Source: Verrucomicrobiota bacterium
GTDB taxonomy: Bacteria > Verrucomicrobiota > Verrucomicrobiia > Opitutales > Opitutaceae
DNA length: 64,000 nucleotides
Assembly: GCA_016871775.1 (NCBI GenBank)
Contig: VHCI01000002.1
Span: 21,506-85,505 of the forward strand
Direction of reading: 5' to 3'
Shown here: piece after piece, positions 1 to 64,000 of the stretch
Layout of the letters: each line of letters opens with the position of its first letter
Position numbering within the stretch: the stretch's first letter is position 1
Notes under the pieces: generated by a model
Seen by the model: only the letters and a program-made list of their open reading frames with translations
What the model was told of the DNA's origin: nothing
Databases searched by the model: none
Program-made: the position numbers and the translations under genes

Positions 1-1103
1 CACGCTCACCCCTAGGCTGGCGATCAGCGCGAGCTCCTGAATGGTCGGGATTGGGATCACCATAATGGTGAAAAAGCCGATCGTGTCCGTGAGCAGCGCG
101 ATGATGCCCGGACCGATCAGCTGGCTGAAAGCCGCGCGCGCGGCCGCGGGGCCGTCCTGGCCCTTGAAGACCTCGTTGCGGAAGGTGCAGATCTTCTGCA
201 CCCCGTGGCTGACGCCGATGGCGAACACCAGAAACGGCACCAGAATGGAGAACAGGTCCACTCCCATCCCGAGGGCGGACACGATCCCCAGTTGCCAGAT
301 GACCGCCACCAGCGAGCACACGATGGGGGCGGCGGCCATTTTCCAGCGGCCCGCGTAGTTCCAGACCAGCAACGTGGTGACGACCAGCGCGACGGCGAAC
401 ATCAGACGGATGTTGTCTGCCGCGGCGGTTACGTCCCCGGCGATCTGCGCGAAACCAATGATGTGCGCGGTCACCCGCCCGCCGGTCGCGGTGGCCACGC
501 CCTCCCGGATCCGCTCCAGCCCCGCGGCCACGGTGGCATAATCGACACGCTGTCCGGTCGCCGGGTTGGTCTCGAGCAATTGGGCGCTGACGACCGCCGC
601 GGTGAAATCGTGGGCCACCAACTGCCCGAGCCGGCCTGACTTGAGGATGTTGTCGCGCACGCGGGCGAAGGCGGCCTGGGTCGGCTGGAAATCCGCCGGG
701 ATCACGTTGCCGCCCGCGAAGCCGTCCTCGATCACCTCGATGAAACGGACGTTCGGCGTGAAGAGGGACTGCACCTGTGGTCGATCGACCGCCGGGAGGA
801 AGGTCACCTCGTCCGTGACCCTCCGCAGCTGGACGAAAAACTCCGGGTTGAAGATGTCCCCCTCCCGGGCGACCAGGGCGACCAGGATCCGGTTGGCGCC
901 CCCGAAGGCCGCCTGGTGCTTGACGAAGGTCTGGATGTACGGGTGCCCGCGGGGCAGGGACTTGTCGAAGCTGGCGTCGACGCTGACACCGAGCGCCAGC
1001 CAGAGCATCCCGGCGGTGAGCGCGGTGAAGAGCGCCACCAGCACGTTTCGGTGCCGGAACATCCAGACCGTGAAACGGTCGAGGCGCGCGGGGCCCGGGC
1101 TCA
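1..1103 (-). CDS. RND superfamily (MMPL-type) exporter, partial, runs off the left edge
   Basis: Reverse complement reads MSPGPARLDRFTVWMFRHRNVLVALFTALTAGMLWLALGVSVDASFDKSLPRGHPYIQTF... then TM-rich ...GMGVDLFSILVPFLVFAIGVSHGVQKICTFRNEV...; open to position 1; follows YCF48/DUF1329/DUF1302 genes on the same strand. Confidence 0.85.
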
Positions 1104-2036
1104 TCGGAGGATCACGGGAGTGGCGCCTGCCTCGCCGAGCGCAAGCACGCCGCCGTCGGGGAGCTCAATCAGCTCGGCCACCGCGGTTGACGGCGCCCCC
1201 GGCACGAGGCTGAAGGTGCGCCCGTAGTCGCGGCTGAGGGCGAGGGCCCGGGGCGGCCCGCCGATGAGGATAAGGTTGGAACGCAGGCGGAGCCCCGTCG
1301 CGAGCAACCCGACGACCGGAGGGGCGATCTCCTGCCAGGTGTCCCCTTCGTCGGCGGAGCGGTAAAGGTGTCCGCGCAGTCCGTGCGCGATCAAGGTCCG
1401 GCGGTCGAGCGGGAGGACCCCGTGGAAGGAACCCTCGTACGGAGCCCTCAGCGGAACCCAGTTCAACCCCTCATCCCGGGAGCGGAGCAGGGTGCCCGAC
1501 TCACCGGCGAGGAACAGCGTGCCGGCCGCGCTGCGGCTGATGCGGTTCAAATGGGCGTCGCCTGCGAGAACTTGGCGGCGCTCCCAAGTCGCTCCCCCGT
1601 CGCCCGTGGAGACGTAAAGCCCGTAAGCGCCGACCGCGATGGCGTGCCGGGAGTCCAGCGCGAGCACGTCGAGGAAGGAATCCTGCAGGTTTTCACCTTG
1701 GAACTGGCGGGTCCAGATGGCGCCGCCGTCGCGGGTGCCAAGCACCAGCGCATCGTGACCAACGGCCCAGCCGATCCAGGGAGCGCCGTCGGCGGTCGGC
1801 GGGGCGAGGGCCACCCCGGTGAGAGTGGCCCGGGTGGGGGATTCCACCCGGCGCCAGCCGGCGGTGGGAGCGCGAGAGACCCAGATGCTCCCCCTCTCCC
1901 CGACGACCACGGCGACGGAGCCGCTGACGGCGCCGTCGAGCAGGAGACCCTGGGGCAAGGAGGGCTCCCCGGCGTCCAGCAACGCGGGGAGGATACAGGC
2001 GGCGAGGCTGGCCGCGAGGGGAGCGCGGGAACGCAT
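1101..2036 (-). CDS. YCF48/BNR-repeat-like (photosystem II stability factor-like) exported protein
   Basis: MRSRAPLAASLAACILPALLDAG signal peptide, repeated 'W...G..GLIL.S.D.G.TW' blades (STGDGGATWERR, RSRDEGLNWVPL, RSADEGDTWQEI); 4-bp overlap with the RND start. Confidence 0.8.
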   Translation of the reverse strand: MRSRAPLAASLAACILPALLDAGEPSLPQGLLLDGAVSGSVAVVVGERGSIWVSRAPTAGWRRVESPTRATLTGVALAPPTADGAPWIGWAVGHDALVLGTRDGGAIWTRQFQGENLQDSFLDVLALDSRHAIAVGAYGLYVSTGDGGATWERRQVLAGDAHLNRISRSAAGTLFLAGESGTLLRSRDEGLNWVPLRAPYEGSFHGVLPLDRRTLIAHGLRGHLYRSADEGDTWQEIAPPVVGLLATGLRLRSNLILIGGPPRALALSRDYGRTFSLVPGAPSTAVAELIELPDGGVLALGEAGATPVILR

Positions 2037-2043
2037 CCCGGCT

Positions 2044-3396
2044 TCAGCGGATGCCGTCGCGCCGCAGGGCCTCGGGGTTAAAGTCGGCCGGGGTGCGCTT
2101 GATGCTGAAGTCGTACATCCGGTTCTCGTTGTCGAGGCCGACGGCGAGGTAGCGCCCGTTCTGCAGGTCGTGGTGGACCTCGAGGGTGCTCCAGAAGGCC
2201 TGCACATCGTAATAATTGATGCAGTGGGCCTCGGACACGCGCCACAGCTGTCCGCGGCCGTCGTACTGGTCGGCCGCGAGGATCTGCCAAGAATCCTCGT
2301 CGATGTAAAAGGTGCGGCGGCTGTAGAGGTGGGAGGTACCGGTCTTGAGCTTGGCGTCGACCACCCAGACGCGGTGCAGCTCGTGGCGGGTCAGGTCGGG
2401 GTTGATGTGGTTGGGCTTGAGGACGTCGCCGACCTTCACGCCCTTGGCGTGGAGCTTGTAGGAGTTGTAGGGGACGAGCATCTCCTTCTTGCCGACAAGC
2501 GTCCACTCGTAGCGGTCGGGCGCGCCGTTGAACATGTCAAACTGGTCGCTGGTGCGCTGGCCGTCCGCGGCAGTGCCGGGGTTGTCATAGGCCACATTCG
2601 GGGCGCGGGTCACGCGGCGGCGGCCGGCGTTGTACACCCAGGCGCGGCGGGGCTCCTTGACCTGGTCCATCGTGTCCTGCGCGAGGAGGATGGTGCCGGC
2701 AAGGCGGGCCGGGGCCGTGACGGCCTGCTTGAAGAAGATCAGGGTGTTGGAGGACTCGAGCTCGTTGGCGGTGATGTCGGGCCGGGCGTAGTTGAAAAGG
2801 AACTCGTCCTCGAACTTAACCAGCTGGAAGCCGCCGCCGCGCTCGACCGCCGCCTGATCGATGTAGCGGGTCGCGGCGACGCCGCGGAAGCGGGTGAGTG
2901 AGTTCCAGAGGACCTCGAGCCCATTTTGCGGGAGGGGGAAGGGCGCGCCAACCGTCGCCCCGGCGATGCCGTTACCGCCCGAGACCAGCGTGGCGCTGGT
3001 GGCGTTCTGCCGCGTGGCGTCATAGACCCGCTGCGGATTGGAGGCGCTCCGGCGAGTGGGGTAGACGGTCAGCTTGTACGTCGGATGGGCCTGAAGCAGC
3101 GCCAGTTGCCCAGGGGTGAGCTGGGCTTGGTACTGAGCCGCGTTGGCCGCGGTCACAGTGAAGCGGGGCTGGTCGGCCGCGAATGGGTCAGGATGGTGCA
3201 TCCCGGGCTGGTAGCCGGCGGGCGGGTTGGTGATGCCGCCGGTCCAGGCCGGGATCGTGCCGTCGGCGTTGCCCTTGGCTTCAGCGCCGAGGGGCGTAAG
3301 GTCTTGGCCTAGGCGCGCGGCATCGGCGGCGGAGACGGCCGCGCAGGCGGCGCTGGCCGTGGCGGCTAGGAGGAGGGCGGAGGAGAGAACGTTCAT
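2044..3396 (-). CDS. DUF1329 domain-containing outer-membrane-associated lipoprotein-like protein
   Basis: MNVLSSALLLAATASAACAAVSAADAARLGQDLTPLGAEAKGNADGTIPAWTGGI..., typical DUF1329 start and order next to DUF1302. Confidence 0.88.
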   Translation of the reverse strand: MNVLSSALLLAATASAACAAVSAADAARLGQDLTPLGAEAKGNADGTIPAWTGGITNPPAGYQPGMHHPDPFAADQPRFTVTAANAAQYQAQLTPGQLALLQAHPTYKLTVYPTRRSASNPQRVYDATRQNATSATLVSGGNGIAGATVGAPFPLPQNGLEVLWNSLTRFRGVAATRYIDQAAVERGGGFQLVKFEDEFLFNYARPDITANELESSNTLIFFKQAVTAPARLAGTILLAQDTMDQVKEPRRAWVYNAGRRRVTRAPNVAYDNPGTAADGQRTSDQFDMFNGAPDRYEWTLVGKKEMLVPYNSYKLHAKGVKVGDVLKPNHINPDLTRHELHRVWVVDAKLKTGTSHLYSRRTFYIDEDSWQILAADQYDGRGQLWRVSEAHCINYYDVQAFWSTLEVHHDLQNGRYLAVGLDNENRMYDFSIKRTPADFNPEALRRDGIR

Positions 3397-3416
3397 GGGA
3401 CGGGGTCCGTGGGGGT

Positions 3417-5372
3417 TCAGAAGGAGTATTTGAGGGTGGTCGCGACGTAATCGCGGTCCGACAGCAGGTTGAATTTGCCGGCGCCGGTGAAGTTCACGTA
3501 GCGCAGCTCGAGGGACCAGGCGTTGCGGTAGGTGAATTCGACCGCGACGTTCACGCTCTTCCGGCCGGCGATGAAGTTGCCGAGCGGGAGCGGGGTGACG
3601 CCCTTGACGTCGTGGGTGAAGGCGAGGGTGGGCTGAAGGTTCACGTTCGGCAGCACGTTGTTGTAGTCGAGGCGCGCCAGCAGCTGGTAGCCCCAGGAGA
3701 ACGGATCCGCGAAAGCGGACGTCGCAGTCGCGGGCACCTGCGGGAAGCCGGCCGTGTTCAGCGCGGCCTGCGAGCCGCCGGTGAAGGTGCCGGGGCCGTC
3801 GTAACGAAGGACATCCTTCGATGGCAGGTTCGCCCACACGCCGCCAACCTCGCCGAGGACGGTCAGCTGCTGGGAGCCGAGGGTCGGCCCGAAGACCTTG
3901 GTCAGCGTCGACTGCGCGGTCCAGACGCGGTGCCGGCGGTAGCCGCTGATCTCGCGGCCATACTGGCCGAGGTAGTTGCCCAGCTGGTTGGCGGACGCGA
4001 ACTGCGGCGCGAGGGAGGAGAGCGTCGCGAACAGGAGCTCGACGTCATCGATCTGCAGCGGGACATCATTCTTGAGCGAAACCTCGCCCTGCCAGGAGAT
4101 GCCGGAGCCGCCCAGGGAGGTGTTGAAGCTGAGGCCGAAAAGGTTGAGGTCCTCGGCGTACTCCGTGAAGTAACGCCCGGAGGCGGCCGCGGTGAGCAAC
4201 GCGATCTGGCGGGCGCCGGCGATTGCAGCCTGGACCTGCGGGCTCTGGAGGGTGGCGATCTCGACGGGCGTGAGGGTCGTCGGCGCGAGGGAGGACTTCA
4301 CGATTATCTGGAAGATCGCGCCCGCCTGGGCGGAGGCCTGCGCGGCCGGCAAACCACCGCGCATGAAGGCGGCGGTCAGGGGGCCGGTAAGGTTGGTGTC
4401 GATCGGCGTGGTGGGGGTGCGGGCGCTGATGATCGGGGAACGGCTGTTGTAGCGCGCGTAGTACAGGCCGAACTCGGTGTTGTTGAGGCCCTTGGCCAGG
4501 ATGCGGGAGGAGACGCCGAACTGGTTGTAGTTGCCGGCGTCACGATCCTCGGCCCGGGAGATGCCGCCGATGGTGCTGCCCTGGTCGGCGATGCTGCCGA
4601 AGCCGAGCCAGACCGTGCGGCCGCCGCGGGTCGCGAAGTCGTTGGTCGAGAAGTAGGTGCCGGCGGGCTCCAACTCGTTCCGGCGGAATTCCAGCAGCCA
4701 GAAGGGCTCTACCGTGATCTCGGGCGTGAGGCCGATCGAGGCCTTCACCATATTCACCGGCAACAGGGCTTCCTTCAGCTCGGAGCCGGGTACCCGCAGC
4801 TTCGACAGGTCGGCCGCGTTGACAACGTTGATCCCGTTGGGGATAAAGGTGCTCTCGCCCAGACTCAGTACCTGCCGGCCGATGCGGAGGTCGAAGGGCA
4901 GGCCGCCGGCGACGTCCGTCTTCACCCGGCCGTAGAGATCTAGCAGCTGCGCGCCCTTGACCGTACGGTCGAGGGCCTGATCCGACAGCGGTGTGCGCAG
5001 GGTCTGGTCGGCCTTGAAGTCGTTGTACCAGTAGCCGCGGGCCAGCGCCCCGAAGTTGCCGTAGCGGACCTCAAGGTCGTGGTTGCCCTTGAGCAGCTGG
5101 GAGACCCATCCCTTGCCGTAGTTGAGGTTGCCGTCGTCGGAGTTGACCGAGTTCTGCGCTCCGGGGACGCCTTGGAAGGCGCTCGTGAAGCCGTACATAT
5201 TCCGGTCCGGGTTCTGCAGCCGGTAGAGGCCGCCAAAGGAGAGCGTGGAGTCGAAGCTCACCTTGAGCTCGCCCTCGGAGAGCTGGAGGGCGGAGGCGGA
5301 CGGCAGCGCGGCGGCAAGGCCGAGGCCGAGGACGAGGCCGGAAAGGATCCGGCGGGGCGGGGGCAGGTTCAT
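3417..5372 (-). CDS. DUF1302 family outer-membrane protein
   Basis: 651 aa, signal peptide, aromatic/Gly-rich beta-barrel-like composition, terminal F (KYSF); adjacent DUF1329. Confidence 0.85.
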   Translation of the reverse strand: MNLPPPRRILSGLVLGLGLAAALPSASALQLSEGELKVSFDSTLSFGGLYRLQNPDRNMYGFTSAFQGVPGAQNSVNSDDGNLNYGKGWVSQLLKGNHDLEVRYGNFGALARGYWYNDFKADQTLRTPLSDQALDRTVKGAQLLDLYGRVKTDVAGGLPFDLRIGRQVLSLGESTFIPNGINVVNAADLSKLRVPGSELKEALLPVNMVKASIGLTPEITVEPFWLLEFRRNELEPAGTYFSTNDFATRGGRTVWLGFGSIADQGSTIGGISRAEDRDAGNYNQFGVSSRILAKGLNNTEFGLYYARYNSRSPIISARTPTTPIDTNLTGPLTAAFMRGGLPAAQASAQAGAIFQIIVKSSLAPTTLTPVEIATLQSPQVQAAIAGARQIALLTAAASGRYFTEYAEDLNLFGLSFNTSLGGSGISWQGEVSLKNDVPLQIDDVELLFATLSSLAPQFASANQLGNYLGQYGREISGYRRHRVWTAQSTLTKVFGPTLGSQQLTVLGEVGGVWANLPSKDVLRYDGPGTFTGGSQAALNTAGFPQVPATATSAFADPFSWGYQLLARLDYNNVLPNVNLQPTLAFTHDVKGVTPLPLGNFIAGRKSVNVAVEFTYRNAWSLELRYVNFTGAGKFNLLSDRDYVATTLKYSF

Positions 5373-5572
5373 AGTTGGATCAGGGTCGCGGCCGGTCCGG
5401 CACGGAATTTTCGCCGGCGATCGCGGGGTGTTAAAGGGTGTTAAAAGCCCCGAAGTCCCCGTCCCGCAAGGGCGAAAGCGCCTTGGCCCGCTATCTGGGC
5501 CATTCCCCTGCGGGGGCGGGGCGCGTCGGGAAACCGCTTTGCGCCCGCCGCGGAAACGTGCCTCGCTAGGGA

Positions 5573-7123
5573 ATGACTTGGTCCGACCCGCCCCCGCTTT
5601 CCCGCCTCGAATTCCTCCAAACCGGGGCCGCCGCCCTGCTCGCCGCGGCGCCAGTCGCCGCCGTGGCGGCTGCTGCCTCGACGCCTGGCCGCGCCGGGAT
5701 CATCGCGGCCGAGAACGCGCGCGAGGGATCGCGCGACTGGCAGCTGACCCGGGTCCGGGTCGACCAAGACGGATTCCGCTCCCCTGCAGTGGAGGGCTAT
5801 TGCTCACGCCAGAGCGTGCAGGCGGGGGACCGGATCGAGGTGATGATCTCGACCAATCCGCCGCGGCCGGTGCGGCTGGAGCTGTTCCGAACCGGTTACT
5901 ATGGCGGCCGCGGGGCACGGAAGGTAGCCGAGTTGGGACCGCTGGAGACCCGCACTCAGCCGACACCGACCCCGGGCGAAAAGAATCTCCACGAGTGCCG
6001 CTGGGAGCCTTCTGCCGCCCTCACCATCCCCGCGGACTGGGTCAGTGGGGTCTACCTCGGACGGCTCACCACCATCCCGGCGGCGGCGGACGAGCCCTAC
6101 TGGCAGAGCCACATCGTCTTCATCGTGCGGGACGACCGCCCGGCGGACATTCTCTTCCAGTGTTCGGACAATACCTGGCAGGCTTACAACCGGTGGCCGA
6201 ACCGCTTTTCTGTCTACACGCATCCCAAGGGAAACCAGGGCCCGTGGGCCGACGTGAGTTTCGACCGCCCATACGGCCGCGAGGCCCAGTGGAGCAGCGT
6301 GGTCAATGATCCGCGCACCGTGGGCTCCGGCGAGTGGCTCTGCTTCGAGTTCCCGCTGGCCTACTGGCTGGAACAGCACGGCTACGACGTCACCTATTGC
6401 TCCAACAGCGACCTGTTGACCCCCGACCGAGCGCTCCGCTGCCGCGCCTTTCTCAGCGTGGGTCACGATGAATATTGGGACATCCGGCAGTACCGAAGCG
6501 TGGAGCGGCTGCGCGACTCCGGCGTGAGCCTGCTGTTCTTGTGCGGCAACTCGGTGTGCTGGGTCACGCCCTTCCGCCCCGCGCTCGACGGCCGGCCCAA
6601 CCGCATCATTTTCCGCGGCGGTCCCTTCGGCGGGGAACAATCTTACGCCCGCGAGCGGCACGAACGCCACGGGCCTTTTCCCCACCGCGGACCCGACGAG
6701 GGCCTTTTGATGGGGGCGCGCAACGTGGAGCCGATCAACGGTGGCGGCGACTGGACCTGCCGCCTGCCGGGGCATTGGCTCTTCGGTGGCACCGGGATGC
6801 AGGCCGGCGAGAGCATCCCCGGCCTTATCGGCTGGGAGTACCATGGGCAGCCGGCGACCGAGATTCCCGGGCTCGAGGTGGTGGCGGCCGGCACGGCCTG
6901 GGTCAGCGGGGTGCGGCCCCAGCAGTGGGCGGCCACCCTTTATCCCGGGCCGAAGGACAACTTTGTTTTCAACGCCTCTACCATCTGGTGGGCGCAGGCC
7001 CTGTCGTCGCCGCCCGGACACGTTCTGCCTTGGTCGCACTGGAGCCGCCCGCACGGCCCGGACGAGCGGGTGCAGCGGATGACGCGCAACCTGCTCGCGC
7101 GCGCCCTCGGACGCGAGGGGTAG
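5573..7123 (+). CDS. N,N-dimethylformamidase beta-subunit-like (DMFA2-type) exported protein
   Basis: 516 aa; ...RVDQDGFRSPAVEGYCSRQSVQAGDRIEVMISTNPPRPVRLELFRTGYYGGRGARKV...FSVYTHPKGNQGPWADVSFDRPY...FLSVGHDEYWDIRQYRSVERLRDSGVSLLFLCGNSVCW. Confidence 0.8.
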   Translation: MTWSDPPPLSRLEFLQTGAAALLAAAPVAAVAAAASTPGRAGIIAAENAREGSRDWQLTRVRVDQDGFRSPAVEGYCSRQSVQAGDRIEVMISTNPPRPVRLELFRTGYYGGRGARKVAELGPLETRTQPTPTPGEKNLHECRWEPSAALTIPADWVSGVYLGRLTTIPAAADEPYWQSHIVFIVRDDRPADILFQCSDNTWQAYNRWPNRFSVYTHPKGNQGPWADVSFDRPYGREAQWSSVVNDPRTVGSGEWLCFEFPLAYWLEQHGYDVTYCSNSDLLTPDRALRCRAFLSVGHDEYWDIRQYRSVERLRDSGVSLLFLCGNSVCWVTPFRPALDGRPNRIIFRGGPFGGEQSYARERHERHGPFPHRGPDEGLLMGARNVEPINGGGDWTCRLPGHWLFGGTGMQAGESIPGLIGWEYHGQPATEIPGLEVVAAGTAWVSGVRPQQWAATLYPGPKDNFVFNASTIWWAQALSSPPGHVLPWSHWSRPHGPDERVQRMTRNLLARALGREG

Positions 7124-7132
7124 GCCGCGAGC

Positions 7133-8023
7133 TCAGACGGTGCAGAGGCGCACCGCCGCCCGGAGCGAGGTCAGCGGGTCGCGGGTGGGCAGGAACTCCT
7201 GGCCGACGAAGCCCCGGTAGCCCGTCGCCTGGATGGCGCGCATGATGGCCGGGTAGTTCAGCTCCTGCGCGTCCTGCGGCTCGAATTCGTGGCGCCCGGG
7301 GTTCCCCGCGGTGTGGTAGTGGGCGATCCACGCGGCGTTCGTCTGGATGGTGCGGATGACGTCCCCCTCCATTATCTGCATATGGTAGATGTCATAAAGC
7401 AGCTTGAAGCGCTCCGAGCCAACGCGGCGGCACAGTTCGACACCCCACGCGGTGCGGTCGCACATATAATCGCGGTGGTTCACCCTCGAGTTCAGCAATT
7501 CCATTACGAGGGTCACGCGGTGCTTCTCTGCGGTGGCCACCAGGCGGCGCAGGCCGGCCGCGCAGTGCTCCAGCCCCTGCAAGTCGTCGAGGCCGTCGCG
7601 GTTGCCTGAGAAGCAGATCAGGTTCTCGAAGCCGGCCGCGGCGACCTCAGGGATCCGGCGTTCGTAGAGCGCGATCAGAGTCTCGTGGTGTTCGGGGCGG
7701 TTGAACGCCTTCGTGATGCCACCCACGGTGACCCCCGCGGCCGTCTTGCCGGTCGGATTGCTCACCATCGCGCAATGGAGCCCGTGACGGGCGAGGGTGG
7801 GGAAGTCCGCCGGATTGAGGAGTTCCACCGATTCGAGGCCGATCTCGCGGGCGGCCGTGCAGACGGCTTCCAGCGAGATGTCCTTGTAACACCATTTGCA
7901 GGCGGAATGGCGGATGCGACCCGGAGCGGGGGCGGGCGTGGCGGCTCGGGCGCGGAGCGCGGAGAGGCTGGCGGCGCCGGCGAGGGAGCGCAGGGCGTCA
8001 CGGCGGGAGAGGCGGGGTTTCAT
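7133..8023 (-). CDS. Tat-signal sugar phosphate isomerase/epimerase (hydroxypyruvate isomerase-like TIM barrel)
   Basis: [20 protein letters not shown] Tat-like signal; [40 protein letters not shown] motif of Hyi-like family. Confidence 0.85.
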
Positions 8024-8124
8024 CGGTGACGGTACGCTGCGGTGTCGGGCGTAGTTTTGGCAAGGTTGGAGCCGGGCTTGCGGCCGCGACTTGCGCCGCG
8101 CCGTGTCGATGCTACAAGCGAGCA

Positions 8125-8847
8125 ATGAGCTCTGCCGTTACCCTCTCGCGCCGCACGTTAGTCAAGACGCTCGGATCCGGCCTCGCGGTCCTCCCGGGCG
8201 CTTACCGGCTCGCCGCCGCGCCCGTCGCCGGTACGCCCCAGCCCTTCACGCTGCCGGCCCTGCCTTACGCCTATGCCGCTTTGGAGCCGCACTTCGACGC
8301 CCGGACGATGGAGATCCACCACTCCAAGCATCACCAAGCCTACATCACGAGCGCCAACACGGCGCTGGCCTCCCACCCGGCGCTGCGGAACCGGAGCGCC
8401 GAGGAACTGGTGAAGGATCTGGCGGCGGTGCCGGAGGCCATCCGCACCGCGGTCCGCAACCACGTGGGGGGGCACCTCAACCACGCGCTGTTCTGGGATG
8501 TGATCGCCCCGCGAGCCGGCGGAGCCCCGTCGGGCGCTCTGGCGGCGGCGCTGCAGGAGCGCTTCGGCTCCCTGGACACGTTTCGTGCCCAGTTCACGGA
8601 TGCCGCGATGAAGCGGTTCGGCAGCGGCTGGGCGTGGTTGACGATCAAGGCTGGTCGGCTCGAGGTCTCGTCCACTGCCAACCAAGACTCGCCGCTGATG
8701 GAGGGCGCGGTCCCGCTGCTCGGGCTGGATGTCTGGGAGCACGCCTACTACCTGCAGTACCAGAACCGCCGGTCGGATTTCGTCGCCGCCTTCTGGAACC
8801 TGGTAGCCTGGGAACGCGTCGCCGCTCGCTACACCGCCGCCCGCTGA
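8125..8847 (+). CDS. Superoxide dismutase (Fe/Mn) with N-terminal Tat-like signal
   Basis: [83 protein letters not shown]. Confidence 0.93.
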
Positions 8848-8872
8848 CGGCGGTGCGGGGCGTCCGTGGCGG

Positions 8873-9379
8873 TCACCGCTGGGTCGCCGGCGGCGCGACG
8901 CCGGAAAATTCCAGCCTATGGGCGACCTCCCGGTAGCCCTTCCCGCGCAATTCCTCGCGTGCCTTCGCCGCCGCCTTCTGCAGTTCGCCGGAAACCTCTG
9001 CGGAGAGCGGAGCAAGCTTGCCGGAGGAGCGGCAAATCACGTGATAGGTTTCCGGCTGTCCGAGGGTGATCTGGTAGAGTGACGTGCCCTCATGGATCAC
9101 CGCGCGATGCACAAGGCCGCCGCGCTCGAAGGCCGCCATGCCCCGGTAAACGGTCACAAGATTGCAGGCCGCGGCCGGCAGGCCGGCGTGGAGGTGCTCG
9201 ATCGAGACCGGGCTGGTCTGCCGGCAGAGGGCCGCAAGAATTTTCATCCTCGGCTGGGTGACTCGCAACCCAGCCGACTTGAGGCGTGACTTGGCGAGGA
9301 TCAGGCGCGGGTCGGTCTCCATAGGGGACGAGGCGTTTTCAGCCGAGGAGTTTTCGGCGGTGGGCAGGGTGGGGGACAT
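8873..9379 (-). CDS. Fur family transcriptional regulator (atypical metal site)
   Basis: KSAGLRVTQPRMKILAALCRQTSPVSIEHLHAGLPAAACNLVTVYRGMAAFERGGLVHR; YHVICRSSGK. Confidence 0.85.
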   Translation of the reverse strand: MSPTLPTAENSSAENASSPMETDPRLILAKSRLKSAGLRVTQPRMKILAALCRQTSPVSIEHLHAGLPAAACNLVTVYRGMAAFERGGLVHRAVIHEGTSLYQITLGQPETYHVICRSSGKLAPLSAEVSGELQKAAAKAREELRGKGYREVAHRLEFSGVAPPATQR

Positions 9380-9489
9380 GGGCAATCGCGTAAGGCTAGA
9401 CGCTGCAAAACGGTGGGGGTTGCGCTCGCGAAATTCACGCGGTGCGGGATTGCACCGCACCGTCCCGTGTGCCTATTCGGGCGGGTATC

Positions 9490-9927
9490 ATGGAAACTCC
9501 GGATTTCAGCGAGGTGGTCGCGCTCATCTGCAAAGAGGACGCGCGTTTCGACCGAAAGGCTTACGAATTCGTGCGACTCGGGCTGGATCACACCGTGAAG
9601 GAACTCCAGAAAAGGGACGCGACGCGCGCGGGACGTTCCCGGCACGTGTCAGGACCGGAATTGCTCCACGGGCTCCGCGTCTACGCCATCGACCAGTTTG
9701 GTCCCCTGACGAAGACCGTCCTCAATGCCTGGGGCATCCACCGCTGTGCCGACTTCGGCGAAATCGTCTTCAACCTGATCGAGTACAATATGTTCTCGAA
9801 GACCGATCAGGATCGCCGAGAGGACTTCGGAGAGGTCTTTGAGTTTGAGGAAGCCTTCGTGAGACCATTCCTGCCCTCCCGCCACTCCCGCGGGGCCTCC
9901 GGTCCCCGGGCCCGGGGAGCAACATGA
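9490..9927 (+). CDS. Minf_1886 family protein (Verrucomicrobia/Planctomycetes-restricted conserved protein)
   Basis: METPDFSEVVALICKEDARFDRKAYEFVRLGLDHTVKEL...HVSGPELLHGLRVYAIDQFGPLTKTVLNAWGIHRCADFGEIVFNLIEYNMFSKTDQDRREDF. Confidence 0.85.
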   Translation: METPDFSEVVALICKEDARFDRKAYEFVRLGLDHTVKELQKRDATRAGRSRHVSGPELLHGLRVYAIDQFGPLTKTVLNAWGIHRCADFGEIVFNLIEYNMFSKTDQDRREDFGEVFEFEEAFVRPFLPSRHSRGASGPRARGAT

Positions 9928-12515
9928 GGCCGCGCCGGTCTCCGGCGCGGCCGTCGGTGTGCGCCACCCCGGACACCGCTTTCCTGGAGGCTTTCTGGCG
10001 CGAGCCGGTGCAGCGGGTCGTGCTACCCAGCGGCGTGACCGTCGTCCTGAAGCCGGATGCCGCCGCGGCGCTGGCATCCGTGCAGGTCTGGGTTCGCTCC
10101 GGCAGCGTCCACGAGGGGACCCAGCTGGGCGCGGGCCTTTCCCACTTTCTTGAGCATATGCTCTTCAAGGGCACGGCGCGGCGCGCCGGGCGCGAGATCA
10201 GTGCCACGATTCAGGCCCACGGTGGGTATCTCAACGCCTACACGACCTACGACCGGACCGTGTATTACGTCGATCTGCCCAGCGAGCATGCGGCCGTGGC
10301 GATCGACGTCCTCGCGGACGCCGTGCTTCATTCCACGCTTCCGGAGGACGAGGTGGCGAAGGAGCGGGACGTGATCCTGCGGGAAATCGCGATGACGCGC
10401 GACGATCCCGACAACCGTTTGTGGGACGCGCTGTTCGCGACGGCCTTCCGTGAGCATCCTTACCGGCATCCCATCATCGGGCACCGGGATGTCTTTGCCG
10501 CGGTCTCTCGGGAAGAGCTGCTGGCCTACTACCGCGAGCGCTACGTGCCCGACAACCTGGTGGTGGTCGTGGTCGGGGATGTGGATGCGCCCGCGATCCT
10601 CGGGGAGATCGGGCGGCATTTCGGCTCGGTGCCACGGCGCCGGTCGGTCCCGGTGCTGGTTCCGGCCGAGCCGCGGCAGCTTGCCCCCCGGCGGGAGCAT
10701 CGCGCCGAGGAGGTCGAGGTTTGCCGCTCGATCCTGGCTTGGCCTATCCCCGGTCTCAGCCACGTCGACGCCCCGGCCCTGGATTTGCTGGCCGCCGTTG
10801 TCGGTCACGGCGAGAGCTCCTTGCTGTGGCGGGAGGTTCGTGACCGTGCTGGCTTGGTCCACCAGATCGACGCGAGTGCCTGGAATCCCGGTTCGAGCGG
10901 CCTTTTCTGCGTTTCATATACCTGCGATCCGGGCAAGCGGGCCGGAGCCGAAGCGGCGATCCTCCGGGCGCTTCGCGGTTATCTGGGCCGCCCGGTCCCG
11001 GCGGCCGACCTCCGCAAGGCGCGGCGCCAGCTCGTGGTGGGGGAGATCAATTCCCGCAAGACGATGAGCGGCCAGGCCTCGCGGTTGGGCGCCGCCGAGG
11101 TCGTGGTGGGCGATCTCGACCACGGTCGCACCTATTTCGGCGAGTTGGCCCGGGTGACCGGCCGGACGCTGCAGGCGGTGGCGGCGCGCCACCTGACGGA
11201 CTCCAGCCTCATCGCGGTTTCGACCGGGCCGGCTGCGGCCGGGGCCGGTTCCGCGGCGGTTGTAAGGCGGGCCGCGCCGCCGGATTTCACCGAGACCAAG
11301 CTCGCCAATGGCGCCCGTCTCCTGCTCCAGCCCGATCCGCGCCTGCCCAACCTGCACCTGCGCCTGCTGCTGCCCGGCGGGCCCCTTACTGAGGCTCCGG
11401 ACCGGCGCGGGGCGACGGCGCTGCTGTCCACCCTGCTTACCAAGGACACCCAGCGCCGGACGGCGGCCGAGGTGGCGCGGGCGATCGAGTCCGTCGGTGG
11501 AGCTTTTTATCCCTTTTGCGGCAACAATAGCCTGGGGTTCGCGGTCGAGGTGCTGCCCAACGAGGCGGCGCTGGCGATGGAACTGCTGACCGACGCGGTC
11601 CTAGCGCCCGCGTTCCGCGAGGGCACCTTTAGGCTCGAGCGTGACGCCCAAGTGGCGGCGCTCCGTCAGGATGACGACGACGTTGTGACGTGGGCCCGCA
11701 AGCGGCTCCGGCGGCGTTTCTTCGGTGCCGACCCGCTAGGTTTGGATGCTTCTGGGGATATCCCCGGGGTCCAGGCGCTGCGGCCCGCGGACTTGGCGGT
11801 GCTACACCGGCGGTTGGCGTTGGCGGGCAATACCGTGCTAGCAGTGGCGGGGGACTTTGACCCCGCGGTCCTCCGGCGTCCCCTCGAGCGCCTACTTTCC
11901 CGGTTGCCGGCCGGCGGCGGGGCGGAAAAAGCGGTACCCCTGGTGCCGCTGCCGGCGGAGCGTGGGGCCTTTGTGGAGTTCCAGCCCCGCGAACAGGCGG
12001 TCGTCCTGCGGGCCTATCCCGGTCCGGCGTTGCACGCGCCGGATTTCTACACCGGCGAGGTGTTGGACGAGTGCCTCAGCGGGATGGCGTCTCGGCTTTT
12101 CGAGCGCGTACGGGAGGACAAGGGGCTCGCCTATTTCGTGCGTTCCGCGCGGGTGACCGGGCTGCGATCGGGGATGTTTTCCTTCCTCGCAGGCACCCAG
12201 CCGGGCAAGGAAGCGGAGGTACTGGCGGAAATTGACGCGGAGATCGCCCGGGTCGCTGCCGGCGGGGTGGAACCCGCGGAGCTGGCCCGCTGCCAAGCGC
12301 GGCTCAAGGCTGCGCGGCGACAGAGCCTGCAGACGCCGTCGGCCCGGGCGCTACAGGCTGGTCTCAATGCCTTGCAGGGCTTCGATCTCAACGACTGGCG
12401 GCAGTATGATGCTAAGGTCGAGGGCGTGAGCTCCGCGATGCTGGCGGCCTTTTCGCGGGAGCGGCTCCGCCCGGAACGGTCCCTGCAGTTGGTTGTACGG
12501 CCCGAGCCGGTCTGA
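9924..12515 (+). CDS. M16 family zinc peptidase, two-domain (insulinase/PqqL-like)
   Basis: HxxEH motif in LSHFLEHMLFKGTARR; second degenerate M16 repeat (ALLSTLLTKDTQRRTAAEVARAIESVGG); 863 aa. Confidence 0.92.
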   Translation: MRPRRSPARPSVCATPDTAFLEAFWREPVQRVVLPSGVTVVLKPDAAAALASVQVWVRSGSVHEGTQLGAGLSHFLEHMLFKGTARRAGREISATIQAHGGYLNAYTTYDRTVYYVDLPSEHAAVAIDVLADAVLHSTLPEDEVAKERDVILREIAMTRDDPDNRLWDALFATAFREHPYRHPIIGHRDVFAAVSREELLAYYRERYVPDNLVVVVVGDVDAPAILGEIGRHFGSVPRRRSVPVLVPAEPRQLAPRREHRAEEVEVCRSILAWPIPGLSHVDAPALDLLAAVVGHGESSLLWREVRDRAGLVHQIDASAWNPGSSGLFCVSYTCDPGKRAGAEAAILRALRGYLGRPVPAADLRKARRQLVVGEINSRKTMSGQASRLGAAEVVVGDLDHGRTYFGELARVTGRTLQAVAARHLTDSSLIAVSTGPAAAGAGSAAVVRRAAPPDFTETKLANGARLLLQPDPRLPNLHLRLLLPGGPLTEAPDRRGATALLSTLLTKDTQRRTAAEVARAIESVGGAFYPFCGNNSLGFAVEVLPNEAALAMELLTDAVLAPAFREGTFRLERDAQVAALRQDDDDVVTWARKRLRRRFFGADPLGLDASGDIPGVQALRPADLAVLHRRLALAGNTVLAVAGDFDPAVLRRPLERLLSRLPAGGGAEKAVPLVPLPAERGAFVEFQPREQAVVLRAYPGPALHAPDFYTGEVLDECLSGMASRLFERVREDKGLAYFVRSARVTGLRSGMFSFLAGTQPGKEAEVLAEIDAEIARVAAGGVEPAELARCQARLKAARRQSLQTPSARALQAGLNALQGFDLNDWRQYDAKVEGVSSAMLAAFSRERLRPERSLQLVVRPEPV

Positions 12516-12556
12516 AGTGGCGGTGTCCGGCCGCGCCAGCGGGGTGCCCTGCCGGC

Positions 12557-12596
12557 GAAAAAAAAGAGGCGACCCCTGCGGGTCGCCTCAAGTTTT
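12557..12596 (-). terminator. Intrinsic terminator (likely bidirectional) between M16 peptidase and EF-hand gene
   Basis: Perfect 10-bp stem gaggcgaccc/ctgc/gggtcgcctc at 12566-12589; minus-strand stem followed by a T9 run (aaaaaaaaa on + strand at 12558-12565 region), plus strand followed by aagtttt. Confidence 0.85.
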
Positions 12597-12609
12597 CCGA
12601 AAGGCAGGG

Positions 12610-12885
12610 TTACTTATCCTTTTTCTTTTGGCCCGCGGCGTGCTCGGCTTTGGTCAGGAAGCCGTCCTTATCTGTGTCCAGCTTGGCGAAGCGGGACTCC
12701 GCCTTGGCGTTGCCGTTCTGCGCGGCGATGTACTCCATCTTGGAGACCTTGCCGTCCTTGTCGGTATCCATCGCGGCGAAACCGCGATTCCCCTTCTTCT
12801 CTTCAGCACCGACGAGGGTGACCGGGAGGCAAAGAACGGCGGCGAGGACCGCGACGGTGAGGTTGAGATGGTTCGTGGTGTTCAT
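12610..12885 (-). CDS. Small secreted EF-hand protein
   Basis: Signal peptide MNTTNHLNLTVAVLAAVLCLPVTLVGA; two EF loops MDTDKDGKVSKMEY and LDTDKDGFLTKAEH. Confidence 0.85.
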   Translation of the reverse strand: MNTTNHLNLTVAVLAAVLCLPVTLVGAEEKKGNRGFAAMDTDKDGKVSKMEYIAAQNGNAKAESRFAKLDTDKDGFLTKAEHAAGQKKKDK

Positions 12886-12966
12886 TCTTGGAGTATTCTC
12901 GAAGGCGCTTGGATTGAAGCACATGCTTGTTTTGTCAAGGTTACCCTTGATTTTGCCGGGCGCATT

Positions 12967-13806
12967 TCAGCGCTTGGCGGCGAAGCCGCCGCTCCATCGG
13001 AGTTTGTGACGGACGACGTTAAAATGGGAATAATTAGGGACTTGAGCTAAGGGCAGGCGCCGCCGCGCGAGGGCGATCTCGACTGGCGAATGCCCGCTGA
13101 CCCGCAGTTTCCGCTGGCCGTCCATCGCCACCAGTAACCGTGAACCCGGGGAGCGGTTATGAACCCGGATGCGGACATCGTCCCGGAAGATGATGGCGCG
13201 GTTGCTCAGCGTGTGTGGGCAGATCGGCGTCATCACGATGACCCCTGAGCCGGGGTGGAGGATCGGTCCGCCGGCCGAAAGGTTGTAGGCAGTGGATCCG
13301 GTCGGGGTGGAGAAAATCAGGCCGTCGCAGAGGTAGTCCGTGACCAGCTCGTCGTCCGCAAAAACCTCGAGGCGCACGAGGCGGGAGTTCACCTCGTCCT
13401 TGATGAGCACGTCGTTGAGGGCGAGATCGCTGGTGCCGGGTCCGGTCGCGCAGCCGAGCATCGTGCGGTGATCGACCTGGAACCGGCCAGCGAGGAGTTC
13501 GGGGAAGCGGCCGCGGGCCTCCTCGGCGGAGAGTGTGGTGAGGAAGCCGAGGCTGCCGCGGTTGACGCCGATCAGCGGGACCTGCTCGCGTGCGGATTCA
13601 CGGGCGGCGCCCAGGAGTGTGCCGTCGCCGCCGATCACGCAGCAGGCGTCCATCCCCTTGAGGTAACCGGACGGCAGTGGAAAACGGCTGGTCTGCTGGA
13701 GTTGCACCCCTTTGGCGCGCGCGACGGCGGCTAGCTCGCGGGCGAGGCCTGGCGCGCCGGCTTTGTTGCGGTTTACCACGAACGCGAGACGATGGATGGG
13801 TTTCAT
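12967..13806 (-). CDS. nadK: NAD(+) kinase
   Basis: GGDGTLLGAARES, GVNRGSLGFLTTL, GLIFSTPTGSTAYNLSAGGPIL, PICPHTLSNRAI. Confidence 0.95.
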   Translation of the reverse strand: MKPIHRLAFVVNRNKAGAPGLARELAAVARAKGVQLQQTSRFPLPSGYLKGMDACCVIGGDGTLLGAARESAREQVPLIGVNRGSLGFLTTLSAEEARGRFPELLAGRFQVDHRTMLGCATGPGTSDLALNDVLIKDEVNSRLVRLEVFADDELVTDYLCDGLIFSTPTGSTAYNLSAGGPILHPGSGVIVMTPICPHTLSNRAIIFRDDVRIRVHNRSPGSRLLVAMDGQRKLRVSGHSPVEIALARRRLPLAQVPNYSHFNVVRHKLRWSGGFAAKR

Positions 13807-13815
13807 CGGGCTCTT

Positions 13816-14562
13816 TCAGGATGCCCTGCGGCGGAGGCACAGCAAGAACTCACGGTTGCCGTCCGCTCCCCGCAGCGGGGAGTCGATGGCCCCGCGATCT
13901 TCAACCCCGGAGAGCTGCGCGGCCGCGGTGCGCACGCGCGCCAGCGCCGCTTCCTGCACCGCTGGATCCCGGATGACGCCCCGGCCCCGGTCCACTTCCG
14001 CCTTGCCGGCCTCGAACTGTGGTTTCACTAGAGCGACGAGGGTCCCGGCCGGGCGCAGTACGGGCCAGACCGCCGGGAGCACGGCGGTGAGAGAGATGAA
14101 GGAGAGGTCCATCACGATCGCATCGTAATTGGGCCGGGGCAGGTCGGAGGCCCGGAGGTGGCGGGCGTTCACCTGCTCGAGGTTGGTCACCCGCGGGTCC
14201 GCCCGGAGCCGAGCGTGCAACTGGGCACGGCCAACATCGACGCAGGTCACGGCGGCGGCGCCGGCCTGGAGGACGCAATCCGTGAAGCCCCCGGTGGAGG
14301 CTCCGACGTCGAGGACCTGCGTTCCCTGCAGGTCGAGGGCGAAGTGGGCGAGGGCGGCCACGAGTTTCTCGCCGCCTCGGCTGACGAAGCGCGACGGCTG
14401 GGCGACGGTTACCTCAAGGTCCTCCGGCACGGCCCTGCCCGGCTTCTCGAGCCGCGCGGTGCCGTGGCTGACCCGGCCCGCGAGGATCAGGGCTTGGGCC
14501 CGGGCGCGGGATTCCGCGAGGCCCCGTTGTAGCAGCAGCTCGTCGAGGCGGACGCGTTTCAC
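13816..14562 (-). CDS. tlyA: TlyA family rRNA (cytidine-2'-O)-methyltransferase / hemolysin-like
   Basis: S4-like [72 protein letters not shown]. Confidence 0.93.
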
Positions 14563-15386
14563 TTCCGTCCCTGCCGGGCGGGGCTCCAGCAGGTAGTGCG
14601 GCCGCCGATGGTGGCGCGCGCGAGCGGCTTACCGGTGCGCGGGCAACGGCCCCCGTCGCGCCAGCGGTGCAGGAACAGCCAGCTGCGGGGGATCCCGACG
14701 TTGGGGTCCGAGGGCAGGTGATCGCCCCTCCCGGCGATCGCCGCCAGGGCCTGGCGGCACACTTGCCGGCACTCGCGCCAGAGCCGGCGCACTTCGACCG
14801 GGGTAAGCGCGCCCGCGGGGCGGGCGGGTGGCAACGCCGCGCGCCAAAGGATCTCGTCCGCCATCCAGTTGCCCACCCCGGGAAACCGCTCCTGCTGGAG
14901 CAGCACCGCCTTCAGGGGGGCACGGCGCCGCCGGCGTAGGAACGCGGCGACGGCCTCGACCGTAAACGTCTCGGAGAGGATCGGCGGAGCGATGCGGCTC
15001 CACCAATCCGGGGCGGCCGGGCCTTCGTGGAACAGGATTCGTCCGAACATCCGCGGATCGCGGAAGACGAGGGCGCGCTCGTCCTGGAAGAGCACGAGGT
15101 GATCGTGCCGGCCGGGGGAGTGTGTTGCGGGCGCGGCGAATAGTTCCCCCGTCATTCCTAGGTGAATGCCGAGCCAGCCCGAGTCCCCGGCGCGGAACAG
15201 CATCTGCTTGGCGGACGTCTGCGAGGCGCCGAGCGGCCGGCCGGTCAGCGCCCGCTGCAGCGCCACCGCGTCCGTCCCGCGGAAAACCTTCCGGTCCGCG
15301 TTCACGTGCAGCCGGCGGATCACGGACCCGGTGCCGGCAAGCGCCCAGCGTTTCCGGTAAAATTCAACCTCGGCGAGTTCAGGCAT
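14559..15386 (-). CDS. Formamidopyrimidine-DNA glycosylase family (Fpg/MutM-like), degenerate zinc finger
   Basis: [15 protein letters not shown]-terminal Pro; [36 protein letters not shown]-term [26 protein letters not shown]. Confidence 0.9.
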
Positions 15387-15975
15387 CGTGGTGCCCCGCT
15401 CCGGCCGCCAGCGCGGCCACCAGCTCCGTCAGGCTCGGCCAGACCGGGGAGCCGGCCGGGAGCAGTTGCCGCCACGCCGCGGCGTCGCGTTGGCCGGTGC
15501 AGACGGCCGCGGTGCCGATGCCCGCGAGCCGGCCTGACTCAAGGTCGCTCTCGCGGTCACCCACCATCCAGCAGCGTTCCGGCGCGAGCTGATGGCGCGC
15601 CACGCATTCCTGGATGAAGCGCGGCGAGGGTTTGCGGTAGACCTGGGGGTCATCGGGGCCCTCCGGCGCAACGCAGATCGCGTCGAAGACCGGCCGGGGC
15701 AGCCCGAGCAGTTTCTCCAAGCGCTCGTTGCAGCGGTCGACGTCGGCGAGCTGGAACAGGCCGCGGGCGATGCCCGACTGGTTCGTGTGGAGAAACAGCC
15801 GCAGGCCCAAGGCGCGGGCCGCGCGGAGGGCTTCGGCCACGCCGGGGATCAGCTCGATGCCCGCCGGATCCGAGACGTAATGACGGTCGAAATTGAGGGT
15901 TCCGTCGCGGTCGAGGAACAGCGCCCCGCCCGCAAGCGGGCCGGTGGGCGGAGGCAGGTCGTGGAGGGTGATCAT
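15379..15975 (-). CDS. gmhB: D-glycero-D-manno-heptose 1,7-bisphosphate 7-phosphatase-like HAD-IIIA phosphatase
   Basis: ALFLDRDGTLNFDRHYVSDPAGIELIPGVAEALRAAR; HTNQSGIARGLF; CWMVGDRESDLESGRLAGIGTAAV. Confidence 0.88.
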   Translation of the reverse strand: MITLHDLPPPTGPLAGGALFLDRDGTLNFDRHYVSDPAGIELIPGVAEALRAARALGLRLFLHTNQSGIARGLFQLADVDRCNERLEKLLGLPRPVFDAICVAPEGPDDPQVYRKPSPRFIQECVARHQLAPERCWMVGDRESDLESGRLAGIGTAAVCTGQRDAAAWRQLLPAGSPVWPSLTELVAALAAGAGHHDA

Positions 15976-16946
15976 CGCCGGCCCACATAGGCCGTGAGCT
16001 CGGCCGGGGTGACCGCGGCCGTGCCCAGCTTACCCACCACCACGCCGGCGGCGGCGTTGGCGAAATGGGCCGCCTTTTCGAGGGAGGATCCGGCCGCCAG
16101 CGCGAGCACTAGCCCGGCCAGCGCCGTGTCGCCTGCGCCGGAGACGTCGAACACCTCGCGGGCCGCGGTCGGGATCACCTTGCGGACCTTGCCGCCGGTG
16201 CTGAGCAGCATCCCCTCCTCGCCGAGCGTCACGACGAGGTGCCGCGTCGCGTGGCGCTCGTGCAGGCGGGCGCAGACTTCGGCCGCGGGAAACGGGGCGT
16301 GCGGGGAGGGCTCGAGGCCCGCGAGCTGCAGCGCCTCCCGCTTGTTCGGGGTGATGAGGTCGAGGCCGTCGAAGGCGAGGCCGCGCCGCGGCTTCGGGTC
16401 GAGGGCGATCAGCTTGCCCTTGGCCCGGGCGAGGCGCGTGAGTTCGCGGAGCACGGTGTTGTTCAGGATGCCCTTGGCGTAGTCGGAGAGGATCACGGCA
16501 TCGCAGGCGGCCAGCGCGGGGCCGATGAGCGCGGTCAGCGGTCTAAGGGGTACCTCGTAAGCTGAGGGAGCAGCCTCCCGATCGAGCCGGCAGAGTTGCT
16601 GCTGGCGCACGAGCACGCGCGTCTTCACGATCGTGGGTGCCCCCCCGGGGGTAGACACGGACTCGATGCCTCGTTCCCGGAGCAGACCCTCGAGGCGGCG
16701 GCCGCTCTCGTCGGCCCCGAAATGGCCGATGACCGTGCACTGGGCGCCCAGTGAGGCAAGGTTAAGGGCGACGTTCGCGGCGCCCCCCGCGGTCCAGGAA
16801 TCGCGCGCGATGTCGATTACAGGGACGGGCGCCTCGGGGGAGATCCGGGTGGCATCACCCCAGATGTAATGGTCGAGCATCACGTCGCCCACCACGAGGA
16901 TGCGCAGGCGCCGAAGGCGCCGCAGGAGTTGGGGCAGGTCGCGCAT
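15972..16946 (-). CDS. D-glycero-beta-D-manno-heptose-7-phosphate kinase (RfaE domain I, PfkB family)
   Basis: ILVVGDVMLDHYIWGDATRISPEAPVPVIDIARDSWTAGGAANVALNLASLGA; DVSGAGDTALAGLVLALAAG. Confidence 0.9.
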   Translation of the reverse strand: MRDLPQLLRRLRRLRILVVGDVMLDHYIWGDATRISPEAPVPVIDIARDSWTAGGAANVALNLASLGAQCTVIGHFGADESGRRLEGLLRERGIESVSTPGGAPTIVKTRVLVRQQQLCRLDREAAPSAYEVPLRPLTALIGPALAACDAVILSDYAKGILNNTVLRELTRLARAKGKLIALDPKPRRGLAFDGLDLITPNKREALQLAGLEPSPHAPFPAAEVCARLHERHATRHLVVTLGEEGMLLSTGGKVRKVIPTAAREVFDVSGAGDTALAGLVLALAAGSSLEKAAHFANAAAGVVVGKLGTAAVTPAELTAYVGRR

Positions 16947-16950
16947 CGGG

Positions 16951-18093
16951 TCAGAATTGCCAGTCGTAGGAGTAGCGGGACAGCAAGCGCGGGACGCCCG
17001 TCGTGACGAGTGCGACGTCCTCGATGCGGCAGGCGCCAAGGCCGGGATAATAGAGGCCGGGCTCAACGGTCACGACCGAGCCTTCAGGGACGATGTAATC
17101 GACGCTGCCGCTCAGGCGGGGCAACTCGTGCACGGCCAGACCGAGACCGTGGCCGGTGCCGTGGAAGAAACCCACGGAGCCCGACTTCAGGTGGCGGGTG
17201 GCGAAGCCCGCGCGGGCGAACACGTTCACGCATTCCTGGTGAACGTCCCGCCCGTTGACCCCGGCGCGCAGCCGGCGCAAGGCAGCCCGCTGCGCCTCCC
17301 GCACGGTATGGACCAGCGCCTGCTGGCGCTCGTTGGCCCGGCCGCGCAGGAAGGTCCGCGTCATATCCCCGTGGTAGCCGTGGCGGGTCACGCGCGGGAA
17401 GATGTCCACGATGATCAGCTCATCCGGACGCAAGGGCCCATGTCCGCGCTCGTGCGGATCGCAGGCCTGGTCGCCGCCCGCGACGATGGTGTGGGCGGAG
17501 ACGGCTCTGGCCTCCAGCACGGCCACCTCGATGGCCAGCTTGACGGACTCGCTGGTGACCACGCGGCCTCGGTGGTACAGGCGGCGGCCGCGGACCCTGC
17601 TCGAGCGCAAAATGCCCTCTGCCGCCGCGAGGCCGATGGCGCTGCAGCGGTTGCCCTCGCGGATCGCGGCGATCTCGGCCGCGGTCTTGATTTCCCGTTC
17701 CGGGAACAGTGCGCCCCGCGCGACCTTGAGCTCAAGCCCGAGCGCGGTCAGCTGCGTGTATAGGCCGGTGGGGAAGATGTCCGGAATCCGGAAACGCCGC
17801 TGACTCAGGTCGCGCGCGGCAAGCCGGATTACCTCCGCGGCGCCGGGCCGGCGTTCGGGCCATTCCCGTCGCGCCCGCTCCACGAAGGCGTCAAGCGGCT
17901 GCACGACGTCGAAGCGGGACGTGCGGCGAACGCGGCCGAACTCTAGGGCGCTCACGATGGCGTGGCGGCGGCCGCTGTGGCCGAAGCAGATGAACGGGTC
18001 GCTCATCTCGACCCCGCCATAGTAGAGGGCGTCCGGGCAGCTGTGGGTGTCCGCGTAAAGGAGCGGCGGGATTTCGGCGGTGGTTCCGGGCAC
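16951..18093 (-). CDS. M24 family (Xaa-Pro-type) metallopeptidase
   Basis: VDIFPRVTRHGYHGDMTRTFLRG; GFFHGTGHGLGLAVHELP; VTVEPGLYYPG; probable GTG start at 18093 (in frame). Confidence 0.85.
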   Translation of the reverse strand: MPGTTAEIPPLLYADTHSCPDALYYGGVEMSDPFICFGHSGRRHAIVSALEFGRVRRTSRFDVVQPLDAFVERARREWPERRPGAAEVIRLAARDLSQRRFRIPDIFPTGLYTQLTALGLELKVARGALFPEREIKTAAEIAAIREGNRCSAIGLAAAEGILRSSRVRGRRLYHRGRVVTSESVKLAIEVAVLEARAVSAHTIVAGGDQACDPHERGHGPLRPDELIIVDIFPRVTRHGYHGDMTRTFLRGRANERQQALVHTVREAQRAALRRLRAGVNGRDVHQECVNVFARAGFATRHLKSGSVGFFHGTGHGLGLAVHELPRLSGSVDYIVPEGSVVTVEPGLYYPGLGACRIEDVALVTTGVPRLLSRYSYDWQF

Positions 18094-18142
18094 GTCGAGG
18101 CGGGGATTGAGTTGCGGCGGCGTGGGGATTAGCCCTCCGCGC

Positions 18143-18667
18143 GTGAAAAACGCAAATCCGGTTTTGGCGCTCGCGCTGCTGGCGGTCTGGGCCGCGCTCG
18201 CGGGCTGCGGGCGGGGCAACTCCGGGGAGACCGCGCCGCCGGTCCCCAAGGGCGCCGCCGAGTTCTTCCCCATCGGCATGGGCGGGCGCACCGTGCGCCT
18301 GCAGCTGGCGGTGCGGTTGCCGGAGATGCAGCGGGGCCTGATGGAGCGCCGCGACCTCGGGCCGGACGACGGGATGATCTTCGTCTACGAGCGGCCCCAG
18401 CGCCTCAGCTTCTGGATGCGCAACACCCCCACGCCACTCGACATCGGCTTTTATCGCGCGGACGGCACGCTGGCGGAGGTCTACCCGCTCCACCCCTTCG
18501 ACGAGACCCCGGTGGCCTCCCGCGCGGACGACCTTCAGTTCGCGGTCGAGGTGAAGCAGGGCTGGTTCCGCGAGCACGGGGTGCGGCCCGGCGCCAAGCT
18601 GGAGCTGGACACCCTGCGGGCGGCGCTGCGGGCGCGGGGGTTCGACCCCCGCCGCCACGGGCTCTAA
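18143..18667 (+). CDS. DUF192 domain lipoprotein
   Basis: GTG start MKNANPVLALALLAVWAALAGCGRG lipobox; LPEMQRGLMERRDLGPDDGMIFVYERPQRLSFWMRNTPTPLDIGFYRADG. Confidence 0.88.
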   Translation: MKNANPVLALALLAVWAALAGCGRGNSGETAPPVPKGAAEFFPIGMGGRTVRLQLAVRLPEMQRGLMERRDLGPDDGMIFVYERPQRLSFWMRNTPTPLDIGFYRADGTLAEVYPLHPFDETPVASRADDLQFAVEVKQGWFREHGVRPGAKLELDTLRAALRARGFDPRRHGL

Positions 18668-19107
18668 CCCTGCTCTTTCGGGATTTCGTTGTCGGTGCGG
18701 ATGACTAGCACGGGGGTCTTCGTCTTTACCCAGACGTCGGTCTCCTTGAGGAACTTGGCGGGCACGTGCTCGATCGCCTCGCCGACGGTCTTCACCGGCA
18801 GCAGGCGCCCCTTCTTGGTCGTGTTGAAATCGTAGGCGGCGCGGAAGAGGCGGTCCTGCGTGGTCGCGACGCTCTCATTCTCCGGGATCTGTAGCACCCA
18901 GCCGACGAAATCGTGCTTCGGCAGGTGCTCGTCCGGGTCACTCACCAAAATCACGAACTGCTTCTTCACGGGAGGCGGTTTCTCCTCCTCGCCCGGGTCG
19001 GGTTGAACGGCGAGGTTCATCTCCTCGACGATGCGGCGGAGGATCGCCGGCGAGATTTCGTTCTTTTTCAGGATCTCGGCGACCTTGTTGACTTCAATCT
19101 TCGGCAT
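18664..19107 (-). CDS. Conserved-looking hypothetical protein
   Basis: MPKIEVNKVAEILKKNEISPAILRRIVEEMNL...FVGWVLQIPENESVATTQDRLFRAAYDFNTTKKGRLLPVKTVGEAIEHVPAKFLKETDVWVKTKTPVLVIRTDNEIPKEQG; protein-like composition (Lys/Glu rich) unlike antisense artefacts. Confidence 0.8.
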   Translation of the reverse strand: MPKIEVNKVAEILKKNEISPAILRRIVEEMNLAVQPDPGEEEKPPPVKKQFVILVSDPDEHLPKHDFVGWVLQIPENESVATTQDRLFRAAYDFNTTKKGRLLPVKTVGEAIEHVPAKFLKETDVWVKTKTPVLVIRTDNEIPKEQG

Positions 19108-19244
19108 AGACGTGGCGGCGAGCAAACACCCCCGGCGAGCCCCCGACCAAGCCAAATCGCGTTCCTCTTCTCGGGAAGCGCGAACTCCGCCCGGTCGGCT
19201 GGCGCGGGCTTTACAGCGTAGGTGCGTCGCGCCTTGTTGGCGCG

Positions 19245-19769
19245 ATGAGCGTTTCCGAGGAGTATTTCGACGTGGTCGATGCGCGCGACGCCGTGATCGG
19301 CCGGGCTTCCCGGCGCGAGGTGCACGCCCGCGGGCTCTGGCACCGGGCCGTGCACGTGATGGTCTTCGATGCGGCCGGGCGGATCCTGCTGCAGCGGCGG
19401 TCCGCGCACAAGGACGTCGCGCCGCGGCTGTGGGCCTCCTCCTGTTCCGGGCACGTCGACTCCGGCGAGGAGTACGACCCGGCCGCGCTCCGTGAACTGG
19501 GGGAAGAGATCGGGGTTTACCCTCCGGCGGGAGCGGCGCCGGCGCGCTGGTTCCGGGTGGAGGCGTGCGAGGCGACCGGCTGGGAATTCGTCTGGGTCTA
19601 CCGGCTCCGCCACGACGGCCCGCTGCGCCTCGAGCCGCGGGAGATTGAGGAGGCGGCGTGGCACCCACCCGCCGACGTCGACGCGTGGCTGGCCCGCGCG
19701 CCTGGGGACTTCTGCCCGTCCTTCGGTCTGATCTGGCCGCTGGTCTCGGGGCGGTTGGCGGCGGGCTGA
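19245..19769 (+). CDS. NUDIX hydrolase (IDI/YfcD-like)
   Basis: Nudix box GHVDSGEEYDPAALRELGEEIGV; QRRSAHKDVAPRLWASSCSGHVDSGE. Confidence 0.92.
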   Translation: MSVSEEYFDVVDARDAVIGRASRREVHARGLWHRAVHVMVFDAAGRILLQRRSAHKDVAPRLWASSCSGHVDSGEEYDPAALRELGEEIGVYPPAGAAPARWFRVEACEATGWEFVWVYRLRHDGPLRLEPREIEEAAWHPPADVDAWLARAPGDFCPSFGLIWPLVSGRLAAG

Positions 19770-19777
19770 GCCCCGGG

Positions 19778-25408
<5,631 letters not shown>

Positions 25409-25465
25409 GCGCGGAGCAAGCGGGTCGCGCCGCCAAAGGCAACCGCGCTAGGAAATTTGGCGCGC

Positions 25466-26230
25466 TCAGCCGCCGGCGAGCGCGAGTCGCGCGCCCCCGG
25501 CCGTGATCGCTGCCGCGACCGCGGGGGCGGGCGGTGTGTCGGTCACGAAATTAATCCGCGGGCCGAACGGCGGGGTCAGGCTCAGCGCCTTGCGGCCGAA
25601 CTTCAAGGCATCGAGGGCGAACACGGTCCAATCCGCCGCCTCGATCATCTGCCGCAGGGTGCTGATCAGCAGCGCGTTGTCGTTCCAGACGCCGCGCTCG
25701 GTGACCCCTGTGCCGGCGAGGATCGCGAGCTCCGCGCGCACCTGCTCGAGCGCGGCCCCGCAGGCGTGACCGACGGGCATTCCCTGCTGAGGGAGGATGC
25801 TGCCACCCGTGACGATCGTCTCGACGGCGCCGAAGTCCCCGAACAGGGCGACCACCGGCAGCGAGTTTGTGCTCACCTGCACCTGTTTTTTTTAGCAGGC
25901 GGGCCACGGCGAAGGTCGTCGAGCCGTCATCGAGGATTACGGGGGTGCCGGGGGCGAGCGGCTGCGCGATGACGCTGGCAATGCGGAACTTTCGGTCCGC
26001 CTAGCGCTGGATGCGGGTAAGGGAGTCGTTCTCGCGCGCGAGCGCGTCCCCTCCGACGAGCGACGCGCGCCCGTGATGCCACCGCCCCGCCCCGCGCGCC
26101 TCAAGGCCATCCAGGATGCGCCGCACCGTCGAGAGAGAGCCGCCGAAGCGCTGGCGAGGGAGAACAGGTCCGCGTACTTGTGCTCGCGCAGTTGGCGTTT
26201 GATCAGGTCGGTGCGCTGCTGGTTGCTCAT
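25466..26230 (-). pseudogene. DeoR-family transcriptional regulator, frameshifted remnant
   Basis: MSNQQRTDLIKRQLREHKYADLFSLA | (fs) RFGGSLSTVRRILDGLEARG...SLTRIQR*ADRKFRIASVIAQPLAPGTPVILDDGSTTFAVARLLKK | (fs at A8) QVSTNSLPVVALFGDFGAVETIVTGGSILPQ...; DeoR HTH and sensor domain pieces in successive frames. Confidence 0.8.
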
Positions 26231-27324
26231 TTTCCGGGGGAGGGGAGCAGCCGGGTGAACAGTTCCATGTAGGCCGCGACCTGGCGATCGGGAGCGAAGT
26301 TTTCCCGCGCGAACGCCCGCGCCGCCCGGGCGCGTCTGGCGCGGATCTCCGGGCCGGCGCCGAGACACTCGCGGAGGCGTTCCCGGAACGCTGCGTGATC
26401 GCCCCGCGGGATCATCCAGCCGGTCTCGCCCGGGACGAAGCATTCGGCGATGCCCTGCGCCGCCGCCGCGACCACGGGCAGGCCGTGGGCCTGCGCCTCG
26501 ATGAGGAAGTTTGAAAGCGCCTCACTTCGGGAGGCGTGGACCGCGACGTCGGCGGCCGCGTAAAGCGGCGACGGGTCCGCGAGAAAACCGGGGAAGCGCA
26601 CGCGTTCCACGAGCCCGGCCTCCTCCGCGCGGCGCCGGCAGGCAGCCAGTTCCGGACCTTCCCCGGCGAGCCACAGTTGCCAAGGTGGCGCGGCCGGGAG
26701 CTCCCGCACGATCTCGATCAGCTCCGGCTGATTCTTCTCTGGGCGGAACATCGCCACGCAGACCAGCACCTGCGCCTCGGGCGGCGTGCCGAGCCGCGCG
26801 CGCCATTCCGCGCGCCGCGCCGCTGTCTGATCCGCATCTGCCTCAAGCGGGAAAACCAGCGAGTTGGGGATCACGGCGACCTGTTCCCGCGCGAGGCCGT
26901 GCCCCTGCAGGAGTTGATCGCGCGCCTCGCGGCTGTTTGCAACCACGTGCCGGCTGGCGCGCAGCGTGCGGCGGAACCAAGCGGGCAGCGGCTTGCCCGT
27001 GCGCATCGTCGCCACCACGGGCGCGAGCGGGGTTAGCCGCCAGCCGAGGCAATTCGCCATCCGCCCCATCAGCAGGATCAGGTCCGGCTGCCGCGCACGG
27101 ACCTGGCGCCTGAGCCCCGGGGCGAACCAGTCGAGGCCGAGGTCCCGGGGCTGGAGCGAGGCGTGGGTCACCGCGGCCGAGACGGTCTTTGCGAGCGCTC
27201 CGCCGGGCCGGAAGGTCATCAGCGTGACCGCGTGCCCGGCCGCGGCGCAGGCGTTGGCGAGCAGGATGGATTGACGCTCCGTGCCGCCACTGCGCAGGTG
27301 ATCCTGGAGAATGAGCAACCGCAT
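26227..27324 (-). CDS. Glycosyltransferase family 4 (GT-B)
   Basis: MRLLILQDHLRSGGTERQSILLANACAAAGHAVTLMTF...VCVAMFRPEKNQPELIEIVREL...SEALSNFLIEAQAHGLPVVAAAAQGIAECF. Confidence 0.9.
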   Translation of the reverse strand: MRLLILQDHLRSGGTERQSILLANACAAAGHAVTLMTFRPGGALAKTVSAAVTHASLQPRDLGLDWFAPGLRRQVRARQPDLILLMGRMANCLGWRLTPLAPVVATMRTGKPLPAWFRRTLRASRHVVANSREARDQLLQGHGLAREQVAVIPNSLVFPLEADADQTAARRAEWRARLGTPPEAQVLVCVAMFRPEKNQPELIEIVRELPAAPPWQLWLAGEGPELAACRRRAEEAGLVERVRFPGFLADPSPLYAAADVAVHASRSEALSNFLIEAQAHGLPVVAAAAQGIAECFVPGETGWMIPRGDHAAFRERLRECLGAGPEIRARRARAARAFARENFAPDRQVAAYMELFTRLLPSPGK

Positions 27325-27453
27325 CAGCCGGACGATGGGGAAGGGGCGGGCATTCGGGTCGTAGGTTGGGCGGCGCGTCGGCGTGAGGCAACCGCGGCGT
27401 CACGCGGTGGAGAATGCGTTTGACGGTTCCCGCGGCCGGCGTGACCGTGCGGA

Positions 27454-28860
27454 ATGGCTGAAAGCGTTGACTACGATCTCATCGTCATCGGCGGTGGACC
27501 GGCGGGCTACGCCGGCGCGATTCGGGCCGGGCAGCTGGGCAAGAGGGTCGCCTGCATCGAGGAGGAACGGGCCGGGGGCACTTGCCTGAACTGGGGCTGC
27601 ATCCCGACGAAGGCGCTGCTGAAGAGCGCCGAGCTCTACCGCACGCTGCGCAAGGCGGACGCCTTCGGGCTGCGCGTGGGCGAGGTCGGATTCGACTTCG
27701 CCAAGGTGATGGAGCGCTCCCGCGGGGTGGCCGGCCAGATGGCCAAGGGCATCGAGTTCCTCTTCCGCAAGAACAAGGTCGACTATTTGGTCGGCCGGGC
27801 GCAGGTCGCCGCCCCGGGGATGGTCGAGGTCACCGAGGGCGAGCACAAGGGCCGCTTCCTGCGCGCCCGCCAGATCCTCCTTGCCACCGGCTGCAAGCCG
27901 CGCCGGCTGCCCGACGTGCCCGTCGACGGCGAGCGCGTGATGACCTCGCGGGAGGCGCTGGTGCCGCGCGCGCGGCCGCCGGCCTCCCTGGTGATTATTG
28001 GCGCCGGGGCGATCGGCGTGGAGTTCGCCTATTTTTACAGCGCCTTCGGCACCAAGGTCACGTTGGTTGAACTCCTGCCGCAGCTCGTGCCGGTCGAGGA
28101 CGAGGAGGTTGGCCGCGGCCTGCAGCGGGCCTTCGAGAAATCCGGCATCACGGTGCACGTCGGCACCAAGGTCGAGGGCATCGTCGTCGGGCCAGACCGG
28201 GTGGCAATGAAGCTGGTTCCGGCTGCGGGCGGGGCGGCGGCGAAACTTGAGGCCGAAAGCCTGCTGGTCGCCGTCGGGGTCGCACCGAACCTCGAAGGCG
28301 CCGTATCCCCCAAGGTGCGGATCGAGCTCGACCGAGGCTACGTGAAGGTCGACGACCGCTACGAGACTGGCGTGAAGGGGATCTACGCGGCGGGCGACAT
28401 CATCGGCCCGCCTTGGCTCGCGCACGTGGCCACCTTCGAGGCGATCCAGGCCGTCAACGCGATGTTCGGTCACGCTCATCAGGGGCGCGTCAAGGTCTTC
28501 CCAGGCTGCACGTACTGCCAGCCTCAGATTGCGAGCACGGGCCTCACCGAGAAGGCCTGCCGGGAGAAGGGGCTGGCCTACAAGGTGGGCAAGTTCCCGT
28601 TCGCCGCCTCCGGCAAGGCTGTGGCGGCGGGTGACGCCGAGGGCTTCGTGAAGGTCATCACTGACAGCGCCACCGGAGAAATCCTTGGCGCACACATCCT
28701 CGGCAATGAGGCGCCAGAACTCATCGCCGAGTACGTGCTGGCGATGAACCTTGAGGGCACCGTCGAGGAAATCCATCGCTCCATCCACGCCCACCCCACG
28801 CTGAGCGAGGCGCTCGCGGAGGCTGCCGCCGCCACCAGCGGCGAGGCGATCCACATTTAA
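27454..28860 (+). CDS. lpdA: Dihydrolipoyl dehydrogenase
   Basis: YDLIVIGGGPAGYAGAIRAGQLGKRVACIEEERAGGTCLNWGCIPTKALL; C-term IHRSIHAHPTLSEALAEAA. Confidence 0.95.
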   Translation: MAESVDYDLIVIGGGPAGYAGAIRAGQLGKRVACIEEERAGGTCLNWGCIPTKALLKSAELYRTLRKADAFGLRVGEVGFDFAKVMERSRGVAGQMAKGIEFLFRKNKVDYLVGRAQVAAPGMVEVTEGEHKGRFLRARQILLATGCKPRRLPDVPVDGERVMTSREALVPRARPPASLVIIGAGAIGVEFAYFYSAFGTKVTLVELLPQLVPVEDEEVGRGLQRAFEKSGITVHVGTKVEGIVVGPDRVAMKLVPAAGGAAAKLEAESLLVAVGVAPNLEGAVSPKVRIELDRGYVKVDDRYETGVKGIYAAGDIIGPPWLAHVATFEAIQAVNAMFGHAHQGRVKVFPGCTYCQPQIASTGLTEKACREKGLAYKVGKFPFAASGKAVAAGDAEGFVKVITDSATGEILGAHILGNEAPELIAEYVLAMNLEGTVEEIHRSIHAHPTLSEALAEAAAATSGEAIHI

Positions 28861-28929
28861 GGTCTTGGGCCGCGCTCGGGCGGAGGCGTTGCCTGCGCAC
28901 GGATGCCTCGCCCGGCGGCGCCCCAGAGA

Positions 28930-30033
28930 TCAGTTGTTGAAACGGAAGAGGGCGACGTCGCCGTCTTTGAAAACGTACTCCTTGCCCTCAAGGCGGTACT
29001 TTCCAGCTTCGCGCGCGGCCGCGACGCTGCCTAGGTTCACAAGGTCCTGATAGGATACGACCTCGGCCTTAATGAAGCCCTGCTCGAAATCGGTGTGGAT
29101 CACGCCTGCGGCCTGCGGGGCCTTCCAGCCCTTCTTGATGGTCCACGCGCGCACTTCCTTCTCGCCAGCGGTGAAATAGGTCTGCAGCCCCAGCAGTTGG
29201 TAACTGGCACGGATCAGCCCGGAGACCCCCGAGTCCGCCACCCCGAGGTCGCGCAGGAAGGCGCGGGCCTCCTCCGGCTCAAGGTCGATCAGCTCCGACT
29301 CGATCTTCGCGCTGATCGGCACATAGGCGGCATCGTGATGGGTGCGCACGAACTCCGCGACCTGCTGGACAAACGGGTTGCGCTCGGCGTCCGCGAGGTC
29401 TCCCTCCGCGACATTGCACGCGAAGAGTACGGGCTTGGCCGTCAGCAGTTGGAACAGCTTCAGCTGCGCTTTCTCGTCCTCGGTCGCCGGCAACAGGTTC
29501 GCGGTCCGGCCGGCGTTGAGGTGCGGCTCAAGCCGCTGCAGCAGGGCCAGCTCGGCCTGCGCCTCCTTGTCCCCGGACTTGGCCTTTTTCTGCGTCTTCT
29601 CGATCCGCTTGGTGACCGCGTCGAGGTCCGCGAGGACCAGCTCCGTGGTGATGACCTCGATGTCCCGCACCGGCTGGATCCCGCCCATCGTGTGGACGAT
29701 GTCCGGGTTCTCGAAGCAGCGCACGACCTGCACGATGGCATCGACCTCCCGGATATTCGCGAGGAACTGGTTGCCGAGGCCTTCGCCCTTGCTGGCGCCA
29801 GCGACCAGGCCGGCGATGTCGACGAACTCGATCGCGGCGGGGACGACCACGTTGGTTCGGGCAATCTTCTGCAAGGCAAAGGCGCGTTCATCGGGCACCA
29901 CTACGACGCCGACATTAGGGTTGATCGTGCAGAAGGGGTAGTTGGCGGCCTCCGCCTTGCGGGAGCGGGTGAGCGCGTTAAAAAGCGTGGATTTGCCGAC
30001 GTTGGGCAGGCCGACGATGCCAGCTTTGAGCAT
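28930..30033 (-). CDS. ychF: Redox-regulated ATPase YchF (Obg family)
   Basis: MLKAGIVGLPNVGKSTLFNALTRSRKAEAANYPFCTINPNVGVV; FVDIAGLVAGASKGEGLGNQFLANIREVDAIVQVVRCF; C-term VNLGSVAAAREAGKYRLEGKEYVFKDGDVALFRFNN. Confidence 0.96.
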   Translation of the reverse strand: MLKAGIVGLPNVGKSTLFNALTRSRKAEAANYPFCTINPNVGVVVVPDERAFALQKIARTNVVVPAAIEFVDIAGLVAGASKGEGLGNQFLANIREVDAIVQVVRCFENPDIVHTMGGIQPVRDIEVITTELVLADLDAVTKRIEKTQKKAKSGDKEAQAELALLQRLEPHLNAGRTANLLPATEDEKAQLKLFQLLTAKPVLFACNVAEGDLADAERNPFVQQVAEFVRTHHDAAYVPISAKIESELIDLEPEEARAFLRDLGVADSGVSGLIRASYQLLGLQTYFTAGEKEVRAWTIKKGWKAPQAAGVIHTDFEQGFIKAEVVSYQDLVNLGSVAAAREAGKYRLEGKEYVFKDGDVALFRFNN

Positions 30034-30064
30034 AGAGGGGCGAGGGAGGGCTTGGAAGCGGGGC

Positions 30065-30095
30065 TTGACAAGCTGATTGTGGAGCGGTGTTTTAT
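30065..30095 (+). promoter_or_regulatory. Putative sigma70-type promoter upstream of rpsP
   Basis: Perfect TTGACA at 30065-30070, T-rich -10-like TTTTAT at 30090-30095 with a longish 19-nt spacer; about 40 bp before the rpsP ATG. Confidence 0.45.
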
Positions 30096-30136
30096 TCGCT
30101 TTTTCCACGACAGAAACGCTCCGCAATCTCCCAGAC

Positions 30137-30397
30137 ATGGCCCTTAAAATCCGTCTTACTAAGGTCGGCTCCGTCCACCAGCCGCTGTACCGTGTGGTCG
30201 TCGCTGAAGCCCGCTCCCGCCGCGACGGTGCGGCGGTCGAGAACCTGGGCACCTACACGCCCAAGGCGAAGGGCTCTCCGGTCAATATCAACCTCGAGCG
30301 GGTCGACTACTGGCTGAGCAAGGGTGCTACGCCGTCCGACACGATGCACGCAATGATCAAGAAAGTCCGCCGCGCCACCGTGGCCGCCGCGAGCTGA
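30137..30397 (+). CDS. rpsP: 30S ribosomal protein bS16
   Basis: MALKIRLTKVGSVHQPLYRVVVAEARSRRDGAAVENLGTYTPKAK. Confidence 0.97.
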   Translation: MALKIRLTKVGSVHQPLYRVVVAEARSRRDGAAVENLGTYTPKAKGSPVNINLERVDYWLSKGATPSDTMHAMIKKVRRATVAAAS

Positions 30398-30467
30398 TCC
30401 CGCCCCCCGAACCTGGATTCTCCGCCCGGGCCCCGCGCCCGGGCGGTTTCGTTTCCGGCCCCCGCCG

Positions 30468-31142
30468 ATGCCGCTCCTGGTCGATGTGATTACGCTGTTC
30501 CCGCGGATGCTGGACGGGTTCCTTGCCGAGAGCATTCTCGGCAAGGGCATCGCGGCGGGCAGCCTCTCGGTACGGGTCCACGACCTGCGAACCTGGACCA
30601 CGGACCGGCACCGGACGGCAGACGATCGCCCCTTCGGGGGCGGCGCTGGGATGGTGCTGAAGCCCGAGCCGGTCTTCGCCGCGATCGAGCAGCTGCAGAC
30701 CCCGGGCTGCCGTCGGATCTACCTCACCCCGGATGGCCGGCCCTTCTCGGCGGGGCTCGCGCAGGAGCTATCCCGCGAGTCCCACCTGATTTTCCTCAGC
30801 GGCCACTACGAGGGGATCGACCAGCGCATCCGCGACCGGGTCATCGATCAGGAGATTTCCATCGGTGATTACGTGCTCACCAACGGCACCCTCGCCGCCG
30901 CGGTCGTTATCGACGCTCTCTCGCGCTTCATCCCGGGAGTGCTTGGTCAGGAAAAGTCATTGACGCACGAATCCTTCAGCCGCAGCTTGCTCGACTTTCC
31001 TCAATACACGCGTCCCGCCGAGTTCCGGGGCATATCCGTTCCCGAGATCCTCCTCTCCGGAAATCATGCCGAAATCGAACGCTGGCGGAACGCGCGTCAG
31101 TCAGAAAAAACCCGCCAAGTCCGGCCCGATTTGCTCAAATAA
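30468..31142 (+). CDS. trmD: tRNA (guanine-N1)-methyltransferase TrmD
   Basis: DVITLFPRMLDGFLAESILGKGIAAG; LSGHYEGIDQRIRDRVIDQEISIGDYVLTNGTLAAAVVIDALSRFIPGVLG. Confidence 0.97.
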   Translation: MPLLVDVITLFPRMLDGFLAESILGKGIAAGSLSVRVHDLRTWTTDRHRTADDRPFGGGAGMVLKPEPVFAAIEQLQTPGCRRIYLTPDGRPFSAGLAQELSRESHLIFLSGHYEGIDQRIRDRVIDQEISIGDYVLTNGTLAAAVVIDALSRFIPGVLGQEKSLTHESFSRSLLDFPQYTRPAEFRGISVPEILLSGNHAEIERWRNARQSEKTRQVRPDLLK

Positions 31143-31151
31143 TCAAACGCC

Positions 31152-31577
31152 ATGAACCCGATCATCCAGGAAATCACCGCCAATCAGGTGAAGAAAGACG
31201 TCACGCCTTTCAAAGTCGGCGACGGCGTGCGCGTCCACACCAGGGTCCGTGAGGGCGACAAGGAGCGGGTCCAGATTTACGCCGGCATCGTGATCGCGCG
31301 GAAGGGTCACGGCATCCATGAGACCTTCACGGTGCGCCGCCTCAGCTACGGTGAGGGGGTCGAGCGGGTGTTTCCGGTGAACTCGCCGAATATCGAGAAG
31401 ATCGAGGTGGAGCGTGAGTCGGAGGCGATGCGCGCTCGCCTGTACTACCTGCGCGGCCGCACCGGCAAGGCCGCCGTGGCGATTAAGGAGAAGGACCGCG
31501 CCGCCGAGATCCACGCCCAGCACGAGGAGGAGAAGGCGGCCAAGGCCGCCGCCGCCGCGCCTCAGGCCGGGGCCTGA
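31152..31577 (+). CDS. rplS: 50S ribosomal protein bL19
   Basis: [74 protein letters not shown]. Confidence 0.96.
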
Positions 31578-31714
31578 GCCCGGCGCCCCCTAGGGGGAAT
31601 GTCCCGCCTGCAGGTGAAACCGTCGCCGACCGGCGACGGGTCTTGCTCCCCTGCCACCGTACTTCAAGCTTTCCCGGTCGCGGCACGAGCTTTAGCCCTT
31701 GCCGGTTTCTGCTC

Positions 31715-33709
31715 ATGATGCTCCAGACCCTGCTCCTCGGCAAAGCCGCCAACCAAGCCCGCGGGCTCGCGATCGACGCCGTGCACGCCTGCTCCTCCGG
31801 GCACCTGGGGCTGCCGCTCGGCGCGGCCGAGATCGGGGCTGTCCTTTTCGGACACGCGCTGGTGCACAACCCCGAGCGCCCGCGGTGGATTAACCGCGAC
31901 CGATTCGTCCTCTCGGCTGGCCACGGGTCATTGTTCCTTTATTGTTGGCTTCACCTGAGCGGTTACGACGTGCCGTTGGAGCAGGTGCGGAATTTCCGCG
32001 TCCTGCACAGCACAACCCCTGGTCATCCGGAATTCCGCGAGACACCCGGCGTCGAGTGCACTACGGGTCCCCTCGGGCAGGGCATCGGCAATGCCGTAGG
32101 GATGGCCCTCGCCGGGCAGATGGCCGCCGCTCGGCTCAATACCCCGGAGCACCCGATCCTCAACTACCGCGTGGTCTGCCTCGCTGGCGACGGCTGCATG
32201 CAGGAGGGCGTCGCGATGGAGGCCGTGGCCTTCGCGGGGCACCAGCGCCTCGACAACCTGATCCTCATCTATGACGCCAACGCGGTCACGCTCGACGCGA
32301 TGGCGGACAAGACCCAGAGCGAGGACACGGCGCTCCGCTTCAAGGCGCTGGGCTGGGAGGTCCAGTCGGTCGACGGTCACGCGATGGCCGATTTCCTCCG
32401 CGCCTTTCATCGGGCTCGCAAGGCGCGTTCCGGACGCCCCCAGCTGATCATAGCGCGGACCGAGATCGGCCGCGGCATCCCGGAGGTCGCCGGCACGGCG
32501 AAGGGTCACGGCGAGGGCGGGGCCAAGTTCGCCGCTGCAGCGCGCGCCGGCCTCGGCCTGCCGGCGGAGGAGCACTTCCACGTCAGCGAGGACGTCCGGG
32601 CTTATTTCCACGGACACCGCCAGCGTCTGATTCGCGTCTGCAACAAGTGGCACCGGCAGTTCAAGGCTTGGCGCGAGGCTAACCCGGACCGGGCCGCGTT
32701 GCTCGACGGGGCGGCCCCTGAGAAGAGCCCGTCCGCCGAAGAACTCTTGGCGTTGGTGCCCGCGTTCGCCGCTGACGCCAAGCTCGCCACGCGGGCCGCT
32801 GGGCGCGACGTGCTGCAGCCGCTGGCGGCGCGCCTGCCGATGCTGATCGGCGGGAGCGCCGACCTTTACGGCTCCACCCTGAACTACCTCGCGGCCTCGA
32901 GCGACTCCGAGCCGGGCAATCGCGGGGGTCGCAACGTGCGCTTTGGCATTCGGGAACACGCGATGGCAGCGATCGCCAACGGCATCGCTTATGACGGCCT
33001 CTTCCGGCCGAGCATCGCCACCTTTCTGGTGTTCGCCGATTATGCGCGGCCTGCGATGCGGCTTGCGGCGCTGGCGCGGCTGCCGGTGGTCTACATTTAT
33101 ACCCACGATTCCGTCGGGGTGGGCGAGGACGGGCCGACCCATCAGCCCGTGGAAACCATCGCCGGGCTCCGGGTCATCCCGGGCCTCGATCTGATCCGTC
33201 CCGCCGATCCCGAGGAGACCGCCGGCGCCTACGCGGCTGCGCTATCCCGGGTCGATGGCCCCACGGTGCTGGCGTTGTCCCGCCAGGTGCTCCCCACGCT
33301 CGCGGTGATCCCAGCCGACACCCGACGTCAAGGTGCGCTGCGAGGAGCCTACGTGGCCGTCCGCGAGCAAGCCCCGCTCGAATGCATCCTTCTGGCCACC
33401 GGCAGCGAGTTGCAGCTGGCCCTCGAGGCTGCGCGGATCCTGGGACCAGGTACCCGGGTTGTCTCGATGCCGAGCACCCAGCGTTTTGACCGTCAGCCGG
33501 CGGACTATCGCGAGGCGGTGCTCCCGTCGTCCTGCCGCCGCCGTGTCGCGGTGGAGGCCGGTGTCACGGGCGGTTGGCACCGCTTTGTGGGGCTCGATGG
33601 CCACGTGGTGGGCATCGACCGGTTCGGGCTGAGCGCCCCCGCGCCCGTGGCCTTCCGCGAGCTTGGCCTGACGGTTGAGGCGGTGGTCGCCGCCGCCCGC
33701 GCGGGCTGA
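31715..33709 (+). CDS. tkt: Transketolase
   Basis: [86 protein letters not shown]. Confidence 0.95.
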
Positions 33710-33776
33710 GCCCGCCGCGCCCAACGAATGCGGGTTGCGCCCGGGCCTGCCCCGGGCAGGCTCCCTAATTCCTCCC

Positions 33777-34898
33777 ATGCTGAAAAAGTTTCTCCTCCTG
33801 CTCACAGTGTTCGTGGGCGTGTCGCTCGTGCTCGGCGCGGCCAAGGCGAGCCAGATCAAGAAACTCGCCGGTGCCCCGCGCATAATGCCGCCAGCGGGGG
33901 TGTCCGCGGTCGTCGCGCGGACCGAGGAGTGGAGCTCGTCCCTCCACGCGATCGGCACGCTGGCCCCGGTGGCCGGGATGACGGTCGCCGCGGACGCGGA
34001 CGGCATCGTGGTTCGGGTCGCCGTCGAGAACGGGGCGGCGGTGCGCGCCGGGGACCTTTTGGTGGAGCTGGACAGCTCAGTCGAGCGGGCGCAGCGGGAG
34101 GCCGCGCGGGCCCGGGCGGAGTTGGCGCGTGTCAACATCACCCGCCAAGAGGAACTGTGGCGGCGTAAAGCGATCGCGAAGCTCGAGTACGACACCGCAG
34201 TCGCCGCCTGCAAGCAGGCGGAGGCGGACGTCGCGGCGCTAGACGCGGTGATCGCGAAGAAGCAAGTGCGGGCGCCCTTCGCGGGGCGCGCCGGAATCCG
34301 ATTGGTGAATCCGGGGCAGTACGTGGGGCGCGGGGCTCCCTTGCTTCCGCTGCAGCAGCTGGACCCGATGTACGTGAACTTCAGCATCCCGCAGCGGCAT
34401 CTGCCCGACCTCGCGCTCGGGCGCCGGGTCGCGCTCCGGGTGGACGCCTTTCCCGACGCGTCCCCGTCGGGCGAGATCACGGCGATCAACGCTACCGTGG
34501 ACGCGGCCACGCGGAACATCACCGTGCAGGCCACGGTGGCCAACCCGGGAGAGAAGCTGCGGGCGGGAATGTTCGTGCGCGTCGAAGTCGAGCTGGCCGA
34601 GGCGAAGGCGTTGATCGTCGTGCCGGCCACGGCCGTGGCCTATGCGCCTTACGGCAATTCGGTCTTCATCGTGGAGAGGATGAAGGGGCCGGACGACCAG
34701 GAGTACCTTGGCGTGCGACAGCAGTTCATCGAGGTGGCCGTCCATCGTGGCGACTTGGTGGCCGTAAAGGGCGGTGTGAAGGCGGGCGAGCAGGTGGTGA
34801 CCGCGGGAGTCTTCAAGCTCCGCCACGGGGCCCCGGTGCAGGTGAACAACGCAAACCAGCCGCCGGCGAGCGCGAATCCGCGCCCGGCCAATTCCTGA
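33777..34898 (+). CDS. Efflux RND transporter periplasmic adaptor subunit (HlyD/AcrA family)
   Basis: N-terminal TM; IGTLAPVAGMTVAADADGIVVRVAVENGAAVRAGDLLVELDSS; QVRAPFAGRAGIRLVNPGQYVGRG; precedes RND permease. Confidence 0.93.
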   Translation: MLKKFLLLLTVFVGVSLVLGAAKASQIKKLAGAPRIMPPAGVSAVVARTEEWSSSLHAIGTLAPVAGMTVAADADGIVVRVAVENGAAVRAGDLLVELDSSVERAQREAARARAELARVNITRQEELWRRKAIAKLEYDTAVAACKQAEADVAALDAVIAKKQVRAPFAGRAGIRLVNPGQYVGRGAPLLPLQQLDPMYVNFSIPQRHLPDLALGRRVALRVDAFPDASPSGEITAINATVDAATRNITVQATVANPGEKLRAGMFVRVEVELAEAKALIVVPATAVAYAPYGNSVFIVERMKGPDDQEYLGVRQQFIEVAVHRGDLVAVKGGVKAGEQVVTAGVFKLRHGAPVQVNNANQPPASANPRPANS

Positions 34899-34917
34899 GA
34901 ACCGAGCCCGCCCGCCG

Positions 34918-37900
34918 ATGCAAGAGCGCAGCTTCACCGATGTTTTCATCCGCAGGCCGGTGGTGGCCCTCGTGGTCAACATCACGCTGCTGGTGCTCGG
35001 GATCGTTTCTTTCTACCAGCTGAACACGCGGCAGTACCCGCGGAGCGACAGCGCGGTGGTCAAGATCAGCACGGTCTACTTCGGTGCCAGCGCCGAGACC
35101 GTGCGCGGCTACATCACGACCCAGCTGGAGCGGGTCGTCGCCAGCGCCGATGGCATAGAATACATCGAGTCGGAGAGCCGGGCGGGCTTCAGCCTGATCA
35201 ACGTCTACCTGCGCCTGAACTACGACACGAACGCCGCACTGGCGCAGATCAGCGCGAAGATCGACCAGGTTCGCAGCGAGCTGCCCCCGGAGGCCGAGTC
35301 GCCGACAATCAGCGTCGAGACCAGCGACAACCAGTTCGCGTCGATGTACATCAGCTTCTACGGGGACCAGCTCGCCCCCAACCAAGTCACCGACTACCTC
35401 AACCGGATGGTTCAGCCGGCTCTCTCCGCGGTCAAGGGGGTGCAGCGAGCGGACATTTTGGGTGGCCGGGTGTTCGCGATGCGGGTCTGGCTAAAGCCCG
35501 ACGCCCTCGCGGCCCACGGGATCAGCCCGGCGGAGGTGCGGCAGGCGCTTGCCAGCAATAACGCGCTCGCGGCGGTGGGCTCCACGAAGGGGACGACGCT
35601 CTCGATGAGCCTGGTCGCGAACACGGATCTGCGCAGCGCGGCCGAATTCCGCGAGCTCGTGGTCGCGCGCCGCGGTGACACCATCGTGCGGCTGGCCGAC
35701 GTGGCGGAAGTGGTCCTTGGCGCTGAGAGCTACGACGACGAAGTCCGTTTCGCGGGCGAGAGCGCGACCTTCATGGGGATCTGGGTGCTCCCCACTGAGA
35801 GCACGGCGGAGGTGGTCAAGCGGGTCCGGGCGCTGCTGCCGACGATCGAACGCGACCTGCCCGGGGGTCTGCGGATGCGCGTGGGTTACGACGCGACCAA
35901 GTACATCGACGACGCTCTACGCGAGATCCTGCGCACTCTGCTTGAGACGCTTGTCATCGTGACCGTGGTGATCTTCCTGTTCCTTGGCTCATTCCGCTCC
36001 GTGATCATCCCGCTTGTCGCGATGCCGCTCTCGCTGCTCGGCGCGCTGGCGATGATGCTGGCCTTCGGTTTCACCCTCAATCTGCTCACCCTGCTCGCGG
36101 TGGTGCTCGCGGTGGGCATTGTGGTCGACGACGCGATCGTGGTGGTCGAGAACGTGGAACGGCACATCCGGGCTGGCCGGACGCCGTCCGATGCCGCGCT
36201 GCACGGGGCCCGGGAACTGGTCGGACCGGTGATCGCGATGACGATCACCCTCGCCGCGGTTTACGCGCCGATCGCGTTCCAGGGCGGCCTCACCGGTGCG
36301 CTGTTCCGCGAGTTCGCGCTGACCCTCGCGGGCGCCGTGGCCATCTCCGGCTTCGTGGCCCTCACGCTCTCGCCGATGATGAGCGCCCAACTGCTGCGCG
36401 GCGGCGCTTACGGGGAGCACGGGCTCGCCGGCCTGACCAACCGCCTGTTCGACCGCCTGCGGGACGCCTACGAGGGCGTGGTGGGTATGATGCTCGCTCC
36501 GCGCGCTGACCGTGGCGCGGCTTGGACCCTAGCGGCGTGGTCCCTCATTGCTTGGCTCCCGCTGTGGCCCGTCGTGGCCGGCGCGGTGTGGCTCCTGTTC
36601 GGGACGGACGGGGTCAAGGCGGCCGCGATACCCGCCGCGGCCGGCCTCCTCGGGGCCAGCGTGTTCGGCGCGGTCCTGATCTTCGCTTTCGACCTTGCGC
36701 TCGGCCGCCGTTACCGTGCGGCGCAGGTTGTGCTGGCCGGCTCAATGCTGCTCACGGCGCTGCTTGCGCCCTTCTTCCAGTTTGCCCAAAGCGAGCTCGC
36801 GCCCAAGGAGGATCAGGGTGTCGTCTTCAGCATTTTGGTCCCATCGCCCACGGCCACCATCGAGCAGAACTCCGTCTACGCCCGCGAGGTGCAAAAGATC
36901 TACGAGTCTGTGCCTGAGTATGACGCTTCGTTCCAACTGACCTCCGCCAACTTCGGGATCTCCGGGATGATCCTCAAGCCGTGGTCGGAGCGCCGGCGGA
37001 CGTCCGTCGCGATCGGGGATTCCCTGCAGGCACCCGCGGCCGCGGTCGCCGGGGTGAACGTCATCGTCAACACCCCGGATCCCCTGCCCGCGGGCGGGCA
37101 GTTTCCGATCGAGTTCGTGCTCCGCTCGACCGCGGAGCACCGCGAGATGCTGGAAGTGGCCCAGCAGCTGGTGATCCACGCCAACACCCAAGCCCCTGGC
37201 GCGGGCGGCCCGCCGGTGTTCTATTTCGCGGACAAAGACCTGAAGTTCGACCTGCCGCAGGCGGAGATCGAGATCGACCGGGAGAAGGTCGCCGCGATGG
37301 GCCTGAGTCTGGTCGACGTTGCTCGCGACCTCGGCTCGATGTTGGGTGGCGGCTATGTCAATCGCTTCGTCAACGACGGCCGCAGCTACCGCGTCATTCC
37401 CCAAGTCGAGCGCGGCCAGCGGCTCAACCCGGAGCAGTTGTTGAATTACCATATTCGCGGCCCGCAGGGGCAGTTGATCCCGCTGGGAACGATCGCCTCG
37501 ATCCGCGAGACGGTGCAGCCCCGCTCCCTCAACCGGTTCCAGCAGCTCAACTCGGTCAAGATCACGGGGGTGGGGCCAAGTATCGACGCGGCGCTGCGGA
37601 AGCTGGAGGCAAAGGCGACGGAGATCCTCCCAGCGGGCTATTCGATTGATTTCGGCGGACAGTCGCGCCAGCTGCGGACCGAGGGCAAGGCGCTGGGCAA
37701 GGCGGCGCTGCTCGCGGTGCTGCTCATCTTCCTCGTGCTCGCGGCGCAGTTCAACAGCTTCCGCGATCCCTTCATCATCCTGCTCGGCTCCGTGCCGCTT
37801 GCGATCGTCGCGGCGATGCTGCCCGTGTTTCTGGGCGCGAGCTCGCTCAACATCTACTCGCAGATCGGGCTGATCACCTTGGTGGGCCTGATCTCCAAGA

Positions 37901-38211
37901 ACGGGATTCTGATCGTGGAGTTCGCCAACGGGCTCCAGCGCGAGGGGTTGGGGAAGCTTGAGGCGATTCGCCGGGCTTCCGCCACGCGCCTTCGGCCGGT
38001 GCTGATGACCTCCGCCGCCACGGTTTTTGGGCACCTGATGCTCATCTTCGTCACAGGCCCCGGCGCCGCCTCGCGCAACAGCATCGGCTGGGTGCTGGTG
38101 ATCGGGATGGCGGTCGGGACCATCTTCACACTCTTCGTCGTCCCCGCCTTCTACGCGCTGATCGCCCGGGAGCTCGCGCCTCGCCCGGCCGCGTCCACTC
38201 CTTTCGCATGA
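34918..38211 (+). CDS. Efflux RND transporter permease (HAE1 type)
   Basis: SFTDVFIRRPVVALVVNITLLVLGIVSFYQLNTRQYPRSDSAVVKISTVYFGASAETVRGYI; GIVVDDAIVVVENVERHI; ELAPKEDQGVVFSI; LITLVGLISKNGILIVEFAN. Confidence 0.96.
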   Translation: MQERSFTDVFIRRPVVALVVNITLLVLGIVSFYQLNTRQYPRSDSAVVKISTVYFGASAETVRGYITTQLERVVASADGIEYIESESRAGFSLINVYLRLNYDTNAALAQISAKIDQVRSELPPEAESPTISVETSDNQFASMYISFYGDQLAPNQVTDYLNRMVQPALSAVKGVQRADILGGRVFAMRVWLKPDALAAHGISPAEVRQALASNNALAAVGSTKGTTLSMSLVANTDLRSAAEFRELVVARRGDTIVRLADVAEVVLGAESYDDEVRFAGESATFMGIWVLPTESTAEVVKRVRALLPTIERDLPGGLRMRVGYDATKYIDDALREILRTLLETLVIVTVVIFLFLGSFRSVIIPLVAMPLSLLGALAMMLAFGFTLNLLTLLAVVLAVGIVVDDAIVVVENVERHIRAGRTPSDAALHGARELVGPVIAMTITLAAVYAPIAFQGGLTGALFREFALTLAGAVAISGFVALTLSPMMSAQLLRGGAYGEHGLAGLTNRLFDRLRDAYEGVVGMMLAPRADRGAAWTLAAWSLIAWLPLWPVVAGAVWLLFGTDGVKAAAIPAAAGLLGASVFGAVLIFAFDLALGRRYRAAQVVLAGSMLLTALLAPFFQFAQSELAPKEDQGVVFSILVPSPTATIEQNSVYAREVQKIYESVPEYDASFQLTSANFGISGMILKPWSERRRTSVAIGDSLQAPAAAVAGVNVIVNTPDPLPAGGQFPIEFVLRSTAEHREMLEVAQQLVIHANTQAPGAGGPPVFYFADKDLKFDLPQAEIEIDREKVAAMGLSLVDVARDLGSMLGGGYVNRFVNDGRSYRVIPQVERGQRLNPEQLLNYHIRGPQGQLIPLGTIASIRETVQPRSLNRFQQLNSVKITGVGPSIDAALRKLEAKATEILPAGYSIDFGGQSRQLRTEGKALGKAALLAVLLIFLVLAAQFNSFRDPFIILLGSVPLAIVAAMLPVFLGASSLNIYSQIGLITLVGLISKNGILIVEFANGLQREGLGKLEAIRRASATRLRPVLMTSAATVFGHLMLIFVTGPGAASRNSIGWVLVIGMAVGTIFTLFVVPAFYALIARELAPRPAASTPFA

Positions 38212-39542
38212 CCTCGTCCCGCCTCCCGCTGTTCCGGGCCCTGCGCCGCGCCGCAGCGGCCCTTGTCTCCGCGTCGCTGTCGGCCGCGCCGGCCCTGCCG
38301 CCGGGCCCGCTTGACCTCGCGGCCGCGCTGCGGTTCGCGCTGGACCATAACCTTGCGATCCAGCAGGCGCGCGAACGGATCCGGCAGCAGGACGGCGTGA
38401 TGCTCGAGGTCGCGGCCCGCCGACTGCCGTCCGTGGGCGCGTCGACGCTTTACCAGCGCAACGACCCCGACGTTTCCCAGGGCTTTCCCGCCTCCGGGCA
38501 GGCCTGGCAGCTGAGCCTAACGGCGGCTCAGGTGGTGTACTCCGCCGGCGCCGTGCCCGCCGCAGTGCAGGCTTCCAAGCTGACCCGCGACGCGGCGACG
38601 CTCGAGCTTCAGGCGGTGATCAACGCCGCTCTCCTGCAGGTGCGGTCGGCCTTCCTCGAGGTGCTGCTCGCGCGCGAACAGATCAAGGTCCAGGAGTCGA
38701 ACCTGGAGTTGCTTCGGGAGCAGTTGCGGACCGTTTCGGACCGTCACCAAGCCGGCACGGTTTCGAGCTTCGAGAAGCTCCGCGCCGAGGTCGCCGTTGC
38801 GAACGCTCAGGTGCCCCTGATCACCGCGCGCAACGCGCTCCGCCTCGCCGGGGAGAATCTGCGTCTCGCCCTGGGGCTCGTTTCCGCGCCGGGATCGGGC
38901 CGCCCGGAGCTGGAGGTCATTGGTTCGCTCGCCTTCGCGCCGCAGAAGTTCGATCGCGCCGCGGTCCTTGAGGCGGCCCGGGCGCAGCGCCCCGACCTGC
39001 AGCGGCTGGCGAAGCTCGCCGGCGCGCGGGAAGAGGGCATCACCACGGCCCGCTCCGGGCGCTACCCGAATGTCGCCGCCTTCGGGGGCTTGACCCTGCG
39101 CAAGGGGCCGACGTCCCAGTTCGGGGATTCCAACCACGGCTGGCTCCTCGGGGTGCAGTCCCAGTGGGACATCTTCGACGGCCGCGCCACGCGGGGGCGG
39201 GAACTCCAGGCGCGCTCCGCCCTGCACCAGACCCGGCTGCTGCTGGCGGAGGCGGAACTCGCGGTCGATGTGGAAGTCAGCCGCGCCCACTCGGGCTGGC
39301 AGCAGGCCTCAGAGCTGGCGGACGCCTCGGCCCGGGTGGTCGAACAGGCCAACGAGGCGGTCCGCCTCGCCAACGCGCGCTACGAGGCGGGCTCCGGCAC
39401 GCAACTCGACGTGCTTTCCGCCCAAGTCGAGCTGACTACGGCCCGCACCAACCAGATCCAGGCTTTCTACCAGTACAACGTCGCGGTCGCGGCCCTGCGG
39501 AAGGCGATGGGGCAGGCGGATGAGCTGATCGCGCGGCCTTGA
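38208..39542 (+). CDS. TolC family outer membrane protein
   Basis: LDLAAALRFALDHNLAIQQARERIRQQDGVMLEVAARRLPSVGAS; RYEAGSGTQLDVLSAQVELTTARTNQIQAFYQYNVAVAALRKAMG; overlaps RND gene by 4 bp. Confidence 0.93.
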   Translation: MTSSRLPLFRALRRAAAALVSASLSAAPALPPGPLDLAAALRFALDHNLAIQQARERIRQQDGVMLEVAARRLPSVGASTLYQRNDPDVSQGFPASGQAWQLSLTAAQVVYSAGAVPAAVQASKLTRDAATLELQAVINAALLQVRSAFLEVLLAREQIKVQESNLELLREQLRTVSDRHQAGTVSSFEKLRAEVAVANAQVPLITARNALRLAGENLRLALGLVSAPGSGRPELEVIGSLAFAPQKFDRAAVLEAARAQRPDLQRLAKLAGAREEGITTARSGRYPNVAAFGGLTLRKGPTSQFGDSNHGWLLGVQSQWDIFDGRATRGRELQARSALHQTRLLLAEAELAVDVEVSRAHSGWQQASELADASARVVEQANEAVRLANARYEAGSGTQLDVLSAQVELTTARTNQIQAFYQYNVAVAALRKAMGQADELIARP

Positions 39543-39633
39543 GCCGGGCTGGACGTTTCGTCGTCCGCAGGGCAGCTAGGGGGGTGGTATCCCTTGGCCT
39601 CCGCCGTGGGGCCCGCTTCTCCGCTCCCGCCCG

Positions 39634-42489
39634 ATGAGAAATACGCGCGTTTCCCTCCTGCTGCTCGCGGCGCTTGGCTTGGCGGCGTTGGGGGCGGCGC
39701 TGACGCCCGTGGTCCAGTCCGGGATTGTCCGGCAGCTTTTGCGACGCGCGCTCGATCCGGCGGTGGAGCTCGGCTCCGCCCGGATCGGCTGGAACGGAGG
39801 CGTGCGGGTGCGGGAGCTGCGGTGGTGGAATTCATCACTGCGGCTGGCGGTCGCGGAAGCTGAAGTTCGCCTCCGTCCCGCCAGCCTGCTGGGCAAGGGT
39901 AAGCCGAGGTTCCGCACGGTCCTCCTGCGCGGGTGTGTTGTGGAGCCGCTGGCTCCGGTGGGGACCGCGGAAACCTGGCGGGAGCAGCTCCGGGCGGGGC
40001 TAGCGGCGGCCTTGGCCCCGGCGCGCCTCGAGGCGGACGGGGAGATCCGGTTGCTTGCTTCGACCGGGGTGATCGCGTTCCAAGCCGTAGGAGGGGGCGC
40101 GTCTCCCGGTCGTAACCGGGTTTTGCGCGGCGAGTTCAACTTCCGGCCGGAGGGGTCGGTCCTTCCGATCGTGGAGGCAAGGCTTCGGGTGGAGGCAATT
40201 GGTGATGGGGCGGAGGCGTCGCTACGCGCAGAGGGGGTGGCGGCGGTGCGCGGGCAGGGCTGGCCCCGGGACTTGAATGTGGCCGGGGAGCTGACGGAAC
40301 CTCTGGCTGCGGGCGGGGGCGCTTGGGCGCTCCGGGTCCGCGCCGCGGACCGGGAAATCGCGCGGTTCACGGGGACGTCACCGGCCGCGCGGGCGGAGTG
40401 GCGGGGCCGCTGGTGGGCGGATTTCGGCGACGAGGAGCTGGCGCCGTTTTTCCCCGAGCTGCGCCGATCCGGAGACCGCATCTTGGGAGAGGGGCAACTG
40501 AGTTGGTCGCCCGGATCCGGGTTGGTCGCGGTGCGGGGGACGGCCGCAGCGGAACTGGGAGCCTCCGCGCGGGCGCATGCGCTCCTCGCGCGCCTCGGAG
40601 TGACCGGTGGGGACGCGGAATTCGACTTTCGGGCCGGCCCGCGGGTGTGGGCGTTCGAAAGCCTGGCCGTGCGCCTGCGGGCGGGAGGCGCGCCGCCGGT
40701 GCTGCGGCTCACGGCCCGTCAGCCTTGGGCGGTCGACTGGAGGGCGCGCTCCCTCCAAGCGCGGGACCCGGAAGCGGACGTAATCGGTTTGGAGGTAATC
40801 GACTTCACCCTGCCGCCGCTTCCGCTGGGGGGGATCACGCTTGGCGGCGGGCCGATCCGGGGACGTCTGGTCGGCCGGGTCAGCGCGGGCGGTTTGGCGC
40901 TCCGCACGGAGGACGGCCTGCAGGCCTCTGAACTCTTTGTCGTAGCCGGAGAGGGGCGGCGGGTCGGGAATCTGGCTATGACCCTCCAAGGAGGGTTACG
41001 CGTTGCCCCTGAGGGATGGAGCGCGGAAGTGGACGAGATGAGGCTCCGCGGGAACGGGGGAGAGTTCGCGGTGCTCGAGGCGAAGGGCGGGCGCCTGACC
41101 GGCGAGCGGGAATCCTGGAAGGTGGCAGGCCGGGGCCGGGTCGAACTCCCGGCGGCTGTCGCCCTGCTTGCGGGCGGGCGCGGCGGCGTGCTGACGGCGG
41201 GGGTCCTAGAGGTGGACGCGGGTGCGACTGGCGGCACGGTGACGGCGCTCCACGCGCACGTTCGGGCTTCCGGCCTGAGGGCAACGACGGAGTTGCCGGA
41301 CCTGCGGCTCGACGCCCGGGTCGATCGTGAGTACTCGGGGCGGCTGAAGTTCCACGTGCCGCTGGAGGCGGGGTCCGGCCCGAACCTGTCCCGAGTGCTG
41401 CTCGCGGGCGCGTTGGAGCCGGCCGCCAGCGCGGGCGGGCACCTCGAGCTCGAGGTGACGGGGCCGCGACTCGACTTCCCGGCACTGGGGAGATTCCGAC
41501 CGTTGTTCGCCGGCAAGGATCCCGTTCCGGGAAACGCGGCGCCGTGGGCCGGTTGGTCGGGCACCCTGAGGGTCCGGATTGACGAGTTGGTGGCCGAAGC
41601 GGGCGCACCCTGGCGCCAGACAAGGGCGCGACTCCGGTTCGACGAAGCGATGGTGCAGGCGGACGAGCTTGAGTCCGTCCTTGAGGGCGCTGCGAGCCTG
41701 CGGGCGAGCGGGAGCCTGAGCCGCGCGCCGGATGATAACGGAAGCTACCGCCTCCAGGCGGCTGTGGTGCTGCGTGACTGGAGTCCTGGTGGCCACGAGG
41801 GCCAGCCGGGCTGGTTTTCCGGCAAACTCGACCTCGCGGGCTCCCTGCGCTCCCGTGGGACGGACCTTGAGGTCCTGAGGGCGGCGTTGGAGGGAGAGGT
41901 GCATCTGGTCTCGCGCGGCGGGACGCTTCGACTGTTTCCGGTCAACTTGCCGTCCGCGCCCGCGGGTTCCGGCCGGGTGGCTGAGATCCTCGCGGCGGCG
42001 GGAGGCGCGCTAGAGTCGCTAGGCGCGCGCCGCGAGCCCCCGCTGTCGCGCGGCCGAGCGGTAGCGGAACTTTCGTCCGTCCTGCATCCGCTCGCGTTCG
42101 ACCAACTCAGCGTGGTCGCGGCCCGCGATGCCGCCGGCAACATCAGCTTGCGTCACCTCGTGGTGCTCACGCCCGAGCTGCGGCTTACGGGGGGAGGCAA
42201 CCTCCTGGGACAACCGGTGAGTGGCTTTCTCGAAGGCTCCCTGGCCCTCGAACTTCAGCTTCGCGCGCGGGGGCGGCCGGCCGAGTTGCTCCGGGGGCTC
42301 GGGGCGCTCGACGAGGTGCCCGACGAATGGGGTTATGCCGCCGCCGGTTTGCCCCTGCGGGTGCGCGGCTCCCTCGCTCGGCCGGACGCCAGTGATCTGG
42401 GCGTGCGCCTCGCTGCGCTGGCTCTGGAGCGTAACTCGATCTCCGAGCGCGCCGCCGGCTGGTTCAACCGCATCCGCCGGGCAAAATGA
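39634..42489 (+). CDS. AsmA/TamB-like envelope protein
   Basis: 951 aa, single N-terminal TM then repetitive beta-rich sequence; C-term NISLRHLVVLTPELRLTGGGNLLGQPVSGFLEGSLALELQL resembles AsmA_2-like C-terminus. Confidence 0.65.
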   Translation: MRNTRVSLLLLAALGLAALGAALTPVVQSGIVRQLLRRALDPAVELGSARIGWNGGVRVRELRWWNSSLRLAVAEAEVRLRPASLLGKGKPRFRTVLLRGCVVEPLAPVGTAETWREQLRAGLAAALAPARLEADGEIRLLASTGVIAFQAVGGGASPGRNRVLRGEFNFRPEGSVLPIVEARLRVEAIGDGAEASLRAEGVAAVRGQGWPRDLNVAGELTEPLAAGGGAWALRVRAADREIARFTGTSPAARAEWRGRWWADFGDEELAPFFPELRRSGDRILGEGQLSWSPGSGLVAVRGTAAAELGASARAHALLARLGVTGGDAEFDFRAGPRVWAFESLAVRLRAGGAPPVLRLTARQPWAVDWRARSLQARDPEADVIGLEVIDFTLPPLPLGGITLGGGPIRGRLVGRVSAGGLALRTEDGLQASELFVVAGEGRRVGNLAMTLQGGLRVAPEGWSAEVDEMRLRGNGGEFAVLEAKGGRLTGERESWKVAGRGRVELPAAVALLAGGRGGVLTAGVLEVDAGATGGTVTALHAHVRASGLRATTELPDLRLDARVDREYSGRLKFHVPLEAGSGPNLSRVLLAGALEPAASAGGHLELEVTGPRLDFPALGRFRPLFAGKDPVPGNAAPWAGWSGTLRVRIDELVAEAGAPWRQTRARLRFDEAMVQADELESVLEGAASLRASGSLSRAPDDNGSYRLQAAVVLRDWSPGGHEGQPGWFSGKLDLAGSLRSRGTDLEVLRAALEGEVHLVSRGGTLRLFPVNLPSAPAGSGRVAEILAAAGGALESLGARREPPLSRGRAVAELSSVLHPLAFDQLSVVAARDAAGNISLRHLVVLTPELRLTGGGNLLGQPVSGFLEGSLALELQLRARGRPAELLRGLGALDEVPDEWGYAAAGLPLRVRGSLARPDASDLGVRLAALALERNSISERAAGWFNRIRRAK

Positions 42490-42532
42490 CCGCCGCGTTG
42501 CCAAGGCGGGCACGTTGCCCAAGCTGCCGAGT

Positions 42533-43519
42533 GTGATCGCGTCCATCGCTTTTCATCGCTTCAAGGCCCTGCGGCAGACGCGCATCGAGCTGCAGCCCTT
42601 TAATCTGGTCATCGGGCCCAACGGCAGCGGGAAAACCAGCCTCATCGAGTCGGTCCTGACCCTGCGGCGGAGGGCGGCGCTGCCGTTGGCCGGGGACCAG
42701 GCGGTGCAGCGTGGCGGGGGGCCGGAGATCGGGTTCGGGTTCGCCCCGCCGCACGCGGCGATCCGCGCCACTTTGGGCTGCGCGGGCGAGGGGCAGTGCG
42801 ATTTCCTGCGAGTGGAACCCGCGGGGGCACCGGAATGGCCCGCGCTCCGGGCCGGGCTGGCGACGGTTCGTGGTTACGCGCTGGAGCACGAGGCGATGAC
42901 GCGGCCGTGCCCGTCGGGCGACGGGGCGGAACTGACGGCGGACGGGGGCAACCTCGCGGCCGTGCTGGTGCAGCTTTGGGAGCACACCCCGGCGGTATTC
43001 GCGGCGCTGCAGAAGGAAGTCCTTCGCCTGCTGCCGGAGTTTTCTTCGCTAGAGGCCGGCCGGGCGCCCTCGGGCGGGTCCACCTTTGGTCTCCGGCTGG
43101 CGGAGGGCGGGGAGCTGCTCGAGGCGGAGGAACTTTCCCAAGGCACGCTTTACGTGGTCGCCCTGCTCGCCATCGCCTTTGATCCGGATCCGCCGCGGAT
43201 CCTCTGTTTGGAGGAGGTGGACCGCGGCGTGCACCCCCGGATGTTCCGTGAGGTGCGGGATGTTCTTTACCGATTGAGCCATCCCCCGGCGGACGCGGGC
43301 CGCGCAGGGGTGCAGGTGATTGCTACGACGCACTCACCGTACTTCATCGACCTGTTCCGGGATCACCCTGAGGAGGTGATCATCTCGCAGAAGACCGGCC
43401 GAGCGGCCACCTTCGAACGCTTGTCGGATCGCCCTGACCTTCCCGAGCTGCTGCGGGAGGGGTCGCTCGGCGAGATGTGGTACAGCGGGATCCTCGGCGG
43501 GGTGCCGGAGGAGCGATGA
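42533..43519 (+). CDS. AAA family ATPase (AAA_21/RecF/OLD-like)
   Basis: IASIAFHRFKALRQTRIELQPFNLVIGPNGSGKTSLIESVL (Walker A); LSQGTLYVVALLAIAFDPDPPRILCLEEVDRGVHPRMFREV (signature + Walker B); QVIATTHSPYFIDLF (H-loop). GTG start at 42533 is a guess (alternative TTG 42515). Confidence 0.88.
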   Translation: MIASIAFHRFKALRQTRIELQPFNLVIGPNGSGKTSLIESVLTLRRRAALPLAGDQAVQRGGGPEIGFGFAPPHAAIRATLGCAGEGQCDFLRVEPAGAPEWPALRAGLATVRGYALEHEAMTRPCPSGDGAELTADGGNLAAVLVQLWEHTPAVFAALQKEVLRLLPEFSSLEAGRAPSGGSTFGLRLAEGGELLEAEELSQGTLYVVALLAIAFDPDPPRILCLEEVDRGVHPRMFREVRDVLYRLSHPPADAGRAGVQVIATTHSPYFIDLFRDHPEEVIISQKTGRAATFERLSDRPDLPELLREGSLGEMWYSGILGGVPEER

Positions 43520-44190
43520 ACGTCGCGCTGCTGAGCGAGTCTCCGGCGGACGAGGCGGCGTTACGGGAACTGGTCACGGGGGTGCTGCGGGTGCGGCCGC
43601 GCTTCATCGCTCCTGGGTTCCGGGCGCGTGGCTGGCCCAACGTGGCCCAACTGCTCCCGGCGGTGATCCGCCACCTGCATTTCAACACCGACGCGGACGC
43701 CCTCGTCGTGGCGGTGGACGCGGATGACTCGGTCGTGCACGGGGAGGCGCACGAGCGTCCAGGATACTTCCATCCCCATTGCCGAATGTGCCACCTGCGG
43801 GCGGTGCACCGGCAGACGACCAAGAAGCTGCCGCCGGCGCGGGGCCGGCAACGCCTGCTTAGGGCCGTGGGCGTGGCGGTGCCGGCGATCGAGGCGTGGT
43901 ACCTGTGCGGGCGGGATTTGGCCGTGACCGAGGAGGCGTGGGTCGAGGGGAACGCGCGGGGGTTGCGCCCCTACAGTCGCGCGGAGCTCAAGCTGAGAGT
44001 CTACGCGACCGACCGCCCGAGCCTCGCGCACGAGATCGAGTGCGCGCTGCGCGAAGTGGAACGGCACCGGGCGGACTCCCGCCGGCTGGAACACGAATTC
44101 CCCGGCTTCGCGGCGCTCGCGGGTGATCTCCGTTCCGTCCGGGACCACCCACCAAACGCGACTCCCGCGGAGCCGCGGCGCCCGCTCTGA
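43516..44190 (+). CDS. TOPRIM/DUF4276-like protein, predicted nuclease partner of the upstream ATPase
   Basis: MNVALLSESPADEAALRELVTGVL; ADALVVAVDADDSVVHGE; VAVPAIEAWYLCGRDLAV; ATGA overlap with ATPase stop. Confidence 0.65.
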   Translation: MNVALLSESPADEAALRELVTGVLRVRPRFIAPGFRARGWPNVAQLLPAVIRHLHFNTDADALVVAVDADDSVVHGEAHERPGYFHPHCRMCHLRAVHRQTTKKLPPARGRQRLLRAVGVAVPAIEAWYLCGRDLAVTEEAWVEGNARGLRPYSRAELKLRVYATDRPSLAHEIECALREVERHRADSRRLEHEFPGFAALAGDLRSVRDHPPNATPAEPRRPL

Positions 44191-44259
44191 GAAAAGGCTT
44201 CCCTGCCATCCCGCTTTCGCCAACAAGCCCCACAGCCCCTCCAGCCCTTTCGACCGCCG

Positions 44260-46485
44260 ATGATCCGCCGCCGATCCTTCCTGCCGCTGCACCTTGAACT
44301 GTTCGCGCATCTGATCGCGCGCCTGCTCTACCGCGTCCGAACCTCCGGTCTCGAGGCCTTTCCTGCGCAGGGTGGCGTCCTAGTGATCGCCAACCACCTC
44401 TCGTACGTCGACGTAGTGGTCTTGCAGCTCGCGTGCCCGCGGCCGATCCGGTTCGTCGCCCACCACTGGCTACGGCGCAACGGCTTCCTGAGCTGGTGCT
44501 TCGAGCAGTCCGGCAGCATCGGGATTTCCGCGGCGCAGCCGCGGGCTGGGATGCACAGTGCGGTCGAGGCGTTGCGGCGCGGCGAGGTGGTCTGCGTGTG
44601 TCCTGAGGGGCACATCTCCCGCACCGGGCAGCTAATGCGGCTGCACCGGGGCTTCGAGGTGATCGCCGGACGCGCGGGGGCGCCGGTGGTGGCGGTGGCC
44701 ATCGATGGACTCTGGGGCTCCATCTTCTCCTTCGCAGGCAACAAGTGCCTGTGGAAATCACCTCGCCTCCTGCCGACGCCCGTGCACGCGGCGTTCGGGC
44801 GCCCGCAGCCCGCGGAGCAGGCCGGCGTGGAGTGGGCACGGCGCGAGCTTCTCGACCTGGGCGAACGGGCTTTCCAAGAGCGGCCGGTGCTCCGCCGCCA
44901 CCTCGGGCGCGAGGCCGTCCGCGCGCTCGCGAAGCAGCCGGGGCGCGTGCTGGTCATCGATCGGACGGCCGACCGCCGGGTGCTTTCGTGCGCCCAGATT
45001 TACGCCGCGGCGGCGCTGCTCTCCCGGCGCCTCCGCGCGCGGGTGCCCGGCCGGCGGGTCGGGATCGTGCTGCCGCCGGGCGCCGGCGGCTTCATCGCCA
45101 ACCTCGCGGTGGTGATGGCCGGCAAGGTGCCCGTGAACCTCAACTTCACCGCGGGTCGCGACGCTGTCCTCACCAGCCTGCGGATCGCGGGCATCGAGAC
45201 GGTGCTCTCCGCCAAAGCGATGCAGGAGAAGTTGCCGGCGTTTCCTTGGCCTGCCGGGACGCTGGATCTCCGCGCCGAGATCGAGGCCGCGGGTGGGCGT
45301 CGCGCGATGGCGCCGTGGTTGCTCGCCGCGTGGCTGTTACCCAATCAGGTGTGCGCAAACTTGCTCGGCCTGCCGCGGGCCGGCGATCGCGAGGAGGCCG
45401 GGTTGCTCTTTACCAGCGGGAGCTCCGGCGAGCCGAAGGGCGTAGTGCTCACGCACCGCAACATCCTCGCCAACTGCCTGCAGATCTCCTCCCTCTCGAT
45501 CCTTCCCGAGAGCTGCTCGGTGCTCGGCTGCCTCCCGATCTTTCACAGCTTCGGCTTCACCGTCACGCTATGGTATCCGATCCTCCGCGGCAGCCGCGTG
45601 GTCACCGTGCCCAGCCCGCTCGACACCCGGCGCATCATCGACGCGATCGCGGCCGAGCAGGTGCGGGTGATGGTCGGCGCGCCGACTTTCATCCGTCCGA
45701 TCCTCAAGAAGGCGCAGCCCGCGGAACTGCGCTCTCTCGATCTTGTTGTCACGGGCGCCGAGCGGCTGCCCGATGACCTGCAGGCGGATTTCCTGCGGCA
45801 GTTCCACATCGACATCCAGCAGGGGTACGGCCTGACCGAGACCGCGCCGGCCACGAACATCAACCAGCCGCACCCGCCGGTGATCTTTTCCACCAACGAG
45901 CCGCAGGAGGGTAAGCGCTCCGGGGCGGTGGGGCGCCTGCTGCCCGGCCTGACCGCGCGCATCGTCGATCCGGAGACGATGGAGGAGCGCCCCGAGACCA
46001 CCACCGGCCTCATTTTGCTGCGGGGCGCCAACGTTTTCGAGGGCTACCTCGACGATCCCGGCAAAACCCGGCAAGCGTTCTGCCGCGGCTGGTTCGTCAC
46101 GGGCGACCTCGGGCGGTTCGATGAGGACGGGTTTCTTTACATCGAAGGCCGGCTATCGCGCTTCTCAAAGATCGCCGGCGAGATGGTGCCCCACGGAACG
46201 GTCGAGATGCGCATCGTGGAGGCTTTCAGCTGGGACCAGTCGGAGCAACCTGTGGTGTACGTCACGGGCATTCCTGACCAAGCGAAGGGCGAGGCGCTGG
46301 TGCTGCTGACCACCGAGGCGGTGACGCTGGAGCAGTTGCGGGCGCGGCTCGCGGAGCGAGGGCTACCCAACCTCTGGGTCCCCAAGATCATTCACCGGGT
46401 GGAACGAATTCCGATGCTCGGCACCGGCAAGACGGACCTCAAGCAGTGTCGCGAGCTCGCGCTGCACGCAGTCAAGGGCGGCTAG
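44260..46485 (+). CDS. Fused 1-acylglycerol-phosphate acyltransferase (PlsC-like) + AMP-dependent acyl-CoA/ACP synthetase
   Basis: PlsC motif NHLSYVD and VCPEGHISRTG; AMP-binding motif LLFTSGSSGEPKGVVLTHRNI; QQGYGLTETAPATNIN; FVTGDLGRFDEDGFLYIEGR. Confidence 0.93.
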   Translation: MIRRRSFLPLHLELFAHLIARLLYRVRTSGLEAFPAQGGVLVIANHLSYVDVVVLQLACPRPIRFVAHHWLRRNGFLSWCFEQSGSIGISAAQPRAGMHSAVEALRRGEVVCVCPEGHISRTGQLMRLHRGFEVIAGRAGAPVVAVAIDGLWGSIFSFAGNKCLWKSPRLLPTPVHAAFGRPQPAEQAGVEWARRELLDLGERAFQERPVLRRHLGREAVRALAKQPGRVLVIDRTADRRVLSCAQIYAAAALLSRRLRARVPGRRVGIVLPPGAGGFIANLAVVMAGKVPVNLNFTAGRDAVLTSLRIAGIETVLSAKAMQEKLPAFPWPAGTLDLRAEIEAAGGRRAMAPWLLAAWLLPNQVCANLLGLPRAGDREEAGLLFTSGSSGEPKGVVLTHRNILANCLQISSLSILPESCSVLGCLPIFHSFGFTVTLWYPILRGSRVVTVPSPLDTRRIIDAIAAEQVRVMVGAPTFIRPILKKAQPAELRSLDLVVTGAERLPDDLQADFLRQFHIDIQQGYGLTETAPATNINQPHPPVIFSTNEPQEGKRSGAVGRLLPGLTARIVDPETMEERPETTTGLILLRGANVFEGYLDDPGKTRQAFCRGWFVTGDLGRFDEDGFLYIEGRLSRFSKIAGEMVPHGTVEMRIVEAFSWDQSEQPVVYVTGIPDQAKGEALVLLTTEAVTLEQLRARLAERGLPNLWVPKIIHRVERIPMLGTGKTDLKQCRELALHAVKGG

Positions 46486-46497
46486 GCGGCGCGGGCT

Positions 46498-47241
46498 TCA
46501 GTCCGTCGGCAGATCGAACAGCTTCCGACGGCGCTGTCCGCTCCTGCCTGAAAGGGGCCGCCGCTCCGCCGGAGTCTTGTATGGCCGGTGGCGGTAGCCG
46601 GCGCGCTGCGGATCCGCGGCGCACTGCAGCTGGAAGGACTGCAAGCGGTCAAAGACGGACGGCAGTTGGGCCGGCAGCGGGTAGTCATCCAGGCCGGCCG
46701 CGGCCAGCGCGCTGAGCAGCTCGTGCGTGGCCTCGAGGGTGGAGAGGCAAGCCGGATGTGGCTGCTGCTTGATCACGTAACGGCTCGGGGCCGTGGGCAT
46801 GAACATCAGCCGCGGCAGCGCTTGCAGCACGGGGCTCAGCCGCAGCATCTTCCGACCCAGCGCCCAAGTGGCATCGAGGATAAAGACGACGAGGGTGCGC
46901 GTGGTGAGGCGGGTTCGGAGATCGGCGAGCGCTGGCGCGCCGGCGGCGGCCGCGGTCGACAGGTTGAGCGCGGTGGCGCCGGGGAACAGCAGCACCGAAT
47001 GCAGCGCGGGATCTGCCAGCAGCGCCCGCAGTTCCGGGTGATCCGCGAAACCCACCCCAGTGAGAATGCGGCTCTGTGGCAGGCAGAGGTGTGTCAGGCG
47101 GCCGGTGGCAGCCTTCTCCCGCTTGTACTCCTTCGGGTGCATCAGGAACACGAAGCGGGTGCGCGTCGCCATCGGGATGAGCGACGGGCACCAGCAGAGG
47201 GCGCGGGGCCAGAAGCAGCGGTAACAGGTCTCCCGGCTCAT
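46498..47241 (-). CDS. DTW domain tRNA-uridine aminocarboxypropyltransferase
   Basis: CYRCFWPRALCWC Cys cluster; FLMHPKEYKREKAATGRLTHLCLP; VVFILDATWALGRKML; RYVIKQQPHPACLSTLEAT. Confidence 0.88.
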   Translation of the reverse strand: MSRETCYRCFWPRALCWCPSLIPMATRTRFVFLMHPKEYKREKAATGRLTHLCLPQSRILTGVGFADHPELRALLADPALHSVLLFPGATALNLSTAAAAGAPALADLRTRLTTRTLVVFILDATWALGRKMLRLSPVLQALPRLMFMPTAPSRYVIKQQPHPACLSTLEATHELLSALAAAGLDDYPLPAQLPSVFDRLQSFQLQCAADPQRAGYRHRPYKTPAERRPLSGRSGQRRRKLFDLPTD

Positions 47242-47251
47242 CGGGCGCGGT

Positions 47252-48349
47252 TCAGCGCACCACCCGCGCGCCGCCGCCGCCGACCTGCTTCTCCACCTCT
47301 CCGCGCGTCGCCATCGAGGTGTCGCCGGGCGTCGTGGAGGCCAGCGCGCCGTGGGCCGCGCCGTAGTCGACCGCCTTTTGCGCGTCGTTGAACTCTAGGA
47401 ACCCGAACTGCAGGCCCGACGCGAAGCTGTCGCCGCCGCCGACCCGGTCGAGGATCTCGAGCTCCGGGTAAAGCCGGCTGGCGTGGAATTTACCCTCGTG
47501 CCAGAGGAGGGCTGACCAGTCGTTGCGGGTGGCGGTGATGACGCGGCGCAGGGTGGTCGCCGCCACTTTAAAGTTGGGAAACTCGCGCACCGCGGTAGCG
47601 ATCATCTCCTGGAACGCCTCGGTCTCGATTCGGGATAGGCGGTGGTCCGCTCCTCGTACCTCGAAGCCGAGGGAGGCGGTAAAGTCCTCCTCGTTGCCGA
47701 TCATCACGTCCACGTGGCGGGCGATCTCGCGGTTGACTTCCTGGGCCTTGCGCAACCCCCCGATCGCCTTCCAGAGGGACGGGCGGTAGTTCAGGTCGTA
47801 ACTGACGATCACGCCGTGGCGCTTGGCGGCCTGGACCGCCTCGGTCGCGAGCGCGGCGGTCGAGGCCGAGAGCGCGGCGAAGATGCCCCCGGTGTGGAAC
47901 CAGCGCGCGCCGAGCTGACCGAAGATGCGGTCCCAGTCGAAGTCCCCAGGCTTGAGCTGCGAGGCGGCGGTGTTGCCGCGGTCGGAATTGCCCACCGCTC
48001 CGCGGATGCCAAAGCCGCGCTCGGTAAAGTTGAGGCCGTTGCGCACGGTGCGGCCGATGCCGTCGTCCTCGCGCCAGCGGATGAAGTCGGTCGCGACGCC
48101 CCCTTGCAGGATGCAGTCCTCGACCAGGTGCCCAACCTCGTTGTCGACAAAACCGGTACAGACGGCGGTGCGGAGGCCAAAGCACTTCCGCAGCCCCCGC
48201 GACGTGTTGTACTCGCCGCCACCCTCCCAGACTTTGAATTCGCGGGCGGTGCGGATGCGTCCCTCGCCGGGATCGAGGCGTAACATCACTTCCCCGAGCG
48301 AGATTTGATCGAAGGCCGTGGAGCCGGCCGGTTTGAGGGGAAGGCTCAT
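47252..48349 (-). CDS. PfkB family sugar kinase (2-keto-3-deoxygluconate kinase-like)
   Basis: GEVMLRLDPGEGRIRTAREFKVWEGGGEYNTSRGLRKCFGLRTAV; ILDRVGGGDSFASGLQFGFLEFN. Confidence 0.88.
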   Translation of the reverse strand: MSLPLKPAGSTAFDQISLGEVMLRLDPGEGRIRTAREFKVWEGGGEYNTSRGLRKCFGLRTAVCTGFVDNEVGHLVEDCILQGGVATDFIRWREDDGIGRTVRNGLNFTERGFGIRGAVGNSDRGNTAASQLKPGDFDWDRIFGQLGARWFHTGGIFAALSASTAALATEAVQAAKRHGVIVSYDLNYRPSLWKAIGGLRKAQEVNREIARHVDVMIGNEEDFTASLGFEVRGADHRLSRIETEAFQEMIATAVREFPNFKVAATTLRRVITATRNDWSALLWHEGKFHASRLYPELEILDRVGGGDSFASGLQFGFLEFNDAQKAVDYGAAHGALASTTPGDTSMATRGEVEKQVGGGGARVVR

Positions 48350-48635
48350 GGCGGAAGTCAGGGAAGGTTAGGAGGCGAGGGTAGCGCCGGTCAACCCGTT
48401 GCGTGGGCTTGTCTGGCTGGGTCGGCGGATGTCCCACCCCCGGGGTAGGATGAGGGAATGATCCAAGCTTCCTCCCGTCGTACCGGTTTCGGCCTTTGGG
48501 ATTCCCACCGCCAAGTGGCCCGTCGCCAGCAGCGTATCCGCGACGAGGCGGAGCAGGTCCCGCCCGGTCTCGATGAGGCTCCGGCGCTGCCGCCGCTGGA
48601 GCCGCAGGTCTGGCCCCCCGCAACTTGGCGGCGGG

Positions 48636-48727
48636 AGCAGCGGCCTATGGCCGCCTAAAGCGGCGGGGCGGGGCGAGGGTCTGCTCTTGACCCGCCGGCC
48701 CGCCGGCGGCGAGCCTCGCCGGTCCTA
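48636..48727. repeat. Cluster of short perfect inverted repeats (REP-like or operator) between divergent kinase genes
   Basis: gcggcc-tat-ggccgc (48640-48654), ccgccggc-cc-gccggcgg (48692-48709), ggcgag-c-ctcgcc (48708-48720). Confidence 0.5.
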
Positions 48728-48788
48728 CGAGATGCAGGCGGCCCGGCACTCCGCAGAGCTCTTCGATCCAATACCTTCCCGGCAGACT

Positions 48789-49871
48789 ATGAACCACGGT
48801 CTCAATCTCCGTTCCTCTGGCACCCTCGACTTCGTGTCGCTGGGCGCCCTGATCCATCGCCTCGACCCAGGCATCATCCCCTTCCGGAAGGCGAACCATT
48901 GCGACATCCACGTCAGTGGCGGTGAGTTCAACGTCGCGGCGAACCTCGCGGATTGCTTCCGGCTCAACACCGGCGTGGTCTCCGCGATGGTCGACTATCC
49001 GATCGGCGACCTGATCGCGGAGCGGGTGCGGGCGATGGGGGTGAGGTCGTTCTACAAGCGCTTCAAGCACGACGGCGTCCGGGGACCGAACATGGCCACG
49101 GTGTACAGTGACCGCGGCCAAGGCGTGCGCGCGCCGGTCGTGTTTTACAACCGCAGCAACGAGGCGGCGGCGCAGCTCAAGCCGGGCGATTTCAACTGGA
49201 GCCAGATCTTTGGTTCCGGTGTGCGCTGGTTCCACAGCGGCGGTATCTTCGCGGCGCTCTCCGAGACCACGGGAGAACTGATCGTCGAGGCGATGCAGGC
49301 CGCCAAGGCAGCCGGGGCCGTGACCTCCTTCGACCTCAACTACCGTGCGAAGCTCTGGGACATCTGGGGCGGCCAGTCCAAGGCCCTCGACGTGCTCGGC
49401 CGCATCGTCCGGAACGTCGACGTGCTGGTGGGCAACGAGGAGGACCTGCAGAAGGGCCTCGGCATCGAGGGGCAGGACGTGGAGTCGAAGTCCAAGCTCG
49501 ATCCCTCCGCCTTCTTCGCGCTGATTGAGAAGGCCGTGCGCAAGTTCCCCAACGTGAAGGCGGTTGCCACCACCCTGCGGGAAGTCCACTCGACAAACCG
49601 CCACAGCTGGGGCGCGGTCGCTTGGATGAAGGGCCAGACCTACCAGTCCCCGACCTGTGAGCTCGACGTGGTGGACCGCGTCGGCGGCGGCGACGGTTAC
49701 GCCGCGGGCTTCATCTACGGGCTGCTCGCTGGGGCCTCGGAGCAGGAGGCGGTGAATCTGGGTTGGTCCCACGGGGCGCTGCTGACCACGTTCCCCGGCG
49801 ACACCACGATGGCGACGGTCGAGCAGGTGCAGGCCTTCGCCAAAGGCGGCTCCGCGCGCATCCAACGCTGA
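48789..49871 (+). CDS. PfkB family sugar kinase (KDG kinase-like), divergent paralogue
   Basis: VSLGALIHRLDPGIIPFRKANHCDIHVSGGEFNVAANLADCFRLNTGVV; LDVVDRVGGGDGYAAGFIYGLLAG. Confidence 0.88.
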   Translation: MNHGLNLRSSGTLDFVSLGALIHRLDPGIIPFRKANHCDIHVSGGEFNVAANLADCFRLNTGVVSAMVDYPIGDLIAERVRAMGVRSFYKRFKHDGVRGPNMATVYSDRGQGVRAPVVFYNRSNEAAAQLKPGDFNWSQIFGSGVRWFHSGGIFAALSETTGELIVEAMQAAKAAGAVTSFDLNYRAKLWDIWGGQSKALDVLGRIVRNVDVLVGNEEDLQKGLGIEGQDVESKSKLDPSAFFALIEKAVRKFPNVKAVATTLREVHSTNRHSWGAVAWMKGQTYQSPTCELDVVDRVGGGDGYAAGFIYGLLAGASEQEAVNLGWSHGALLTTFPGDTTMATVEQVQAFAKGGSARIQR

Positions 49872-49932
49872 GTTGACCGCCGCCAGCCGGCACGCAAGTT
49901 CCCCGGGCGGCGCGTTCACGGCCGCCCTTTCT

Positions 49933-51207
49933 ATGCTCTATTTCGCCCGCGGCTCTGCGACCGACCAACTCACCGCTGAAGATCTGCGGGCCGGCGTGCG
50001 CGCCGCGCTGGACCGCTTGGGCCCGCGCCGCCGCGTGCTGGCCGTCCCGCCGGACTTCACCCGGTTCCACTCGCAGGCCGGCCCGCTCACCTGCCTCGTT
50101 CACGAGTACTACGGCGACCGCCTCACGGATGTGCTGCCCGCGCTCGGCACGCATTCGCCGATGACGCCGGAGCAGTTGCACGAAATGTTCCCGACCGTGC
50201 CGGCCGACCGCTTCCGGGTGCACAACTGGCGCACGGGCATCACCACGGTGGGCACGGTGCCGGCGGAATTCGTCCGGACGGTCTCTGGGGGCGCGGTGGA
50301 GTTTCCTTGGCCGGCCCAGGTCGCGAACCTCATTGCGGAAGGCGGCCACGACCTGATCCTCTCAATCGGCCAAGTGGTGCCGCATGAGGTCATCGGGATG
50401 GCCAATTACAACAAGAACATCTTCGTCGGCACGGGCGGGGTGGAGGGGATCAACAAGAGTCACTTTGTCGGCGCCGCCTATGGGATGGAGCGGATGATGG
50501 GCCGCGCGGACACCCCCGTTCGACGCATCCTGAACTACGCCGGCGAACACTTCACCCGGCACCTTCCGATTGTTTACATCCACACCGTGGTCGCCCAGGG
50601 CGCGGGGGGGGCGCTGAGGGTCCGCGGGCTCTTCATCGGGGATGATGCGGAGGTGTTCAACCGGGCCGCCGCGCTCTCGCTTGAGGTCAACTTCGAGATG
50701 CTGGAGACCCCGCTGAACAAGGTGGTGGTGTATCTCGACCCCGCCGAGTTCAAGAGCACCTGGCTCGGCAACAAGGCAGTCTACCGCACTCGGATGGCGA
50801 TGGCCGACGGGGGTGAACTGCTCATCCTCGCCCCGGGGCTCCGCGAATTCGGCGAGGACCACGAGATCGATCGGCTCATCCGCAAATACGGCTACCGGGG
50901 CACTCTGGCCACCTTGGCGGCCACCCAGGCGAACCCGGAGCTCCAGCAGAATCTGAGCGCCGCCGCCCACCTGATCCACGGCTCGAGTGAGGGCCGCTTC
51001 GAGGTCACCTATTGCCCGGGTCGTCTGTCCCGCGCTGAGATCGAGGCGGTCGGTTTTAAATGGGCGGACCTTGCCGAGACCTCCCGGCGCTACGATCCCG
51101 CGCGGCTCCGCGACGGCTGGAACACGCTGCCCGACGGCGAGCGCATCTTCTACATCTCCAATCCGGCCCTGGGCCTTTGGGCCTACCGGGGACGGTTCAG
51201 CGCCTGA
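49933..51207 (+). CDS. LarA-like (DUF2088) nickel-pincer-type racemase/epimerase
   Basis: PPDFTRFHSQAGPL; GTHSPMTPEQLHEMF; GQVVPHEVIGMANYNKNIFVGTGGVEGINKSHFVGAAYG. Confidence 0.85.
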   Translation: MLYFARGSATDQLTAEDLRAGVRAALDRLGPRRRVLAVPPDFTRFHSQAGPLTCLVHEYYGDRLTDVLPALGTHSPMTPEQLHEMFPTVPADRFRVHNWRTGITTVGTVPAEFVRTVSGGAVEFPWPAQVANLIAEGGHDLILSIGQVVPHEVIGMANYNKNIFVGTGGVEGINKSHFVGAAYGMERMMGRADTPVRRILNYAGEHFTRHLPIVYIHTVVAQGAGGALRVRGLFIGDDAEVFNRAAALSLEVNFEMLETPLNKVVVYLDPAEFKSTWLGNKAVYRTRMAMADGGELLILAPGLREFGEDHEIDRLIRKYGYRGTLATLAATQANPELQQNLSAAAHLIHGSSEGRFEVTYCPGRLSRAEIEAVGFKWADLAETSRRYDPARLRDGWNTLPDGERIFYISNPALGLWAYRGRFSA

Positions 51208-51218
51208 GCGCGCCCGCG

Positions 51219-52655
51219 ATGAAGCGCTTTCCCGCCGCCACCGCCGCGCTGCGGCGCCGCCTCGGGGCGCGCGTGGTCCGCACGGACCACGCCGAGCTGG
51301 CCGAGGCGGGCCTCGACGGTTCCAAGCTTTCCTTCCCCCCGGAGGCGCGCATCCGCGTGCGCCGCGAATCCGACGTCGGCGTGGTCCTGGCCCTCGCAAA
51401 CCGGTACCGGGTTCCGGTAACGACGCGGGGCCGCGGCACGACCCTCACGGGCTCAGCCGTCCCCGTCCACGGCGGGTGGGTCCTTGATCTCTTGGCCCTC
51501 GATGCCATCCGAATCGACGCGGAGGCCGGGATGGCGCACGTGCAGGCCGGCGCCAACGTAGCCGCGCTGCAGCGGGCCGCGGAGGACACCGGGTGGTTTT
51601 ATCCGCCCGACCCGTCCTCGCGCGAGTACTGCACCATTGGCGGCAACATCGCCTGCAACGCCGGCGGGATGCACGGGGGCAAGCACGGAGTCACCCGGGA
51701 CTTCGTGATTTCTCTGCGGGGCTACCTGCCCACTGGCGAGGCGGTGGAATGGGGTACCCCGACGAAGAAGTTCTCGGCCGGCTTCAACCTGCGCGACCTC
51801 TGGATCGGTGCGGAGGGGATGCTCGGGGTCGTGACCGGTGCGGTGCTGAAGCTCCTGCCGCGGCCCGCAGAGCGCTGGACCCTGCTGACCGCGTTCCGCG
51901 ACGAAGCGTCGGCGCTGAAGGCGGCGCTGGCTCTGTTTCGCGCCCGGGTGCAGCCGACGATCTGCGAGTTCCTCGACCGGGACAGCGTGCGCTGCGCGGA
52001 GCGGGCGACCGGCCACGCGGTTTTTCCCGGGCAGCCCGGACGCGCCGTGATCCTGCTTGAGTTCGCGGGCTCGCGCGGCGAATTGCAGGAGCAGCGTCCC
52101 CTCGTCCGGGCATGGGCCGAGGCGCACGCGCAGGCCCACCGGGCGGCCCGGTCCCGCGCGGAGGCGGAGCAGCTCTGGGAGGTCCGCCGCAAGTGCTCCG
52201 GCGCGATGTTCGAGCTGGGCGACGCGAAGCTGAATGAGGATGTCGTGGTGCCGATGCGGAGCTACCTGGCGCTGGCGCGTTTCCTGGTCCGGCTGCGGCG
52301 GGATTCAGGGCTCGCGATCCCGACCTTCGGTCACCTCGCGGACGGCAACCTGCACGTGAACATAATGTACCATGAGGCTGTGGCAAGGGAGCGGCGCGCC
52401 GCGGAACGCGCGGTCCGACGGCTGATGACCGAGGTCGTTGCCCTCGGGGGGGCGATCTCCGGTGAGCACGGGATCGGGTTGGCGAAGACGCCCTTCCTGC
52501 GAGTCCAGCAGTCGCCGGCGCAGATCCGGGCGATGCAGGCGGTCAAGCGAGCCTTGGACCCAGCGGGCATCCTCAATCCGGGCAAAATGTTCTCGGTCTT
52601 CAAGGTCTGGAAACACCCGCGGGCCGCGGTGCGTTTCCCTTGGGACCACAAGTGA
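51219..52655 (+). CDS. FAD-binding oxidoreductase (GlcD / D-lactate dehydrogenase family)
   Basis: NRYRVPVTTRGRGTTLTGSAVPVHGGWVLDL; CTIGGNIACNAGGMHGGKHGVTRDFVISL; HLADGNLHVNIMY; SGEHGIGLAKTPFL. Confidence 0.92.
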   Translation: MKRFPAATAALRRRLGARVVRTDHAELAEAGLDGSKLSFPPEARIRVRRESDVGVVLALANRYRVPVTTRGRGTTLTGSAVPVHGGWVLDLLALDAIRIDAEAGMAHVQAGANVAALQRAAEDTGWFYPPDPSSREYCTIGGNIACNAGGMHGGKHGVTRDFVISLRGYLPTGEAVEWGTPTKKFSAGFNLRDLWIGAEGMLGVVTGAVLKLLPRPAERWTLLTAFRDEASALKAALALFRARVQPTICEFLDRDSVRCAERATGHAVFPGQPGRAVILLEFAGSRGELQEQRPLVRAWAEAHAQAHRAARSRAEAEQLWEVRRKCSGAMFELGDAKLNEDVVVPMRSYLALARFLVRLRRDSGLAIPTFGHLADGNLHVNIMYHEAVARERRAAERAVRRLMTEVVALGGAISGEHGIGLAKTPFLRVQQSPAQIRAMQAVKRALDPAGILNPGKMFSVFKVWKHPRAAVRFPWDHK

Positions 52656-52670
52656 GCTCCGGCGCGGGCT

Positions 52671-53210
52671 TCAGCTCGCCGGTTCGCTGACCCAGTACCA
52701 GTGCCAAGGCTCGTAGCCGATGCCCCACGGGTTGCCGCGCGGGTACGACAGCCGGAAGCCGGCCCGCGGCGCGTGCTGCACCAGCCACCGGAAGGCGGGT
52801 GTGTCGCCGAAATTCTCCTCGAGGTCCGTGTAGCCCGGGCAGCCGATGTCGATCGCCCGGCCGGAGTGGTGCTCGCTGAAGCCCGGCGCCGCGATCAGGT
52901 GCAGGATTTCCTCCAGAGCGCGCCCCGCGGCCCGCTTCCGCCTGATGATCTCAGCCTGCCGCGCCACGGACCGGAAGCCGGAGACCGGCAGCAACTTCAG
53001 GCCGTCGAGCGCCGCCCCCGCCTCCAGCCGGTGCCAGCCCGCGGCGGTCACGGGCCGAAGGCGCACGGGCGGATCAACGTCCCCGTGGTCCACCCGGACC
53101 AGTTCCCCTTCGGGCGCCTCGGCGTGGAACGGCAGGCCGCGGCGCGCGGCGTAATCCGCGGGGATGCCGAGTTCGCGGTGCAGGGCAGCAATCGCGGGGG
53201 GTAGTTCCAC
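52671..53210 (-). CDS. D-alanyl-D-alanine carboxypeptidase (VanY/M15 family)
   Basis: LKLLPVSGFRSVARQAEIIRRK; APGFSEHHSGRAIDIG; GFRLSYPRGNPWGIGYEPWHWYWV. Confidence 0.92.
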   Translation of the reverse strand: MELPPAIAALHRELGIPADYAARRGLPFHAEAPEGELVRVDHGDVDPPVRLRPVTAAGWHRLEAGAALDGLKLLPVSGFRSVARQAEIIRRKRAAGRALEEILHLIAAPGFSEHHSGRAIDIGCPGYTDLEENFGDTPAFRWLVQHAPRAGFRLSYPRGNPWGIGYEPWHWYWVSEPAS

Positions 53211-53213
53211 GGC

Positions 53214-54161
53214 TCAGTCGCCGTGCCCGGCGAGCCAGCGCTCGGCCTCAATCGCGGCTGCGCACCCCATCCCGGCAGCCGTGATCGCCTGACGGTAGAC
53301 ATGGTCCGCGCAGTCGCCCGCCACGTACACGCCGGGGATGTGGGTGCGCACCGCGGAGCCCGAGGCCGGCTTGAAATAGCCCTGCTCGTCCAGGTCGAGC
53401 GGCGGGGCGAAGGGCCCCGTGTTTGGTAGGTGCCCGATCGCGACAAAGATCCCCTTCACCGGCAGCACCTGCTCGGTCCCGCTCTTCACGTTTCGCACGC
53501 GCAACCCGCTGACCGCGCCCTCGGCGACACCCTCCACCGCCACCGGCAGGCTATCCCAGACGCAGGTGATCTTCTCGTGGCGCGTCACGCGGTCGGCCAT
53601 AATCTTCGAGGCGCGCAGGGTTTCGCGGCGGTGGACGAGGTAGACGCGGGAGGCGAAGCGGGTGAGGAACAGCGCCTCCTCGGCGGCGCTGTCGCCCCCG
53701 CCGATCACGGCAACGTCCATCTTCCGGTAAAAGGCACCGTCGCAGGTCGCGCAGGTCGTCACGCCCTTGCCACCGTAAAGTTCCTTCTCGCCGGGGATCC
53801 CGGTCATCCGGGGCGAGGCTCCGGTGGCGATGATCACGGCGCGGGCGAGGATGACGCGGTCGCCGGCGAAGAGCTGCCGCGGATGGGAGGTGAAATCGAC
53901 GCGGTCGACCAGCGCCTGCTCGAAGCGGGTCCCGAAGCGGGTGGCCTGCTCGCGCAGGTTCTGCATCAGCTGGAAGCCGTCCACCCCGTGAGCAAAACCG
54001 GGGAAATTCTCCACCTCGCTGGTGGTGGTCAGCTGCCCTCCGGGCAGCGGGCCCTCGAGAACGAGCGGGGAGAGGTTCGCGCGGCCGGTGTAGATGGCGG
54101 CCGTAAGCCCAGCGCAGCCGGTACCGATGATGACGACGTTTTCGACGGAGGGGGCGGACAT
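53214..54161 (-). CDS. trxB: Thioredoxin-disulfide reductase
   Basis: [94 protein letters not shown]. Confidence 0.96.
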
Positions 54162-54331
54162 ACGATGCTTGAAGTGAGGGCAGGGGAGGGGAAGGCGCAA
54201 TCCCGGAGATGAATCCCAGACTGGACCGCCGGCGGGGCTTGCAATTTTTGCGGGGGATCGGAGCCTCGCGGAACGTTCCGGGTTTCTCTGGCGCGGGTTT
54301 CCCCGCCCTTAACCCACCGATACGACCCCGC

Positions 54332-55849
54332 ATGAAGCCCCCCGTCGAATCCAACCGCGCCAAGTACATGACCCTGATCGCCGCCTTCCTCGGGTGGATG
54401 TTCGACGGGTTCGAGATGGGCCTCTTCCCCCTGATTGGCCAGCCGGCCCTCAAGGATCTCCTCGGGCCCGCCGCTCCCGCGGGGGACACGGCGGCGTGGT
54501 TCGGCGCGATCATCGCGGTGTTCTTGGTGGGCGCCGCCAGCGGCGGGGTGCTCTTCGGCTGGCTCGGCGACAAGATCGGGCGCGTGCGGGCGATGTCGCT
54601 CAGCATCTTCACCTACGCGATCTTCACCGGCCTCTGTGGGTTCGCGACTGAGGCGTGGCATATCGCCGCATTGCGGTTCATTGCCTCCCTCGGGATGGGT
54701 GGCGAGTGGTCGCTCGGCGTGGCGCTGGTGAACGAGGTCTGGCCCGGCAAGTCGCGAGCGCTGATCGCGGGCCTGATCGGCGCGGCGGCGAACGTCGGCT
54801 TCCTAATGGTGGCGCTGCTGAGTATGGGTCTTGTGGGCTTCATTGGGGGCGTCGAGGGGATGCTCCGCGGGATCGGTCTCTCCGAGGCCGCCACCCAGAG
54901 CCTGCTCGCGAACTCGGCGTGGCGCTTCCTGATGATCAGCGGCGCCTTCCCCGCGCTGCTCATCTTCTTCATCCGCCTTTTCGTTGGCGAGTCCGAGAAG
55001 TGGGTCGAGGAAAACGCCAAGGGCTCGACCTCGCACTGGAGCAAGTCCGACCTGCTCGGGGTGCTGGTGGCCTGCCTCGCCGCGCTCGTCATCATCGGCG
55101 CTTGGACGCCGGCGGTCTCGAAACTGCACTGGGCCTGGTCGACGCTGATCACGATCATCGGCGTGGCGGTGGCGCTATGGGGTTACCTTTTCCCGGTGAA
55201 GCAGTACCTTGCGCGCGCGGTGGCCGCGGGAGGCCTGAAGGCCGGCACGCAGTCCGAGGTCGTGCGCAGCATGCTCTTCGGGGCGGTCCTCGCGGGCGTT
55301 GCCCTACTGGGCACGTGGGGCTCGATCCAGTGGGCGCCGCGCTGGGCGGCCGAGCTGATGCCGGACACCGCCACAATGAAGCATTTCGCGAAGGAGAAGA
55401 CCCAGCTGGCCACGTCCCTCGGCGCGATCGTCGCGACGATCATCGCCGCAGTTGCCGCGGGCCGCTTCGGGCGCCGCATCACGTACGCCGTGCTCTGCGT
55501 GGGCTCGATCGCCTCGGCCCTCTACTTCTATCTCGGCAACGCGGCCTTCGGCACCGGGTTCATAATCGCCGCTTTCATCGCGGGCGGGGTTACCGCCTCC
55601 TTCTACGGGTTTTTTCCGCTGTACTTCCCGGAGCTGTTCCCGACCGCGGTGCGGGCCACTGGCCAAGGCTTCGCCTTCAACTTCGGCCGAATTGTCGCTG
55701 CCGTCGGCGGACTACAGACGGCCACGCTGATCAAGGCCTTCGACGGCAGCTTCGCGAAGACCGGCTCCACCCTTGCCGCGATCTACCTGGTGGGGATGAT
55801 CGCCATCTGGTGGGGACCTGAGACCAAGGACCGTGAGCTGCCCGAATAA
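54332..55849 (+). CDS. MFS transporter
   Basis: MTLIAAFLGWMFDGFEMGLFPLIG; VLFGWLGDKIGRVRAMSLSI; LGMGGEWSLGVALVNEVWPGKSRALIAGLIG. Confidence 0.92.
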   Translation: MKPPVESNRAKYMTLIAAFLGWMFDGFEMGLFPLIGQPALKDLLGPAAPAGDTAAWFGAIIAVFLVGAASGGVLFGWLGDKIGRVRAMSLSIFTYAIFTGLCGFATEAWHIAALRFIASLGMGGEWSLGVALVNEVWPGKSRALIAGLIGAAANVGFLMVALLSMGLVGFIGGVEGMLRGIGLSEAATQSLLANSAWRFLMISGAFPALLIFFIRLFVGESEKWVEENAKGSTSHWSKSDLLGVLVACLAALVIIGAWTPAVSKLHWAWSTLITIIGVAVALWGYLFPVKQYLARAVAAGGLKAGTQSEVVRSMLFGAVLAGVALLGTWGSIQWAPRWAAELMPDTATMKHFAKEKTQLATSLGAIVATIIAAVAAGRFGRRITYAVLCVGSIASALYFYLGNAAFGTGFIIAAFIAGGVTASFYGFFPLYFPELFPTAVRATGQGFAFNFGRIVAAVGGLQTATLIKAFDGSFAKTGSTLAAIYLVGMIAIWWGPETKDRELPE

Positions 55850-55873
55850 CCCGCGCCGCGGTCCCGCCCGCTG

Positions 55874-57847
55874 ATGCCCCCGGTTCCGTCCGCCGCTCGG
55901 GATCCCGTGTGGGATCCGCGGCGCTGGCTGCCCACCACCCGCGACGAGGCGTCCGCCCGCGGCTGGGACGAGCTCGATGTGGTGCTGGTCTCGGGCGACG
56001 CCTACGTCGACCACCCCGCGTTCGGCACCGCCGTCATCGGCCGGATGATCGAGCGGGAGGGCCTCCGCATCGCGATCATCGCGCAGCCGAACTGGCGCGA
56101 CGACCTCCGCGACTTCCGCAAGTTCGGCGCGCCCCGGCTCTTCTTCGGCGTCACCTCGGGTTGCATGGACTCGATGGTGAACCGATACACTGCGGCGAAG
56201 AAGCTGCGCAGCCAGGACGCCTACACGCCGGGCGGAGAGCACGGGTTTCGGCCCGACTACGCGGCCACGGTCTACTCGCGCCTCCTCAAGCAGATTTACC
56301 CCGAGGTCCCCGTCCTGCTCGGCGGCATCGAGGCCAGCCTGCGGCGCGTCACGCACTACGACTACTGGTCGGACACGCTGAAGCCGGGCATTCTGGCCGA
56401 AAGCGGCGCCGATATGCTGGTGTACGGGATGGGCGAGCTGCCCCTGCTGGAGATCCTCCGTCTGATCAAGCAGGGGGTCCCGTTCCCGTCCCTGCGCACC
56501 ATCGCGCAGACGGCGGTGCTGCTCCCGACTGGCGCGCCGGTGCCGAGGAACCAGCACTGGGAGGACTTCACTCTCCACAGCCACGAGGCGTGCACTCGGG
56601 ACCGGGCGCTCTACGCGCGGAACTTCAAGGACATCGAGACCGAGTCGAACCGGGTGAAGGCGCGGCGGCTGCTGCAGGCCAGCGGCGATCGTCTGTTGGT
56701 GGTCAACCCGCCGTTCCCGACGATGTCCGAGCGGCAGATCGACTCGAGCTTCGACCTGCCGTATACGCGGCTGCCACACCCGAAGTACCGCAAGCGGGGG
56801 CCGATTCCAGCCTACGAGATGATCAAGCACTCGATCAACATGCACCGCGGGTGCTTCGGGGGGTGCAGCTTCTGCACGATCTCAGCGCACCAGGGAAAGT
56901 TCGTCGCCAGCCGCAGCAAGGCGAGTATCCTGCGCGAGGTCGAATCCATCAAGCAGATGCCCGACTTCCGGGGCACGATCTCCGACCTCGGCGGTCCCTC
57001 CGGCAACATGTACAAGATGAAGGGCCGCGAGCAGTGGATCTGCGACGAGTGCGTGCGACCGAGCTGCATCTGGCCGGATGTGTGCCGGAATCTCGACACC
57101 GACCACACCGCACTGCTCGACGTCTACAAGGCGGTCCGCGAGACCCCCGGGGTGAACCACGCCTTCGTCACCAGCGGGCTCCGTTACGACCTGTTCCTGC
57201 ACAAGCACGCCAAGGGGCAGGAGAAGGAGAGCCACGAGCGTTACGTCGACACGCTGGTCGAGCATCATGTTTCCGGCCGGCTCAAGGTCGCCCCGGAGCA
57301 CACCTCGGACGCGGTGCTGCACGTGATGCGCAAGCCCTCATTCAAGTACTTCCGGCGCTTCAAGGAGAAGTTCGATGCCGCCAAGGGTCGCGTCGGGCGG
57401 GACAACCTCCAGATCATTCCTTACTTCATCAGTTCCCATCCTGGCTCTCGCCCCGAGGACATGGCCCAGCTGGCGGTCGAGACCAAGGAGCTGGGCTTCA
57501 AGCTCGAACAGGTGCAGGATTTCACCCCGACCCCGATGACGGTCGCGACCGAGATCTATGCCACGGGGGTGCACCCCTACGATCAGAAGCCTGTCTGCGT
57601 CGCCCGCTCGCCGGAGGAAAAACAGGAGCAGCGCAGCTTCTTCTTCTGGTACAAGCCGGAGATGAAGGCGGCACTCCGCGCCACTCTCCGCCGTCTCGGG
57701 ATGGGCGAGACCGCCGCGCGTTTGCTGGGTGACGGAACGGCCAAGGACCGGATGCGGGCCGAGGACATGATACACTGCGGTGGCCTGCCCCCGCCGCCCC
57801 CTGCGCCGGTCCGCCGTTTGTGGTTCCGGCGCCGGGATCGCGGTTGA
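55874..57847 (+). CDS. YgiQ family radical SAM protein
   Basis: WLPTTRDEASARGWDELDVVLVSGDAYVDHPAFGTAVIGRMIE; radical SAM NMHRGCFGGCSFCTISAHQGKFVASRS. Confidence 0.95.
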   Translation: MPPVPSAARDPVWDPRRWLPTTRDEASARGWDELDVVLVSGDAYVDHPAFGTAVIGRMIEREGLRIAIIAQPNWRDDLRDFRKFGAPRLFFGVTSGCMDSMVNRYTAAKKLRSQDAYTPGGEHGFRPDYAATVYSRLLKQIYPEVPVLLGGIEASLRRVTHYDYWSDTLKPGILAESGADMLVYGMGELPLLEILRLIKQGVPFPSLRTIAQTAVLLPTGAPVPRNQHWEDFTLHSHEACTRDRALYARNFKDIETESNRVKARRLLQASGDRLLVVNPPFPTMSERQIDSSFDLPYTRLPHPKYRKRGPIPAYEMIKHSINMHRGCFGGCSFCTISAHQGKFVASRSKASILREVESIKQMPDFRGTISDLGGPSGNMYKMKGREQWICDECVRPSCIWPDVCRNLDTDHTALLDVYKAVRETPGVNHAFVTSGLRYDLFLHKHAKGQEKESHERYVDTLVEHHVSGRLKVAPEHTSDAVLHVMRKPSFKYFRRFKEKFDAAKGRVGRDNLQIIPYFISSHPGSRPEDMAQLAVETKELGFKLEQVQDFTPTPMTVATEIYATGVHPYDQKPVCVARSPEEKQEQRSFFFWYKPEMKAALRATLRRLGMGETAARLLGDGTAKDRMRAEDMIHCGGLPPPPPAPVRRLWFRRRDRG

Positions 57848-57871
57848 CCGGGCCTCCCCTGAGCCCGCGTT

Positions 57872-59869
57872 TCACCAGCCGAGGCTGCGGCGCGGGCGGA
57901 GCGGCTGGTACAGGTCAGGGGCGAGTTCCTCGAGGAAGCGGCTCGGGCTCTGCAGCATCGCGGGGCCGCCCTTGGTGTTGAGCTTCGGGAAGCAGAGGTA
58001 GAGCTCGTCGCGCGCGCGGGTTACCGCCACGTAAAACAGCCGCCGCTCCTCCTCGACGTCGCCTGCCTCGATCGCGCGTCGCAGCGGGAAGCTGCCCTCC
58101 GCGAGCCCGATCAGGAAGACGGCGGCGTACTCGAGGCCCTTCGCCTGGTGGACGGTCGTGAGGCGCAGGGCGTCCTCCGCCGGATCGGCGGAGCGGTCGC
58201 CCGTCTCGCTACCGAGTAGCATCACCTGCGCCAGCAGCTCGTGCATGTCCTCGTGGCGGCTGGCGAAGCCGACGAGCGAGCGCAGATCGTCAAGACGCGA
58301 CTCGTAGTTGGCGTACGCCCCCTTGAGGTAATCTCCATACCAGCCGTCGAGCGCGATTTCGACCGCGTTGTGGGGCTTGAGGGTACGCATCACGTCACGT
58401 ACCTGCCGCAGGGAGGCGGTGAATTTGGGCCACTCGTCGCGGGCGTCGCGGGGCACGCGCGAGGCGACGTCGTCAGTTCCGAGGGCGTCGACGAAGTCCT
58501 GCCGCATCAGCCGCGCGTGGTCGAGCGCGGCGGCGTGCAGCTTCTGTGCGTTCTTGTCGCCGACCTTTGGGAGCAGGACGGCGATGCGGCCCCAGGCCGC
58601 GGTGTCGGCCGGGTTGAACACGAAGCGGAGCAGCGCCATGAGGTCGCGCACATGCGCCTGTTCGAAGAAGCGCACTCCGCTGGTGATCTGGTAGGGGATC
58701 TGCAGCCGGGCCAGCTCCAGCTGTAGGTCGAGGGCCTGGAAATGCGCCCGGTAGAGGATCGCGATGTCCCGCAGGGAGCAGCCCTCGTCGATAAGCCCGC
58801 GGATCCGCTGCACGATAAATTGGGCCTGCTCGCGTCCGTCCATCGTCTGGACGTAGTAGGGCTTTTCGGAGTTGGCCCGGTGCGGGCGGAGTTCCTTCTC
58901 GAAGGCGCGGCCTCGGGGCTGGGCCAGCAGCACGCCGTTGGCGAGAGCGAGGATCTGCGGGGTGGAGCGGTAGTTGGTCTCGATGCGGTGGAGGACGGTC
59001 CCGGGGTGGCGGTCGGGAAAAGTGAGGATATTCTCCACGTTCGCGCCGCGCCAAGTGTAGATGCACTGGGCGTCATCCCCGACCACCATTACTCGGTGGT
59101 GCGCGCCGATCAGGTCCACAATCTGCGACTGGAGCACGTTGGTGTCTTGGTACTCGTCGACGAGCACGTGGCGGAAGCGATGGGCGAAGTACTCCCGCGT
59201 TTCGGGCGAGCGGCGGAGCAGGTCTAGCCAGAGCTCGAGTAGGTCGTCGTAGTCGAGCTGGCAGCCCGCGCGCTTCCGCTCTGCGTAGGCGCGGGCGAAC
59301 TCCGGCAGCCGGTCCCCGATCTCCTCGTGCTGGGGGAAGAACCGCCGCACCGTCTCCGCGAGCGGGAGCTGGGTGTTGCGGGCCATCGAGAGGATGGCGT
59401 GCAGGGGGCCCGGCTTCGGGTGGGTCTTGTTCTTAAAGAAGCCTTTGTCCAGCGCGTCCACCGCGTCGCGGAGCACGCCCTCCGACTCCTCGGCGTCGAG
59501 GATGGTGAAGCTGCGGGGCAGGCCGATCGTCTCGCCGTGGAGCCGCAGGGTGCGGTGGCCAATGCTGTGGAAGGTGCCACCCCAGAAGCGGCCGGGTTCG
59601 ACGCCGGTGAGCTCGTGGACCCGGTGCAGCATCTCCTTCGCGGCCTTGTTGGTGAAGGTCAGCAGGAGGATCTCCCCGGGCCGCACGCCTTGGGAAAGCA
59701 GGTAGGCGACCCGATAGGTGAGCGTACGTGTCTTCCCCGAGCCGGCACCCGCCAGCACCAGGAGGGGACCTGGCTCGGCGGTGACCGCCTGGAACTGCTC
59801 GTCATTCAGCTCGGCGCGGAAGTCGATGGGCGGGAGGGCCGGGATTTCGGGGTGAGAAGGTAAAGCCAT
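57872..59869 (-). CDS. UvrD/PcrA-like ATP-dependent DNA helicase
   Basis: LNDEQFQAVTAEPGPLLVLAGAGSGKTRTLTYRVAYLL; LVDEYQDTNVLQ; VVGDDAQCIYTWRGANVENIL; LTTVHQAKGLEYAAVFLIGLAEGSFP. Confidence 0.95.
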   Translation of the reverse strand: MALPSHPEIPALPPIDFRAELNDEQFQAVTAEPGPLLVLAGAGSGKTRTLTYRVAYLLSQGVRPGEILLLTFTNKAAKEMLHRVHELTGVEPGRFWGGTFHSIGHRTLRLHGETIGLPRSFTILDAEESEGVLRDAVDALDKGFFKNKTHPKPGPLHAILSMARNTQLPLAETVRRFFPQHEEIGDRLPEFARAYAERKRAGCQLDYDDLLELWLDLLRRSPETREYFAHRFRHVLVDEYQDTNVLQSQIVDLIGAHHRVMVVGDDAQCIYTWRGANVENILTFPDRHPGTVLHRIETNYRSTPQILALANGVLLAQPRGRAFEKELRPHRANSEKPYYVQTMDGREQAQFIVQRIRGLIDEGCSLRDIAILYRAHFQALDLQLELARLQIPYQITSGVRFFEQAHVRDLMALLRFVFNPADTAAWGRIAVLLPKVGDKNAQKLHAAALDHARLMRQDFVDALGTDDVASRVPRDARDEWPKFTASLRQVRDVMRTLKPHNAVEIALDGWYGDYLKGAYANYESRLDDLRSLVGFASRHEDMHELLAQVMLLGSETGDRSADPAEDALRLTTVHQAKGLEYAAVFLIGLAEGSFPLRRAIEAGDVEEERRLFYVAVTRARDELYLCFPKLNTKGGPAMLQSPSRFLEELAPDLYQPLRPRRSLGW

Positions 59870-59973
59870 TCGGAGCGGCCGCCAAGGGCGCAAAAACCCC
59901 GGGCGGGCGCAAGGGTTTCCCGCCCGGCCACTCTCCGCTCGCCGTCGCGCTGCCGCGCGGGCAGCCTCCGGGG

Positions 59974-61395
59974 ATGAAGACCGCCCTGCTGTTGCTCGGG
60001 CTCGTGCCCGCCTTGGCCGCCGCGCCCGCCCTGACGCTCTACCATCAAGGCTTCGCCGTTGTCCGGGAACGCGTGCCGTTGCGGCTCGTTGCGGGCGAGA
60101 CGGAGGCCGCCTTCGCCGGGGTCACCGCGCAGGTTGAGCCGGACTCCGTGGTGCTGCGGGATCCGGCCGGTAAGGTCGCTTTCCGGGTGCTGGAGCAGAG
60201 CTACCGGGCCGACGTCGTGTCGCAGGCGCTCCTGCTCACGCTGCACGAGGGCCGGGAGATAGATTTTCTGGTGCGGGACCGCGACGCCCGCGAGCACACG
60301 GTGCGCGGCAAGATCATCCGCGGCGGCCACCAGCCTGGCGGTGAGCCGGTGGCACCTATCATCGAGGTTGAGGGCAAGGTGCGGTTCTCCCTCCCCGGAG
60401 AACCCCTTTTCCCCGCTCTGGGCGGTGACGGGATTCTTCGCCCCACGCTGTCTTGGCGCCTCGCCGCCGCAGTCACCGCGGAATTTGAGGCCGAACTCGG
60501 CTACGTCACCGGCGGGCTCGGCTGGCAGGCGGCCTACAACCTCGTCGCCCCGGAGCAGGGGGACCTGCTCGACCTCGTGGGCTGGGTCACTCTCTCAAAC
60601 CAGAGCGGCCAGACCTTCACCGGTGCGGCGGTCAAGCTGATGGCGGGCGACGTGGCCCGCCTCGCGCCCCCGCCGGTGCGGATGAACCGCGGCCGCGAAG
60701 CGGTGATGCTCGCGATGGCGGCGGACGGCGCCGTGACCGAGAAGGCCTTCGACGAGTTTCGCCTGTACGCGCTCCCGCGCTTGGTGACGCTCCGCGATCG
60801 GGAGACCAAGCAGGTGGAATTCCTGCGCGCGACGGGTGTCCGCGCGCCGGTGCTCTACGTCTTCGACGGGGCGCCGGGGATGTCCTTTAGCGGCGGGGCG
60901 AACCGCGATCCTAGCTTTGTCAGCCAGGGAGCCGCAAAGGTCGCCGTGTTCCGCGAGTTCCAGAACTCCGAGGAAAATCTTCTCGGCGTGCCTCTGCCCA
61001 AGGGGCGCCTGCGCTTCTACCGCCAAGACGCGGCGGACGGCCGCCTCGAGTTCACCGGGGAGAACGAGCTCGACCACACGCCGCGCAATGAGCTAGTGCG
61101 GGTTCGCACCGGCAACGCATTTGACCTGGTGGGCGAGCGGACCCGCACGCAGTACAACGGGAGCAACCGCCAGGAGTTCGCGGAGGAGGACTTTGAGATC
61201 CGCCTGCGCAACCGCAAGGCGGCCCCGGTGACGATCCGTGTCATCGAGCGCCTCTACCGCGGTGGCAACTGGCGGCTGACGCAGCACTCTGCACCCTTCA
61301 CGCGCCGCGACGCGCAGACGATCGAGTTCGGAGTGGCCGTGCCGCCGGACGGCGAGACCGTGGTGACCTACCGCGTCCGTTACGACTGGCGCTGA
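59974..61395 (+). CDS. DUF4139 domain-like exported protein
   Basis: Signal peptide MKTALLLLGLVPALAAAPALTLYHQGFAVVRERVPLRL; LGWQAAYNLV; LLGVPLPKGRLRFYRQD; YRGGNWRLTQHSAPFTRRDAQTIEFGVAVPPDGETVVTYRVRYDW. Confidence 0.8.
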   Translation: MKTALLLLGLVPALAAAPALTLYHQGFAVVRERVPLRLVAGETEAAFAGVTAQVEPDSVVLRDPAGKVAFRVLEQSYRADVVSQALLLTLHEGREIDFLVRDRDAREHTVRGKIIRGGHQPGGEPVAPIIEVEGKVRFSLPGEPLFPALGGDGILRPTLSWRLAAAVTAEFEAELGYVTGGLGWQAAYNLVAPEQGDLLDLVGWVTLSNQSGQTFTGAAVKLMAGDVARLAPPPVRMNRGREAVMLAMAADGAVTEKAFDEFRLYALPRLVTLRDRETKQVEFLRATGVRAPVLYVFDGAPGMSFSGGANRDPSFVSQGAAKVAVFREFQNSEENLLGVPLPKGRLRFYRQDAADGRLEFTGENELDHTPRNELVRVRTGNAFDLVGERTRTQYNGSNRQEFAEEDFEIRLRNRKAAPVTIRVIERLYRGGNWRLTQHSAPFTRRDAQTIEFGVAVPPDGETVVTYRVRYDWR

Positions 61396-61412
61396 GCCGG
61401 GCTCAGGCCGCC

Positions 61413-63839
61413 TCAGCCGGCGGGCGCGAAGTCGACCTGGCGGCGGTAGCGGTCCACCTTGGCGACGATCACCTCGAGACGATCATTGAGGCCGAGGCGG
61501 CGCCGGTGACGGCGGCCGATCAGGGCGTCCCCCGACGGCGTGGGCGCGTAGCGGTCGTCGCGCAGGGACTCCAGCGGGAGGAAGCCGAAGGCGAGGGACT
61601 CGGTCAGCTCGACGAACAGGCCCTGCGGCCGCACGTCGGTGATGACCGCGGCGAAGCGGGCGGGTGGGCGGAGCTCCAGCTGGCGGGAGAAGAACTCCAT
61701 CAGCTTGACCTTCACGCTGTCGCGCTCGGCCTCGGCACTGTTGATCTCCGTACGGCTGAGGTGCTCCGCGAGGCGCTCGACGCCAGGGAGGTCGTAGCGG
61801 GTGGCGCGGGCGCCGCCGGCCTGACCGCGGGTGAGGTGGCGTTCCAGCACCCGGTGCACCACGAGGTCGGCGTAGCGCCGGATCGGGGAGGTGAAGTGGG
61901 TATAGTCCTTCTTATGCAGCCCGTAGTGTCCGTCAGGCGCGGGGCGGTAAGCGGCCTTGCGTAGGCTGCGCAGGAGCTGGGTGCGCAGGGTGTGGCTCTG
62001 GGCGTGGGTCGCAAGGATCGCGAGAACGCGGCCGAGTTCCGCCCGGTCCGTGAGGTCGCCAGTGGGGATGCCGTGGTCGGCGAGGGTCGGGCGCAGTTCC
62101 GCGAGTCGAGCCGGTTCCGGGTCGTCGTGCACCCGGTAGAGCGAGGGAAGCTTGTGCTGGCGGGTGAGGCGCGCGACGGCCTCGTTCGCCGCGAGCATAA
62201 ATTCCTCGATCAGCTGGTGGCTTTCGTCGTGCTCCACCCGCTCGAGGCGGTCAGCGTAGCCCGCGGGATTCAGCAGGATCTTCGTCTCCGGCATATCCAG
62301 ATCGAGGCTGCCGTGTGCCATCCGCTCTTGGCGCAGCCGGCGCGCGAATCGCCACAGGCGCCGGATGCACGCCTGCAGGTCGCCCAGCTCCGCCGCCGTT
62401 AGTTCCCGCAGCGCCCGGCCGGTCGAACCGGTCTGGTGTGTGGGTGGCAACGGGAGCTCCCGGATGCGCGCGAGGTCATCCTCCTGCAGGAACGCGAGCG
62501 CCTGGCGATAGGTGAGGCGCTTCTGGCTGCGGATTACCGTGCGGGCGGGCGCACTGCTGCGGAGTCGTCCGCCTATATCGAAGTCCAACAGCACCGCTTG
62601 GCACAGGCGATCCTCCCCCTCGACGAGGGAGCAGAGGCCGTTGGAGATGGGTTCCGGCAGCATGGGCACGACCGTGCCGACGAGGTAGGTCGAGTTGCCG
62701 CGGCGCTGGGCCTCGCGGTCGAGCGCGCTGCCGGGGCGGACATAGTGCGAGACGTCTGCGATGTGGACGCCCACCCGCCAGCCGCCGTTGGGCAACTCCT
62801 CGAGCGAGAGCGCGTCGTCGAAGTCCTTCGCGTCGTCGGGATCGATGGTGAACACGGACCGTGAACGGTAGTCCAGCCGCCCGCGGGTGTCGCGCGCGGG
62901 GACTTTGACGGGCAGGGCCGCGGCCTCGCGCAGGGCATCGCCGGGGAAGCGCGGCTCAAGCTCGTAGGTCAGCAGGATTGCGCGCAGCTCCGCGTCGGGT
63001 TCGTGGGTGCGGCCGAGCCGAGCGGTGATAACCCCGGGCGGGGGCAAGGAAGCGTCGGTCCAAGCGCCGAGGCGCACAGCCACCTTGTCCCCGGCGCGCG
63101 GGGCGGGCTCAAGCCCCCCGCGGGCGGGGGCGGGCACCGTAATCTCACGGGTGAAGCGTGGGTCGTCTGGCGCGACCATCCAGCCGCCCCGGTGCCGGCG
63201 GAGTTCCCCGACCACGACGTCGCGGTTCCGCTCGAGTACGTGGACGACGCGGCCGACGCGCTCACCAGGCCGGCGTCCTTGCCGGCCAGGATGGATCTGC
63301 ACCACCACGCGATCGCCTGGCAGCGCGACCCCGGAATCGCCCGGGGGAATTTGCACCGCGGGGACAGGCGCCGCCCCGGGGGGCTGTTCCGGCACCGCGA
63401 ACCCGGAGCCGCCGGTGCGGAACTGGATGCGAGCCACCAGTTCCCCGCGGCGCTGGCGGGGCGCGGCGTTCGTCTCGCCGCGGACAGCCGGCGCCGGCTG
63501 CTCTCCTGCGGGGACGGGCAGGCGTCCGGGGCGGGGAAAGGGCAGGGGCGAGCCCGGGGGCGGCATCGCAGGCCCGCGGCGGCGCGGGGTGAACACGGGG
63601 CGCGCGGCGGCGGGGTTGGGCGGGGACTCCTGCTGGGCGGCAAACGTGGGCGCGGCGGGAAGGAGCCGGCCGTCTTGGGCGCGGCGTAGCTTGCCGGTCC
63701 GCGTCAGCGCGGCGATGGCCTCCGCCAGATGGGCGAGCCGCACGGGGGGTCGGCCGAGCAGGGGGGCAAGTTGGGCGGGACGGGCAGGGGCGAAGCCCGC
63801 GGAGCGGACTAAGTTGAGCAGACGATCGCGGAGCGACAT
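61413..63839 (-). CDS. rnr: Ribonuclease R (RNB/S1 family)
   Basis: FTIDPDDAKDFDDALSLEELPNGGWRVGVHIADVSHYV; KKDYTHFTSPIRRYADLVVHR; PQGLFVELTESLAFGFLPLESL. Confidence 0.95.
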   Translation of the reverse strand: MSLRDRLLNLVRSAGFAPARPAQLAPLLGRPPVRLAHLAEAIAALTRTGKLRRAQDGRLLPAAPTFAAQQESPPNPAAARPVFTPRRRGPAMPPPGSPLPFPRPGRLPVPAGEQPAPAVRGETNAAPRQRRGELVARIQFRTGGSGFAVPEQPPGAAPVPAVQIPPGDSGVALPGDRVVVQIHPGRQGRRPGERVGRVVHVLERNRDVVVGELRRHRGGWMVAPDDPRFTREITVPAPARGGLEPAPRAGDKVAVRLGAWTDASLPPPGVITARLGRTHEPDAELRAILLTYELEPRFPGDALREAAALPVKVPARDTRGRLDYRSRSVFTIDPDDAKDFDDALSLEELPNGGWRVGVHIADVSHYVRPGSALDREAQRRGNSTYLVGTVVPMLPEPISNGLCSLVEGEDRLCQAVLLDFDIGGRLRSSAPARTVIRSQKRLTYRQALAFLQEDDLARIRELPLPPTHQTGSTGRALRELTAAELGDLQACIRRLWRFARRLRQERMAHGSLDLDMPETKILLNPAGYADRLERVEHDESHQLIEEFMLAANEAVARLTRQHKLPSLYRVHDDPEPARLAELRPTLADHGIPTGDLTDRAELGRVLAILATHAQSHTLRTQLLRSLRKAAYRPAPDGHYGLHKKDYTHFTSPIRRYADLVVHRVLERHLTRGQAGGARATRYDLPGVERLAEHLSRTEINSAEAERDSVKVKLMEFFSRQLELRPPARFAAVITDVRPQGLFVELTESLAFGFLPLESLRDDRYAPTPSGDALIGRRHRRRLGLNDRLEVIVAKVDRYRRQVDFAPAG

Positions 63840-63910
63840 AGACCTCCCGCCGGCCCTCGGACCGAGCTTTGGGATTGGCGGGAGGCAATGAGGCTTCTAC
63901 CCCTCTAGCG

Positions 63911-64000
63911 ATGAAAATCGTCCACGCGGCGAGCGAGCTGTTCCCGTATGTCAAGACCGGTGGCCTCGCGGATGCGGTGGGCGCGCTGGCCGGGGAACTG
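63911..64000 (+). CDS. glgA: Glycogen synthase (N-terminus only, runs off the right edge)
   Basis: MKIVHAASELFPYVKTGGLADAVGALAGEL matches the GlgA N-terminal ADP-glucose binding region (KTGGLADV). Confidence 0.92.
   Translation, partial: MKIVHAASELFPYVKTGGLADAVGALAGEL

Follow-up and report, generated by a model that had tools for sequence, protein, structure and literature searches.

The window analyzed here, a 64,000-nucleotide stretch of the genome of a bacterium of the family Opitutaceae (Verrucomicrobiota), contains two overlapping genes, the first coding for an ABC/AAA_21-type ATPase and the second for a small partner protein with a putative TOPRIM-like fold. The genes, their bordering neighbors and the conserved residues of their products are listed below; conservation was counted over 39 orthologues for the ATPase and over a 57-row alignment of low diversity (Neff about 1.9) for the partner.

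39634 to 42489, plus strand: AsmA-like gene (so named in a preliminary description of the sequence), upstream border of the site and ancestral neighbor
42533 to 43519, plus strand: ABC/AAA_21-type ATPase gene, GTG start, 328 aa
42614 to 42640, plus strand: Walker A, GPNGSGKTS (residues 28 to 36); G28, P29, S32, G33 and K34 invariant in the 39 orthologues
43133 to 43150, plus strand: ABC signature, LSQGTL (residues 201 to 206); Q203 and G204 invariant
43205 to 43222, plus strand: Walker B, CLEEVD (residues 225 to 230); E227 in 39/39, E228 in 38/39, D230 in 38/39
43322 to 43342, plus strand: switch/H-loop, ATTHSPY (residues 264 to 270); T265 and S268-P269 nearly invariant, the histidine being H in 33/39
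43516 to 44190, plus strand: putative TOPRIM-like (DUF4276/HEC-01B-related) partner gene, ATG start, 224 aa
43537 to 43539, plus strand: E8, candidate metal ligand right after strand 1 (residues 2 to 7), 57/57
43717 to 43728, plus strand: D68-x-D70-D71 at the end of the strand of residues 62 to 68; D68 and D70 57/57, D71 56/57
43738 to 43791, plus strand: H75, then H79-x6-H86-x2-C89-x2-C92, candidate zinc site in an insertion, 57/57
43891 to 43899, plus strand: E126-x-W128 (IEAWYL), after the strand of residues 116 to 122, 57/57
44260 to 46485, plus strand: acyltransferase and AMP-ligase gene (AAS, Aas-like), downstream border, PF01553 and PF00501

The preliminary description had placed two ORFs, an ATGA overlap between them and a set of named motifs at this locus, and all of these are present in the sequence: the ORFs share the four bases ATGA (43516 to 43519); LSQGTL, Walker A, CLEEVD and the H-loop lie in the 328-aa ORF; and LLSESPAD, VDADDS and IEAWYL lie at residues 5 to 12, 67 to 72 and 125 to 130 of the 224-aa partner. 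The frames of both genes are open in orthologues at about 100 loci (about 80 public loci plus genome matches), most of which also keep the GTG start and the ATGA overlap. Against close relatives, dN/dS is 0.08 to 0.12 for the ATPase and 0.08 to 0.23 for the partner, falling between about 0.05 for AAS, the gene downstream, and 0.21 to 0.26 for the fast-evolving AsmA-like gene; the pair is thus under purifying selection as in ordinary genes. These ratios, the conserved frames and the invariant catalytic-type residues together indicate that neither ORF is a product of chance. A foreign composition can be ruled out, since both GC and GC3 of the pair resemble those of its neighbors.

The ATPase matches the Pfam domain PF13304 (E = 1.5e-27), and its best PADLOC model is HEC-01A (PDLC04177, E = 8.7e-39). 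AriA and AbiLi are weaker matches. An AF2 model (pLDDT 92) has PtuA and SMC-type heads as its top Foldseek matches, so that the ABC ATPase head typical of the OLD family is present by Pfam match, model and structural comparison alike. The model has no long coiled coil, in agreement with the earlier description of a small ATPase lacking one; the open frames of HEC-01A/DUF4276-linked ATPase relatives are mostly 370 to 440 aa in length.

The partner matches no Pfam, NCBIfam or PHROGs model, and Pfam DUF4276 (PF14103) does not match it at E ≤ 1. In PADLOC, the window protein has a single weak match, to HEC-01B (E = 0.014); among its orthologues the best E value for this model is 1.6e-5, and 30 of the 57 match at E ≤ 1. 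Profile-profile comparison (hhalign) gave E values of 7.9e-5 for HEC-01B, 1.1e-4 over 189 columns for the partner of a sister pair (L205, described below) and 2e-3 for a small DUF4276 set, with 24 column-shuffled control alignments scoring 0.024 to 0.73. The alignment to HEC-01B/DUF4276 is weak but colinear, and the E-x-W of the partner occupies the same place as in HEC-01B/DUF4276 and in the sister family. A glutamate, then D-x-D, then a second glutamate after successive strands is the order expected of TOPRIM-type nucleases, and the acids and predicted strands of the partner follow it in both the 57-row alignment and the AF2 model (pLDDT 90). Foldseek searches of PDB and BFVD with this model gave no significant match, the best in BFVD being an RloB-like protein (E = 7e-3), and searching PDB sequences with the profile of the partner found no TOPRIM match. 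The predicted strands and acids thus come in the right order for the TOPRIM-like fold proposed in the preliminary description; as Foldseek did not confirm the fold, we only infer it, and the partner is a candidate nuclease. The residues H79, H86, C89 and C92 are absent from the relatives examined, only H75 having a counterpart in the sister family. Given their absence from the L205 partner, we regard them as a family-specific addition, possibly a structural zinc site.

To place the pair among its relatives, ATPases of the phylum were gathered with the HEC-01A model. A DUF4276-type ORF lies directly downstream of the ATPase in 23 of 28 loci tested, as well as in L207 and L208, indicating that the partner occupies the DUF4276 position. 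In the ATPase tree the Opitutaceae proteins form one clade, whose sister is the ATPase of the L205 pair (support 0.998), which is about the same size. The L205 pair is located between the DNA polymerase III alpha and pyruvate kinase genes in another Verrucomicrobiota family. Its partner protein has no convincing family match and possesses the D-x-D-x4-H and E-x-W elements; it differs from the Opitutaceae partner in lacking the H79/H86/C89/C92 motif, and the L205 pair is patchy, being found in 7 of 68 genomes of its own family. DUF4276 proper is patchy as well, with 10 carriers among 115 genomes from the phylum. As far as family resemblance goes, the split ABC-ATPase and TOPRIM/DUF4276-like pair proposed earlier is thus supported, by the HEC-01A match of the ATPase and the profile-profile match of the partner to HEC-01B. 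As in HEC-01 (HEC-01A ATPase and HEC-01B DUF4276-type protein), the two genes are adjacent and overlapping in the same order, and the acids and E-x-W of the partner follow in the same sequence. However, in addition to the weakness of the partner match and the His/Cys insertion, the ATPase is shorter (about 330 aa versus mostly 360 to 460 model positions), and the Opitutaceae pair is vertical and fixed rather than patchy.

The pair is nearly always at one site, between the AsmA-like gene (which has no Pfam match at 1e-5) and AAS; of 62 long loci, 57 have AAS as a conserved neighbor. Ancestrally, the genes were arranged as RND-TolC-AsmA-(polyamine transporter genes)-ATPase-partner-AAS-GlcD-like. 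The AsmA-AAS interval is a spot that tolerates insertion, with a MarR-type gene among those that have entered it. In L053, L073, L161 and L170 to L173, the interval holds further genes, including a cluster of the polyamine ABC transporter type. Annotation of the neighbors bears out the earlier remark that they are of housekeeping type, without mobile-element hallmarks: there are no defense-like genes among the named neighbors. A check for a retron-like ncRNA component gave no Rfam match in the window. The preliminary description had also held that fixed synteny with the AsmA and acyltransferase genes would speak for an envelope role and against defense. Such synteny is largely what we found, but it does not by itself imply an envelope role, because other genes enter the interval and the pair is cleanly absent in independent lineages.

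A single copy of the pair is found in 28 of 37 sampled Opitutaceae genomes and in 26 of 27 genomes of the same genus. There is no credible match to it in 351 other Verrucomicrobiota genomes, and three genomes from other classes gave weak matches to the profile (E = 0.006 to 0.009, about 35 residues) that were judged to be due to chance. The partner likewise has no match in plasmids, phages or IMG/VR viral contigs. Tree distances of the ATPase and the partner correlate with those of AAS (Mantel r of 0.73 and 0.68, respectively). In the AAS tree, the noncarriers G485, G402 and three g34 genomes nest among carriers, and for the sampled genomes on this tree a Fitch count of four changes resolves into one gain and three losses, in favor of which repeated insertion at the site was ruled out. 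In the empty sites of L159 and L163 the AsmA-AAS gap measures 90 to 105 bp, as against 1740 bp in L164, a carrier that shares its genus with L163. In all 11 genomes that lack the partner, an orthologue of the ATPase is missing too (the incomplete G016 has distant ATPases only); both genes are gained and lost together. In one genome (L062 and L217), the ATPase is at another place and both genes are kept though unlinked, which argues for joint work in trans. In the L056 genome, a possibly incomplete MAG, the partner has its conserved residues intact and no orthologous ATPase was found; this is either an exception or an assembly gap.

The pair is therefore a vertically inherited, single-copy, ordinary chromosomal part across Opitutaceae. 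The losses, at least three in number, indicate that it is dispensable rather than essential to the family; they would also fit a defense gene. Single copy, one site and vertical pattern rule out a mobile cassette, and the first description of the pair as a candidate defense system, in the usual sense of something patchy and mobile, is not supported. Patchiness, mobility and residence in defense islands, which are usual for defense systems though not strictly defining, are not seen here. This family-wide pattern strengthens the aside in the same description that the pair might represent a repurposed core function.

The well-studied bacterial relatives of the pair act in defense and, to our knowledge, OLD-type pairs of ATPase and nuclease have been described in bacteria almost exclusively as antiphage systems of patchy distribution. 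Our literature searches found no paper naming DUF4276, nor one naming HEC-01 together with PADLOC. Unlike OLD classes 1 to 3, the Opitutaceae system consists of two separate ORFs, with no fused C-terminal TOPRIM. A comparable split of an ABC ATPase and a TOPRIM nuclease into two genes is found in PARIS (OLD class 4), where AriA is the ATPase sensor of phage trigger proteins and AriB the TOPRIM effector nuclease, a two-metal-ion tRNase (PMC12409363). However, the AriA match here is a general ATPase match, and the partner has no AriB or DUF4435 match among Pfam and PADLOC models. The MADS genes mad3 and mad4 offer another parallel (MAD3, E = 1.7e-28; mad4 matches weak, at best 0.0053 among the orthologues), but the MAD3 score, at 99.9 bits, is far under the NCBI cutoff of 420, and MADS partner genes are missing from the annotated neighborhood. 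A parallel in inheritance is provided by Cran1 (OLD class 5), an OLD-type enzyme vertically conserved across the whole of Sulfolobales and apparently not antiviral, whose nuclease depends on its own ATPase domain (PMC12796447). Cran1 differs in being a single fused, archaeal and apparently essential protein, whereas the Opitutaceae pair is split, bacterial, dispensable and of putative function.

Taking these findings together, we propose, with somewhat better than even confidence, that the pair is a split OLD-like ATP-gated nuclease that has been domesticated into the vertical core of Opitutaceae. It would descend from the HEC-01/DUF4276 group of ATPase and TOPRIM pairs, have been acquired a single time in the Opitutaceae lineage, at the site between the AsmA-like gene and AAS, and have passed on vertically ever since as a core pair that is dispensable and present in one copy. 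The ABC-type ATPase is predicted to gate the partner, a small TOPRIM-like and probably two-metal-type nuclease, through ATP binding or hydrolysis and dimerization. Such a pair would have a standing role in the cell, in the maintenance of nucleic acids or the response to stress, and not act as a mobile antiphage system. It is quite possible, though somewhat short of an even chance, that it is now a standing machine that maintains the chromosome or RNA and whose TOPRIM subunit has gained a new zinc-type insertion, that is, a bacterial two-gene counterpart of Cran1. What is new here is that the pair is a single-copy, vertical, fixed-site family trait and not a patchy defense cassette. This makes it a natural system for asking if OLD-type machines are recruited for everyday cellular tasks, as has been reported in one order of archaea, or, alternatively, if an innate immune locus is kept at a fixed site in some bacterial families. 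As the sample includes closed genomes of carriers (e.g., G029 and G030), the question can be tested directly in any cultured strain that is open to manipulation.

The second of these alternatives, a vertically fixed antiphage system providing innate immunity at one site by abortive infection or nuclease defense (HEC-01/PARIS/AbiL-like), is a serious contender, if somewhat short of an even chance. We give it this weight because the closest bacterial relatives are defense or candidate defense genes: the ATPase is nearest to the HEC-01A, PDC-M07A, MAD3 and AriA models, and both the L205 pair and DUF4276 are patchy, as defense genes are. Its dispensability, with three losses, points the same way. 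Against this stand the single copy at one site, passed on vertically with no sign of transfer, the want of defense-like genes among the named neighbors and a purifying selection like that of ordinary genes; and an inheritance pattern of the Cran1 kind leads us to slightly favor the standing role over fixed innate immunity.

That the partner has ceased to be a nuclease and now serves as an adaptor that binds metal or nucleotides and carries a zinc motif is unlikely: its added His/Cys motif, weak family match and lack of a TOPRIM fold match could be so explained, but the four candidate catalytic acids are all invariant (57/57). A still less likely reading is a toxin-antitoxin-like module in which a TOPRIM toxin is restrained by the ATPase and kept by addiction. 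AAA ATPase and TOPRIM_OLD pairs, AbiL included, have been set in a toxin-antitoxin network (PMC10440598), and the overlap of the genes and their joint loss would suit such a module; however, in L056 and L062 no ATPase is linked to the partner gene, clean losses are tolerated and there is no mobility. Finally, the RND, TolC, AsmA-like and Aas-like neighbors, present across much of the family, might suggest that the pair regulates an envelope function of the two bordering genes, such as lipid transport or remodeling. This we consider very improbable, as a polyamine-transporter-type cluster often separates AsmA from the pair and other genes separate AAS, the same two genes occur cleanly without the pair between them in several genomes, the ATPase lies elsewhere in the L062 genome and both protein families are of nucleic-acid type rather than lipid type.

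Farther along the window (47252 to 49871), two divergently transcribed PfkB-family kinase genes were found, with a mutual similarity of about 44% (cross-hits).
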